In this document: positions 1-47,015 of the stretch, in pieces
Layout of the letters: every line of letters starts with the position of its first letter
Numbering within the stretch: the first letter of the stretch is position 1
Source of the DNA: Verrucomicrobium sp. BvORR106
Lineage (GTDB): Bacteria > Verrucomicrobiota > Verrucomicrobiia > Verrucomicrobiales > Verrucomicrobiaceae
DNA length: 47,015 nt
Direction: 5' to 3'
Assembly: GCF_000739655.1 (NCBI RefSeq)
Contig: NZ_BATR01000120.1
Location: 1-47,015, forward strand
Made by a program: the position numbers and the translations under genes
Notes under the pieces: generated by a model
What the model was told of the DNA's origin: nothing
Databases searched by the model: none
What the model saw: the letters and a program-made list of their open reading frames with translations, nothing else

Positions 1-841
1 GCGTGCGTGCGGCCATTTCCTGCTCGACGGCAACGGCGGCGGCACGGCGCACTTCGGCGTTGGCCTGGGCGATCTTCTTGTCCGTCTCGGCCTGCGCGGC
101 CTGGAGTTGGGCGCCGATGTTCTCGCCCACATCCACGTCGGCGATATCGATGGAAATGATCTCAAACGCGGTGCCGACGTCCACGCCCTTCTGCAGCACC
201 ACCTTGGAGATGCTGTCCGGGTTTTCGAGCACGTCCTTGTAGCTGGCGGAGGAGCCGATACAGGTGACGATGCCCTCACCCACACGGGCAATGACGGTCT
301 CTTCCGTGGCACCACCGATGAAGCGGTCCAGGTTCGTGCGGACGGTCACACGGGCGCGGACGCGGAGGGAAATACCATCGCGGGCCACGGCGTCGATCTT
401 GCCGCCCTTGCCCATGTCGGCGCCGGGGCAGTCGATGACCTTGGGGTTAATGCTGGTACGAACCGCTTCGATGACGGTCTTGCTGGTGCCTTTGACAGCG
501 AGGTCGATGGCGCAGGCGCGGTTGAAATCGAGTTCGATGCCGGCCTTGGCGGCGGCGATGAGGGAGAGGACGACCTGGGTCACGTTGCCACCGGCCAGAT
601 AGTGGGCTTCCAGTTCATCGGTGCCGACGCGGAGACCTGCTTTCACGGCGGTGATGCGGCTGTCCACGATGAGGGCATTGGGCACACCGCGGAACCACAT
701 GGCCAGCAGCGTGGGGATGCCGACGGGCGCATTGGACACCAGGGCGCGGAGCCAGAGATTGAAAAACTTAAGCAGGATGAGCAGGAAGACGAAACCGACG
801 ATGACCGCGATGCCGATGCCAATGTAGGGGAGCATATCCAT
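1..841 (-). CDS. floA: Flotillin-like protein FloA (3' end beyond window)
   Basis: The 280 visible codons match the FloA (UPF0365) family of membrane-scaffold proteins, which in bacteria organise membrane microdomains. The start [13 protein letters not shown] opens a hydrophobic hairpin (about residues 3-27). Then come the SPFH/band-7 region with [19 protein letters not shown] and [21 protein letters not shown], and the beginning of the C-terminal helical region ([19 protein letters not shown]), which would form the oligomerising coiled coil. The ATG at 841 is chosen because it begins the conserved N-terminus; no strong Shine-Dalgarno precedes it. The C-terminal end, roughly 50 residues by family length, lies outside the window. 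It is divergent from the gene at 1068. Family assignment is firm; the cellular role is known only from homologues. Confidence 0.93.
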
Positions 842-1067
842 GATGCGTGAGGTGTAGAGTGCTGTGGGGGGTGCGTTCAACAAGAGTGTCCGTGAAACCG
901 CGCCAAGGACGCAAGCCTTTTAAGCCGGGCGGTGTTCGGAATCAACCCTGCATCGGCCGACAACTTTGCGCGGCATTTGTTTGATCTCTTTTTCACGACG
1001 GGATGGCTTTTCTGACATGATTGCTATTGAGTCAGGCGAGGAATGTGCCTTACCATTTTGGGAAAAC

Positions 1068-1955
1068 ATGATGCGGATCATTACCCTCTCTGTCCTGGTC
1101 TTCTGGGTGGCCATGACAGGGCTGCTGGTGCGGATGGTTTATTTCCCAGACCACTCCCGCTTTGTCGAAGTGCCACCACGGCTGGTGCTCAAAGGCTTCC
1201 TGGAAGGCGGGGCCACGATCAACACGCTCCACGTGTACAAGAAGGATCAGAAGCTGGGCCACGCCTCGGTGAGCACCCAGCGGGTCTGGACAGGTGGGGT
1301 GAACCAGTACCGGGTGCACTTCTCCGGGGTGCTGGACAAAGGGGCGATCGAGATGGTGGATGCCCCAATCAACTGGCGGCTGCAGCTCTTCCTGGAAGAT
1401 CTGGACACCTGGGCCGGGGCCAAGGGGCAGGTGCGTCTGGGGGATACGAACACGGTGCTGGATTTCGAGTGGAGCAAAGATGAGCGGATGCCCCGCTTCA
1501 CACTCAAGCAAAAGGGGCAGGTGGTGGCGGATGACGACAGCATCCAGCCTATGCTGGGAGCCTTCATGGGGCCGCAGGCCGCCGGGGCGGGGCCCGTGCT
1601 CCCAGAGGGACTGGGGCTGGCACCGGGGGCAGATGTGGCGACGCTCTTTCACCTGAAAACACTGCAGGGCGTGATGATGCTGGCCGGGACAGAGCGTCAG
1701 GCCTTCCTGCTGGAACTGAGTGCCATGGACCACTGGAAAGCCAAGGCCTTCTTCACCGACGCCGGAGAGCTGGCGCTGGTGGACCTGCCCGAAGGCTGGC
1801 GGCTGGTGGAGCCCGTGATCTATGGTCTCGTGCCCGAATATCCGGAAAATGAGGAGATCCCCGTGCCCCCCATGGAGCAGCCGGGGGCAGTGCCGACGCC
1901 TCCACCCTTGGACGGGACGGCCGTGCCAGCTTCTCCGGGTGGCGGCGCGACCTGA
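1068..1955 (+). CDS. Single-pass membrane-anchored protein of unknown function
   Basis: I do not recognise this 295-residue protein. It begins with a clear signal anchor (MMRIITLSVLVFWVAMTG, about residues 1-24). A mostly beta-rich, soluble region follows, and the tail is proline-rich (PVPPMEQPGAVPTPPPLDG), ending PGGGAT. The frame is open back to 966, but the ATG pair at 1068/1071 is preferred because it puts the hydrophobic segment at the N-terminus and has GGGA just upstream. The anchor implies most of the protein lies outside the cytoplasmic membrane. It is followed by 214 bp of non-coding DNA before an ABC ATPase, so operon membership is uncertain. It is not an ABC permease, having only one membrane segment. 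Confidence 0.75.
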   Translation: MMRIITLSVLVFWVAMTGLLVRMVYFPDHSRFVEVPPRLVLKGFLEGGATINTLHVYKKDQKLGHASVSTQRVWTGGVNQYRVHFSGVLDKGAIEMVDAPINWRLQLFLEDLDTWAGAKGQVRLGDTNTVLDFEWSKDERMPRFTLKQKGQVVADDDSIQPMLGAFMGPQAAGAGPVLPEGLGLAPGADVATLFHLKTLQGVMMLAGTERQAFLLELSAMDHWKAKAFFTDAGELALVDLPEGWRLVEPVIYGLVPEYPENEEIPVPPMEQPGAVPTPPPLDGTAVPASPGGGAT

Positions 1956-2169
1956 AGGCCGGGAATCGGGGCAAGGCAGATATCGGGTGACGCGAGGATG
2001 AAGGGAGCCGCTTGCAGCGGGCGGGGGACCGCGATACAAAAGAACGAGGGAGCGGAGCCGGGGCAGGCGATGAAGAACCTGGCCCACCTCATCATCCAAC
2101 GGAACTCAGGCAACAAACATCACAGCAGTGACAACACACGGGCGGGCATAGCAGGGGAGACACAGGCAC

Positions 2170-2928
2170 ATGATTGAAATCAAAGACCTCACCATGGACT
2201 ACGGGAGCTTCCGTGCTCTGGACGGACTCACGCTGACCATCCCCCAAGGGGAATTTTTTGCCTTCCTGGGACCCAACGGAGCGGGGAAGACCACCGCCAT
2301 CAAGTTGCTGACCGGGCTGATGAAGCCGGTCAAAGGGACGGTGCATCTGGGCGGGTATGACATGCAGGAGGAACCTCTCCTGGCGAAGGCCCTGCTGGGC
2401 TATGTGCCGGATGTGGCGGTCTTTTATGAAAAACTTACCCCGCTGGAGTTCATGCGGTTCATCGCCGACATCTTTGAGATGGATGAGGTGAAAGCGGAGA
2501 AGACCGGGGCGGAGTTGTTTCAAAAGTTTTCCCTGGGTTCCTATGCGCACCAGCGCATCGAGAACCTGAGCCACGGCACCCGGCAAAGGCTGGCCATCGC
2601 TGCGGCATTGCTTCATGAACCCAAGGTGTTCATCATTGACGAACCCATGGTGGGGCTGGATCCCATCCATGCCCGGACGGTGAAGCGCGAACTGAAAGAA
2701 CGCAGCCGGGCGGGCATGACGGTGCTCATGAGCACCCACCTCCTCAACATTGCGGAGGAGCTGGCAGATCGCATCGGCATCCTGCACAAGGGGCGTCTCA
2801 TCGCGCTGGGCACCATGGATGAAATCCATCAGGTGAAATCGACCACGGGCAAGCGTCTGGAAGAAGTCTTCCTGGAGATGGTGTCCGATGAGACCGAGCA
2901 GAACGGGAACGCAGCGTCAGAAATCTAA
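2170..2928 (+). CDS. ABC transporter ATP-binding protein
   Basis: This is a 252-residue nucleotide-binding subunit of the CcmA/ABC-2 exporter type. Walker A is GPNGAGKTT (about residues 35-43), the Q-loop region follows, the signature is an LSHGTRQR variant of LSGGQ, and Walker B is VFIIDEPMVGLDP, with the switch histidine in MSTHLL. It would hydrolyse ATP at the cytoplasmic face to drive export by a partner permease. No permease is adjacent: the gene before has one membrane segment and the gene after (18 bp away) is a kinase. The substrate therefore cannot be inferred. A purine-rich AGGGGAG lies about 13 nt upstream of the ATG. Confidence 0.93.
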   Translation: MIEIKDLTMDYGSFRALDGLTLTIPQGEFFAFLGPNGAGKTTAIKLLTGLMKPVKGTVHLGGYDMQEEPLLAKALLGYVPDVAVFYEKLTPLEFMRFIADIFEMDEVKAEKTGAELFQKFSLGSYAHQRIENLSHGTRQRLAIAAALLHEPKVFIIDEPMVGLDPIHARTVKRELKERSRAGMTVLMSTHLLNIAEELADRIGILHKGRLIALGTMDEIHQVKSTTGKRLEEVFLEMVSDETEQNGNAASEI

Positions 2929-2946
2929 GATCCAAGGGCAGAGAGA

Positions 2947-3492
2947 ATGAGCAGACCAGGAACTTTCATCATCATGGGCGTGTCGGGCTCCGGCAAGAGC
3001 CTCATCGGCAGCAAGCTGGCAGAGGCCCTGGGGGCGGACTTTGAAGATGGGGATGACTTTCACCCCCCGGCTAACAAGGCGAAGATGTCTGCGAAGATCC
3101 CGCTGACGGACGAGGACCGCTGGCCCTGGCTGCGGGCGATGCGCGACCGGATCGAGGAAAAACGAGCCGCAGGCCGCAGCTATGTGCTGGCCTGCTCGGC
3201 CCTGAAGGCGGTGTACCGGGACCTGCTATCTGGTGGGGAGCCGCGCTCCTCGGTGGAGTTTGTGTTTCTGAAGGGATCTCCCGAACTCATCGCAGCACGC
3301 ATGGCAGCAAGGAAGGGGCACTTTTTCCAAGGTGTCTCGACGACCGCCACGGCAGGTGGCACGGCGGCACCGACGCTGCTGGACAGCCAGTTCGCCACAC
3401 TGGAGGAGCCGACGGCGGCGGAGGCCATGATCGTGAACGTGGATCAGACTCCAGACGAGATCGTGGGAGACATCCTCCGGATCGTGGGATAA
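2947..3492 (+). CDS. gntK: Gluconokinase
   Basis: This 181-residue protein is close to the usual length of GntK-type gluconokinases, which phosphorylate D-gluconate to 6-phosphogluconate with ATP. The P-loop is GVSGSGKS (about residues 11-18). The family-diagnostic DGDDFHPPANKAKM follows at about 35-48, then PLTDEDRWPWL, and LACSALKAVYRDLL later. Residues 121-140 include a G/A/T-rich stretch (VSTTATAGGTAAPTLLDSQ) where family members usually have HFMPASLLDSQ, so the loop is slightly expanded while LLDSQ is kept. It sits 18 bp after the ABC ATPase and 21 bp before addB, so co-transcription is likely. No gluconate permease or 6-phosphogluconate enzyme is visible nearby. Confidence 0.9.
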   Translation: MSRPGTFIIMGVSGSGKSLIGSKLAEALGADFEDGDDFHPPANKAKMSAKIPLTDEDRWPWLRAMRDRIEEKRAAGRSYVLACSALKAVYRDLLSGGEPRSSVEFVFLKGSPELIAARMAARKGHFFQGVSTTATAGGTAAPTLLDSQFATLEEPTAAEAMIVNVDQTPDEIVGDILRIVG

Positions 3493-3513
3493 GGGTGGGC
3501 TGAGGTTCGACAC

Positions 3514-6378
3514 ATGACCGGTGCAAAACCAAAACTGACATTCTGGGGCTGGGACGCCCCGGTTCTGCACAAGGCTGTGGCCGAGCTGGCTCGTGACTGG
3601 GCTGAAGGTGCGCTCGATCTCAGTGATACTCTCATCATCGTGCCCACGGCAGAGACCGTGCGACGGTTGCGGGAGGCGCTGGCGGTGGAGGCCGGTGGCC
3701 GGGACAGCGCGGTGACGGCGCCGCACCTTTGGCATGCGGGTCTGGTTTTCCAGCCGCGCACTCCCGGGTTGGCCCTGGCCTCACCCTTGCAGGAGCGGGC
3801 GGCCTGGACGGAAGTGCTGACGCGGGCGCCACTGAAGGAGATGGGGGCACTGTTCCCTTCTCCCCCAGAAGAGCAGGACCTCATCTGGGCGGCGGCGGTG
3901 GCAGAGACCATTGCGAATCTGCGCAAGACGCTGGGGGCTGGCGGACACAGTCTGGACACTGCCGGGCCCGGATTGGAAGGGCTGGACGAACTGGCACGCT
4001 GGGCCCAACTGGCCAGGCTGGAGGAGCTGTATCTCGCGACATTGAATGGTTGGGGGCTGGTGGACGGTGAGTCGGCCAAGAAAGCGGCCGCAGCTCTGGC
4101 AGTGCTGCCCGAAGGGGTGACGCAGATCAAGGTCTTCGCCGTGGCGGATGCGCCGCCACTGTTCAGCGTGTGGCTGGAGCAGGTGGCACAACGTGTGCCC
4201 GTGTCAGTGTATGTGCAGGCACCGGTGGAGCAGCGGCATGGGTTTGATGAAACAGGCATGCCGCGGGTATCCCACTGGGGTGATGATGCGCTGGTGGAGT
4301 GTCCGCTGGCTCATGACCGCATGCATCGCGTGCCGGGTGCGGAAGATCAGGCCCGGCTGGCAGTGAGACTGCTGGGGGAGATGGCGGCCACGGGGCAATC
4401 TGTGGCCGTGGGAGCCTGTGACCAGGCGCTGAACAGCGTGCTGGAAGGGACGCTCACCGCGCAAGGCGTGCGGGTCTATAACCCCGCAGGGCGTTCTGCC
4501 CGCCAGCACAGTCTGGTGCAGGTGCTGCGCAGCGGCTGGCGTGCGGCACGCAGTGCGGCATGGCGGGACTGGATGCCATTTCTCCGCATGGATGATGTGT
4601 CCCGTGCGCTGTGCGGTGAGACGGGGCTCCTCATTACGAAGTACTATGAGCTGATCGACGAGTTTGACGGCACGCACCTGCCTCCTACCATCAAAGACGC
4701 GCAGTCCATTGCGGGTCTGCACTCTGATTGGGCGGATTTGGTGCCGGTGCTGACGGCGGCGGTGAATCACGCGGAAGGCTGGGGCGCGGACACTTGTGAG
4801 GGCGCGGTGAGGAATTTCCTGGTCTGGCTGTATGGTGAGCGGGAGTTCGACAGCGCGCTGGAGCATCAGAAGTACCACGGCGAATTGTTCGGTGAGGTGA
4901 TCCGGCTGGCCATGCAGGTGGATGCGGGCCGTGCGGCAGGCATAGGCTCCAGCGAGGCTGCTGCCTGGCTGGGCCTGGTGTTTGATGCGCTGGAAGAAGG
5001 CCAGCTCACCGACCTGCGCGGGGAGGCGGATCTGGTGCTGTACGGCTGGCTGGAGCTCCTGTGGGAGCCTGCTCCGGGGCTGGTCATCACCGGATTCAAT
5101 GACGAACATGTGCCGGGCACGCTGGGGGCGGATGCCTTCCTGCCGGACAAAGCCAAAGCTGCGCTGGGGCTGCCCTGCCAGGCGGTGCGGCGGGCTCGTG
5201 ATGCTTATTTCCTGAAGGCCATTGCGGAGCAGCGCGCTGCGGAGTGCACGCTGCATGCGGTGCTGGGGCGGCAGACGGCGGAGGGAGATGCCCTGCGCCC
5301 TTCACGATTGTTGCTGGATGCCTCTGATGCGGATCTGCCTCTGCGAGTGAAGCACCTCTTCCCGGCGGAGGATGAAGTTCACCCTGCGCCAAGGCCGCTG
5401 CGTACCCAGGCGTTCCAACTGACTCCGCAGTTGCGGCGGTGGAGCCGGAGCGCCATTTCACCCACAGCCCTGCGTCGCTACCTGGCTTGTCCCTACCGGT
5501 TCTATCTCAGTGAAGTGCTGGGCATGAAGGCGGTGAGCACCGGCCAGCGGGAGCTGACTCCGGCCACGCTGGGCAGCCTGACCCATGAGGTCTTCAAGGC
5601 CTTCGCAGACCAGCCGGAGATCGCTGAAAGCACGGATGCGGAAAAGATCGGGGACTGGATGGTGGCGGAGCTGGAGCGGCGGTCTGTGCTGATGTTTGGC
5701 CACGAACCGCTATTCTCTGTGACCTTGCAGGTGGAGTCGCTGCGTCAGCGTCTCACTGCGTTTGCCTCGCGTCAGGCGGAGTTGCGTTCAGAGGGGTGGC
5801 GGGTGCTGCGGGCAGAGGAGAAGATCCTGCCGACCTGGGGTGTGGACCTGGGCGGTGTTTCGCTCTCAGGCAAGATCGACCGGATCGACTACCATGAGCG
5901 TCACAATGTGTTCCGCGTGATCGACTACAAGACCTCCCGGAAGAAGCCTGAGGAAGCGCACCATAGGAAGGCACGCGAGGAGATGCTGGCGGATCCCAAC
6001 CAGTCGTGGAAATGCTTTGATGACGCGAAGGGGCGGACCCGGTGCTGGGTGGACCTGCAACTGCCGCTGTATGCGCGGGCGGTCGCGGCACAACTGGCAA
6101 AGGGCGCACCGGTGGAGGCAGCTTATTTCCTACTGCCCGCGACCGTGGGTGAAGTAAAGCTGCACAGCTGGGAGGATCTGGGGACAACCACGCTGGATGC
6201 GGCGGAGGCGTGTGCTCGGGAGGCGGTGGGGCGGATTCGTGAAGGGATCTTCTGGCCGCCGTCGGAGGATATGCGGTTTGATGATTTCGAGGGGCTGTTT
6301 CACGGCGATGTCATGAAGGCGGCTGCACCGCCCGAGAAGTGGTTGGTGGAACCGGTTGCGGAGGTGCTGGCGCTATGA
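3514..6378 (+). CDS. addB: AddB/RexB-like PD-(D/E)XK helicase-nuclease subunit
   Basis: The 954-residue protein is the non-motor partner of the AddA-type gene that overlaps its stop codon. Such pairs process double-strand DNA ends for recombination. The N-terminal half looks like an inactivated UvrD-type helicase; no proper Walker A is seen. The C-terminal third is a RecB-family nuclease: LACPYRFYLSEVLG (about 657-670), LTHEVFKAF, GKIDRIDYHE and the catalytic VIDYKTSRKKP (about 801-811), then QLPLYARAV. In iron-sulfur AddB proteins a Cys triplet lies near the C-terminus. Here the corresponding stretch FWPPSEDMRFDDFEGLF has none, so the cluster is probably absent. Calling it AddB rests on domain order and on its partner. 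Confidence 0.85.
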   Translation: MTGAKPKLTFWGWDAPVLHKAVAELARDWAEGALDLSDTLIIVPTAETVRRLREALAVEAGGRDSAVTAPHLWHAGLVFQPRTPGLALASPLQERAAWTEVLTRAPLKEMGALFPSPPEEQDLIWAAAVAETIANLRKTLGAGGHSLDTAGPGLEGLDELARWAQLARLEELYLATLNGWGLVDGESAKKAAAALAVLPEGVTQIKVFAVADAPPLFSVWLEQVAQRVPVSVYVQAPVEQRHGFDETGMPRVSHWGDDALVECPLAHDRMHRVPGAEDQARLAVRLLGEMAATGQSVAVGACDQALNSVLEGTLTAQGVRVYNPAGRSARQHSLVQVLRSGWRAARSAAWRDWMPFLRMDDVSRALCGETGLLITKYYELIDEFDGTHLPPTIKDAQSIAGLHSDWADLVPVLTAAVNHAEGWGADTCEGAVRNFLVWLYGEREFDSALEHQKYHGELFGEVIRLAMQVDAGRAAGIGSSEAAAWLGLVFDALEEGQLTDLRGEADLVLYGWLELLWEPAPGLVITGFNDEHVPGTLGADAFLPDKAKAALGLPCQAVRRARDAYFLKAIAEQRAAECTLHAVLGRQTAEGDALRPSRLLLDASDADLPLRVKHLFPAEDEVHPAPRPLRTQAFQLTPQLRRWSRSAISPTALRRYLACPYRFYLSEVLGMKAVSTGQRELTPATLGSLTHEVFKAFADQPEIAESTDAEKIGDWMVAELERRSVLMFGHEPLFSVTLQVESLRQRLTAFASRQAELRSEGWRVLRAEEKILPTWGVDLGGVSLSGKIDRIDYHERHNVFRVIDYKTSRKKPEEAHHRKAREEMLADPNQSWKCFDDAKGRTRCWVDLQLPLYARAVAAQLAKGAPVEAAYFLLPATVGEVKLHSWEDLGTTTLDAAEACAREAVGRIREGIFWPPSEDMRFDDFEGLFHGDVMKAAAPPEKWLVEPVAEVLAL

Positions 6379-9300
6379 CCGTGCTCAAAAATGAACTCAT
6401 TCGCGCGTCGGCGGGCACGGGCAAGACCCACTCGCTGGTGCAGCGCTACCTTTGGCTGTTGGAGCACGGTGCAGAGCCGGAGCGCATTGCCGCCATGACC
6501 TTCACCCGCAAGGCGGCGGGGGAGTTCTTTGAGCGCATCCTCCAGGAACTGGCGACGCGCAGCATGAGTGAGAGTGCCGGCAGCCGGATGGCTTTGCAAT
6601 TGCTGCGGAAGGTGGTGCGCCGCATGGACCAACTCCGCTTGGGCACCATTGACAGCTTCTTCGCCACCATGGCGCAGTGTCTGCCCTTCGAGCTGGGGCT
6701 TACGGGCAAGGCCGCGCTGATGAGCGAGGCGGAAACGACCCGGGCGGCTGAGGAGGTGATGGATGCCCTGCTGCTGGCCGTTGGGCGAATGAAGGACCAT
6801 GCGGCCATGGATGAGCTGCGGGAGGCCTGGAAGGCGGCCAGCCACGGCAGTGAGCAAGGGCGGCCTGCTGAGGCTCTGGCCACGTGGTGTGGGCGGCTTC
6901 ACCAGTTGCTCATTGAATGCCCCGATCCGGAACGTTGGGGTGGGGCGGAAGTGATCTGGGAGAAGGGGACATCGCTGCCTCTGCTAACGGCGGGTGATCA
7001 GGATCTGGCCGCCGCGGTGGAGCAGCTGGAAGGGGCGCTGGACTACAGCATCTTTGACAAACGGGCCCCGGCGAAGTGGGATGAATTCCTCCAAGCTGCG
7101 CGGGAATACGACGGTTTTCAGAAGTTCGACGGCACGCCGATCGCATACATGTTGAAGCCGGAGCGTGGTGATCCCTCGCGCCTGCGCCTGGGCGGGGCGG
7201 AATGGAAGATGTGGAAGTCCGTGCCGCTGGATGTGAGGACCGGTACGGCCCTGGCTGATGTGCTGGACATCCTGGTGGGGCGGGCGCTGCTCACGCACCT
7301 ACGCCGCACCCGGGCCCAGCGGGGCATTGTGCGGATCTATGAAACGACCTACCACCGGCAGGTGCGGTCGCGGGGGCGCCTGGTCTTCAGTGATCTGGCC
7401 TGGCTGCTTTGTGGTCGCTTGAAAACCACGCCGATGGAAGTGCAGGACTGGGAGGCCTTTCGTACCGCGTTGGAGTTTCGCATGGATGCGCGGTATGACC
7501 ACTGGCTGCTGGATGAGTTCCAGGATACCAGCGAGCGTCAGTGGGAGGTGATGTCTCCGCTGCTGGAGGAAGCCCGGCAGGACCCGGAGGAGCGCCGCAG
7601 CGTGTTCCTGGTGGGGGACGTGAAGCAGAGCATCTACCTCTGGCGGCAGGCGGAGCCGGAGTTGTTTCATCACGTCGAGTCGGCCTGGCAGGGCGACCGG
7701 CTGCAGACCACGCCGCTGAATGAGAGCTACCGCTCCTGCCCGCAGGTGCTGGCCATGGTGAACGGGGTGTTTCTCAATGCCGGGCGTGATCTGGAGGCAT
7801 TGTTTCCCGGCTTGGGGCGGCTTTGGGTGTATGAGGAGCATCGCTGCGCAGCGCGGGTGGCCCGGCTGGCAGGTCATGCCGCACTGATCCATGCGGCTCC
7901 CCCAGACGAGGATGCTGAGGAAGAGGAAAATACCATCACCTTGGCGACGGCGAACCTGATCCGCGAGATCAATCCCATCGGCCGCGGGCTAACGTGCGCC
8001 GTGCTCGTGCGGAGCAATCGCACGGCCCGTGCCATCTCTGACGCCCTGCGTCGTCTGCTGGGGGTGGAGGTGATCTGTGAGTCTCAGGAAAATGTGGTGG
8101 TGGACAATCCCGCCACGCTGGTGTTGCTAAGCCTGCTGCAGGTGGCGGTGCACCCTGGCGATTCCATGGCGTGGCAGCATCTCCTGTTGTCGCCTCTTCG
8201 CCATGCCATCCACGAGCAGGAACTCAAGCTTCCGGCGCTCGCGGCGCGGGTGAGGTCGGACCTGTCTCACCTGGGATTCCTGCCGGTGTTGCAACGCTGG
8301 GCGGAGATATTGCGGCAGGCCTTGCCGGAGCAGGATGCCTTTACGGATCGTCGCCTGGCTCAGCTTCTGGATGTGGCGGCGGACTTCGATGAGAGCGGGA
8401 GTCGCGATGTGGAGGAATTTCTGGCCACGGCGCGGGAGCATTCGGTCCGGGAGGACAGCGCCTCCGCTCAGGCCATTCAGGTGATGACGGTGCACCAGAG
8501 CAAGGGCTTGCAGTTTGACGTGGTGATCCTGCCGGAACTGCAAGGGGAGGCGCTGGATGCCGTGCATCGGAACCGGCTCTTTGTGGCCCGCAAAGAACGC
8601 GGTGCCGTGGGCTGGATGTTGGACAAGCCGGAAAAGCTGGTGGTGGAGCGCGATGAGGTGCTCCTGGCGGAGCTGTCGCGGGAGAAAGCCCGGCAGGCTT
8701 TTGAGGGGCTGTGCCGCTTCTATGTGGCCATGACTCGCGCGAAGCTGGGCCTGTACGTGGTACTGGATCCTGCGAAGGTGAAGAACACCTCCAATGAAGG
8801 GCGCATCCTGGCCCAGCGGCTGGAGCCGGGCTTTGATCCCGTGGACTACGATCTGGTGGGCGCAGGCGGCATGGCAACTTGGGAAGTGGGAAATCGCTTC
8901 TGGTATGAAGCGCACGCTGCGAAAACGGTGGTGGCGGAAACACGGGCCGCGCCTGCCACGGAGTTGTCTCTCGGCAAGCTGATCCGCGCAGTGAACAAGC
9001 CTCTGGAGCGCCGTGCGCCATCCGGCGAGGAGTCGTTTGTGCTAAAGGGCGGGGAGTTGCTCTCCACCGCCCGCGAGGTGAAGCGGCAGCACGGGACCCG
9101 GGTGCATGAGCTCTTCTCTACCATTGCGTGGTTGGACGAGGTGGCGGACCCCGTCTCGATCTGGCGGGAGCGTGGCCTGGTTTCAGACGATGTGCTGGCA
9201 GACGGCACGGGTGACGATGCGGCGGCGGAGGTGCTGAGGGTCTTGTCCGCTCCAGAAGTGGAGCCTTGGTTTACTCTCGCGGGGATGAACCGTATGGCCT

Positions 9301-9587
9301 GGATGGAGCGCCGGTTTGATTTCATTGACCAAGGAAGCTGGGTCAGCGGCATCGTGGACCGTGTGGTCATTGAGCTGAACGCCCAGGGGAGCCCAGTCAG
9401 GGCCACCATCCTGGATTTCAAGACGGATCTGGTGGTGACAGACCAGGAAATGGCCTCCCGGGCGGCGGGCTACGCCCCGCAGTTGGCGCTCTATGTGCCA
9501 GCCGTGGTGCGGATGACCGGACTGAAGCCGGAGGCCATCGATAAGGCGCTGATTTTCACGATGACGGGCAAGGTGGTTCCCGTCTGA
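6375..9587 (+). CDS. addA: AddA-like UvrD/REP helicase with C-terminal nuclease
   Basis: This 1070-residue protein is the motor of the putative AddAB end-resection enzyme. The ATG at 6375 is chosen because it overlaps the addB stop (ATGA) and places Walker A (RASAGTGKTHS) at residues 10-20, as in the family. Helicase motifs follow in order: AMTFTRKAAGEF (Ia), LLDEFQDTSERQW (II, about 378-390), VGDVKQSIYLWR (III), VMTVHQSKGLQF (V) and YVAMTRAKLGL (VI). The C-terminus carries a RecB-type nuclease with GTRVHELF, VSGIVDRVV and ILDFKTDLV (about 1013-1021), then YAPQLALYV. All key helicase and nuclease residues appear intact. ATGA coupling implies stoichiometric synthesis with the partner. Confidence 0.92.
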   Translation: MTVLKNELIRASAGTGKTHSLVQRYLWLLEHGAEPERIAAMTFTRKAAGEFFERILQELATRSMSESAGSRMALQLLRKVVRRMDQLRLGTIDSFFATMAQCLPFELGLTGKAALMSEAETTRAAEEVMDALLLAVGRMKDHAAMDELREAWKAASHGSEQGRPAEALATWCGRLHQLLIECPDPERWGGAEVIWEKGTSLPLLTAGDQDLAAAVEQLEGALDYSIFDKRAPAKWDEFLQAAREYDGFQKFDGTPIAYMLKPERGDPSRLRLGGAEWKMWKSVPLDVRTGTALADVLDILVGRALLTHLRRTRAQRGIVRIYETTYHRQVRSRGRLVFSDLAWLLCGRLKTTPMEVQDWEAFRTALEFRMDARYDHWLLDEFQDTSERQWEVMSPLLEEARQDPEERRSVFLVGDVKQSIYLWRQAEPELFHHVESAWQGDRLQTTPLNESYRSCPQVLAMVNGVFLNAGRDLEALFPGLGRLWVYEEHRCAARVARLAGHAALIHAAPPDEDAEEEENTITLATANLIREINPIGRGLTCAVLVRSNRTARAISDALRRLLGVEVICESQENVVVDNPATLVLLSLLQVAVHPGDSMAWQHLLLSPLRHAIHEQELKLPALAARVRSDLSHLGFLPVLQRWAEILRQALPEQDAFTDRRLAQLLDVAADFDESGSRDVEEFLATAREHSVREDSASAQAIQVMTVHQSKGLQFDVVILPELQGEALDAVHRNRLFVARKERGAVGWMLDKPEKLVVERDEVLLAELSREKARQAFEGLCRFYVAMTRAKLGLYVVLDPAKVKNTSNEGRILAQRLEPGFDPVDYDLVGAGGMATWEVGNRFWYEAHAAKTVVAETRAAPATELSLGKLIRAVNKPLERRAPSGEESFVLKGGELLSTAREVKRQHGTRVHELFSTIAWLDEVADPVSIWRERGLVSDDVLADGTGDDAAAEVLRVLSAPEVEPWFTLAGMNRMAWMERRFDFIDQGSWVSGIVDRVVIELNAQGSPVRATILDFKTDLVVTDQEMASRAAGYAPQLALYVPAVVRMTGLKPEAIDKALIFTMTGKVVPV

Positions 9588-9639
9588 GAGGACGGTACCG
9601 CAAATGCCTCAACTTTCTAAACTTTTTGCTTAGTCGTGC

Positions 9640-9668
9640 TTGCGTCTCAATTTCTAGGTCACTAGAGT
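9640..9668 (+). promoter_or_regulatory. Possible sigma-70 promoter for the glycan cluster
   Basis: TTGCGT at 9640-9645 and TAGAGT at 9663-9668 are separated by exactly 17 bp in the 90-bp gap before the glycan cluster. The predicted start of transcription would fall only a few bases before the ATG at 9678, giving a leaderless or near-leaderless message; no Shine-Dalgarno is visible there. This is pattern matching only. Confidence 0.3.
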
Positions 9669-9677
9669 TGACCTCCC

Positions 9678-11456
9678 ATGCCAAACCCCCAAGGCGCGGA
9701 TTCCTCACTTTCAACCGGCAAAAAACTCCAGACCTGGGCCGCATGGCTCGTGGCGTGGATGCCTGCGCTGGCGCTACTCCTATGGCTGAACCAGTACGTG
9801 ATGCCGCTTCCGTACCATGATGACTGGGAGTTCGTCAGCCAGTACCAGCATTGGACGGAAGGTGCCTTTGATCTGAAGGAACTCTTCAGGCCCATCAATG
9901 GGCAGCCTCTGGCGGTGCCGAAGATGATCTTCTTTGCGGCGCTCAAGTGGAACAATGGTGACCTTTCCATTCTGCCGTACCTGAGCTGGGTGATGTCGGT
10001 GGGCGTGGGGATTGGCCTGTGGTGGCTCAGTCGCTCGTGGCGGAAGGATCTGGCGGGGAAGGGTTGGTACGTGGTGTTGCTCTGGAATCTGGGCATCTTC
10101 TCGCCTGCCCAGGAGGGCACGTGGTTTTGGAACTGCACCTTCCATACTTATATCCCAGGTTTCTGCCTGGTGGCGGGGGTGGTGGTGATGCTGGGGGGGC
10201 TGCCGGTATGGGCCAGACTTGTGCTCGGCGGGCTGGCCTCAACAGTGGCGACCTTTTCTTTTGGCGCAGGGTTTGTGGTGCCCTGGCTGTTGATGCTGCT
10301 CATCATCGCCGGGATGCTTGGTCAGGAACGTCGCTATCGATGGTTTCATCTGACTGCATGGGCACTATTGGCGGCAGGGCTTGGCTATCTGGCGCTGTTT
10401 GGATTTCCGGAGTCGGGCGGGGGCGGTGGTCTGGGGGATCAATTGGCCAAGCAGGCAGGGCGGCCATTGCTGGTCGGGGGCTATTGGCTGGTGCTGCTAG
10501 GTAGCACCCTCGCGGATGCCGCACCTTTTGAGCCCGTCACGTTTGGGATGATGGCGGCAGGAGCATTGTTGCTGTTGGGAGCGGTGGCGACGGTAAAGCT
10601 GGTCCGTTGTGGGGAGTGGTCACAGGCCCTGCCCTGGCTGGTTTTCGTTGCTTGGGCAGGTGGAAACGCGGCGTTGATCTCGATTGTGCGGCTTAACAAC
10701 CTGCTCGATACCGCGCTCGCTCCGCGATACGCCACGCACATGCATTTCTTTGTGGCAGGTGCGGTGGGGCTCCTGGCAGCGGGACTCTGGGTGAAGGGGC
10801 AATTCGGTCGCCTTGGACTGCCAGCCGGAGCTGCCGCGTTGCTCGTGATTCAGCTGTTTGCCTGGGGAGATGGGCAGCAAATGATGGAGGCGCAGTATCG
10901 GCGCATGCAACAGGACCGGGCGGTGCTCAGCTTTGTCAAAATCATTGAACCGCAGCGGGACTTGATCTGGGCGCCAGTGACCCCGTCTGAGACGGTAAAC
11001 GTGGCCAAGTTCATGTCGGCTCACGGTCTGGTCCGCGGTTTGAAGTTCATGGACTCTCTGGATCCCGCGAAATACCGTCAGGGGCCACCTCTTCCGGAAA
11101 AGTGGGGTTCGTGGAAACTGATGCGTGAGGAGTCTGGGGTGCTGACTGCGACCGGCACCTGTGGATCCTCCAAGCACCTGGACGTGCTGCCTGATCTGGT
11201 CGTCCTGACGATCCCGGATGCGACAGGGGCCGAGCGGATCGTCCATTTGACCAAGCCTCTGCTGCCGGAAGATTTTGAACGCCGTATCGCGGCGCGCCGC
11301 CTGCATCCAGAACACTACTTTGGCTGGTCCTTCGAGCTGCCGCCTGGTACGCCAGCGAGTGTGAAAGCCTACGGCTTCTACGGGGAGAAGTACCATCTCC
11401 GTCTGATCCCGAAAGCGCAGGCAGCTGCAGATGGTGCAGCTCTGTCGAAACAATAA
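9678..11456 (+). CDS. Multi-pass membrane protein, possible GT-C glycosyltransferase
   Basis: This 592-residue protein has about ten hydrophobic segments, the first at about residues 22-44, in the N-terminal two thirds, and then a soluble C-terminal domain of about 190 residues. Immediately after the first membrane segment is PLPYHDDWEF. An acidic DD motif in the first extracytoplasmic loop is typical of GT-C transferases that use polyprenyl-phosphate sugars. It is the first gene of a same-strand glycan cluster that includes an ArnC-like transferase able to make such a donor, which supports but does not prove this role. No sequence-level family is recognised with confidence. The start is the ATG at 9678, with no obvious Shine-Dalgarno. 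Confidence 0.72.
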   Translation: MPNPQGADSSLSTGKKLQTWAAWLVAWMPALALLLWLNQYVMPLPYHDDWEFVSQYQHWTEGAFDLKELFRPINGQPLAVPKMIFFAALKWNNGDLSILPYLSWVMSVGVGIGLWWLSRSWRKDLAGKGWYVVLLWNLGIFSPAQEGTWFWNCTFHTYIPGFCLVAGVVVMLGGLPVWARLVLGGLASTVATFSFGAGFVVPWLLMLLIIAGMLGQERRYRWFHLTAWALLAAGLGYLALFGFPESGGGGGLGDQLAKQAGRPLLVGGYWLVLLGSTLADAAPFEPVTFGMMAAGALLLLGAVATVKLVRCGEWSQALPWLVFVAWAGGNAALISIVRLNNLLDTALAPRYATHMHFFVAGAVGLLAAGLWVKGQFGRLGLPAGAAALLVIQLFAWGDGQQMMEAQYRRMQQDRAVLSFVKIIEPQRDLIWAPVTPSETVNVAKFMSAHGLVRGLKFMDSLDPAKYRQGPPLPEKWGSWKLMREESGVLTATGTCGSSKHLDVLPDLVVLTIPDATGAERIVHLTKPLLPEDFERRIAARRLHPEHYFGWSFELPPGTPASVKAYGFYGEKYHLRLIPKAQAAADGAALSKQ

Positions 11457-11486
11457 TTTGCACAACGCAGTTTTGCGTCATCCGGC

Positions 11487-12638
11487 ATGTCTATTCCGAT
11501 GTCCCCACCGCCCACCTTCAGCGCCTACCCCCTGGAAGACTGCAACGCCCACCAGGAGGAGATCCAGGCGGCGCTGCAGGAGTTTCTTCGTGCCGGGAGT
11601 TATATCCTAGGTCCCGAGGTGGCGGCGTTCGAGCGCGAGTTTGCCCAGTTCGTTGGCGCATCGCACGCGATCGGGGTGGCCAACGGCACGGATGCCATTG
11701 AGGTGCTGCTTCGTGCGTTGGAGATCGGTCCGGGGGATCTTGTGGCGGTTCCCTCGCATACGGCCGTGGCGAGTGCCTCCGGGATCGGCCGGGCGGGTGC
11801 TCAGCCGATCTTTGTGGATATTGATCCGGACACTTTCACGATCAGTCCAGATGCTTTGGAGGCCTTGCTCGTGTCGCCCGCCGGGGCACAAATCAAGGCC
11901 GTGCTGGCGGTGCATCTCTATGGTCACCCCTGTGACATGAAGCGCCTGGGAGAGGTGGCACGTGACCACCATGTGGTCTTGCTGGAAGACTGTGCCCAGG
12001 CCCATGGCGCAGTGTCTCGCGGGCGCAGCGTCGGGAGCCTGTCGAGAGCGGCCGCCTTTAGCTTCTATCCTACAAAGAACCTGGGAGCGCTCGGCGATGG
12101 AGGGGCCATCACCACCTCCGATGCTGCCCTGGCCGAGGCTTGCCGGGTCGTGCGCCAGTACGGGTGGAAGGAGCGCTACATCAGTGCTTCTCAAGGAGTC
12201 AACAGCCGCCTGGATGAGTTGCAGGCAGCCCTGCTGAGAATCAAGCTGAGATCGTTGCCAGGGGGATTGAGGCGTCGTCGGGAGCTGGCAACGCTTTATG
12301 GATCCCTGCTCAAGGGATGCCCGGATCTGGTGACGCCGGTTTGCCGTGAGGAGTGTGAGCATGCCTATCATCTCTATGTGGTGCGCACCTCCCGTCGGGA
12401 GGGATTGATGAAACATCTCCTGAGCCGGGGCATCCCCGTGGCGTTGCATTATCCGGCGGCGATCCATCAACAGTCTGGGTACGCTGAGGTGGCGGAATGG
12501 TCCCCGCCACTGCCGTCTACGGAGACGGTCATGAAGGAGATTCTGACCCTGCCGCTGCATCCCTATCTGGATGAAGCGGCGGTCCGCTACACGTGCGCAT
12601 CAATACGTGAATATTTGTCCGAGGAATCCGTCAATTAA
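11487..12638 (+). CDS. DegT/DnrJ/EryC1/StrS sugar aminotransferase
   Basis: The 383-residue, PLP-dependent fold-type I enzyme would transfer an amino group to a nucleotide-linked keto-sugar. Family landmarks are YILGPEVAAFEREFA near the N-terminus, GVANGTDAIEVLL, LLEDCAQAHGA (PLP-contacting Asp), the Schiff-base lysine in FSFYPTKNLGALGDGGA (about residues 191-207) and GVNSRLDELQAALL. The nearby WxcM-like ketoisomerase/acetyltransferase gene suggests this is the FdtB/QdtB-type 3-aminotransferase making dTDP-3-amino-3,6-dideoxyhexose. The exact sugar (Fuc3N or Qui3N) cannot be read from the sequence. It starts 30 bp after the membrane protein gene and ends 8 bp before the methyltransferase gene. 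Confidence 0.92.
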   Translation: MSIPMSPPPTFSAYPLEDCNAHQEEIQAALQEFLRAGSYILGPEVAAFEREFAQFVGASHAIGVANGTDAIEVLLRALEIGPGDLVAVPSHTAVASASGIGRAGAQPIFVDIDPDTFTISPDALEALLVSPAGAQIKAVLAVHLYGHPCDMKRLGEVARDHHVVLLEDCAQAHGAVSRGRSVGSLSRAAAFSFYPTKNLGALGDGGAITTSDAALAEACRVVRQYGWKERYISASQGVNSRLDELQAALLRIKLRSLPGGLRRRRELATLYGSLLKGCPDLVTPVCREECEHAYHLYVVRTSRREGLMKHLLSRGIPVALHYPAAIHQQSGYAEVAEWSPPLPSTETVMKEILTLPLHPYLDEAAVRYTCASIREYLSEESVN

Positions 12639-12646
12639 CGCCTTCC

Positions 12647-13405
12647 ATGCTGAACAAAGAATATGAAACAATGCGCCAGGTGGAGGACACCTACTGGTGG
12701 TACCAGGTGCTGCATGGGTATGTGCCCCAGCAGGTGGCGGGCTTGCTGAAGGACGGTGCCGGGCGGGTGCTGGACGCCGGATGCGGTACCGGAGGTACGC
12801 TGCGGCACCTGAAGGACCGCAATGCAATGTGGGATCTGCATGGCTTCGACTTCTCGCCTTTGGCTGTGGAGTACTGCAAGTTTCGCGGATTCAACCAAGT
12901 GTGCCAGGGCAGCGTGGACGCCATCCCGGCGGAAGACCGCAGTTTTGACGTGGTGATCAGTCTGGATGTGCTTTGCCATGCCGGGCTGGATGAGACCAGG
13001 GCGGTGGCGGAGTTTGCGCGAGTGGCCAGACCGGGCGGGCATGTCATTCTGAACCTGCCGGCATTCTATTTCCTCATGGGCCGCCATGATATTGCCGTGG
13101 GCAGTGTGCGCCGCTACGACGAGCGGCGGGTGAGGGAGCTGATGGCGGGAGCCGGATTGCGGATCAAGGAAATACACTACTGGAATGCCTGGCTCTTCCC
13201 GCCCATCCTCCTCTGGCGGCAGTTCAGCCGGTTGCTGAGCTTTGGGCAGGAGAGAGAAGAGGCCAAGTCTGACCTCACGCAACTGCCGGGGTGGCTGAAC
13301 AAGGTGCTGGCTGGAGTGGCCAGGATGGACATGAAACTCTGTCGATGGGTGGGGGTGCCGGTTGGTACCTCAGTCTTTGTCGTGGCTGAAAAGCCCAACT
13401 CCTGA
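12647..13405 (+). CDS. Class I SAM-dependent methyltransferase
   Basis: This 252-residue methyltransferase of the Methyltransf_11 type has motif I RVLDAGCGTGGTL (about residues 40-52), an acidic residue ending the second strand in LHGFDFS, and motif IV region SFDVVISLDVLCH (about 102-114), then RPGGHVILNLPAF. A C-terminal extension of about 75 residues contains a hydrophobic, aromatic stretch (IHYWNAWLFPPILLWRQF) that could contact the membrane. Its position between the aminotransferase and GT2 genes, 8 and 9 bp away, suggests it methylates a sugar or lipid-linked intermediate. The acceptor is unknown. Confidence 0.88.
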   Translation: MLNKEYETMRQVEDTYWWYQVLHGYVPQQVAGLLKDGAGRVLDAGCGTGGTLRHLKDRNAMWDLHGFDFSPLAVEYCKFRGFNQVCQGSVDAIPAEDRSFDVVISLDVLCHAGLDETRAVAEFARVARPGGHVILNLPAFYFLMGRHDIAVGSVRRYDERRVRELMAGAGLRIKEIHYWNAWLFPPILLWRQFSRLLSFGQEREEAKSDLTQLPGWLNKVLAGVARMDMKLCRWVGVPVGTSVFVVAEKPNS

Positions 13406-13414
13406 CGAACGAAC

Positions 13415-14440
13415 ATGGAACGGAATTTTCTGCACTCTGCCACGTCCGAAGCTCCCCGTGTGAGCTTCGTGGTGCCGCTGTACAATACGGGTGACGCCCT
13501 CGGCAGGCTCCTTCAGGCGTTTCGGGGGCTCGACATTGACGGTGGCTATGAACTGGTGCTGGTGAATGATGGCAGTCCTGACGGCACGGGCGACCGGGTG
13601 CCAGGGCTGATCAAAGACCTGCCCTACCCGGTGATCTTTGTAGACATGGCCAGGAACTTTGGCGAACACGCCGCCGTGCTGGAAGGGTTCCGGCATGCCC
13701 GTGGCAGGTTTGTGGTGAATCTGGACGATGATCTGCAGAATCCGGTGAGTGAGGCGCTGCGGCTGGTGGAGCATCTGGACCGGACGGGTGCGGACGTGGT
13801 GTACGCCTACTATGAGGAGAAGAAGCACGCCTGGTATCGCAATCTGGGCAGCCAGATGACCAACAGCATGGCGACGCTCCTCATTGGCAAGCCTCGTGAT
13901 CTTTACCTGTGCAGCTTCCGGGCACACCGGCGTGAGCTGATTGACCGGTTGGTGCGCTACACCGGGCCCTATCCCTACATCGATGGTTTGATCATTGGCT
14001 CCACGAACCGAATCGAGCGTCTGCTCGTGGCGCATGAGGAGCGTGCGGCCGGCCAGAGTGGCTACACGCTGCGCCGGCTGGTGAGATTGTGGATGAACAT
14101 GTTCTTTAACTTCAGCATCATCCCCCTTCGAATGGCGAGTGTGTTGGGGGTGGTATCGTGCCTGGTGGGGCTGCTGGGTTTCCTGGTGGTGCTGCTGGAG
14201 TACGCCTTTTTCAATGTTCAGTCCCCCGGCTGGAGTTCGTTGATGGCTGGCATAACGGTTTTCTCAGGGGTGCAGCTCATCATGCTCGGGCTCATCGGAG
14301 AGTATGTGGGGCGCACGTACATGACGTTGGCTGGAAAGCCGCAATCGCTGGTCCGAAGCGTCACTGATTATCGGGTCATGGCGAGTACTGGGATCGTGAG
14401 CAGCGCAACTGTGCAAGGCACAACCACTTCTGTGTCATGA
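13415..14440 (+). CDS. GT2 glycosyltransferase, ArnC/DPM1-like
   Basis: The 341-residue protein has an N-terminal GT-A domain: VSFVVPLYNTGDAL, LVLVNDGSPDGTGD, MARNFGEHAAVLEGFRHARG and the metal-binding NLDDDLQNP (about 106-114). Two C-terminal membrane segments lie at about residues 238-300 (ASVLGVVSCLVGLLGFLVVLL and then GVQLIMLGLIGEYVGRTYM). This layout is that of bacterial polyprenyl-phosphate glycosyltransferases such as ArnC and GtrB, which load a sugar from a nucleotide donor onto undecaprenyl phosphate at the cytoplasmic face. The 3' end overlaps the next gene by ATGA, so the two products are probably made together. It could supply the lipid-linked donor for the membrane protein encoded at 9678. 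Confidence 0.9.
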   Translation: MERNFLHSATSEAPRVSFVVPLYNTGDALGRLLQAFRGLDIDGGYELVLVNDGSPDGTGDRVPGLIKDLPYPVIFVDMARNFGEHAAVLEGFRHARGRFVVNLDDDLQNPVSEALRLVEHLDRTGADVVYAYYEEKKHAWYRNLGSQMTNSMATLLIGKPRDLYLCSFRAHRRELIDRLVRYTGPYPYIDGLIIGSTNRIERLLVAHEERAAGQSGYTLRRLVRLWMNMFFNFSIIPLRMASVLGVVSCLVGLLGFLVVLLEYAFFNVQSPGWSSLMAGITVFSGVQLIMLGLIGEYVGRTYMTLAGKPQSLVRSVTDYRVMASTGIVSSATVQGTTTSVS

Positions 14441-15384
14441 CCACGGCCTCCAACATAAAGCTGCACCCGGATGCCCGGTGTCACTCCCTGGAGGTGGGAG
14501 AGGGGGCCGAACTCGAGGCCTTTGCCTTCGTCGAGAGTGGTGCACGCGTGGGAAGGGACTGTTTCATCGGTGCGCACACCTATCTCGAACACGGCGTCAG
14601 TCTGGGCGACAAGGTGACGGTGGAGGGGGGCACTCGCTTCTATGCCGGACTGGTGGTGGAAGACGATGTCCACGTGGGGCGCAACGCCACCCTGGCCCGA
14701 GCTCACCATGGCGGTGCTACCCCAACTGCACAGACCACCCCTTCCATCCTGCTGCGTCAGGGCTGCCAGATCGGTGCCAACGCCACCATTTGCCCCGGGG
14801 TCACCGTGGGGGCTCATGCCATTGTGGATGCTGGCGCGGTGGTGACTCACTCGGTGCAGCACTACGCCATTGTCTCCGGAAATCCTGCCCATGTGGTGGG
14901 GTTTGTGAATGCGAAGGAACCAGTTTCAACCGGGAAAGGGAACATCAACCCGCAGGAGGTGGGCGTGACGGTTTCCCGGGTGCGCGGGGTGACTGCCTAC
15001 GACATCCCGTACATCAGTGATCCCCGGGGAAACCTGACGGTAGGTGAGTTTGAGCGCACCCTGCCTTTCCAGCCCAAGCGGTACTTCATGACCTTTGACG
15101 TGCCGAGTGCCAAGCTGAGGGGGGAACACGCGCATCGCACCTGCCACCAGTTCTTGATCTGCATGCACGGCTCTTGCGCACTGGTGGTGGATGACGGGGT
15201 GAATCGGGAGGAGTACCTCCTCGACCGGCCGACGTTTGGCATCTATGTGCCTCCCATGATCTGGGCGACGGAGTACAAGCACACTTCCGATTCTGCCTTG
15301 CTGGTGTTTGCGTCTGAGTATTATGACGCGGGGGACTACATTCGCGACTACCACCAGTACCTGAAGGAGCTAAGGCCGCAATAG
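14437..15384 (+). CDS. WxcM-like fusion: N-acetyltransferase plus 3,4-ketoisomerase
   Basis: Two catalytic units are fused in 315 residues. Residues 1-155 form a left-handed beta-helix of hexapeptide repeats (VGEGAEL, VGRDCFIGAHTYL, CQIGANATICPGVTVGAHAIVDAG, in short blocks), as in sugar O/N-acetyltransferases. Residues about 180-310 form a cupin of the FdtA/QdtA family with RGNLTVGEFERTLPF, the catalytic-histidine motif RGEHAHR and IYVPPMIWATEYKH. FdtA-type enzymes turn dTDP-4-keto-6-deoxyglucose into a 3-keto isomer; the aminotransferase at 11487 would then aminate C3, and the acetyltransferase domain would cap the amine. So this one polypeptide would act first and last in the pathway. The same domain order is known from Xanthomonas WxcM. 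The ATG overlaps the preceding stop. Confidence 0.9.
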   Translation: MTTASNIKLHPDARCHSLEVGEGAELEAFAFVESGARVGRDCFIGAHTYLEHGVSLGDKVTVEGGTRFYAGLVVEDDVHVGRNATLARAHHGGATPTAQTTPSILLRQGCQIGANATICPGVTVGAHAIVDAGAVVTHSVQHYAIVSGNPAHVVGFVNAKEPVSTGKGNINPQEVGVTVSRVRGVTAYDIPYISDPRGNLTVGEFERTLPFQPKRYFMTFDVPSAKLRGEHAHRTCHQFLICMHGSCALVVDDGVNREEYLLDRPTFGIYVPPMIWATEYKHTSDSALLVFASEYYDAGDYIRDYHQYLKELRPQ

Positions 15385-15486
15385 GGGGATAGAAGCTGGA
15401 AAGCCCATGCAGGCAAATCAAGGGCCTTTGGGAAATGATTGGATGAGAGGGGGGTGTGGGATTATTTTCGCCCCCGCTCAAATTCT

Positions 15487-16254
15487 ATGTCTTCCTCAGT
15501 ACTGTGCATTGCCCACCCCGGTCACGAGTTGCGTGTACTTCAGTGGCTCCGTGAGGTTCGGCCGGTGGTGTTGATTCTGACGGATGGCTCCGGATCGAGC
15601 AAGACGTCCCGTTTGGAGGCATCTCGAGCGTTGGTCACGGAAGCGGGAGGTACTGTGGGGAGGATTTTTGGGAGGTTTCCGGACCGGGGTCTCTATGAGA
15701 TCATCCGCAACCAGGATCTCAAGGCGGTGATCGGGCTGGCGGATGACCTGCTCGCCACCCTGGAAGAGAATAATGCGGACGTCATCGCTGGTGATATGCT
15801 GGAGGGGTTCAACACCGGGCACGACTTGTGCCGGATGCTCATCCAGGCGACGGTGAGCCGATATGACCGACGGCGGGGTCAGCCGGTGAAGAACTTCGAA
15901 ATCGTCCTGGAGCGGCTTTCCGCCACCATGGCGGAGCGCAAACCGGCAGTGACCCTCCAGCTGGGAAAGGAAGGGATCGCTAGCAAGCGGGCCTGCGTGG
16001 AGCACCGCTTCCCGCAACTGGTGGAAGAAATGGACCGGGCGGTGGCGAAATATGGCGATGTCGTGGTGGCCACGGAAGCCCTCTTTGAGGCAGCGGCGGG
16101 GTTGGATGATCGCTGGACGGAATCCGAGCCGCCGTATTATGAGACATTTGGCCGGAAACAGGTGATGGCGGGTCTCTACACGGAGGTGATCACGCATGAA
16201 ACCCACATGCAGCCCCTCGCCCAGGCCTTGCAGAAATGGGCAGCACAGGCATGA
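15487..16254 (+). CDS. PIG-L/LmbE-like deacetylase family protein
   Basis: This 255-residue protein begins MSSSVLCIAHPGHELRVL, which resembles the opening AHPDDE zinc motif of PIG-L/LmbE deacetylases, followed by LILTDGSGSSKTSRLEASRA as in that fold. The later GFNTGHDLCRM (about 117-127) is where the family usually has its second metal-binding histidine. The usual Asp pair of the first motif is replaced by Gly-His, so the metal site is altered and activity cannot be assumed. The ATG at 15487 is used because it puts the first strand at the N-terminus; upstream open frame has no family features. Its place in the glycan cluster suggests sugar de-N-acetylation or a related hydrolysis. Confidence 0.75.
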   Translation: MSSSVLCIAHPGHELRVLQWLREVRPVVLILTDGSGSSKTSRLEASRALVTEAGGTVGRIFGRFPDRGLYEIIRNQDLKAVIGLADDLLATLEENNADVIAGDMLEGFNTGHDLCRMLIQATVSRYDRRRGQPVKNFEIVLERLSATMAERKPAVTLQLGKEGIASKRACVEHRFPQLVEEMDRAVAKYGDVVVATEALFEAAAGLDDRWTESEPPYYETFGRKQVMAGLYTEVITHETHMQPLAQALQKWAAQA

Positions 16255-16279
16255 TGGGGTGTCGCCCGACGACTGAGCT

Positions 16280-17479
16280 ATGCGAGTCCTCTTCACCAAC
16301 CATGGCCTGAGTGTGCGGGCTGGTACGGAGCTCTATGTCCGGGACATCGCTGTCGCCCTTCTCAAGCGGGGGCACGAGCCCTGGTGCTGGTCCCCAGAGC
16401 TGGGTGTGGTGGCCGATGAACTGCGGGCCGAAGGAATCCGGGTGGTGCAATCGCTGGCAGATCTGCCCGGCAGACCGGATCTGATCCATGGGCATCACCG
16501 GCTGGAAACGACGGCAGCGGGCCTATACTTTCCTGATGTTCCCGTTGTTTCCTATTGCCATGGACCCAAGGCCTGGCAGGAGAGACCGTGCCGGTTGCCC
16601 AATGTGGCCTTCTGGATTGCGGTGGACGAGGCCTGCCGGGAGAGGCTGGTGAATAAGGAGGGGCTCGAACCCTCGCGGATCCGGGTGCTCTTGAACTTTT
16701 TTGATGCGGATCGCTTTCCCCAGCGAGGGGCGTTGCCATTGAGGCCGGAGCGGGCGCTGGTCTTCAGCAACTATGCCTCCCGGGATACGCATGTGCCGGT
16801 GCTGCGCCAAGTCTGTGAGGCAGCAGGCATCCGCCTGGATGTGGTCGGGCTGGCGAGCGGAAAGGTGGTGGAGGATCCCGGAGCTTTGCTGGTGCAGTAC
16901 GACCTGGTGTTTGCCAAGGCGCGTGCCGCGATCGAGGCGATGGCGGCGGGTTGTGCGGTGGTGCAGTGTGACTCCTTTGGGGCTGGCCGGATGGTCACGC
17001 CGGATAATTTCCATGAACTCCGTGAGCGCAACTTTGGCTTCACCACCATGCGGATGCCGCTGACGGTGGAGCATCTCGCGGCGCAGGTGCGGCAGTATGA
17101 TACCGTGGCCTGCGAGGCAGTGAGTGAACGAGTTCGGCGGGAATGCTCCCTGGACCAAGCCGTAGAACAGCTGCTGGGCCACTATCAGGACGCGCTCCAG
17201 TGGAAGGTGCCGTCATCATCCAGTGTTGAATGCCTGGAAGGTGCGGCCCTCTTGCTGGAGGGGGAGATTCCGTATGCACGTGCGGGCAGGGAGGTGCTGG
17301 ATGTGCGGCGGGAACTGGACAAACTGCGTGGGGAGTTGGAAAGGGTTCGTGGGGAGCGCGATGACGCAAAGACGTCGTTGGCGGCGACCAAGGAGCGCCT
17401 GATCCAAGTCAAGGCAGAAGCGGCGACGCTCCAGCGGCGGAAGTCTTGGTGGGAAAGATTGACCCGGCGCGGTCGGTAG
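16280..17479 (+). CDS. GT4-like glycosyltransferase with C-terminal coiled coil
   Basis: The 399-residue protein starts MRVLFTNHGLSVRAGTELYVRD, the first strand and glycine-rich loop of GT-B (group 1) glycosyltransferases. The donor-binding half includes VFAKARAAIEAMAAGCAVVQCD (read as VFAKARAAIEAMA, then GCAVVQCD), the counterpart of the E-x7-E region. The last 60 residues, about 335-395, are a charged heptad-like helix (RRELDKLRGELERVRGERDD) ending in a basic tail (WWERLTRRGR). This could oligomerise the enzyme or hold it at the inner membrane or a partner. It is the last gene of the glycan cluster. The donor and acceptor sugars are unknown. Confidence 0.82.
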   Translation: MRVLFTNHGLSVRAGTELYVRDIAVALLKRGHEPWCWSPELGVVADELRAEGIRVVQSLADLPGRPDLIHGHHRLETTAAGLYFPDVPVVSYCHGPKAWQERPCRLPNVAFWIAVDEACRERLVNKEGLEPSRIRVLLNFFDADRFPQRGALPLRPERALVFSNYASRDTHVPVLRQVCEAAGIRLDVVGLASGKVVEDPGALLVQYDLVFAKARAAIEAMAAGCAVVQCDSFGAGRMVTPDNFHELRERNFGFTTMRMPLTVEHLAAQVRQYDTVACEAVSERVRRECSLDQAVEQLLGHYQDALQWKVPSSSSVECLEGAALLLEGEIPYARAGREVLDVRRELDKLRGELERVRGERDDAKTSLAATKERLIQVKAEAATLQRRKSWWERLTRRGR

Positions 17480-17610
17480 CACTGCTCCGGCCTCAACTGC
17501 GGGACCATTTGGTCAATTCCGGCCAAAGATTGCAAAAAAAGAGAAAGAACGGTCCGGCGGTCACGTTTCCGCGGCGACAAGGGACTTTTTGAACCTTCAC
17601 CGCTTTGGTT

Positions 17611-19764
17611 ATGAAACCGCTACTTCCTCTTCTGGCTCTCCTGGCTGCTCCCGCGTTGATCTCCGCCGCCTCCCTCCCGGAGGCGCAGAAGATCGATGCC
17701 CTCCTCGCCAAGGACTGGCAGAAGAACAACCTGACTCCCAATCCGACCGCACCTGACGCAGTGCTGGTCCGCCGTCTCTACCTCGACATTGCCGGGCGCA
17801 TCCCCACCGCCGAGGAGACGCAGGAGTTCATGAAGTCTCAAGATCCGCAGAAGCGGGCGAAGCTGATCGACCGGTTGCTGGCTTCCGACGGGTACACCAG
17901 CAACATGTTCAACTACTGGGCGGACATCCTGCGCCTCACGGACAATGTGAAGGGCAAGATCACCGCGCAAGCCTATGAAGAATGGCTCAAGCAGCAGCTC
18001 AAGGCGAATAAGCCGTACGACCAGTTTGTTCGTGATCTGCTGACTACGGACGGCGGTGTGTGGGACAGCGGTTCCATTGGCTTCTACCAGCGGGATGAGA
18101 ACAAGTTGGATCATCTGGCTTACACCGTACAGGTTTTCCTTGGCACGCAGATTGTCTGTGCCCAGTGCCACAACCACCCCTTCGACAAGTGGTCCCAGAA
18201 GGACTACTACGGCATGGCCGCCTTCACCTATGGGATGGACACCAAGGGGGGCGGGCTCGACTTCAAAGGCCTGGCCAAGAACGCGGGTAAACCGCAGGTG
18301 GACCGTGCGGCGCTCAAGAACATGACCCCCAAGGAGCGCAAGGCCTACATGGCTGATCAGCGCAAAGAGGGCGGGACAGTCGCAGCTTCAACCATGAGCC
18401 GCGAGGAGATGCAGGAGGTTCGCAAGACGCTGCAGGATGTGATGAAGCCGCTGCGCTACACTTCCATCCAATGGAACGACAACAAGCTGCCCAAGCTGCC
18501 GAACGACTACAAATACCCGGATGCGAAGCCGGGTGAGGAGATCGCTCCAAAGGTGCTCTTTGGTCATGACGCTGTGTCCAACGGCGTGGAGACCCGGCTG
18601 CAGGCGTTTGCGGACTGGATGACCTCGCCAGACAATCCCCGGTTCACCACGGTGATTGCCAACCGCATGTGGAAGAAGGCGTTTGGCATCGGTCTCATTG
18701 AACCCGTGGATGAGATGATGGACTCCACGGTTCCTTCCAATAACGAGCTCATGGAGTACCTCAACGAGCTGATGGTGGAGAAGAAGTACTCGCTCAAATC
18801 CTTCCTCCGCGTGCTCTACAATACTGAGGCCTATCAGCGCATGTCCACACGTGAAGAAGTGCCGCTGGGTGAGCTGTATCATTTCACCGGTCCGGTGCTG
18901 CGCCGCATGTCGGCTGAGCAGATCTGGGACAGCTTTGTGACCCTGGCACGCGGCAGCGTGGACGGCTCGGTGGGAGACAAGGATGAGCGCATGCACCAGT
19001 ATCTGGGGGATCTGAAATACCTGATCGATACCGTGAAGGACAAGGGGGCGGAAGGGTTGGTGGAAGTGGCTCGCAAGGGAGCCGCGGATCGCGAGGCTAC
19101 CAACGCCAAGCTGGAATCGCTTCGCAAGGAGATGGAAGCCGCGCAGGCCAGTGGCAATGCCAGCACGGCAGGTCAGCTTGCGAGAGAAGCCAATCGTCTT
19201 CGCCGGGAGAACTCCAATGGCATGCTTGAGGCCATTGTGGGTGAGGATCGGGCCGACGATTTGCGCCGAGGCTACAATCCAGACAAGAAGGGTGGCAAGA
19301 ATGCCGTGCCCGCCGGGTTGAGCCGTGAACAACTGGCCACGATGTCCAAGGAGCAACGCCGCGATGCGATCAAGATGGGCAACAGCCTGAACTTGACGGC
19401 GCGCGCCTCAGAAATCGCTTCGCCCGCCCGTCCGGGGCACCTGCTGCGCACCTTTGGCCAGTCGGATCGCGAGCAGATCCAGAATGCGAGCGATGACGCC
19501 ACGGTGCCGCAGGCGCTGGCCCTCCTGAATGGTCCCACCTCCGAGGTCCTGAACAGCCCGGTGAGCCGGCTGCGTCAGGATGTGGAGAAGGCGACCTCTC
19601 CCCAGGCTAAGATTGACGCTATCTATCTGGCGTGTCTGAGCCGTCTGCCCAGCAACAATGAACGGACCATGCTCAACGACGTGATCCACGAGCGCGGTGA
19701 TCGCGCCTATGGCGACGTGATTCAGGCCCTCCTCACCGGCAGTCAGTTTGTCTTTGTGCAGTAA
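17611..19764 (+). CDS. DUF1549/DUF1553 (PSCyt2/PSD1) exported protein
   Basis: This 717-residue protein carries the two domains that define a protein family expanded in Planctomycetota and Verrucomicrobiota. A signal peptide (MKPLLPLLALLAAPALISAAS) is followed by DUF1549 (VLVRRLYLDIAGRIPTAEE to about 220) and DUF1553 near the C-terminus (FTTVIANRMWKKAFGIGLIEP, YNTEAYQRMS, CLSRLPSNNERTML). A CxxCH haem-type motif, CAQCHNHPFDKWSQ, lies at about 184-188 inside DUF1549. The usual separate N-terminal cytochrome (PSCyt1) domain is absent. A low-complexity helical insert lies at about 480-540. The ATG at 17611 is preferred over the in-frame TTG two codons earlier. The DUF1501 gene follows after 42 bp, the standard pairing. 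Function is not established; redox or sulfated-glycan use is often guessed. Confidence 0.93.
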   Translation: MKPLLPLLALLAAPALISAASLPEAQKIDALLAKDWQKNNLTPNPTAPDAVLVRRLYLDIAGRIPTAEETQEFMKSQDPQKRAKLIDRLLASDGYTSNMFNYWADILRLTDNVKGKITAQAYEEWLKQQLKANKPYDQFVRDLLTTDGGVWDSGSIGFYQRDENKLDHLAYTVQVFLGTQIVCAQCHNHPFDKWSQKDYYGMAAFTYGMDTKGGGLDFKGLAKNAGKPQVDRAALKNMTPKERKAYMADQRKEGGTVAASTMSREEMQEVRKTLQDVMKPLRYTSIQWNDNKLPKLPNDYKYPDAKPGEEIAPKVLFGHDAVSNGVETRLQAFADWMTSPDNPRFTTVIANRMWKKAFGIGLIEPVDEMMDSTVPSNNELMEYLNELMVEKKYSLKSFLRVLYNTEAYQRMSTREEVPLGELYHFTGPVLRRMSAEQIWDSFVTLARGSVDGSVGDKDERMHQYLGDLKYLIDTVKDKGAEGLVEVARKGAADREATNAKLESLRKEMEAAQASGNASTAGQLAREANRLRRENSNGMLEAIVGEDRADDLRRGYNPDKKGGKNAVPAGLSREQLATMSKEQRRDAIKMGNSLNLTARASEIASPARPGHLLRTFGQSDREQIQNASDDATVPQALALLNGPTSEVLNSPVSRLRQDVEKATSPQAKIDAIYLACLSRLPSNNERTMLNDVIHERGDRAYGDVIQALLTGSQFVFVQ

Positions 19765-19806
19765 GCAACCCGTTTCTTCAGTTCTCAATTCCACCACCTC
19801 ACGATC

Positions 19807-21105
19807 ATGAAAAGTCTCCTTCAAAAAGCAGACGAGATCTCCCGCCGCGACTTTGTGATGCGCGCCGCCAAGACCTGTCTCGGAGTCTCTGTGCTGGATG
19901 TGCTGGCAGGGACGCGTGCCCACGGTGCCTTTGAAGGGGCCGCGAAGGTTCGCCAAGTGCCCACGGCCAAGAACGTGATCTACCTCTATATGAGCGGGGG
20001 CATGAGCCACCTGGACACCTTCGGCGTAGTGCCCGGTGCAGAGGAAATGGGGGCCACCAAAGCCATTGCAACCTCGGCTGACGGCGTGCAAATCAGTGAA
20101 TACCTTCCCACCGTCGCCAAGTCCATGCATCATGGCGTGGTGTTGAAGTCGCTCACCTCCACGCAGGGTGCGCATGCTCAAGGAAACTACTTCGTGCACA
20201 CCAGCTACACCATGCGGGGTGCCACACGGCATCCTTCCATGGGGGCCTGGATGACAGCGTTCCAAGGGCGGAACAACCCGGCTCTTCCCGGCAGCGTGAT
20301 CATCACCGGCGACAGCAAGCACCCAGGGGGTGGATTCTTCGACGCCTCTATTGCTCCGCTCGTGTTGAACAATCCCGCGGGTGGCCTGGCCAACAGCAGC
20401 CGCTTGGCCTCGCTCACGGAAGGTGACTTTGACTACCGTCTGGGCCTCTCGGCCCGCTTGGACGCAGGCTTCCAGAATGCTTACAGCTACAAAGGTGTGA
20501 AGGCCTATGCTGATGTGTACCGTGATGCGGTGCGGGTCATGAAAAGCGAAGACCTTACGGCCTTTGACTTGAGCAAGGAGCCCGAGGCGGCCCATGAAGC
20601 TTATGGGAGTGATAACTTCGGCCAGGGCTGTCTGCTGGCGCGCCGTCTCGTGGAGCATGGGGTGCGTTTTGTGGAAGTGAACCTCGGGGGCTGGGACACG
20701 CACCAGGACAACTTCATTCGCGTGCCGGAGAAGTGCGCCACGCTGGATCAGGCTCTGGGAGCCTTGTTGCCGGACCTGGATCGTCGTGGGCTCCTCAATG
20801 AAACGCTCGTGGTACTGACCACTGAATTCGGCCGCACGCCGAAGGTGAACCAGAACGACGGGCGCGATCACTATCCCAAGGCCTTCTGCTCCGCGATGTG
20901 GGGTGGGGGACTCAAGGGTGGCCAGGTGTACGGCAAGACGGATCGCGGTATCGAAGTGGTGGAAGACAAGATCGGGGTGCCTGATCTCAATGCGACCATC
21001 GGCTATGCCGTGGGCCTGCCGCTCGACCAAGTCATCTACTCGCCCACGAAGCGTCCCTTCACGGTGGCCGATCATGGTCAGCCGCTGACGCAGTTGTTTG
21101 CGTAG
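19807..21105 (+). CDS. DUF1501 exported protein
   Basis: The 432-residue DUF1501 protein is the usual partner of DUF1549/DUF1553 genes and has a sulfatase/alkaline-phosphatase-like fold. The N-terminus has a twin-arginine-type motif, ISRRDFVMRAAKT, followed by a moderately hydrophobic stretch, which suggests Tat export in a folded state. Conserved blocks include VIYLYMSGGMSHLDTFG (about 57-73), VEVNLGGWDTHQDNF (about 296-310), LVVLTTEFGRTPKVN (about 336-350) and GRDHYPKAFC. The metal-type Asp and His residues of these blocks are present. Substrate unknown. It is separated from the preceding gene by 42 bp and almost certainly co-transcribed with it. Confidence 0.93.
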   Translation: MKSLLQKADEISRRDFVMRAAKTCLGVSVLDVLAGTRAHGAFEGAAKVRQVPTAKNVIYLYMSGGMSHLDTFGVVPGAEEMGATKAIATSADGVQISEYLPTVAKSMHHGVVLKSLTSTQGAHAQGNYFVHTSYTMRGATRHPSMGAWMTAFQGRNNPALPGSVIITGDSKHPGGGFFDASIAPLVLNNPAGGLANSSRLASLTEGDFDYRLGLSARLDAGFQNAYSYKGVKAYADVYRDAVRVMKSEDLTAFDLSKEPEAAHEAYGSDNFGQGCLLARRLVEHGVRFVEVNLGGWDTHQDNFIRVPEKCATLDQALGALLPDLDRRGLLNETLVVLTTEFGRTPKVNQNDGRDHYPKAFCSAMWGGGLKGGQVYGKTDRGIEVVEDKIGVPDLNATIGYAVGLPLDQVIYSPTKRPFTVADHGQPLTQLFA

Positions 21106-21135
21106 GGGGCGGTAGGGCTCGGGAGAATTCAGTCC

Positions 21136-21171
21136 AACCACAGAGGCACAGAGAACACAGAGGTTCAGAGG
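21136..21171. repeat. Short CACAGAG-type tandem repeat
   Basis: CAGAG recurs four times at 8-9 bp spacing (CCACAGAGG, CACAGAGAA, CACAGAGGT, TCAGAGG), just downstream of the DUF1501 gene. Comparable CACAGAG strings occur in intergenic DNA of many bacteria, so this may be a copy of a dispersed element rather than a local expansion. No function is known to me. Confidence 0.6.
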
Positions 21172-21290
21172 AACCGAGTTCTTGATGTGCCCATGTGGTT
21201 GAATCGAGGGATGTTTTAGCCGAATTTCACGCCCGCTTTTTGCACCTCGCCGTAGGGCAGGAGCCAGAATTGCGGGGGCAGCGCCGCGAG

Positions 21291-21322
21291 AATAAAGGAG
21301 GCGGGGGTTCCCAGCCCCGCTG
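21291..21322 (-). repeat. Solitary REP-like palindrome with CTCCTT tail
   Basis: Read on the minus strand this is GCGGGG-CTGGGAAC-CCCCGC followed at once by CTCCTTTATT. It aligns with the downstream arm of the pair at 31906-32069: both share GGG, CTGG, AA, CCC and GCCTCCTT in the same order. On the plus strand the tail reads AAAGGAGG, a perfect Shine-Dalgarno sequence. No inverted partner is found within about 150 bp. Confidence 0.6.
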
Positions 21323-21475
21323 GTGAGCGAAGCGACAGAAGGTCGCAGATCCAGCGGCTTCTTGCCGTCTGTCGCAAGAGACGGAGAAGTCAGGGCTTGC
21401 GTTTTAGGTGACTATCTATCAGGCTTTCAGGTTCCGCTCTGGCATTGCAAGCGTCAACCCTCCGCTGAAGCTCCC

Positions 21476-21925
21476 ATGATGCTCACTCCGCTTCCTCTTC
21501 TGTTGCGCGAAACGATGTCGGAACTTGGCTTGGATGCGGTGGAACGATGGTGGGAGGATCTCGATGAATCGGGACGTCGTGATGTCATTGAGCTTTGGCA
21601 GGAAACAGCTTCGGCCGGTCCAGTGGAGGTCCGGGTCTCAGGGGTGTTCGTGGATCGGGGCGAGCTTGGTGACGACTCAGGCTTCTGGCACAACGACTTC
21701 TATGAGTACCTCGTCAACAATGAGATCTACCTGCTCGATCCGATCCAGGCGCATGTCTGCACAAGACATCCGCTTGCACGTGCGGCTGTTCAGAGGGGGC
21801 TGATCCCGGACGATTTTGAGTGTCCGTTTTCAAATGGCAATTGCCCGATGCGAGGTCTTCTTGAGCGGGATCCGGGCAGATCGATTCGGTTGGGCGTCAC
21901 GTTTAAGAGCAAGGTGGTCCGATAG
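21476..21925 (+). CDS. Unrecognised small Cys-containing protein
   Basis: I do not recognise this 149-residue protein. The ATG at 21476 (MMLTPLPLLLRETMSELG) is preferred; an in-frame GTG at 21323 would add 51 residues read through repeat DNA and is less likely. Visible features are an acidic helical N-terminal half (RWWEDLDESGRRDVIELW), a central aromatic block GFWHNDFYEYLVNNEIYLLD, and a C-terminal block with three cysteines and a histidine (HVCTRHP, ECPFSNGNCPM) that could bind a metal. There is no signal peptide. It is convergent with the gene at 21968, with 42 bp between stops. Reading frame and composition are consistent with a real gene. Confidence 0.65.
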   Translation: MMLTPLPLLLRETMSELGLDAVERWWEDLDESGRRDVIELWQETASAGPVEVRVSGVFVDRGELGDDSGFWHNDFYEYLVNNEIYLLDPIQAHVCTRHPLARAAVQRGLIPDDFECPFSNGNCPMRGLLERDPGRSIRLGVTFKSKVVR

Positions 21926-21967
21926 GTGACGCCCACTTGAAAGGGACCGAGTTAACATGCTCTGATC

Positions 21968-23065
21968 TCACGAAATCGCCCCTGCCACCCCTTTGGCGAG
22001 GCGTACAATCTCCGGACCATCCGCAAGTCCCTCTATGAAGCGTGTCGGGATGCCGCTCAAGCCCACTTGAGCGCCGACCATGGCGCCGGCCAAGCAGGCG
22101 CGGGACATGTTTTGCCCGCCGCCATTGACGGCGTGGAGGACAGCGCTCTCGAAATCATTGTGGAAACGGGCCGCCAAGTGATAGGCCGCAGGAAGGACAA
22201 ACTGGATGGCGCAGGACAATCCATAGACCTGCGAGACTTTCCATGCTGGCTCGACCCGGGTGTCCGGATCGGTGGCGGACTTCGCAACCCAGGAAGGCAG
22301 CAATAGGGCATCTGGGGATGCAAAACCAAATCCTGCCGCCGCGGCGGTCGATGATGAGGCGATGGAGGAAGGGGCGACAAACGGAATCTCTCCGTTGCGG
22401 ACCCGGTCCATGAGTTTGTCAGAGAGTTCCTCGTCAAACGCTTCGCCGCGAATGAGCAGGGAAAGCACGCACGCATACCCGACCGTCTGTTGCTCGACCA
22501 GCGAGTCGGTCTGGGAAAGGTTGGTGTTCTCCCATGCATGACGGGCGGCCAGCCCGGGTTCCATGGCATAACGGGCAGCGAGCAGGGTGACGCGCTCGGC
22601 GGCTTCGGAGGTGTCTGCATTGCCACCGGTCTGCCCCCACGGTTTGCCCTCCTTGACCCGGGCCTGCCAGACTTGGCGGATGGAGTGGTTGGTGTATCCG
22701 CCGGGGCCGACATACGGCGTGCCGTCAAGCAGAGGGAGGAACTGTTCGTCGAGCCGACGGGTGAAGTCGGTCTCGTCATAACCTCCTTGATCGGCAAGGG
22801 AGCGCAGCAGATGAAGCATGATGATGCCGGTCTGCGACAAATCGCCGCCCTTCATCCCAGCGTGATATTTGGCGTGCGGTTTGGGGTCGGTGTAGCCGCT
22901 GATCCAGGGTCCGAAATCGCGCCGCATTTCATCCAGGTCATAGTACCAGTGAGGGCCGAGTCCCAGCGCATCCCCAATGAAAGCCCCGACGATTGCGCCT
23001 GCGGCACGATCAACTGACGATTCGAGCGAAGACGGGGACAGGGGCGGAGAGAGGGGGGCGGTCAT
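21968..23065 (-). CDS. ADP-ribosylglycohydrolase-fold protein
   Basis: The 365-residue protein belongs to the all-helical ADP-ribosylglycohydrolase (DraG/ARH) family. The N-terminal nucleotide/metal motif is AIVGAFIGDALGLGPHWYYD (about 21-40). The family's C-terminal GDTDT-type dimetal motif is replaced by NGGGQNMSRACLAGAMVGA (about 314-332), where the Asp ligands are missing. An asparagine-containing version of this block is seen in J1-crystallin-like members, so the substrate may not be ADP-ribosyl-protein. The ATG at 23065 gives a short serine/proline-rich leader (MTAPLSPPLSPSSLESSVD). It is divergent from the DUF4336 gene with 109 bp between starts, which probably contains both promoters. 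Confidence 0.87.
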   Translation of the reverse strand: MTAPLSPPLSPSSLESSVDRAAGAIVGAFIGDALGLGPHWYYDLDEMRRDFGPWISGYTDPKPHAKYHAGMKGGDLSQTGIIMLHLLRSLADQGGYDETDFTRRLDEQFLPLLDGTPYVGPGGYTNHSIRQVWQARVKEGKPWGQTGGNADTSEAAERVTLLAARYAMEPGLAARHAWENTNLSQTDSLVEQQTVGYACVLSLLIRGEAFDEELSDKLMDRVRNGEIPFVAPSSIASSSTAAAAGFGFASPDALLLPSWVAKSATDPDTRVEPAWKVSQVYGLSCAIQFVLPAAYHLAARFHNDFESAVLHAVNGGGQNMSRACLAGAMVGAQVGLSGIPTRFIEGLADGPEIVRLAKGVAGAIS

Positions 23066-23174
23066 AGAGGAAGGGGGGCGGGATCGAGACGGGTGTAGTG
23101 ACTACGTCTGCGGACCCGTTCTGGGGTGGCAACGTTTTTGGGCGCATGCTGGTCATGAGGTGCGTAGAGGGAGT

Positions 23175-23861
23175 GTGAGCTTGCAACCCATCGCCGAAAA
23201 CCTCTGGCTGCAGCACTATGCGTTGTCGGTGCTGGGAACCCAGCATGGACGCAACGTGAGCATCATCCGCCTCGCTTCTGGAAAGGTGGTGGTGCATTCC
23301 ATGGCACCGTTTGCCTCAGGTGAGGTTGAGGAGATTCGGGCGTTGGGGCCAACGGGATGGCTGGTGGAGGCCATGCTGCTGCATGACACCTATGCCAAGG
23401 AAGGCCGTGCCGCGTTCCCTGAGGTGAGTTTCCTGGGGCCTCCCGGATTTGAAGCGGTGGTCGGCTTCCCGGTGGGGCCTCTCAGTCCGGCCCCGGACGA
23501 GTGGGCGGGGGAGCTGAAGGTGTTCCCGCTAGAGGGGGCACCCAAGCTGGAGGAGCAAGTCATGCTGCATGTGCCCTCCCGCACGCTGATTGTCGCGGAT
23601 CTGGTGTTCAACTTCGATCCCCAAGAGAAAGGGTGGGATCGCTTCTTCCATCGCTATCTCGCGGGCTTCAAGCGATACCCCGGTATGAGCCGGATCTTCC
23701 GCCTTTTTGTGAAAGACAGGGCGCGATTTCTGGAGTCGCTGAAACCGGTGATCGCGGCCGACTTTGATCGCCTGGTGGTGGGGCACGGCACCTTGATCGA
23801 AACGGGGGCCAAGCAGAAGCTCCTGGAAGCCCTCCGGGATGCTGGCTTTGCGCTCGATTGA
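23175..23861 (+). CDS. DUF4336 family protein
   Basis: This 228-residue protein matches DUF4336, a family with a degenerate metallo-beta-lactamase-like fold. Recognisable blocks are LQPIAENLWL at the N-terminus, VSIIRLASGKVVVHSMAPF, EEIRALGPTGWLVEAMLLHD, FPLEGAPKLEEQVMLHVPSRTLIVADL (in two blocks) and FNFDPQ. The HxHxDH signature of active metallo-hydrolases is not seen, although VVGHGTLIETGAK near the C-terminus resembles a late histidine motif. The GTG at 23175 is chosen because TAGAGGGAG precedes it; another in-frame GTG is at 23160. The function is not established. It runs almost directly into the next frame. Confidence 0.8.
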   Translation: MSLQPIAENLWLQHYALSVLGTQHGRNVSIIRLASGKVVVHSMAPFASGEVEEIRALGPTGWLVEAMLLHDTYAKEGRAAFPEVSFLGPPGFEAVVGFPVGPLSPAPDEWAGELKVFPLEGAPKLEEQVMLHVPSRTLIVADLVFNFDPQEKGWDRFFHRYLAGFKRYPGMSRIFRLFVKDRARFLESLKPVIAADFDRLVVGHGTLIETGAKQKLLEALRDAGFALD

Positions 23862-23944
23862 AGTTGTGCTTGAAGGCGAGGGCTGCTGATGCGAGAGCCT
23901 TTGCCCTTCTTTTCAAAAGGGGCCACCCTTCATCTTCGCAGCAC

Positions 23945-24526
23945 GTGTCATTGCCATCCCCTGAAGAACGTTTCGCACCTGTCGCCCTTGCGACTACCCC
24001 GATCCGCTGGCTCCGCGCCGTCTGGTCTCGGCTGAGCAGACTGTTGAAGGTGGTCCCGCTGACTGGGCTGATTGGTTGCGGCGGAGATGGGCAGATTCCA
24101 TCAACTCCCGGTCATGACCAGTCCGTCTCTGGAATCAGTGAGCATCCTCTGGCCGTGGTGGCTGCCAAGGTAGGGACTTATCCGGCGCTGGTGAAGTCTG
24201 GCGCGGGCTACTTTTACGATGACGTGCTTGAGTATCGCGTCTGGATGCATCCCGAGCGTGGGGCTCCGTCGCTGGACGAGGAGGGTGGGGATTACTTCGT
24301 GGCCTTCGCCCAGTACGAGAAGGCACTGGCCTTCTCCAAGGCCAGCCCCGGCGCTGAGGAACCTCTGGTCTTGGTGCGGCAGATGGAATACATCAATGAA
24401 CCCGAAGAAGGCGTGTACGAAGCTGCCAAGGACGAGCGGTTGACGGAGTGGCGGGTAGAATGGCTGGAGGGTTCCAAGAGGCAACCTGACTCCATTGAAA
24501 AGTTTCTGCGGGAGCACGGCAAGTGA
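23945..24526 (+). CDS. Conserved small protein, possible lipoprotein; start uncertain
   Basis: The conserved part is the C-terminal about 105 residues: SGAGYFYDDVLEYRVWMHPERG, read as YFYDDVLEYRVW then MHPERG, FVAFAQYEKALAFS, EEPLVLVRQMEYINEPEEG and TEWRVEWLEGS. Similar stand-alone proteins occur in other bacteria; some are labelled acetyltransferase, but no GNAT motif is visible, so I give no function. Upstream is a basic then hydrophobic stretch ending GLIGCGGDG, which could be a lipobox. No ATG exists before the conserved region. A TTG at 23858 and the GTG at 23945 are the candidates, and neither has a good Shine-Dalgarno. It is convergent with the acetyltransferase gene at 24558. Confidence 0.6.
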   Translation: MSLPSPEERFAPVALATTPIRWLRAVWSRLSRLLKVVPLTGLIGCGGDGQIPSTPGHDQSVSGISEHPLAVVAAKVGTYPALVKSGAGYFYDDVLEYRVWMHPERGAPSLDEEGGDYFVAFAQYEKALAFSKASPGAEEPLVLVRQMEYINEPEEGVYEAAKDERLTEWRVEWLEGSKRQPDSIEKFLREHGK

Positions 24527-24557
24527 GGGCCTGCCTCGGAGGAGGCGTCGACCAGCA

Positions 24558-25013
24558 TCATCGATTCAGGGACATGCGGAAATAGACCACACGCTCTGTT
24601 TCCTCGAATCCCAAGGCCTCGTGCATGAGGTGGCTGGAGGTGTTCTCCAAAAGGGCATCTGAGGCCAGCTCGCCGCAGCCCTGTGATCGGCCCCAGTTCA
24701 TCACTGCGGCCACCAGCGCGCGGGCCACGCCGTGGCGACGCCAGGATGGGTGAACATAGATCCCCTCAAGGAACGCGACCGGGGAGCTGGAGGTGCCGTT
24801 CACGTAGTCGTGGCGCACGGAGGCCTCCGCCAATCCGACAGGCGTGCCTGTGGCATCCGTTGCGAGGAGGTGGTGGTGGCGTGATGAGAGGGAAAGCTGT
24901 TCTTCCATCTCCGCCAGATGTTCCTCCGCGGACGACTCGGGCCATAGAGCGAGCCTGAACTCCAGCCAGGCTGGATCGAGGCTGGAAGTGCATTTTTGCA
25001 GAACGAAGTCCAT
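24558..25013 (-). CDS. GNAT acetyltransferase resembling AAC(6')
   Basis: The 151-residue GNAT protein resembles aminoglycoside 6'-N-acetyltransferases of the AAC(6')-Ig group. Shared blocks, from memory of that group, are SVRHDYVNGTSSSPVAFLEG (about 77-96), IYVHPSWRRHGVARALV with the acetyl-CoA pyrophosphate loop RRHGVA, and ELASDALLENTSSHLMHEALGFEETERVVYF in the C-terminal half. The ATG at 25013 (MDFVLQKCTSS) is chosen because these enzymes begin a few residues before the first strand; 16 more codons are open upstream. No mobile element surrounds it, so it looks like a chromosomal housekeeping copy. Activity on an antibiotic is untested and a native amine substrate is equally possible. Confidence 0.82.
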   Translation of the reverse strand: MDFVLQKCTSSLDPAWLEFRLALWPESSAEEHLAEMEEQLSLSSRHHHLLATDATGTPVGLAEASVRHDYVNGTSSSPVAFLEGIYVHPSWRRHGVARALVAAVMNWGRSQGCGELASDALLENTSSHLMHEALGFEETERVVYFRMSLNR

Positions 25014-25061
25014 CGACGAGAAAGGCTGGGGGTTCGAGTTGTTGAAAATGCCTGAAGGCAC

Positions 25062-25095
25062 AAAAAAAGCGTGAACCGGAGGTCCGGTTCACGCT
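25062..25095 (-). terminator. Intrinsic terminator of the TIM-barrel isomerase gene
   Basis: A perfect 13-bp stem (AGCGTGAACCGGA / TCCGGTTCACGCT) with a 2-base loop spans 25068-25095. On the minus strand it is followed by seven T residues (A-tract at 25062-25068). It lies 36 bp after the stop of the minus-strand gene ending at 25131 and shields the acetyltransferase gene beyond it. Confidence 0.9.
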
Positions 25096-25130
25096 GAAGC
25101 AGGGTGCTGGAGGGAATCCAGGCGATGCGA

Positions 25131-25955
25131 CTACTCGACCAGACCGGCGAGGTTGTCTTTGCACCACTGGCCGTTCTGGCGGGTGACGCCATCCGGATCG
25201 CCGATGGCTTCGTGGCACTCATCTTCACAGATGATCCAGCCTTCGAACTTACGGACGACAAGCCACTCGGTGATCTTGTGGAAGTCGAGCTTGCCGGTGC
25301 CCATCTTCGCCCAGGGCTCAGGACCGTTGCCGGAGAAGTCCTTGTAGTGGATGTGGTCCACGAGATGGCTCCACTTGTCCAGCGTGGCGATGACGTCCAT
25401 GCCGCCGCGCGCGATGTGGCCCACGTCCGGAGTCCAGCCGGTCACGGTGGGGTCCAGGCTGTTGATGATGACATCATAGTCTTCCTGGGTGCGCACCACG
25501 GAGGAGGGAGGGCTGTTCGGGTGGAAGGAGCAGGAGATGCCCTGCTCGACCGCGCGACGGCTCACGGCGTTCACATTTTTCACGAGGTTCAGACGGCGCT
25601 CGTGGATGTTCTTGCGGTTCGTCGGAAGGGGCACCGTGCAGAGCTTGGCACCGGGGAAGTTCTTGAGGATGGCGAAGGTGTCGTCCGCCTGCTTGCGCTC
25701 GTCGGCCGTTTCCGTGGCTTCGTTCCAGCCGCAGACCAGGGCAATGCCGGCCAGTTCCACGTTGTTCTTGTCCAGATGCTCCTTGAGCTTGGCGGGGTCG
25801 GCCAGGTCGCCCATCCAGAAGTGCATGGGCTCGATGCCGGCAAATCCGCTCTCACCCGCCACCTTGATCATGTGGTCGAGTTTGTTGTTGTAGGCTTGTC
25901 CGGAGCCCTGCATGAACCAGGTGTAGACTTCGGAGCCGAACTTGATTTTGGCCAT
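25131..25955 (-). CDS. Sugar phosphate isomerase/epimerase (AP-endonuclease-2 fold)
   Basis: This 274-residue xylose-isomerase-like TIM barrel begins MAKIKFGSEVYTWFMQG. It contains the expected metal-site blocks: FAGIEPMHFWMGD, SCSFHPNSPP (His), GWTPDVGHIARGG (Asp-x-x-His), HIHYKDFSGNG (His-x-Lys-Asp) and IICEDECHEA (Glu). Such enzymes isomerise or epimerise keto-sugars, inositols or sugar acids in the cytoplasm. The substrate cannot be assigned from the sequence; no dehydrogenase lies directly beside it. It is transcribed alone, with its own strong terminator and the terminator of the upstream minus-strand gene at 26002-26040 in front. Confidence 0.9.
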   Translation of the reverse strand: MAKIKFGSEVYTWFMQGSGQAYNNKLDHMIKVAGESGFAGIEPMHFWMGDLADPAKLKEHLDKNNVELAGIALVCGWNEATETADERKQADDTFAILKNFPGAKLCTVPLPTNRKNIHERRLNLVKNVNAVSRRAVEQGISCSFHPNSPPSSVVRTQEDYDVIINSLDPTVTGWTPDVGHIARGGMDVIATLDKWSHLVDHIHYKDFSGNGPEPWAKMGTGKLDFHKITEWLVVRKFEGWIICEDECHEAIGDPDGVTRQNGQWCKDNLAGLVE

Positions 25956-26001
25956 AAGGTCGTGTGCTGTTTGGTTAGGATGTTGGTGGCTGAGAAAGGT
26001 G

Positions 26002-26040
26002 AAAAAATTCCGCAGCGGAGAGCCTCTTGGCTAGCGGAAT
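26002..26040 (-). terminator. Intrinsic terminator of the RlmM-like gene
   Basis: On the minus strand a stem ATTCCGC/GCGGAAT (26007-26040) encloses a smaller AGCC-AAGA-GGCT hairpin and is followed by six T residues (A-tract 26002-26007). It lies about 60 bp downstream of the stop at 26102. Confidence 0.8.
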
Positions 26041-26101
26041 CCGGTGGCGAAGTCCAGCGGGAACTTGGCGGGTGTTTCAGTACGCAGCGGTCGCCCAGGG
26101 A

Positions 26102-27205
26102 TCATTCACCCGCTTTCTCAAAAAACAGGGTCAGCTCGTGCCGGTTGTAGGTGAGATGGGTCTGGGCAAAGAGCTTCAATCCAGCGGCGTCAGCCTTGGC
26201 CACGATCTCATCCCGCAGTTGGAGCGGAGCCTCCACCGTCTCCACCTTGGGCAGCTTGAGGGTGAAGACGATGATGCCATTCCTACGGAGCTGGCGGGAG
26301 AGGCGGATGACCTGGCGGATGGATTCCTCAGGCTCCCCGTTCATGTCATCGAGGATGGCGTCGTAGCGATCCTCACGGGCAGGGCGGAACTCCGCCACGT
26401 CCATCTGGTGGAAGACCAAGGCGGGATTCTGAAACAAACGCCGGTCCAGCGGGGAGCGGTCCAGCGCTGTCACGCGGAACTCCCGCACGAGCAGTTCCGA
26501 AGTCATCCCCCCTGGGCAGGCTCCGAGCTCCAGCCAGTGGCTGCCAGTTGGGAGAGCGGGGCGGTAGAGCTTCAGGTAGTGCAGAGCCTCGGCGATCTTG
26601 GCACCCGCCCGGCTGATGGTATCGGGCGTATCCTTGGCGACATAGAGGCTGCCGCCAGCATAGAAGCCATTCGCAGACTGCGGGGTGGAGATGCCGCAGA
26701 AGAGGCCCTCCTTGCCCACCAGACAGAAGAGTGTGGGGGCTTGGCTGTCCTGATCCTCCACACCCTTGGCTTTCATCGCCGGGAAAAGCTGGAGCGCCCG
26801 GCCGCGGAGGTTCGAGGCCAGACTCTTGTAGTAGGGATCAGGAGAACCGGGATTGAGCTGGCCGATGAGCAACTGCTGCGGGCTGCGGGGACCGAACTTC
26901 TTGACGAGGGTCTGGGCTGCCTTTTCCACGAACCCTTCCATCTTGGCAGGGTGGCAGGGCCAGGAGTGCTCCAGGGGAATGTTCCACCGGGAGAGCACTG
27001 ATGCAGGGCTCTGCCGGATGGCCTCGGGCGTGGCGGTCTTGACGGAGTAGAAGTCTGCGCCCAGCCGGGTGTGGGTGCTGGCTCCGAAACGCGCCAGCAC
27101 TTCCTCTGCCACCGGGGCAAACACTTCTGAAATGCGCACCAGCCACGGTTGCGGGGTAGCATCAGGGGGTGAAGCGGAGGAGGTAGCGGGATCAGCAGAG
27201 GACAT
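26102..27205 (-). CDS. RlmM-like RNA 2'-O-methyltransferase
   Basis: The 367-residue protein resembles RlmM, which methylates the ribose of C2498 in 23S rRNA. The N-terminal half (about 20-190) would be the THUMP-like RNA-binding part. The C-terminal half is an FtsJ/RrmJ-type Rossmann domain with the SAM motif HWLELGACPGGMTSELL (about 223-239), VTALDRSPLDRRLF, and the catalytic-lysine strand IVFTLKLPKVETVE (about 323-336), close to the RlmM pattern. A 20-residue Ser/Ala/Pro-rich leader precedes the domain. It is divergent from the protease gene at 27412. Class assignment is strong; the exact target nucleotide is inferred from RlmM alone. Confidence 0.83.
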   Translation of the reverse strand: MSSADPATSSASPPDATPQPWLVRISEVFAPVAEEVLARFGASTHTRLGADFYSVKTATPEAIRQSPASVLSRWNIPLEHSWPCHPAKMEGFVEKAAQTLVKKFGPRSPQQLLIGQLNPGSPDPYYKSLASNLRGRALQLFPAMKAKGVEDQDSQAPTLFCLVGKEGLFCGISTPQSANGFYAGGSLYVAKDTPDTISRAGAKIAEALHYLKLYRPALPTGSHWLELGACPGGMTSELLVREFRVTALDRSPLDRRLFQNPALVFHQMDVAEFRPAREDRYDAILDDMNGEPEESIRQVIRLSRQLRRNGIIVFTLKLPKVETVEAPLQLRDEIVAKADAAGLKLFAQTHLTYNRHELTLFFEKAGE

Positions 27206-27411
27206 GGGCAGGGGTGACGATGCCGATGGGTGGGGGTGCGGTCAATGTCAAACGGGTGGGTCGTGTGGCTCGGAAGGTCATCCAGACGAGGCTCCCAACT
27301 TAAATCAGCCCTCATAATGGGTCTGGCGCGATTGACCAAAAACGTGAAATCCAATTCGACACCGGTGGCCCGTCTGGGTAGCATGCCGGGCAATCCCGCC
27401 ATCTTCCGCCC

Positions 27412-28230
27412 ATGTTGCGATGCTTAGCCCTTGCGGTACTCCTGGCACTGCCAATCTCATTGGGAAGTTGTGCGTCCTCCGGCCAGTCCCGGGATCTGAC
27501 CAATCAAGAGGCGCAGACCTTCCTCAAGCACGTACAGATCTGGGTGATGTCTCCCAAAAAAGGGCGGGCCTCCATTTTGCGACCACCTGCGGGTGCGGAA
27601 GTGGATGCCTCACTGGCGGTGCCGATCAGCAGTGACGGATATCTCCTCGCGACGGCCCATGGGATTCCGGCCCACGGGGTGGTGCTGACGCTGCGCGACG
27701 GGGAGAATCGTCCGGTGTACATCTCCCTGCTGGATGGAAAGGGGCCAGCGGAGTTTCAGGTGGTGATCCCAGGGACTGACGGAGATGCCGCCGCTTCAAC
27801 GCGGACGACGGCGGTGAAACTCAAGGAACAGCGTCTGCGGGTGGTGAAGCGCTTCTACGCCAGCGACCTGGTCTTGCTGAAGGCTCCCTTCAGAACGCCT
27901 TCATACGTGAAAGTTCTTTCATCGGTCCCGGTGCCGAATGAGCCAGTGTACTTTCCCTCGAACCCCGTGCTGGGAGAGGCAAACGCCCTTGTGCTTTGCC
28001 CGCTGGACCGCGTGGCCATCACGAGTGTCAGTTCCTGGTTCATCGCCGTGGAGCATGCCGCCCGCCAAGGCTACAGCGGCACGCCGATGATGAATCAGGA
28101 TGGGGAGTTGATCGCGCTGGGTGTGAAGAGCTCGCTTTCCAGCAAGCATCCGGTGCTGTGGGGTTCCGGGATCTCGAAGGAGACGCTGGATGCGGCAATG
28201 GCGGCAGATCGACGCCAATCGCGCGGGTGA
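27412..28230 (+). CDS. Trypsin-like serine protease, putative lipoprotein
   Basis: This 272-residue protein has a lipoprotein signal (MLRCLALAVLLALPISLGSC) with lipobox LGSC at about residues 17-20. A trypsin-like domain follows, with a plausible triad: His in YLLATAHGIP (about 82), Asp in FYASDLVLLKAP (about 151) and Ser in GYSGTPMMNQDGE (about 223, GxSGxP). The protein would be tethered to a membrane facing the periplasm. It is shorter than DegP-type enzymes and has no PDZ domain. The His motif is AHG rather than the common AHC. It is isolated: divergent from the RlmM-like gene and convergent with the aldolase gene. Confidence 0.8.
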   Translation: MLRCLALAVLLALPISLGSCASSGQSRDLTNQEAQTFLKHVQIWVMSPKKGRASILRPPAGAEVDASLAVPISSDGYLLATAHGIPAHGVVLTLRDGENRPVYISLLDGKGPAEFQVVIPGTDGDAAASTRTTAVKLKEQRLRVVKRFYASDLVLLKAPFRTPSYVKVLSSVPVPNEPVYFPSNPVLGEANALVLCPLDRVAITSVSSWFIAVEHAARQGYSGTPMMNQDGELIALGVKSSLSSKHPVLWGSGISKETLDAAMAADRRQSRG

Positions 28231-28250
28231 GCGGTCGATAGCTGTCTCCG

Positions 28251-28290
28251 AAAAAAGTAAAGCACGCCAAGGAGAATGTCCCTGGCGTGC
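28251..28290 (-). terminator. Intrinsic terminator of the DHDPS-family gene
   Basis: GCACGCCAAGG and CCCTGGCGTGC (28262-28290) form an 8-bp stem, one mismatch, 2 more pairs and a 7-base loop. On the minus strand the stem is followed by TTTACTTTTTT. It lies 24 bp beyond the stop at 28314. Confidence 0.85.
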
Positions 28291-28313
28291 CAACGTAAGG
28301 TTTCGAGCTGGCG

Positions 28314-29228
28314 TTACTCGCGGGACCAAGCCAGCAGGTCCAGCGCGGCCTGTTTGATCTCAGCCTGCTTGTTGGCGTCCAGGTCTGCGAGCAAGGGCAA
28401 CTGAGGGCCGGTGGCAGCGATACCCGCGAGGTCCACGGCGTGGTGAAGCACCTGGATGGGGTTGTAGCCGTTGCGGAGGTCTTCCAGCGCGAGGAAGCCT
28501 TTGCGCAGCGTTTCGGCCTTGTCGATGTCGCCCGCTTTCAGCGCCTCTAGCATCTGCTGGGAGCGGTTCGGGGCCACGCAGACGCAACCGGCGGTGTAGG
28601 CGTGCACGCCGAACTTCGTCCAGTGGATGATGGCAGGCTGCTCGCCGATGCCGCTGACCAGGAGTTCACGCGGAACTTCGTTGGAAATGGCTTCGAGAAG
28701 GGGGTCGTTTGCGGGGTCTTCACGCACCACGGCATACTTGATCCAGGAGATGGCACCTGCTTCCACAAGGGACTTCACGATGTCCACCGTAACGTAGCCT
28801 TCGTCCTTCACATAGAGCACGGCCGGGCGGCCGAATTTTTCCACGAACCGCAGGACTGCCGCACGCACGCCGTCCGGCTTGGAGACGGCGGTGGTGGGAA
28901 GAATCATCGCAGTGGGAAACTGCTTGCGCGCCAGGATGGCGGCCTGATCCATCATGGTGCCGAAGTAGGGGCCCACGGCGGGGATGATCAGGGAGTTGGC
29001 TCCGGCAACCTCCGCCAGCTGATCGAGAACCTCCTCGTATTCAGCCAGGGAGATGTTGTAGAAGTTGGCGTTGCCGCCGTAGAGGAAGATATCCACGCCG
29101 CCGTTCTCGATGTGGCGGACGAGCTTGGCGTTCTCGGCTGCGCTCACCTTGAAGTTGGCGTCCCGGCAGAGCGGCGGCACGGAGATGACGGAGCGTTGAA
29201 GATCTGAAGGCGTGAACGTGGTTTGCAT
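28314..29228 (-). CDS. DHDPS/NAL-family aldolase
   Basis: The 304-residue class I aldolase of the dihydrodipicolinate synthase/N-acetylneuraminate lyase family has GGVDIFLYGGNANFYNIS (about 42-59, counterpart of GTTGE), AVGPYFGT, LYVKDEGYV (catalytic Tyr region), and the Schiff-base lysine in ISWIKYAVVRED (about 167). The GTTGE motif is replaced by YGGNAN, which argues against a lysine-biosynthesis role. The gene lies 66 bp downstream of an IlvD/Edd sugar-acid dehydratase on the same strand. The pair most likely dehydrates a sugar acid and then cleaves or processes the 2-keto-3-deoxy product. The actual sugar is unknown. Confidence 0.87.
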   Translation of the reverse strand: MQTTFTPSDLQRSVISVPPLCRDANFKVSAAENAKLVRHIENGGVDIFLYGGNANFYNISLAEYEEVLDQLAEVAGANSLIIPAVGPYFGTMMDQAAILARKQFPTAMILPTTAVSKPDGVRAAVLRFVEKFGRPAVLYVKDEGYVTVDIVKSLVEAGAISWIKYAVVREDPANDPLLEAISNEVPRELLVSGIGEQPAIIHWTKFGVHAYTAGCVCVAPNRSQQMLEALKAGDIDKAETLRKGFLALEDLRNGYNPIQVLHHAVDLAGIAATGPQLPLLADLDANKQAEIKQAALDLLAWSRE

Positions 29229-29294
29229 GGGAAAAGGAGAGGGGAGCTAGGTTGGAGAAGATTTAGGTGGAGCGCAATGGGCAAAAGAGGGGGC

Positions 29295-31025
29295 TCAATG
29301 GATGCGGGGCTCCGGTGTGGGCGTGCCCGTGTGGTGAAGAAAACGGAAGTCGCAGCCCTCGTTGGCCTGGGTCACCTCGTTGAGGAAGAGGTGCAAGTAG
29401 CCGCGATCCACCTTGCGCTTCGGTGCCTGCCACTCGGCACGGCGGGCGGCCAGTTCTTCATCGCTGACGTCCAGTGTCAGGGTGCGCTCGGGCACATTCA
29501 GGGAGATGATGTCCCCATCCCGCACGAAGGCGAGCGGGCCGCCCACGGCGCTCTCGGGAGCCACGTGGAGGATGCAGGCGCCGTAGCTGGTGCCGCTCAT
29601 GCGGGCATCGCTGAGGCGCAGGACATCACGCACACCTGCCTCAAGCAGTTTCTTGGGCAGGGGCAGCATGCCCCACTCTGGCATGCCGGGAGCACCGACG
29701 GGGCCGGCGCTCTGCAGCACCATCACGGAATCGGCAGTGATGGGCAGATCGGGATCGTCCAAGCGGGCAGCGAGGTCTTCATAGTCCTTGAACACCACGG
29801 CCGGTCCGGAGTGCGTCCAAAAGCGCTCTTCCATGGCGCTGTGTTTGATCACAGCCCCATCAGGGCAGAGGTTCCCGGTAAGCACAGCGGTGCCGCCCTC
29901 GGGTGACAGGGCCTGATCGCGGGAGCGGATGACCTCGGTGTTGTGGATCACGGCATCGGCCACGTTTTCACCCAGCGTCTTGCCATTTACCGTGGGGCAC
30001 TCGGTATGCAGGATGTCGGTGAGCTGGTTCAGCAGAGCGGGCAGGCCCCCGGCAAAGTAGAAGTCCTCCATGAGGAAGCGGCCGGCGGGGCGCAGGTCCG
30101 CCAGACGCGGGGTAAGGCGGGAAACAGCATCAAATTCGCTCAGCGGCAGCTTGATGCCAGCACGACCCGCCATGGCGATGAGGTGCACGATGGCATTGGT
30201 GCTGCCACCGACTGCCATGTCTGCCACGATGGCGTTGTGAAAGGCCTCCTTGGTCAGGAACTTGGCTGGGTTGAGGTCATTCCACGCGTTCTCCACGATC
30301 TGGCGTCCGGACGCGGCGGCCATGCGCCAGTGGCGGGCATCGCTGGCGGGGATGCTGGAGGCTCCAGGCAGAGAGAGGCCGAGGGTCTCGGTGATGGCCG
30401 TCATGGTGGCGGCGGTGCCCATGGTCATGCAATGGCCGTGGGAGCGGGCGATGCCGTCTTCGATTTCACACCAGTCATCCTGAGTGATGTTGCCCGCGCG
30501 CAGCTCGGCCCAGTACTTCCAGGCGTCGGTGCCGCTGCCCAGCGTCTGGTCGCGCCATTGGCCACGCAGCATGGGGCCGCCCGGCACGAAGATGAACGGC
30601 ATGTCTGCACTCAGCGCTCCCATGATGAGGGCAGGAGTCGTCTTGTCACAGGCACCCAGAAGCACGGCCCCGTCCACTGGGTGGCAGCGCAGCACTTCCT
30701 CCGCTTCCATCGCCAGGAGATTGCGATAGAGCATGGTGGTGGGCTTCATGAAGTTCTCGCTGAGCGAGAGCACGGGAATCTCGATCGGCATGCCGCCGGC
30801 CTGGAGAACGCCCTTTTTCACGTTCTCTGCCAGCACCTTGAAGTGCAGGTGGCAGGGGTTGATCTCTGACCAGGTATTGAGAATGGCGATTACCGGCTTG
30901 CCCTGCCAGTCCTCTGGTCCCAGGCCCAACTGGCGCGCCCGGGAGCGGTGGCCAAAGGAGCGGAGATCATTGGGGCCAAACCAACGGTAGGAACGAAGCT
31001 GATCAGGTGTGCGGCGGGTGGGCAT
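29295..31025 (-). CDS. IlvD/Edd-family sugar-acid dehydratase
   Basis: The 576-residue dehydratase has the three iron-sulfur cysteine motifs of the family, NPCHLH (about residue 56), LLGACDKTTPA (about 125) and SHGHCMTMGTA (about 197), plus VADMAVGGSTNAIVHL and the C-terminal DARMSGTSYGACILHVAPES. The spacing and the SYGACILHV block look more like L-arabinonate/D-xylonate dehydratases than biosynthetic IlvD, which agrees with the aldolase gene next to it. It would remove water from an aldonic acid to give a 2-keto-3-deoxy acid. Divergent from an SDR gene 112 bp away that could supply the oxidation step. Confidence 0.9.
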   Translation of the reverse strand: MPTRRTPDQLRSYRWFGPNDLRSFGHRSRARQLGLGPEDWQGKPVIAILNTWSEINPCHLHFKVLAENVKKGVLQAGGMPIEIPVLSLSENFMKPTTMLYRNLLAMEAEEVLRCHPVDGAVLLGACDKTTPALIMGALSADMPFIFVPGGPMLRGQWRDQTLGSGTDAWKYWAELRAGNITQDDWCEIEDGIARSHGHCMTMGTAATMTAITETLGLSLPGASSIPASDARHWRMAAASGRQIVENAWNDLNPAKFLTKEAFHNAIVADMAVGGSTNAIVHLIAMAGRAGIKLPLSEFDAVSRLTPRLADLRPAGRFLMEDFYFAGGLPALLNQLTDILHTECPTVNGKTLGENVADAVIHNTEVIRSRDQALSPEGGTAVLTGNLCPDGAVIKHSAMEERFWTHSGPAVVFKDYEDLAARLDDPDLPITADSVMVLQSAGPVGAPGMPEWGMLPLPKKLLEAGVRDVLRLSDARMSGTSYGACILHVAPESAVGGPLAFVRDGDIISLNVPERTLTLDVSDEELAARRAEWQAPKRKVDRGYLHLFLNEVTQANEGCDFRFLHHTGTPTPEPRIH

Positions 31026-31137
31026 GGGAGGTGGAGAATGGCGGGAACGGCGGTCGAGTCAAACGATCGGGAAAACCAAACGCTGGGAGTCGCTTCAAGC
31101 TTGCCACGATCCTCGCCCTGCATGTAAACAGGGCCGC

Positions 31138-31863
31138 ATGGTACTGGAGTCAAAATCATGTGTGGTCACGGGCGCAGCGCGGGGCATAGGTCTGGAACTG
31201 TGCAAGGCCCTGGTGGCAAAAGGGGCCCGTGTGGTGATGGCGGATGTGGATGCCGCCGCGCTGGAGTTGGCCCGGAAGGAGCTGGGGGCAGCGGTCCACC
31301 CCGTGGTATGCGATGTGACGAGGGCAGATTCCGTGGCCGAGGCGGGGCGACAGGCTTTCGAGGCCTTCGGCGGAGTGGACGTGTGGATTAACAACGCCGG
31401 CCTGGCCCGACACCGCTGGATCACCGAGTACACGGAGGCCGACATCGACCTGATGCTGGATGTGAACCTGAAGGGGACCATCCTCGGCTCCCAAGAGGCT
31501 CTGCGGCGCATGATCCCGGAAAAACGCGGTCACATCGTAAACATCATCTCCACCGCGAGTTTGCGCGGCATTCCCTCTGAGACGGTGTACTGCGCCGCCA
31601 AATGGGGCGTGCGGGGCTTCACCCAGGGCTTGCAGGAGGAGGCTGGGGCTCATGGCATCCGCGTTACGGCCCTGCTGCCTGGCGGGGTGGACACGGCTTT
31701 CTGGGATGGGGCCTCCAGCCGGAAAGCTCCCGTAGAGAAGTTTCTGTCTCCCGCCCAAGTGGCGGATGCGACCCTCAAACTGCTGGAGTTGGACGACTGG
31801 TGCGTGCCGCGGGAACTGGTGCTGCGGGCGATCGCGGACACGGATTTCTCCGTCCAGCCGTAA
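31138..31863 (+). CDS. Short-chain dehydrogenase/reductase
   Basis: The 241-residue classical SDR has the cofactor motif VVTGAARGIGLELC (about 9-22), VVMADVDAAALE with an Asp that favours NAD, WINNAGLARHR, and the catalytic YCAAKWGVRGF (Tyr-x3-Lys, about 149-159) with the preceding Ser in STASLRG. The ATG at 31138 is used because it places the Rossmann motif at the N-terminus. The frame is open further upstream but has no family features. It is divergent from the sugar-acid dehydratase, so it may oxidise the corresponding sugar or reduce a product. That link is inference from location only. Confidence 0.9.
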   Translation: MVLESKSCVVTGAARGIGLELCKALVAKGARVVMADVDAAALELARKELGAAVHPVVCDVTRADSVAEAGRQAFEAFGGVDVWINNAGLARHRWITEYTEADIDLMLDVNLKGTILGSQEALRRMIPEKRGHIVNIISTASLRGIPSETVYCAAKWGVRGFTQGLQEEAGAHGIRVTALLPGGVDTAFWDGASSRKAPVEKFLSPAQVADATLKLLELDDWCVPRELVLRAIADTDFSVQP

Positions 31864-32269
31864 CACGGCTGATGTTGGTTCCTTGGCGATGCCCGCATGC
31901 GAGCATCAGTAAAAGGAGCGAGGGACATTCCTGTCCCGGTTCGCACCAAAAGTTCCATGAGATCGCTGTGGGTTGGGGGTGGGGACTACGATGGCAGTCA
32001 TCCGGCGAATCCTTGCGTTGGAACGCCTGCTGGGTCCGGGACTGGAAAGTCCCTGCCTCCTTCTACTGACCAGTTTCACGGGCGTTCTAGGAATGTACTT
32101 TGAGAAGGTTCGAGGTGGTCAACTGTACCTAGCATGCAACAATAAGAGTCTAGAACCCAGGCGTGAGGGAATATCTGACCCTTTCGCCTGTATATCCTGA
32201 TCATTGAGCCGCAAGGTCGCGAATATTCCTAATATGGCAGAGATCCTCTGCTAGGGAGGCGCGACTCGC
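31864..32269. other. Intergenic region containing a REPIN-like pair and hairpins
   Basis: No gene is supported in these 406 bp. The first half holds the inverted REP pair described separately. Beyond it are an imperfect hairpin CAGGCG/CGCCTG with an internal GGG/CCC (32158-32190) and a perfect 6-bp hairpin GCAGAG-ATC-CTCTGC (32237-32251). Right after the latter lies AGGGAGG at 32253-32259, 10 nt before the esterase ATG, so this last hairpin could influence ribosome access. Confidence 0.65.
31906..32069. repeat. REPIN-like inverted pair of palindromes (family A)
   Basis: Two short palindromes face each other across about 90 bp. The left arm (31906-31943) contains GGGACA-TTCC-TGTCCC; the right arm (32032-32069) contains GGGACT-GGAA-AGTCCC. 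With the left arm reversed, both read CC, GGGACWGGAAWGTCCCT, then CGCTCCTTTTACTGA or GCCTCCTTCTACTGA. The arms therefore match over about 35 positions with compensating changes in the stem. This is the architecture of REPINs mobilised by RAYT transposases. No transposase is in the window. Confidence 0.72.
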
Positions 32270-33076
32270 ATGACCGCCTCCTCCCCATTTCGCACCGTGG
32301 AGCTTTCCGACCCAGCCTTCACCGGCCCGGGGCTGCGCTTCGCAACTGTCAAGAGCAAGGCGTTGAAACGACGGGCGGACGTGGCGCTCTTCACTCCGCA
32401 GGGGTATGCGCCCAAGCGCCTGCCGCTCGTGATCCTGCTGCACGGCGTCTATGGCAGTCATTGGGCCTGGGCGCTGAAGGGCGGGGCTCACCGCATGCTG
32501 CAGCGTCTGGTGAGCCGGGATGAGGTGCCGCCCATGATGCTGGCCATGCCCTCAGACGGGCTGTGGGGAGATGGCTCCGGATACCTCACGCACCAGGAGG
32601 CGGACTATGCCTCATGGATCGTGGATGAGGTGCCGGCGGTGGCCGCCCTGGTGGCCCCGCAGGTGGAGGGAGCTCCGTTGTTCATCGGCGGGCTTTCCAT
32701 GGGGGGCTATGGGGCGATGCGACTTGGAGCCCTGCATTCCAAAAGGTTCCGGGGAATAAGCGCGCACAGCAGCATCACCGACTACCGGCAGAAGCAGGAG
32801 TTTGTGGAGGAGCCACTGGATGACTTCAAATTGAGACCGGGTGAAGTGACCTGTGTGGCGGAGGCGATCCGGATGAATCGCGCCCATCTGCCGCCTCTGC
32901 GCTTTGACTGCGGCACCGATGATCCCTTGATCGAGCACAACCGGAAGCTGCATCAAACCCTGCGGGATGAGGGCATCCAGCATCACTACCAGGAGTATCC
33001 TGGTGGACACACCTGGCGGTACTGGAGCGCGCACCTCGCAGATACGCTGCGGTTCTTCGGCGGGCTGGTGGGGTGA
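32270..33076 (+). CDS. Esterase-D-type alpha/beta hydrolase
   Basis: The 268-residue protein is an alpha/beta hydrolase of the putative esterase (EstD/feruloyl-esterase-like) family. Visible elements are LPLVILLHGVYGSHWAW (oxyanion region, about 47-63), the nucleophile elbow FIGGLSMGGYGAMRLG (Ser about 145), FDCGTDDPLIEHN (Asp about 209) and PGGHTWRYW (His about 246). No signal peptide is present, so it is probably cytoplasmic. AGGGAGG 10 nt before the ATG is one of the better Shine-Dalgarno sequences here. It is convergent with the kinase gene. Natural substrate unknown. Confidence 0.88.
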   Translation: MTASSPFRTVELSDPAFTGPGLRFATVKSKALKRRADVALFTPQGYAPKRLPLVILLHGVYGSHWAWALKGGAHRMLQRLVSRDEVPPMMLAMPSDGLWGDGSGYLTHQEADYASWIVDEVPAVAALVAPQVEGAPLFIGGLSMGGYGAMRLGALHSKRFRGISAHSSITDYRQKQEFVEEPLDDFKLRPGEVTCVAEAIRMNRAHLPPLRFDCGTDDPLIEHNRKLHQTLRDEGIQHHYQEYPGGHTWRYWSAHLADTLRFFGGLVG

Positions 33077-33093
33077 TTGTGGCTCAGTGACTC

Positions 33094-35583
33094 CTAGACC
33101 CCGACCTCACGGGAGGCGTTGCGGATCTCCTCAGGGGTGCTCTCTTTGCGATTGAGCGTCTGGATCAGGCTGCGTACCTCCGTGCTGCCAATCCCAGGTT
33201 CCTGGAAGATCGGGTGCTGCAAGAGATCGGTGATGGAAGGTCGCATCTGGGGATCGGGGTGGAGCATCTGATTGATGAGCCGGTCCAGGGTGCCGGCACC
33301 GCGACCCACAGGATTGCCAGAGCCATCGGTGCCCAGTGGGCGGGCGGTGTGGTCAGAATCCGTGCCGAACTGCAAGACTGCATCGTACACCTGCTGCTGG
33401 TACCTCGGGTCCTCTTTGTCCAGGGTGGCGAACAGATGTTGATTCCCGTGGAAGAGCTGGAAGGCGGTGACGCCCAGGGCCCAGGTGTCAGACTTGCCCG
33501 TGACCACAAAGCCTTCCTCCTCACCGGGCAACGGTGCACCGGACTCGATGGCGCGAGAGGACGAAAGGACCTCCGGTGCGAGGTGCAGGGTGTTGTCGAT
33601 GGGTTTCTCCTGGAACGTCTGACGGGTGCCCTGGAGGGAGAATCCAAAGTCGGCCACCTTGGCGCGACCGTCCTCACCCACGAGGAAGTTCTCCGGTTTG
33701 ATGTCGAGGTGGAGCATGCCCCGGGTTTCCTGCACATGCTGCATGCCTTCCAGCATGTCGCGCAGCAGCGTCAATCGGGCGAGGTTGGCGGACTCCGGGG
33801 TGATGTCGCCGCGTTGCTCCGCATCAGTGATGCGGTCGCCAACCTTGGCGACATCGCCGCCGGGAGCCAGCTCCATGGCCAGGAAGACGAGGCCATTGGG
33901 GGAGAGGAAGGCCCCTTTGTATCCCACAATGTTGGGATGGCCTTCACCGTGGGCAAGGTGGTGGCTGCGTGCCTCCCGGGCGGAGATCTCAAAGAAGGGC
34001 TGGGCGGTCTCTTCATCCAGCATCGGCATGTTCGCGATGGTGGGGTACTTCAGCACGATGCGCTCCGTCTTCTGCACCTCCTTGCCGTCCTCCACTTCCG
34101 TCCAGCGGGCTTCGTAAAGATCGACGATGCCGAGGCCCCCGTGGTTCAAGTAGTCAACACGATGGTAGGTGCGGCCGTTGAGCACGCAGGTCTCCGGATC
34201 CACCATGTGATTGGAGAGCTGGCTGACCGCGGCGGTGTAGGCCTTGTTGATGAAGAGCTGGACCCCAAAGGGAGCTGCATCAAAGGAGGCGCCCAGAGCA
34301 TCCCGCCCATCGCCAAGGGTGGCGGCGAGCGCGCGATGCAGGTCTTCCTTGAAGGCGGGACCTTTGGAGGTGATGAAGCCGAGTTGCTGATCCTCCGTGA
34401 GCTGACGGAGGTCCCGGGCCATGAGTTCACCCAGTGTCTTGGAGAGATGCTCAACGGCGTCGTCGTCCCGATTAGCGACGGCTTCCTGAACGAGTCGTCC
34501 CAGGCCCTGGAAGGTCTCTGACTGCAGGGTTTCCTGGGAGACGTGCTGGAAGCTGGGATCCTCCAGAGGAGGCGGCGCATCCTCGCCAAGCACCACATCG
34601 GTGTGCGGTGTCACTTGGTGCGATTGCTGGCGGAAGGTCTCTGCGGCGGAGTCCAAGCCGGTGCGCTCGTGCGTGGTGACGTGCTTGAGCCGGTCGCGGG
34701 AGAAGCCCTGGATCTCCTGGTTGATCTCCCCCTGGGCGATCATGCGGTTGGGATCCTCACCGAGCTTGGCAAAGTAGATCTCCTGCTTGGCCGTGGCAAA
34801 CTCATCGCCCCGGTCCACATGCGTGGGACGAAGGCGGGTGCCTGTATCCTGGAGTTGCTTGTCCAGAGGTTGGTAATTCTCCAACGGCACGAGCTGCCGG
34901 TGGGCCTCGGCCAGGCGGAGGTTGAGCTCATTATTAGTGCCCTCCGGATTGGCACCCTCCAGGTGCAGTTTCAGGGAGCGGAGTGTTTCCACCCGGGACT
35001 CCACCGGAGCCCTTTCGCGCTCCTGTTCTTGCAACAACGCAGCAAGCCGGTCGGCCTCTTCCAGGTGCTTGCAGGGCAGGGTCTGGATCTCACTTTCCAC
35101 GAACCGGATCATCTCGAGGACGGGGCCCGCATCACCGTGGCCGTCTTCGCCGCGATGCCGCTGGATGATCTCCAGCTTGGCCTTGAGTTGATTGAGCACG
35201 GGGAGAAGCTCCGTGTCAGGAGCGCCCCGTGACTTGAGCTGGTGGTACTGTTCCCCCAGGCGGATCGCGGCCTTGTGATTGCTGCCAACGGCAGGATCGG
35301 GGGCAAGGTGGTTGTTGATCCGGTGGGCCAGTCGCAAGACGCCGTCCTTCAGGTTTGCATACCCAGAGGCCCGGCCTATGGCGGATTTGATACCGACGCG
35401 GCTCAGCAGGTTCTCCGTGGAGACGCGGTCTCCGCCCAGACGGGTGTTGATGCTGTCCACCACGGTCTGCTGAGAGGCGCGGGCCGTGCCATTGGGGCTG
35501 ATCTTGATGCCGCCTTGCTGGTCCTGCTGCGGGGCATGACCAGGATTGAGATGCAGCTGCGACTGGGTGCGGGTGACGTTCAT
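33094..35583 (-). CDS. Ser/Thr protein kinase with long helical N-terminal region
   Basis: The 829-residue protein has a kinase domain at about 470-800: glycine loop YLNHGGLGIVDLYEA, the ATP lysine in IVLKYPTI (about 512), catalytic loop LHLDIKPENFLV (about 622-633), KVADFGFSLQG (about 640-650), HLAPEVL and DTWALGVTAFQLFHG. HLD replaces HRD, so the activating Arg is absent while catalytic Asp, Lys and Asn are kept. Residues 1-470 are Gln/Arg/Glu-rich, apparently helical, with no transmembrane segment, PASTA or other known sensor. Soluble kinases with long N-termini include secreted effectors, but nothing here proves secretion. It lies 59 bp downstream of uvrA. Confidence 0.87.
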   Translation of the reverse strand: MNVTRTQSQLHLNPGHAPQQDQQGGIKISPNGTARASQQTVVDSINTRLGGDRVSTENLLSRVGIKSAIGRASGYANLKDGVLRLAHRINNHLAPDPAVGSNHKAAIRLGEQYHQLKSRGAPDTELLPVLNQLKAKLEIIQRHRGEDGHGDAGPVLEMIRFVESEIQTLPCKHLEEADRLAALLQEQERERAPVESRVETLRSLKLHLEGANPEGTNNELNLRLAEAHRQLVPLENYQPLDKQLQDTGTRLRPTHVDRGDEFATAKQEIYFAKLGEDPNRMIAQGEINQEIQGFSRDRLKHVTTHERTGLDSAAETFRQQSHQVTPHTDVVLGEDAPPPLEDPSFQHVSQETLQSETFQGLGRLVQEAVANRDDDAVEHLSKTLGELMARDLRQLTEDQQLGFITSKGPAFKEDLHRALAATLGDGRDALGASFDAAPFGVQLFINKAYTAAVSQLSNHMVDPETCVLNGRTYHRVDYLNHGGLGIVDLYEARWTEVEDGKEVQKTERIVLKYPTIANMPMLDEETAQPFFEISAREARSHHLAHGEGHPNIVGYKGAFLSPNGLVFLAMELAPGGDVAKVGDRITDAEQRGDITPESANLARLTLLRDMLEGMQHVQETRGMLHLDIKPENFLVGEDGRAKVADFGFSLQGTRQTFQEKPIDNTLHLAPEVLSSSRAIESGAPLPGEEEGFVVTGKSDTWALGVTAFQLFHGNQHLFATLDKEDPRYQQQVYDAVLQFGTDSDHTARPLGTDGSGNPVGRGAGTLDRLINQMLHPDPQMRPSITDLLQHPIFQEPGIGSTEVRSLIQTLNRKESTPEEIRNASREVGV

Positions 35584-35642
35584 AGCGATGGCAGTGGGTG
35601 AAGGCGCGTGTGCCTTCTACTCAGCCTTTGTGGCTATGGCGG

Positions 35643-38606
<2,964 letters not shown>

Positions 38607-38778
38607 GGGGCAGGGGATTGCCAACATCCACCGGAAGGGGGGCGGCATCAAGGCGCAGGGCCGGGCTGAGGGCCAAAAAGTTCTGAAATATCAGCGCAAC
38701 CTTCTCAAACACGGTGTGTTTACGATGTCCATGTCCACCCTGACCTTGCGAACCGTCCCAGCCTTACTAGCTTGGAAC

Positions 38779-39402
38779 ATGCCGGAATGGACTCCGACAC
38801 CCGCAACGCCTCAACCTGCCGTGGACACCTCCGCGGACGAGGAGAGCGTGCGGCTAATGCTCAGGGTCAAGGAAGGGGACATGCGGGCCTTTGAACAACT
38901 GGTGGAGATGCACCAGCGCGCCGTGATCGGTACGGTGGCCCGGATGCTGAACAACATGGACGATGCGCACGACATCGCGCAGCAGGTCTTTGTGCGGGTT
39001 TGGCGCTCCGCCGCCCGCTATGAACCCAGTGCGAAGTTCACCACCTGGCTCTTCACCATCGCGCGGAATCTTGTCTTCAACGAGATGCGCCGTCGCGGGC
39101 GGAAGAAGGAAGTGTCCATGGAGGAAGACCAGGAGGAGCACCACCGGGAACATGCCACCTCGGCCCGGCAGAATCCTGACAATGTTGTCGCGCAAGGGGA
39201 GATGGAGTCCGCCATCGACCGTGCCATCCAGAGCCTGCCGGAGAAGCAACGCTTGGCGGTGAGTCTGCGGAAGGATGCGGATATGCCCTATGAGGAGATC
39301 TGCGAAATCCTGGGCATGTCCCTCTCAGCCGTGAAGAGCCTGCTCTTCCGGGCCAGAAACGAGCTCAAGGAAAAGCTGGCAGCCTACCTGGACGAGGCCT
39401 GA
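38779..39402 (+). CDS. ECF-type RNA polymerase sigma factor
   Basis: The 207-residue sigma-70 family protein has region 2 (about 38-105: MRAFEQLVEMHQRAV, DDAHDIAQQVFVRVWRSA, FTTWLFTIARNLVFNEMRRRGR) and region 4 (about 145-200: SLPEKQRLAVSLRKD, MPYEEICEILGMSLSAVKSLLFRARNEL). The acidic and His-rich linker EEDQEEHHREHATS joins them. No sigma region 3 or anti-sigma gene is adjacent, so its control is not visible. The ATG at 38779 gives a 25-residue leader; ATGs at 38725 and 38731 are also in frame. TTGCGA/TAGCTT with 16-bp spacing lies just upstream of 38779, which would favour an earlier start only if that match is spurious. Confidence 0.9.
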   Translation: MPEWTPTPATPQPAVDTSADEESVRLMLRVKEGDMRAFEQLVEMHQRAVIGTVARMLNNMDDAHDIAQQVFVRVWRSAARYEPSAKFTTWLFTIARNLVFNEMRRRGRKKEVSMEEDQEEHHREHATSARQNPDNVVAQGEMESAIDRAIQSLPEKQRLAVSLRKDADMPYEEICEILGMSLSAVKSLLFRARNELKEKLAAYLDEA

Positions 39403-39517
39403 GGATCAAATTCCCCGGGGCGCCAACGGTGTGACGTGACTGGATCGTGACACGCTGCGGGCTCTCAAGGAATAATTCCGTTGGCAACTTGTCCCTGCGT
39501 GTGGCACCTCAGAAGTG

Positions 39518-40246
39518 ATGCCCACGTCCCCCCTGCCAAGCATCCCTGCCGCCTCTGAGGCTGCTGAAGCCCAGCCCAAGAAGCCTCCCGCACTGTCGGA
39601 GCAGATCGGGGCGCTTTTGTCGTCGATGGGCGAGAGATCGATCCGCCTGCGCGACATCATAGAGGTGCTGCATGGCGGCACCTATCTCATGTTGTTGATT
39701 TTGCTTTCGCTGCCGTTTTGCATGCCCATCCCGCTTCTGGGGCTGTCCACGCCCTTCGGTGCGGTGATTGCCCTTATTGGCCTTCGTCTGGCCCTGAGGA
39801 AGGAGCCCTGGCTGCCGGACAGGGTGCTGAATGTGGAACTCTCGCCGAAGATGGCCGGTCGCATTCTCGGAGCCAGTCAGAAGGCCGTGCGCGGGCTGGA
39901 GAAGATGCTCCGTGTCCGCTGGTCGTTCCTGGTGGATCCTCCCGTGTTTCAGCACTTGTACGGTGCCATCATCTTTGCGTGCGGCTGCTTGCTGCTGCTG
40001 CCCCTGCCCATTCCCTTCAGCAATGTGCTGCCGGCCGTGCCAGTGATCCTGCTTTCTGGTGCCTTGTTGGAGCGGGATGGCAAGTTCGCCGTCGGTGGTA
40101 TGGCGATGTTCCTCGTGAACCTCGCCTTCTTTGGCGCCATCTTCCTGGGCGGCGGCGTGGTCATCAGCTGGCTGGAAGCCTGGTTCAGCGGCATCTACGA
40201 TCCCGAGGAACACCTCACGCCTGCCTTGGAAGAGATTCTGGAGTAG
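39518..40246 (+). CDS. ExoD-like exopolysaccharide synthesis membrane protein
   Basis: The 242-residue protein belongs to the ExoD family, first linked to exopolysaccharide production in Sinorhizobium; its biochemical role is unresolved. A 30-residue Pro/Ala-rich leader is followed by LSEQIGALLSSMGERSIRLRDI, the conserved start of the family. Hydrophobic segments follow: YLMLLILLSLPFCMPIPLLG (about 52-71), a short one at FGAVIALIGLRLAL, a central pair at about 147-190 (YGAIIFACGCLLLLPLPIPFSN) and a last one at about 200-225. The ATG at 39518 follows an in-frame GTG by one codon. Its location 115 bp after the sigma gene may mean control by it, but this is only positional. Confidence 0.88.
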   Translation: MPTSPLPSIPAASEAAEAQPKKPPALSEQIGALLSSMGERSIRLRDIIEVLHGGTYLMLLILLSLPFCMPIPLLGLSTPFGAVIALIGLRLALRKEPWLPDRVLNVELSPKMAGRILGASQKAVRGLEKMLRVRWSFLVDPPVFQHLYGAIIFACGCLLLLPLPIPFSNVLPAVPVILLSGALLERDGKFAVGGMAMFLVNLAFFGAIFLGGGVVISWLEAWFSGIYDPEEHLTPALEEILE

Positions 40247-40584
40247 AGGAATTGATCCCTCGAACCGAAGACGCAAATCGTCTGGTGCGTCTCGGAACGC
40301 GGCAGGCGCTTGGAGGTCGCAATGCCAAAGGGATCCAAGGAGCGGCGGTTTGTGCCTGAACAACCGCCGAGGGAAAGCGGAGGGCTTGATCGCCAAAGAG
40401 CTACCACCGTATGTGGTCTAGCCGCTGCCTTCTTACTTGAAAACAAGCTTCCTCCGACAACCACCGGCGGTTGTGCAAGCACAAACCGCCGCTCCTTGTG
40501 AAGCTGTGGAGAAAGTTGCCTGATGTGACGCCAGGTGGTTGTGCATCACCTCGTTGTTGCCAAGGCGAGGGGAGTAGCCTTGAT
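40247..40584. other. Convergent intergenic region with REPIN-like pair
   Basis: These 338 bp separate the convergent stops of the ExoD-like and Gfo/Idh/MocA genes. No gene is supported. It holds several inverted repeats: GACGCA/TGCGTC (40270-40291), the REP arms at 40337 and 40465, ACCAC/GTGGT (40403-40417), CTTG-AAAA-CAAG (about 40437-40448) and CAAGGC/GCCTTG (40561-40582). None has a T-tract typical of an intrinsic terminator. Confidence 0.65.
40337..40497. repeat. REPIN-like inverted pair of palindromes (family B)
   Basis: The left arm (40337-40369) and right arm (40465-40497) face each other over a total of 161 bp. Read with the left arm reversed, both give CGGCGGTT, a short variable loop, CACAAACCGCCG and then CTCCTT. 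The stem is CGGCGGTT/AACCGCCG, extended in the right arm by GTGC/GCAC around a bulged A. The stem sequence is unrelated to family A, but overall length, head-to-head layout and the CTCCTT tail are the same. Confidence 0.75.
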
Positions 40585-41760
40585 CTACACCCCCACCCAA
40601 GTCTGCTTCTCACTGCTCTGAAGGATGGCCTCGCAGAGCTTCACCTCATAATGGCCGTCATTGGCAGTCGCATACAGCACAGGGGTGGTCTTCCCACTAG
40701 CGATGTGCTCATACACGGCGCGGTAGTGCATCTTGTGCCCATCAGGGAAGCCCTCGGCATGGCCGCCGGGGTTGTCGGTGAAGTTCGCCACATCTTTGTC
40801 GAATCCGGCGGTGTTACGGGTGAGAACCTGATTGGGCTGGTCGCGATACCCAGCCTGGATTTCGTTGGGCTGCTGGAACTCCCACTGCACGCTGCCCTTG
40901 GTGCCGTAGATGCCCACATAAAGGCTGCACTTCCACCCCGCGGCCACCTGGGAGATGGCACAGTTCGCATGCGTGCCGGATACATGACCATGATCAGCGT
41001 CGCCAAACTTCAACAGCACGCTGCCAAAGTCCTCGGTATCCACTTCATAAGGGACCATGTTGGCGGGGTCCGCCAGGGAGGTGAAGGTCTGCACCTCGCC
41101 AGTGGGCCGGTAGCGGGTCTTGTGAAAGGTCTCGAGCGTGGCAAAGACGGACTCCGCCCGGGCCCCGAGGATAAAGGAAACGGCGTCGATCCAGTGCGTG
41201 CCGATGTCGCCGACGGCCCGCAGTTTGCCGCCCTCGCTGGAGAGCACACGCCAGTTGTAGTCCGTGTTCTTGAGCAGCCAGTCCTGAAAGAAGTGCCCCT
41301 GCACGTGGATGATGCGGCCTAGTTCGCCGCGCTGCACCATGGCGCGCATCTGCAGGATGGCAGGGTAGAAGCGGCAGAGATAGTTCACAGCAAAGACGCG
41401 ATCACTGGCCGCGGCGGCGGCCACCACCTTGGCGGTCTCCTCAGTGGTCATGCCCAGAGGCTTCTCGCACACCACATGCTTGCCCGCAGCGAGGGCAGCC
41501 AGGGACTGCTCCACATGCACGCGGTTGGGCGAGGTGATGTGAACGACGTCCACATTGGGGGAGTTGATCAAGCTCTGGTAGTCGTAGTCACCGTACACCT
41601 CGGGGATGCCCCATTGGTCTGCCAGGGCCCGGGTGCCCTTGGTGGAGCCGCTGATCGCGGTGATCTGAACGCCCAGGCGCTTCAGAGCCTCGATATGGAC
41701 GGGGGCGATGAAACCGGTGCCAATGATGCCAGCGCGGAGGTGATGCAGGGGAAGGGGCAT
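40585..41760 (-). CDS. Gfo/Idh/MocA-family oxidoreductase
   Basis: The 391-residue protein has the N-terminal Rossmann motif AGIIGTGFIAPVHIEAL (about 9-25), NVDVVHITSPNRVHVEQSLAAL and the signature CEKPLGMTTEE (about 95-105), followed by FAVNYLCRFYPAI and a C-terminal beta-sheet domain with GDIGTHWIDAVSFI (about 190-203), which contains the usual Asp-x3-His pair. It would oxidise or reduce a sugar or inositol derivative with NAD(P). Ser in place of the usual acidic residue after the second strand (TAISGSTKG) hints at NADP. Substrate unknown. The golvesin-C protein gene is 86 bp upstream on the same strand. Confidence 0.9.
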   Translation of the reverse strand: MPLPLHHLRAGIIGTGFIAPVHIEALKRLGVQITAISGSTKGTRALADQWGIPEVYGDYDYQSLINSPNVDVVHITSPNRVHVEQSLAALAAGKHVVCEKPLGMTTEETAKVVAAAAASDRVFAVNYLCRFYPAILQMRAMVQRGELGRIIHVQGHFFQDWLLKNTDYNWRVLSSEGGKLRAVGDIGTHWIDAVSFILGARAESVFATLETFHKTRYRPTGEVQTFTSLADPANMVPYEVDTEDFGSVLLKFGDADHGHVSGTHANCAISQVAAGWKCSLYVGIYGTKGSVQWEFQQPNEIQAGYRDQPNQVLTRNTAGFDKDVANFTDNPGGHAEGFPDGHKMHYRAVYEHIASGKTTPVLYATANDGHYEVKLCEAILQSSEKQTWVGV

Positions 41761-41846
41761 GGGTGGAAGGAAGCGAGGAAAAATGAGAGGCAGACAAGAA
41801 GCGGGGATTCAATCGGATTCAGAGACTCTGGGCAAGCTCCAAGCAC

Positions 41847-42503
41847 TTATGGCCGGGGCGGAGTCTCTGGGACGGCAAGAAACTGGACGGCATCCGCCAC
41901 CACCACCTTGGTGGGATCGGTGCCTTCAGTGCTGATCCGCACGAAGCCGGACTTCCCGGCGGCGAATTCATAAACGCCCAAGCTGCGAAAGAGTCGGTCA
42001 TGGGCAGGCTCCTCCTGCTGATTGATCCTAACGGTGGTGTCGCCTGCGGCATGGTGGATGGTCACCGGGGTGTTGGTCGCCCGGCGGACGTTGTAGCAAT
42101 GCGCGACTCGCACCTCATAGCGACCCGTCTTGGGAAGATTGGGGGTGAAGGTGGCGGACTTGGTGCCTTTTCCCGTCTTCATGTCGTGAATGTAGCCCAG
42201 GCCGACGTAGGGTGGGGTGTGGGTGGAGTACTGCCAGTCGCCCACGAGTTCGGCGGCGGTCTCATCGACCACGATGCCTGGGAGTTTGGCAGGATCAGGC
42301 ACGATGAATGGCACCAGCTCTGGTCGATCCACCTCGCCAGGGGCATGGGTGTTTGCCAAGGCCTTGGGGTGGGGTTTCAAGGTTGGAACGGGAGGGTCGG
42401 CATGCCCCGGGCCCACCAGGAGCAGCAACGTGGCTCCCACCCTGAGGGTGAGGGACAAGCGCCGCAGGGTGGCGGGAGGAGATGAAGGTCTCAAGTGGGG
42501 CAC
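41847..42503 (-). CDS. Exported golvesin C-terminal-like domain protein
   Basis: The conserved part, about residues 85-210, is a golvesin C-terminal-like beta domain: VVDETAAELVGDWQYSTHT, YVGLGYIHD, GKGTKSATFTPNLPKTGRYEV, NTPVTIHHAAGDTTVRINQQ and VVVADAVQFL. This module usually sits at the end of larger secreted or FAD-dependent enzymes; here it is almost the whole protein. The N-terminus is basic and then hydrophobic (LRRLSLTLRVGATLLLLVGPGHA), a likely signal peptide. The start is uncertain: the GTG at 42503 fits best, the frame being open to 42635 and there overlapping the MFS gene on the other strand. It may bind carbohydrate or a partner; no catalytic residues are evident. Confidence 0.75.
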   Translation of the reverse strand: MPHLRPSSPPATLRRLSLTLRVGATLLLLVGPGHADPPVPTLKPHPKALANTHAPGEVDRPELVPFIVPDPAKLPGIVVDETAAELVGDWQYSTHTPPYVGLGYIHDMKTGKGTKSATFTPNLPKTGRYEVRVAHCYNVRRATNTPVTIHHAAGDTTVRINQQEEPAHDRLFRSLGVYEFAAGKSGFVRISTEGTDPTKVVVADAVQFLAVPETPPRP

Positions 42504-42583
42504 ACCACCGATACGCCAATGTTGATGGAGGCTTGCAGAATTTGCATTGCAGGCAAGCCCGGGCAAAGCGATGAAGGAGGGGA

Positions 42584-43846
42584 ATGTTCGGAAAAGGTGC
42601 TCCAGGAACAAAGCGCTTGTGTGCCCTCTATGCACTCAACGCGGCTGCCTTGGGGCTCTGGAGCGTGAACTTCCCCAGTGTGCTCAAGGCCCATGGGCTG
42701 GAGAGCCTGGTGCCCTATACCTTTGCGTGCAACGCCACTGCGGCGCTGCTCTCGCCCCTGGCGGTCGGGGCTCTGGCGGACCAGCGGATGGCTCCGGAGC
42801 GGGTGCTGCGTCTCCTCGGCCTGGGCACCATGTTCTTCCTCGGGCTGCTCTTCTTTGGCATTCAGCATCATTGGGGACCGGGATGGGTGTGGGCGCTGGC
42901 TCAGATCCACGCCCTGTGGTCGGTGCCCACGTTTGGTCTCACCACCAGCCTGGTGATGTCCCGCTTGAGCAAGCCCAAGGAGCAGTTCGGTCCGGTGCGG
43001 ATCTGGGCCACGCTGGGTTGGATGGGGGCTTGTCTCATGGTGAGCTGGGTATTGCATGCGGACACGTCTGTCACCTCCGGCTACGCCGCGTGTGTGGTCT
43101 GGGCCATCACGGTGGGCATGACCTTTGCCCTGCCGTACAAGGAGCGTCTGCATCTACCCAAGCCCCGCCGCACGGTGAAGGAGATCATGGGGCTGGATGC
43201 GTTGCCGCTGTTGCGCCATCCTGATCACATTGTGGTGTTCGTCAGCGCTGCCCTGTTGAACATGGCGCTCGCTGCCTTCTATCCCTTTACGGTGCTGCAT
43301 CTGGCCGACCGCGGCATCCAACAGGTCACCGCTGCCATGAGCCTGGGGCAAGTCACGGAGATTGTCGCCATGCTGGCGCTCTCCTCTATCATCACGCGAA
43401 TCCGGCTTAAGTGGATCTTCCTCGCTGGCATCGCCTTTGGCGTCCTGCGTTATGCTTTGTTTGCTCTGGATAACGTCCCCGCGCTTCTCCTCGGCATCTT
43501 CCTTCACGGGTTCTGCTTCACCTTGTTCTTCGTCACCGCCCAGATTTATCTGGAACAGCGCATCCCCGGTGAAATGCGCGCCCGCGCTCAGGCCCTGCTC
43601 ACCCTCATGATGGGCGGCTTCGGGAATCTCTTCGGCTATCTCGGCACCGGCTGGTGGCGCAAGTACTGTCAGTCCACCTCACCAGACGGTGCCATCACCA
43701 GCACAGCCTGGTCCACCTTCTGGATCGGTATGACCTTGCTAACTCTGGGCGTGTTTGTGTTCTTTGCCCTGGCCTATCAGGGGAGGAAGAGGGGGGCATT
43801 GGGAGAGGATGGTGAGGCAGGTCACGGTGGGCAGGAGAGGATGTAA
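42584..43846 (+). CDS. MFS transporter, nucleoside/sugar-symporter-like
   Basis: The 420-residue protein has about twelve hydrophobic segments in two halves joined by a basic cytoplasmic loop (LHLPKPRRTVKEIMGLD). Family features include FPSVLKAHGLESLVPYTF, LAVGALADQRMAPERVL (MFS loop 2-3 with a GxxaD core), PVRIWATLGWMGA and QVTEIVAMLALSSIITR. The PVRIWATLGW block resembles NHS-family nucleoside transporters (NupG/XapB). The substrate is not determined. The start codon is 80 bp from the preferred golvesin-protein start on the other strand, so the two promoters share a short divergent region. Confidence 0.87.
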   Translation: MFGKGAPGTKRLCALYALNAAALGLWSVNFPSVLKAHGLESLVPYTFACNATAALLSPLAVGALADQRMAPERVLRLLGLGTMFFLGLLFFGIQHHWGPGWVWALAQIHALWSVPTFGLTTSLVMSRLSKPKEQFGPVRIWATLGWMGACLMVSWVLHADTSVTSGYAACVVWAITVGMTFALPYKERLHLPKPRRTVKEIMGLDALPLLRHPDHIVVFVSAALLNMALAAFYPFTVLHLADRGIQQVTAAMSLGQVTEIVAMLALSSIITRIRLKWIFLAGIAFGVLRYALFALDNVPALLLGIFLHGFCFTLFFVTAQIYLEQRIPGEMRARAQALLTLMMGGFGNLFGYLGTGWWRKYCQSTSPDGAITSTAWSTFWIGMTLLTLGVFVFFALAYQGRKRGALGEDGEAGHGGQERM

Positions 43847-44478
43847 CCAGTGCAGCTTGGCCCTTGCACGCGAGAGTTGTCCAATCTGCATGGTCCTTCA
43901 AATATCAAGACACAAGCAGGTGAACCGTCTGGGCGGTTGAGTCTTGTGCAGTTGAGAGGCGTTTTTGAGAAAGTTATGTGGTGTGGTATATGGTAAAAAA
44001 CACCCGTCTTGTTTACAAAACGATGGAAATACTATTGCAATTATTTGGGTGAATACACTATGGTGAATAAACCCCAAAAACCATGTTGAACTCTCTTTGC
44101 CTTAGGCGTGCTGTTCGTCTGCGCCATGGTCTTGAAACGTTGTTTCATAAATCCGTGAGCCCCGAGCCCTTGATTGTGAATCTGAGGGCGGGATGTCGGA
44201 AAGCGTGTGTTTCCATTTTGTTGGGGCGCGTGTCCAACAGAGCTGCATGATGTAGAATGGTGTGATGCGGTGACGCCACCTCCGCACGAGATACACCGTA
44301 TTGCGCGCTTGATTCTTAGCCCTTGTGGCAGAGACCTGAGTTCTACTAAGGGGCATTGGATCTATATAGAAATTATGTCTCGTCCATTTTTCCATCTTGC
44401 ATGGTTCTAATGGTTGGAGGAGTGCGTGTATTGCGGTGCAATGGAAAAATAATCATCACGAAAGGAACAAGATAGGAG
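43847..44478. other. AT-richer non-coding region before the RCC1-repeat gene
   Basis: These 632 bp are clearly lower in GC than the flanking genes to the left and contain no convincing gene. The short open frames on both strands lack family features, good starts and coding composition. No tRNA, REP element or transposase end is seen. The centre (about 43977-44095) is rich in A/T runs and contains loose promoter-like words (TTGTTT, TACTAT), with spacings that do not fit well. It probably holds the promoter of the downstream gene and may mark the edge of a transferred segment. Confidence 0.6.
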
Positions 44479-47015
44479 ATGAAATCGATCGCAATGTCCT
44501 TACGACTGGTTGATGGGGAACTTGGATTCTTGCATCTGCGAACTGCGCAATGGCAGAGGCGGCTGTTGGCCCTGTCCTTTTTTTTCCTGCTATCGCTAAT
44601 TTCGTACTCTCAGATGGTTGATGCAGAGAGGGTCGGGTGTGGTCAGGGATTTACGTTAATTGTCGCAAATGACGGCAGTGTATGGGCAACTGGTGACAAC
44701 GGCTACGGGCAACTTGGGCACAGCAATGCCACGGGGCAGCGGATTTTTGCGAAGTTGGATCAAATTAGCGATGTGAGGGCTGTTTCGGGAGGGCATCTTC
44801 ATAGTGTCGCTCTCAAGAATAACGGAACGGTTTGGGCATGGGGATTCAATGCATCCGGACAGTTGGGCAGAGGGGACAATGCTCATAGCAGTGTTCCGAT
44901 GCCGGTAGTTGGCCTTTCCGACATCGTCCGAATTGCCACCAGTTACAATCACAGTCTGGCATTGAAGTCTGACGGGACCTTGTGGGCGTGGGGCTATAAC
45001 TTTGATGGCCAGCTTGGTGATTCAAGCAATTCTGACCGGAATCTCCCGGTCCAGGTTGCGGGACTCACTGATGTCGTCTCTATGTGCACTGGGGACGGAC
45101 ATAGTCTCGCCCTGAAGCAGGATGGCACTGTGTGGGCTTGGGGGCGAAACAACTCAGGCGCTCTGGGAGATAATACTTTCATTAGCAGTAATACCCCGGT
45201 GCAGGTCAGCACGCTGACGAATGTCGTGGCAATAGCCAGCGGCGGTGGAAAAAGTATGGCATTAAAGTCGGATGGCACAGTGTGGACTTGGGGCGCGAAT
45301 TATGCCGGCCAGCTAGGTGATGGTAGCGCAAGTGACAGGGGACTGCCGGTACAGGTGGCTTCTCTAACAAATGTGGCGGCGATTGCAGGAGGATCGGGGT
45401 ACAGCGTCGCCTTGAAACAGGATGGCACAATCTGGTCATGGGGTGATGGGACATTTGGTCAAATGGGAAACTATACCAAAGTTGGGAGTTATCTGCCCGT
45501 TCAATCTACCGAAACGAGCGGGGAAGTTGTGGCGCTTGTGGCTAATGGTATGCACACGATTGCCATCAGGAGCAATGGAAGTCTTGTTGCTTGGGGCTAT
45601 AACGGTGTTGGGCAACTTGGGCAAGGGTTGCCATGGCAAGGCATCGTGCAGGAAAGCCTGCCACAAGTGGCCAGCGTCGCCACAAGAGGGGATCACAACC
45701 TTGCTATACGAGGCGACGGAAGCTTGTGGGCGTGGGGCTTCAATCACCATGGTCAGTTGGGCATAGGACACATCAATACCACAGGCATCCCGACTCAGGT
45801 TGCAGGCCTGACAGATGTCATATCAGCTGCAGGAGGCCGTTTTCACAGCCTGGCGGTGAGAGGAGACGGGACTGTTGTGGGATGGGGAAACAACAACTAC
45901 GGTCAGGTCGGCGATGGCAGTCTTGTGAGAAGGAATGTGCCCACTTCGGGATCTGGATTAACAGGAGTGGTTGCGGTAGCCGGAGGCACTTTCCATAGCG
46001 TGGCTTTGAAGGGTGATGGAACAGTGTGGGCATGGGGCGCCAATTCGTACGGCCAGTTGGGTGACAATAGCACAACCAATAGAAGCTCTCCGATCCAGGT
46101 GGCAGGATTAAACAATGTGGTGGCAGTGAAGGCGGGGAATTTCCACAATCTGGCTTTGAAGAGTGATGGAACAGTGTGGGCATGGGGCGCCAATTCAGCC
46201 GGGCAGCTCGGCGATGGAAGTACTAGTAATAAACTGGTGCCAGTGCAAGCCAGCGGGTTGTCGAACGTGCTGGCGATTAGTTCCGGCGGACTTCATAGTC
46301 TTGCGCTGACCGCTGATAGAAAAGTGTGGGCTTGGGGGAGCAATTCCACCGGTCAGCTCGGTGATGGCTCTACAGCAAACAGAAATATACCAGTGGAAGT
46401 GAGTGGGCTGGTCGACGTGATGTCGATCGCGGGAGGTGGATCTCACAGTTTGGCAGCTGACCGGAGTGGTAGAATTCATGCTTGGGGTAGCAATTCATCT
46501 GGACAGTTGGGGGACAACACGTCGGCAGATCGTGTGCTCCCGCATGAAGTAAGTGAAATGCAGGGCGCTAAAAGTGTCGCTGCTGGAGTCAGTCACTCTA
46601 TTGCACTTAAAGAAGACGGAAGCATTGCCCTATGGGGGGGGCATGAAAATGGGCAGTTAGGTGAAGGGATTTTGGACCCAGGAGAATGCACGCTGCCTGT
46701 AGGTATCGCCGATCACCTCAATATGTTGTCTGAATGCCCTCTTGCAAGTGTAGTTGAACCTGATGAATCAGGAACCTTGGCCTTGGGGGCCACACAGCGT
46801 CTGGTCGCTGAGGTGCTGACTGGGTCATCGCCAATTGCCAAAGTGCAGTTCTATCATCGTGGGGTTCTGATCGAAGAAGACCTGGCGACTCCTTTCGAAT
46901 CGAATTTTTCGCCGACTACATGGGGTGACTTTAAACTTGATGTCGTGGGAGTGGATTCCAATGGGGTGCGTTCTCCGCATTCCGTTCCGGTGTTAATCAA
47001 TGTTCCCTACGACAG
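44479..47015 (+). CDS. Exported RCC1-repeat beta-propeller protein (3' end beyond window)
   Basis: The open frame runs from ATG 44479 through the window end (845 codons visible). AGGAG abuts the first ATG; a second in-frame ATG at 44494 is possible. A basic stretch and hydrophobic core (RRLLALSFFFLLSLISYS) form a signal sequence. Fourteen RCC1 repeats of about 50 residues follow (44668 to about 46670), each with a variant of GTVWAWGxNxxGQLGDGS; 14 equals two seven-bladed propellers. After them, SPIAKVQFYHRGVLIEEDLATPF and following residues (read in two blocks) begin an Ig-like domain. Eukaryotic RCC1 is a Ran exchange factor; bacterial exported forms are presumed binding or adhesive modules. 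GC is lower than in the genes to the left. Confidence 0.9.
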   Translation, partial: MKSIAMSLRLVDGELGFLHLRTAQWQRRLLALSFFFLLSLISYSQMVDAERVGCGQGFTLIVANDGSVWATGDNGYGQLGHSNATGQRIFAKLDQISDVRAVSGGHLHSVALKNNGTVWAWGFNASGQLGRGDNAHSSVPMPVVGLSDIVRIATSYNHSLALKSDGTLWAWGYNFDGQLGDSSNSDRNLPVQVAGLTDVVSMCTGDGHSLALKQDGTVWAWGRNNSGALGDNTFISSNTPVQVSTLTNVVAIASGGGKSMALKSDGTVWTWGANYAGQLGDGSASDRGLPVQVASLTNVAAIAGGSGYSVALKQDGTIWSWGDGTFGQMGNYTKVGSYLPVQSTETSGEVVALVANGMHTIAIRSNGSLVAWGYNGVGQLGQGLPWQGIVQESLPQVASVATRGDHNLAIRGDGSLWAWGFNHHGQLGIGHINTTGIPTQVAGLTDVISAAGGRFHSLAVRGDGTVVGWGNNNYGQVGDGSLVRRNVPTSGSGLTGVVAVAGGTFHSVALKGDGTVWAWGANSYGQLGDNSTTNRSSPIQVAGLNNVVAVKAGNFHNLALKSDGTVWAWGANSAGQLGDGSTSNKLVPVQASGLSNVLAISSGGLHSLALTADRKVWAWGSNSTGQLGDGSTANRNIPVEVSGLVDVMSIAGGGSHSLAADRSGRIHAWGSNSSGQLGDNTSADRVLPHEVSEMQGAKSVAAGVSHSIALKEDGSIALWGGHENGQLGEGILDPGECTLPVGIADHLNMLSECPLASVVEPDESGTLALGATQRLVAEVLTGSSPIAKVQFYHRGVLIEEDLATPFESNFSPTTWGDFKLDVVGVDSNGVRSPHSVPVLINVPYD
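46013..46196 (+). repeat. Near-identical adjacent RCC1 repeat units
   Basis: A 34-base stretch encoding GDGTVWAWGANS or SDGTVWAWGANS is identical at the DNA level at 46013-46046 and 46163-46196, exactly 150 bp apart, whereas other repeat units differ at many codons. This suggests a recent duplication or gene conversion of one propeller blade. Confidence 0.8.

What the first reader, a model, noticed from the sequence alone, without database searches (positions are those of the whole stretch)
40337..40497. Second REPIN-like pair with unrelated stem but the same CTCCTT tail
The arms share CGGCGGTT...CACAAACCGCCG-CTCCTT and face each other over 161 bp, nearly the same span as the family A pair (164 bp). 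The stem is unrelated to family A. Two families with different stems and the same tail in one 47-kb window suggest that the tail is the part recognised by a shared factor. It lies between convergent genes, a typical REP site.
Basis: partly seen in the sequence, partly recalled or inferred. Interest (0 to 1): 0.72.

Follow-up and report, generated by a model that had tools for sequence, protein, structure and literature searches.

The report
A REPIN with a GGAG tag
The spot holds one of dozens of copies of a small palindromic, probably once mobile DNA repeat in a Verrucomicrobium-like bacterium, and its shared end tag (GGAG, read as CTCC from the other strand) turns out to mark the repeats beside a whole branch of related DNA-cutting enzymes, where better-known relatives carry GTAG.

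Summary
The inverted pair at 40337-40497 is real and far beyond chance (48-nt arms, 83% complementary; DNA fold z -10.6). It belongs to a genome-wide family: 110 arms against 12 for a control; 36 head-to-head pairs, 24 of exactly 161 bp, among 107 arms read. It is a REPIN. The 'tail' CTCCTT is the reverse complement of AAGGAG, at the 5' foot of each REP hairpin. In a congener (Verrucomicrobium sp. BvORR034) the same REPs flank a RAYT gene head-to-head, the likely autonomous parent. Around related RAYTs, mostly of Verrucomicrobiota, 109 of 676 stems are footed by GGAG, with many unrelated stems, against 0 of 93 in shuffles. CAAGGAG runs straight into a hairpin at 75 of 149 places there, against 1 of 149 in a 500-kb sample of this genome with the family masked. 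REP tags in the papers I saw are GTAG/GTGG, CGTC and CnGA, so a GGAG class looks like a new variant of the known REP/RAYT system. Cleavage and mobility are inferred.

The parts
40336..40498 (.). family B REPIN (head-to-head REP dimer), CAAGGAG...CTCCTTG
40336..40342 (+). left head CAAGGAG, with the GGAG foot at 40339-40342
   Evidence: compared with RAYT-flanking REPs
40343..40369 (+). left REP hairpin CGGCGGTTTGTGCCTGAACAACCGCCG
   Evidence: family consensus
40370..40464 (.). spacer; less conserved than the arms (63% against 97 and 99% mean pairwise identity over 36 copies)
40378..40382 (+). internal CGGAG box next to the left hairpin (paired with CTCCG on the right)
   Evidence: conserved; also in the RAYT-carrying element
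40452..40456 (+). internal CTCCG box, partner of the CGGAG box
40465..40491 (-). right REP hairpin (inverted copy)
40492..40498 (-). right head, CTCCTTG = reverse complement of CAAGGAG
40316..40557 (.). approximate stretch without an alignable counterpart at the orthologous site of congener G001 (to about 40585 for G003); both carry other intergenic sequence there
31907..32068 (.). family A element, CAGTAAAAGGAG...CTCCTTCTACTG, second GGAG-bearing family in the window

Best explanation
The feature is a REPIN: two copies of one REP hairpin facing each other around a ~95-nt spacer, a non-autonomous derivative of a RAYT (REP-associated tyrosine transposase) element. The 'tail' CTCCTT is the reverse complement of AAGGAG; its last four letters, GGAG, sit at the foot of the hairpin where other REPs carry GTAG. 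Around this clade of RAYTs the GGAG foot recurs while stems change freely. Shown: the family, its pairing, the RAYT gene flanked by the same REPs in a sister genome, and the GGAG foot at REPs of many related RAYTs. Inferred: the RAYT binds the hairpin as single-stranded DNA, reads GGAG as its foot or guide, and cuts nearby, which copied the element in the past. The copies here look old and the genome has no close partner enzyme now.
For: Genome-wide family: 110 arms at up to 3 mismatches, 92 of them exact, against 12 for the reversed control; 36 head-to-head pairs. RAYT flanked head-to-head by B REPs with the internal CGGAG boxes in G001:C35, although the right foot there reads GTGG. The partner protein P0001 matches Pfam Y1_Tnp at 34.7 bits, cut-off 23; a profile of P0001 and 23 relatives finds TnpArep 4er8 as best solved structure, E 2.4e-7; N124, H125, H127, Y185, N189 and P190 are invariant in the 24. 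Clade rule: 109 of 676 stems of 7 bp or more GGAG-footed, 0 of 93 in one shuffle of each flank, GTAG 0; 48 of 75 loci with at least one GGAG-footed stem of 6 or more, 1 of 75 with a GTAG-footed one; CAAGGAG then hairpin 75 of 149 against 1 of 149. Tree: side of 71 RAYTs has 39 GGAG and 1 GTAG rows, side of 25 has 11 GTAG and 2 GGAG; 4 changes suffice for the 53 labelled rows. Presence/absence between species: the window copy is missing in two relatives; of four other copies compared, one is present in two species and collapsed to one hairpin in a third, one is missing in both relatives, one is partly matched and one is unresolved.
Against: No close partner RAYT in the window's genome: three homologues at 41-44% identity, none with B arms in the loci scanned. 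One RAYT here (C27) has B REPs on its outer sides, but tails inward and with its own GTAG REPs nearer. 27 of 75 loci on the GGAG side show no perfect-stem GGAG hairpin, some with GGTG-like feet. If unlabelled rows are counted as lacking GGAG, the tree needs 19 changes (shuffled mean 31.1, as low in 0 of 500); the split has 88% SH-aLRT in a quick search with an arbitrary root. No cleavage, binding or movement was shown. One subfamily shares ~60 nt of outer flanks, several with outer inverted ends, so the moving unit may be larger than the REPIN. Outside family B, GGAG-footed hairpins are not enriched in the 500-kb sample of this genome.
Confidence: 0.86

Rival explanations
1. The arms are kept by the host as binding sites or mRNA-end structures (REP-like exaptation, bidirectional hairpin at gene ends); mobility is long past. 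This is compatible with a mobile origin.
For: Arms 97.6% identical even among 20 copies whose spacers are 56.6% identical (copies were gathered by their arms); one site kept in three species, collapsed to one hairpin in one; rough context 17 convergent, 13 codirectional, 4 divergent of the 34 pairs of 36 that could be classed.
Against: Half of the classed pairs are not between convergent genes and 4 of 36 lie inside a long open frame; no run of T follows the element in the alignment (the terminator scan was not run); the same REPs flank a RAYT gene. It explains neither the clade-wide GGAG nor the changing stems.
Confidence: 0.3
2. A MITE of an ordinary cut-and-paste (DDE) transposase with terminal inverted repeats.
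For: Length mostly 161 bp and terminal inverted repeats; some copies have outer inverted ends GTCAGGTTAA/TTAACCTGAC.
Against: Each end is itself a hairpin with a GGAG foot; single arms are common (35 of 71 units); no target-site duplication seen by eye; a RAYT lies between the same ends. No search for a DDE gene with these ends was made.
Confidence: 0.06
3. The shared AAGGAG is a chance or Shine-Dalgarno-like hexamer, and A and B are unrelated repeats.
For: AAGGAG is common in this genome: 411 places in 500 kb with family B masked; CTCCTT/AAGGAG 41 in the window against 22.6 expected; A and B differ in foot geometry and stem.
Against: GGAG recurs at the foot of REPs beside a RAYT clade; RAYT-linked REPs in two Opitutales MAGs with near-identical proteins (L290, L296) carry GGAG with the core GGACATTCCTGTCC of family A.
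Confidence: 0.07

Closest known systems
REPINs (Bertels and Rainey 2011, PMC3116915; seen in search listing only) and head-to-head REP dimers (Di Nocera 2013, PMC3733652; passages seen)
   Same: Two inverted REPs around a spacer, many dispersed copies; PMC3733652 reports mostly 20-100 bp spacers, largely conserved in HH dimers, and some dimers nested in larger palindromes
   Different: Foot GGAG instead of GTAG or CGTC; ~95-nt spacers, near the upper end of that range. That paper notes GTAG variants GYAG, GYRG, GTRG, GTMG and GTGG, not GGAG
RAYT / TnpAREP (Nunvar 2010, PMC2817692; NAR 2021, PMC8266576; passages seen)
   Same: Y1 HuH protein flanked by inverted REPs; 4er8 (TnpArep) is the best solved relative of the profile
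   Different: Heads in the passages seen are GTAG/GTGG; here GGAG. Pseudomonas REPs read GT[AG]GGAG before many palindromes (PMC3686654, passages), so GGAG next to a stem is not unseen, but there as GT[AG]G plus GAG; the present heads lack GT[AG]G
TnpAREP subclass 2.7 and class 3 of PMC6006769 (passages seen)
   Same: Median 213 aa, [ND]HVH, WQ and YI[LR][NQ]NP of 2.7 resemble P0001 (212 aa, NHVH, WQ, YIRRNP)
   Different: 2.7 is given with canonical GT[AG]G REPs, class 3 with CnGA; the automatic search there was built on GTAG or GTGG; its main text has no word beginning with GGAG or Verrucomicrob
IS200/IS605 insertion sequences
   Same: Y1 transposase family, hairpins with a guide tetranucleotide at the foot (as told in PMC6006769)
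   Different: Here the element is a repeat family without a close partner gene in this genome

Membership tests
REPIN | two REP hairpins in inverted orientation, heads outside | tested here: met
   36 HH pairs; window copy
REPIN | dispersed multicopy family | tested here: met
REPIN | associated RAYT flanked by the same REPs | tested here: met
   in sister genome G001:C35, with the right foot changed to GTGG; in the window's own genome not met
REPIN | mobilised by the RAYT | not testable with these tools
   only presence/absence between species
REP with GT[AG]G tag (canonical) | GTAG or GTGG at the hairpin foot | tested here: not met
   family B feet are GGAG; around the related RAYTs GTAG is at 0 of 676 stems of 7 or more and in 1 of 75 loci at stems of 6 or more
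RAYT / TnpAREP (partner protein P0001) | Y1 HuH domain | tested here: met
   PF01797 34.7 bits, cut-off 23, covering profile positions 39-120 of 121; H125, H127 and Y185 invariant in 24
RAYT / TnpAREP (partner protein P0001) | NCBIfam REP_Tyr_transpos NF047646 cut-off | tested here: inconclusive
   best family but 69.9 bits against a cut-off of 80
DDE MITE | target-site duplication | tested here: inconclusive
   none seen by eye at the ends in the alignment; no systematic search was made

The most novel reading that the evidence does not exclude
GGAG (mostly CAAGGAG) is a further REP tag class beside GTAG/GTGG, CGTC and CnGA. It is read by one RAYT clade spread through Verrucomicrobiota, in which stems are replaced freely while the tag is kept; two residues in or near the stretch that corresponds to the E. 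coli GTAG-contact residues (Y168 and H178 of P0001, against S/T and E/S in GTAG-linked relatives) are candidate determinants of reading G instead of T at the second tag position.
Probability: 0.6. Interest if true: 0.65.

Novelty: new variant of a known kind. Interest (0 to 1): 0.55.

Why it matters
How RAYTs use the foot tetranucleotide is unsettled in print (PMC8266576, passages: GTAG instrumental in the E. coli system; mutations tolerated for binding in one other system, though they hurt its cleavage, and for cleavage in a third; a role in choosing the cut site suggested for E. coli but not supported by experiment). A natural RAYT clade that changed one tag letter and kept it while stems turned over gives matched pairs of enzymes and substrates to test how the tag is read and whether it sets the cut site (GGAG keeps the A3 and G4 that the guide model uses for CT). 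It also extends REP systems in a phylum where a search that asks only for GT[AG]G would be expected to miss them.

Tried and rejected

C27 RAYT (L036) as B's partner: first taken for the cognate because B REPs lie on both sides; rejected after reading the locus: GTAG-CCAGGGAC REPs lie next to the gene and the B tails point inward. It is not excluded that it acts on B.

Own-genome homologues of P0001: 44, 41 and 43% identity. The C43 one is near GGGAG/TGGAG-GCGGGATT..AATCCCGC hairpins, the C53 one near GTAG hairpins; neither has B arms.

Family A partner: no A-like arm with its hairpin in the loci of the Y1_Tnp hits of this genome (the matches printed there, in three overlapping loci, are AAGGGGC look-alikes). 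Only the stem core in two Opitutales RAYT loci points to a GGAG partner.

Clean empty site: not obtained at the window site, where both congeners have other sequence. Of 14 joined-flank pieces searched (listing capped, many hits to other repeats) I compared four sites.

Rfam: nothing near a gathering score at 39900-40900; one snoRNA hit at 15.4 bits against 42. Literature: no paper held both RAYT and GGAG as whole words or TnpAREP and GGAG; Verrucomicrobi plus 'repetitive extragenic palindromic' gave 4 papers, of which by title only PMC3733652 bears on REPs; Verrucomicrobium spinosum plus palindrom gave 8, none about REPs by title; one unrelated by title. The library holds open-licence papers only. 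RepRanger (PMC12306157) was searched for four terms; only its reference list matched. Bertels, Gallie and Rainey 2017 was not in the listings and is known to me only by citation.

Row choices: one search kept the best 80 of 88 relatives. One search kept 100 distinct RAYTs of 119 loci (identical proteins removed; a locus without a tblastn hit at 1e-8 would drop too). One search used 96 of the 100 (4 under 150 aa left out) and labels GGAG at 2 or more hairpins, GTAG at 1 or more with no GGAG, so the thresholds differ; 43 rows are unlabelled or single-GGAG. One search puts the 4 short rows on the GGAG side by default. Near-identical rows remain (L288/L289, L290/L296, L257/L258). The label of L308 (GTAG, on the GGAG side) rests on one hairpin. 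In one search at least one of the 35 solos (L080) is a chance hit. The 36 pairs were gathered by arm similarity (up to 3 of 19 mismatches), so arm identity is raised by choice, though 92 of the 110 hits are exact. The script did not orient minus-strand loci, so its ORFs for L036-L041 and L044 are not the RAYTs; L036 and L038 were redone.

Full report
What is there. Window 40336-40498 reads CAAGGAG - hairpin - ~95 nt - hairpin - CTCCTTG. It is the longest inverted repeat found in the window (48-nt arms, 83% complementary), and the single strand folds far better than shuffles (z -10.6). Both arms carry CGGCGGTT...AACCGCCG, and the family consensus CGGCGGTT-T-GTGC..GCAC-AACCGCCG has one unpaired T (pairing read by eye). 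The element lies between convergent open frames.

It is a genome family. The window is contig C90 of an 8.69-Mb draft genome. The 19-nt arm AAGGAGCGGCGGTTTGTGC occurs 110 times at up to 3 mismatches against 12 for the reversed pattern; 92 are exact (listing counted by hand). Among the 107 distinct arms in the loci that I fetched, 36 pairs are head-to-head within 400 nt, 24 of them 161 nt long (range 159-172), and 35 arms stand alone (at least one is a chance hit). Aligned, the copies agree from CAAGGAG to CTCCTTG, and the more divergent ones lose similarity outside it. Over 36 copies the two arms average 99% and 97% pairwise identity, spacers 63%, the 50-nt outer flanks 32% and 30%; in the 20 most divergent copies arms stay at 97.6% while spacers fall to 56.6% (copies were gathered by their arms). 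Among 57 genomes searched, the arm is abundant only in the window's genome and two congeners (106, 77 and 19 arms at up to 2 mismatches); the other 54, one congener included, have 0 to 3, no more than the control gives there.

The partner gene. In G001:C35 a 219-aa open frame with a Y1_Tnp match lies between two B REPs head-to-head (L190: 892 + and 1738 -), and the inner CGGAG boxes of the REPIN are there too; the right foot has drifted to GTGG. The protein (P0001) hits Pfam Y1_Tnp over its cut-off and NCBIfam REP_Tyr_transpos below its cut-off (69.9 of 80); a profile of it and 23 relatives finds TnpArep 4er8 best among solved structures. In the same locus a second B pair of 358 nt holds a piece that resembles residues 173-201 of the RAYT, 59% over 29 aa, E 6e-5 in a small set: a hint that REPINs arise by loss of the gene. 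The window's own genome has no close partner: three homologues at 41-44%, and a fourth match at E 0.7 in another Y1_Tnp gene.

The tail explained. CTCCTT is AAGGAG read from the other strand, so GGAG stands directly at the hairpin foot, the place of GTAG in known REPs. I asked whether this holds for related RAYTs, without presetting stems. Homologues of P0001 occur at E<=1e-20 in 65 of 68 genomes of the family. Of 30 loci read there, those nearest to P0001 mostly show CAAGGAG hairpins with unrelated stems, with exceptions such as GGTG-like feet (L217, L219) and loci with none found (L224, L238). With 80 loci from a genome scan, 76 of them Verrucomicrobiota by their titles, 100 distinct RAYTs were examined. 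On the side that holds P0001 (75 loci: 71 by the tree plus 4 short rows), GGAG is directly 5' of 109 of 676 stems of 7 bp or more, the next tetramer 24, GTAG 0; one dinucleotide shuffle of each flank gives 0 of 93. 48 of 75 loci have at least one such hairpin (stem 6 or more), 27 do not, and 1 of 75 has a GTAG-footed one. Forty loci with GGAG-footed stems of 7 or more have 27 different stems; upstream letters lean to CAA (29, 36 and 28 of 40). On the other side (25 loci) GTAG is at 17 of 228 stems; 7 of 25 loci have GTAG, 2 have GGAG (1 in the shuffle). The reverse test does not select hairpins: CAAGGAG is followed at once by a stem of 6 bp or more at 75 of 149 places (41 different hairpins) in flanks on the GGAG side, 0 of 2 on the GTAG side, 1 of 7 in RAYT coding sequence and 1 of 149 in 500 kb of this genome with family B masked. 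The tree (96 rows, quick method) places 39 GGAG and 1 GTAG rows on one side and 11 GTAG and 2 GGAG on the other, support 88; 4 changes suffice for the 53 labelled rows, 19 if unlabelled rows are counted as lacking GGAG (shuffled mean 31.1).

Where the tag may be read. In PMC6006769 (passages) the E. coli residues discussed for GTAG contact are W94, Q95, E100, H101 and R104. P0001 has WQ at 164-165 and D170, R171, R174; this matching is by eye. Position 168 is Y in 39 of 41 GGAG rows (the two with S, L293 and L309, are the two GGAG rows on the GTAG side) and S or T in 11 of 12 GTAG rows; position 178 is H in 40 of 41 against E or S in 11 of 12. The one GTAG row with Y and H is L308, which lies on the GGAG side with a single-hairpin label. 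These residues follow the clade and may be passengers.

History. At the window site two congeners keep both genes but have no B element; other intergenic sequence stands there, so there is no clean empty site. Of four further sites compared, one copy (L029) is at the same place in G001 and, reduced to CAAGGAG-hairpin-CTCCTTG, in G003; another (L020) is absent in both, with a ~240-nt gap wider than the REPIN; at a third (L107) G003 has one matching arm and different sequence after it; the fourth (L130) is unresolved. A subfamily shares up to ~60 nt of outer flanks, several copies ending in imperfect GTCAGGTTAA/TTAACCTGAC ends. So the unit that spreads may be larger in one subfamily.

The tail is not enriched beside hairpins in the sample of this genome apart from B. 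Family A has its GGAG 3 nt off a 6-bp stem, varied spans, and no partner found here; its core GGACATTCCTGTCC with a GGAG foot does occur beside two near-identical Opitutales RAYTs (L290, L296). The phrase 'shared factor' should read 'related factors of one RAYT clade', and that reading is itself an inference from patterns.

Known or new. REPs, REPINs and RAYTs are known, and GTAG REPs are described in Verrucomicrobia (Opitutus terrae; passages of PMC3733652). Tags in the papers whose passages I saw are GTAG with variants such as GTGG, CGTC and CnGA. Searches for GGAG with RAYT or TnpAREP found no paper in this library. Pseudomonas REPs have GT[AG]GGAG before many palindromes, which must be kept in mind when counting GGAG feet. 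I file the element as a REPIN of a GGAG-tagged variant; membership in the canonical GT[AG]G class was tested and is not met.

Noticed in passing
window 44779-46511: 150-nt tandem units (direct repeats D1-D5), many reading like DGTVWAWGxNxxGQLG, as in RCC1-type propeller repeats (name recalled, not searched).
   Followed up: no
L036 (G000:C27), RAYT with flanks: A RAYT flanked by a ~180-nt composite inverted repeat: GTAG-CCAGGGAC REPs inside and family B REPs outside with tails inward.
   Followed up: partly
L031-L038: Eight RAYT-like genes of this genome whose surroundings show inverted repeats with different hairpins (L036 and L038 redone, L037 not), L036, L037 and L038 with GTAG next to a stem by eye.
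   Followed up: partly
L190 2060-2146: Piece resembling RAYT residues 173-201 inside a 358-nt B pair: possible fossil of REPIN birth by internal deletion.
   Followed up: partly
L001-L016, flanks of B copies: Subfamily with up to ~60-nt shared outer flanks, several ending in imperfect GTCAGGTTAA/TTAACCTGAC: REPIN nested in a larger palindrome.
   Followed up: partly
L116 and L333: Collapsed elements CAAGGAG-hairpin-CTCCTTG, as if the spacer and one hairpin were lost between the repeated CGGCGGTT.
   Followed up: partly
L329 (G001:C108), intergenic orthologue of the window site: Other REP-like sequence (GAACTCCGAAGTGAGTTCTACAAA, CCACCCTGGGTA) at the same intergenic site, like the flanks of RAYT L035: the site seems to gather different REP families.
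   Followed up: no
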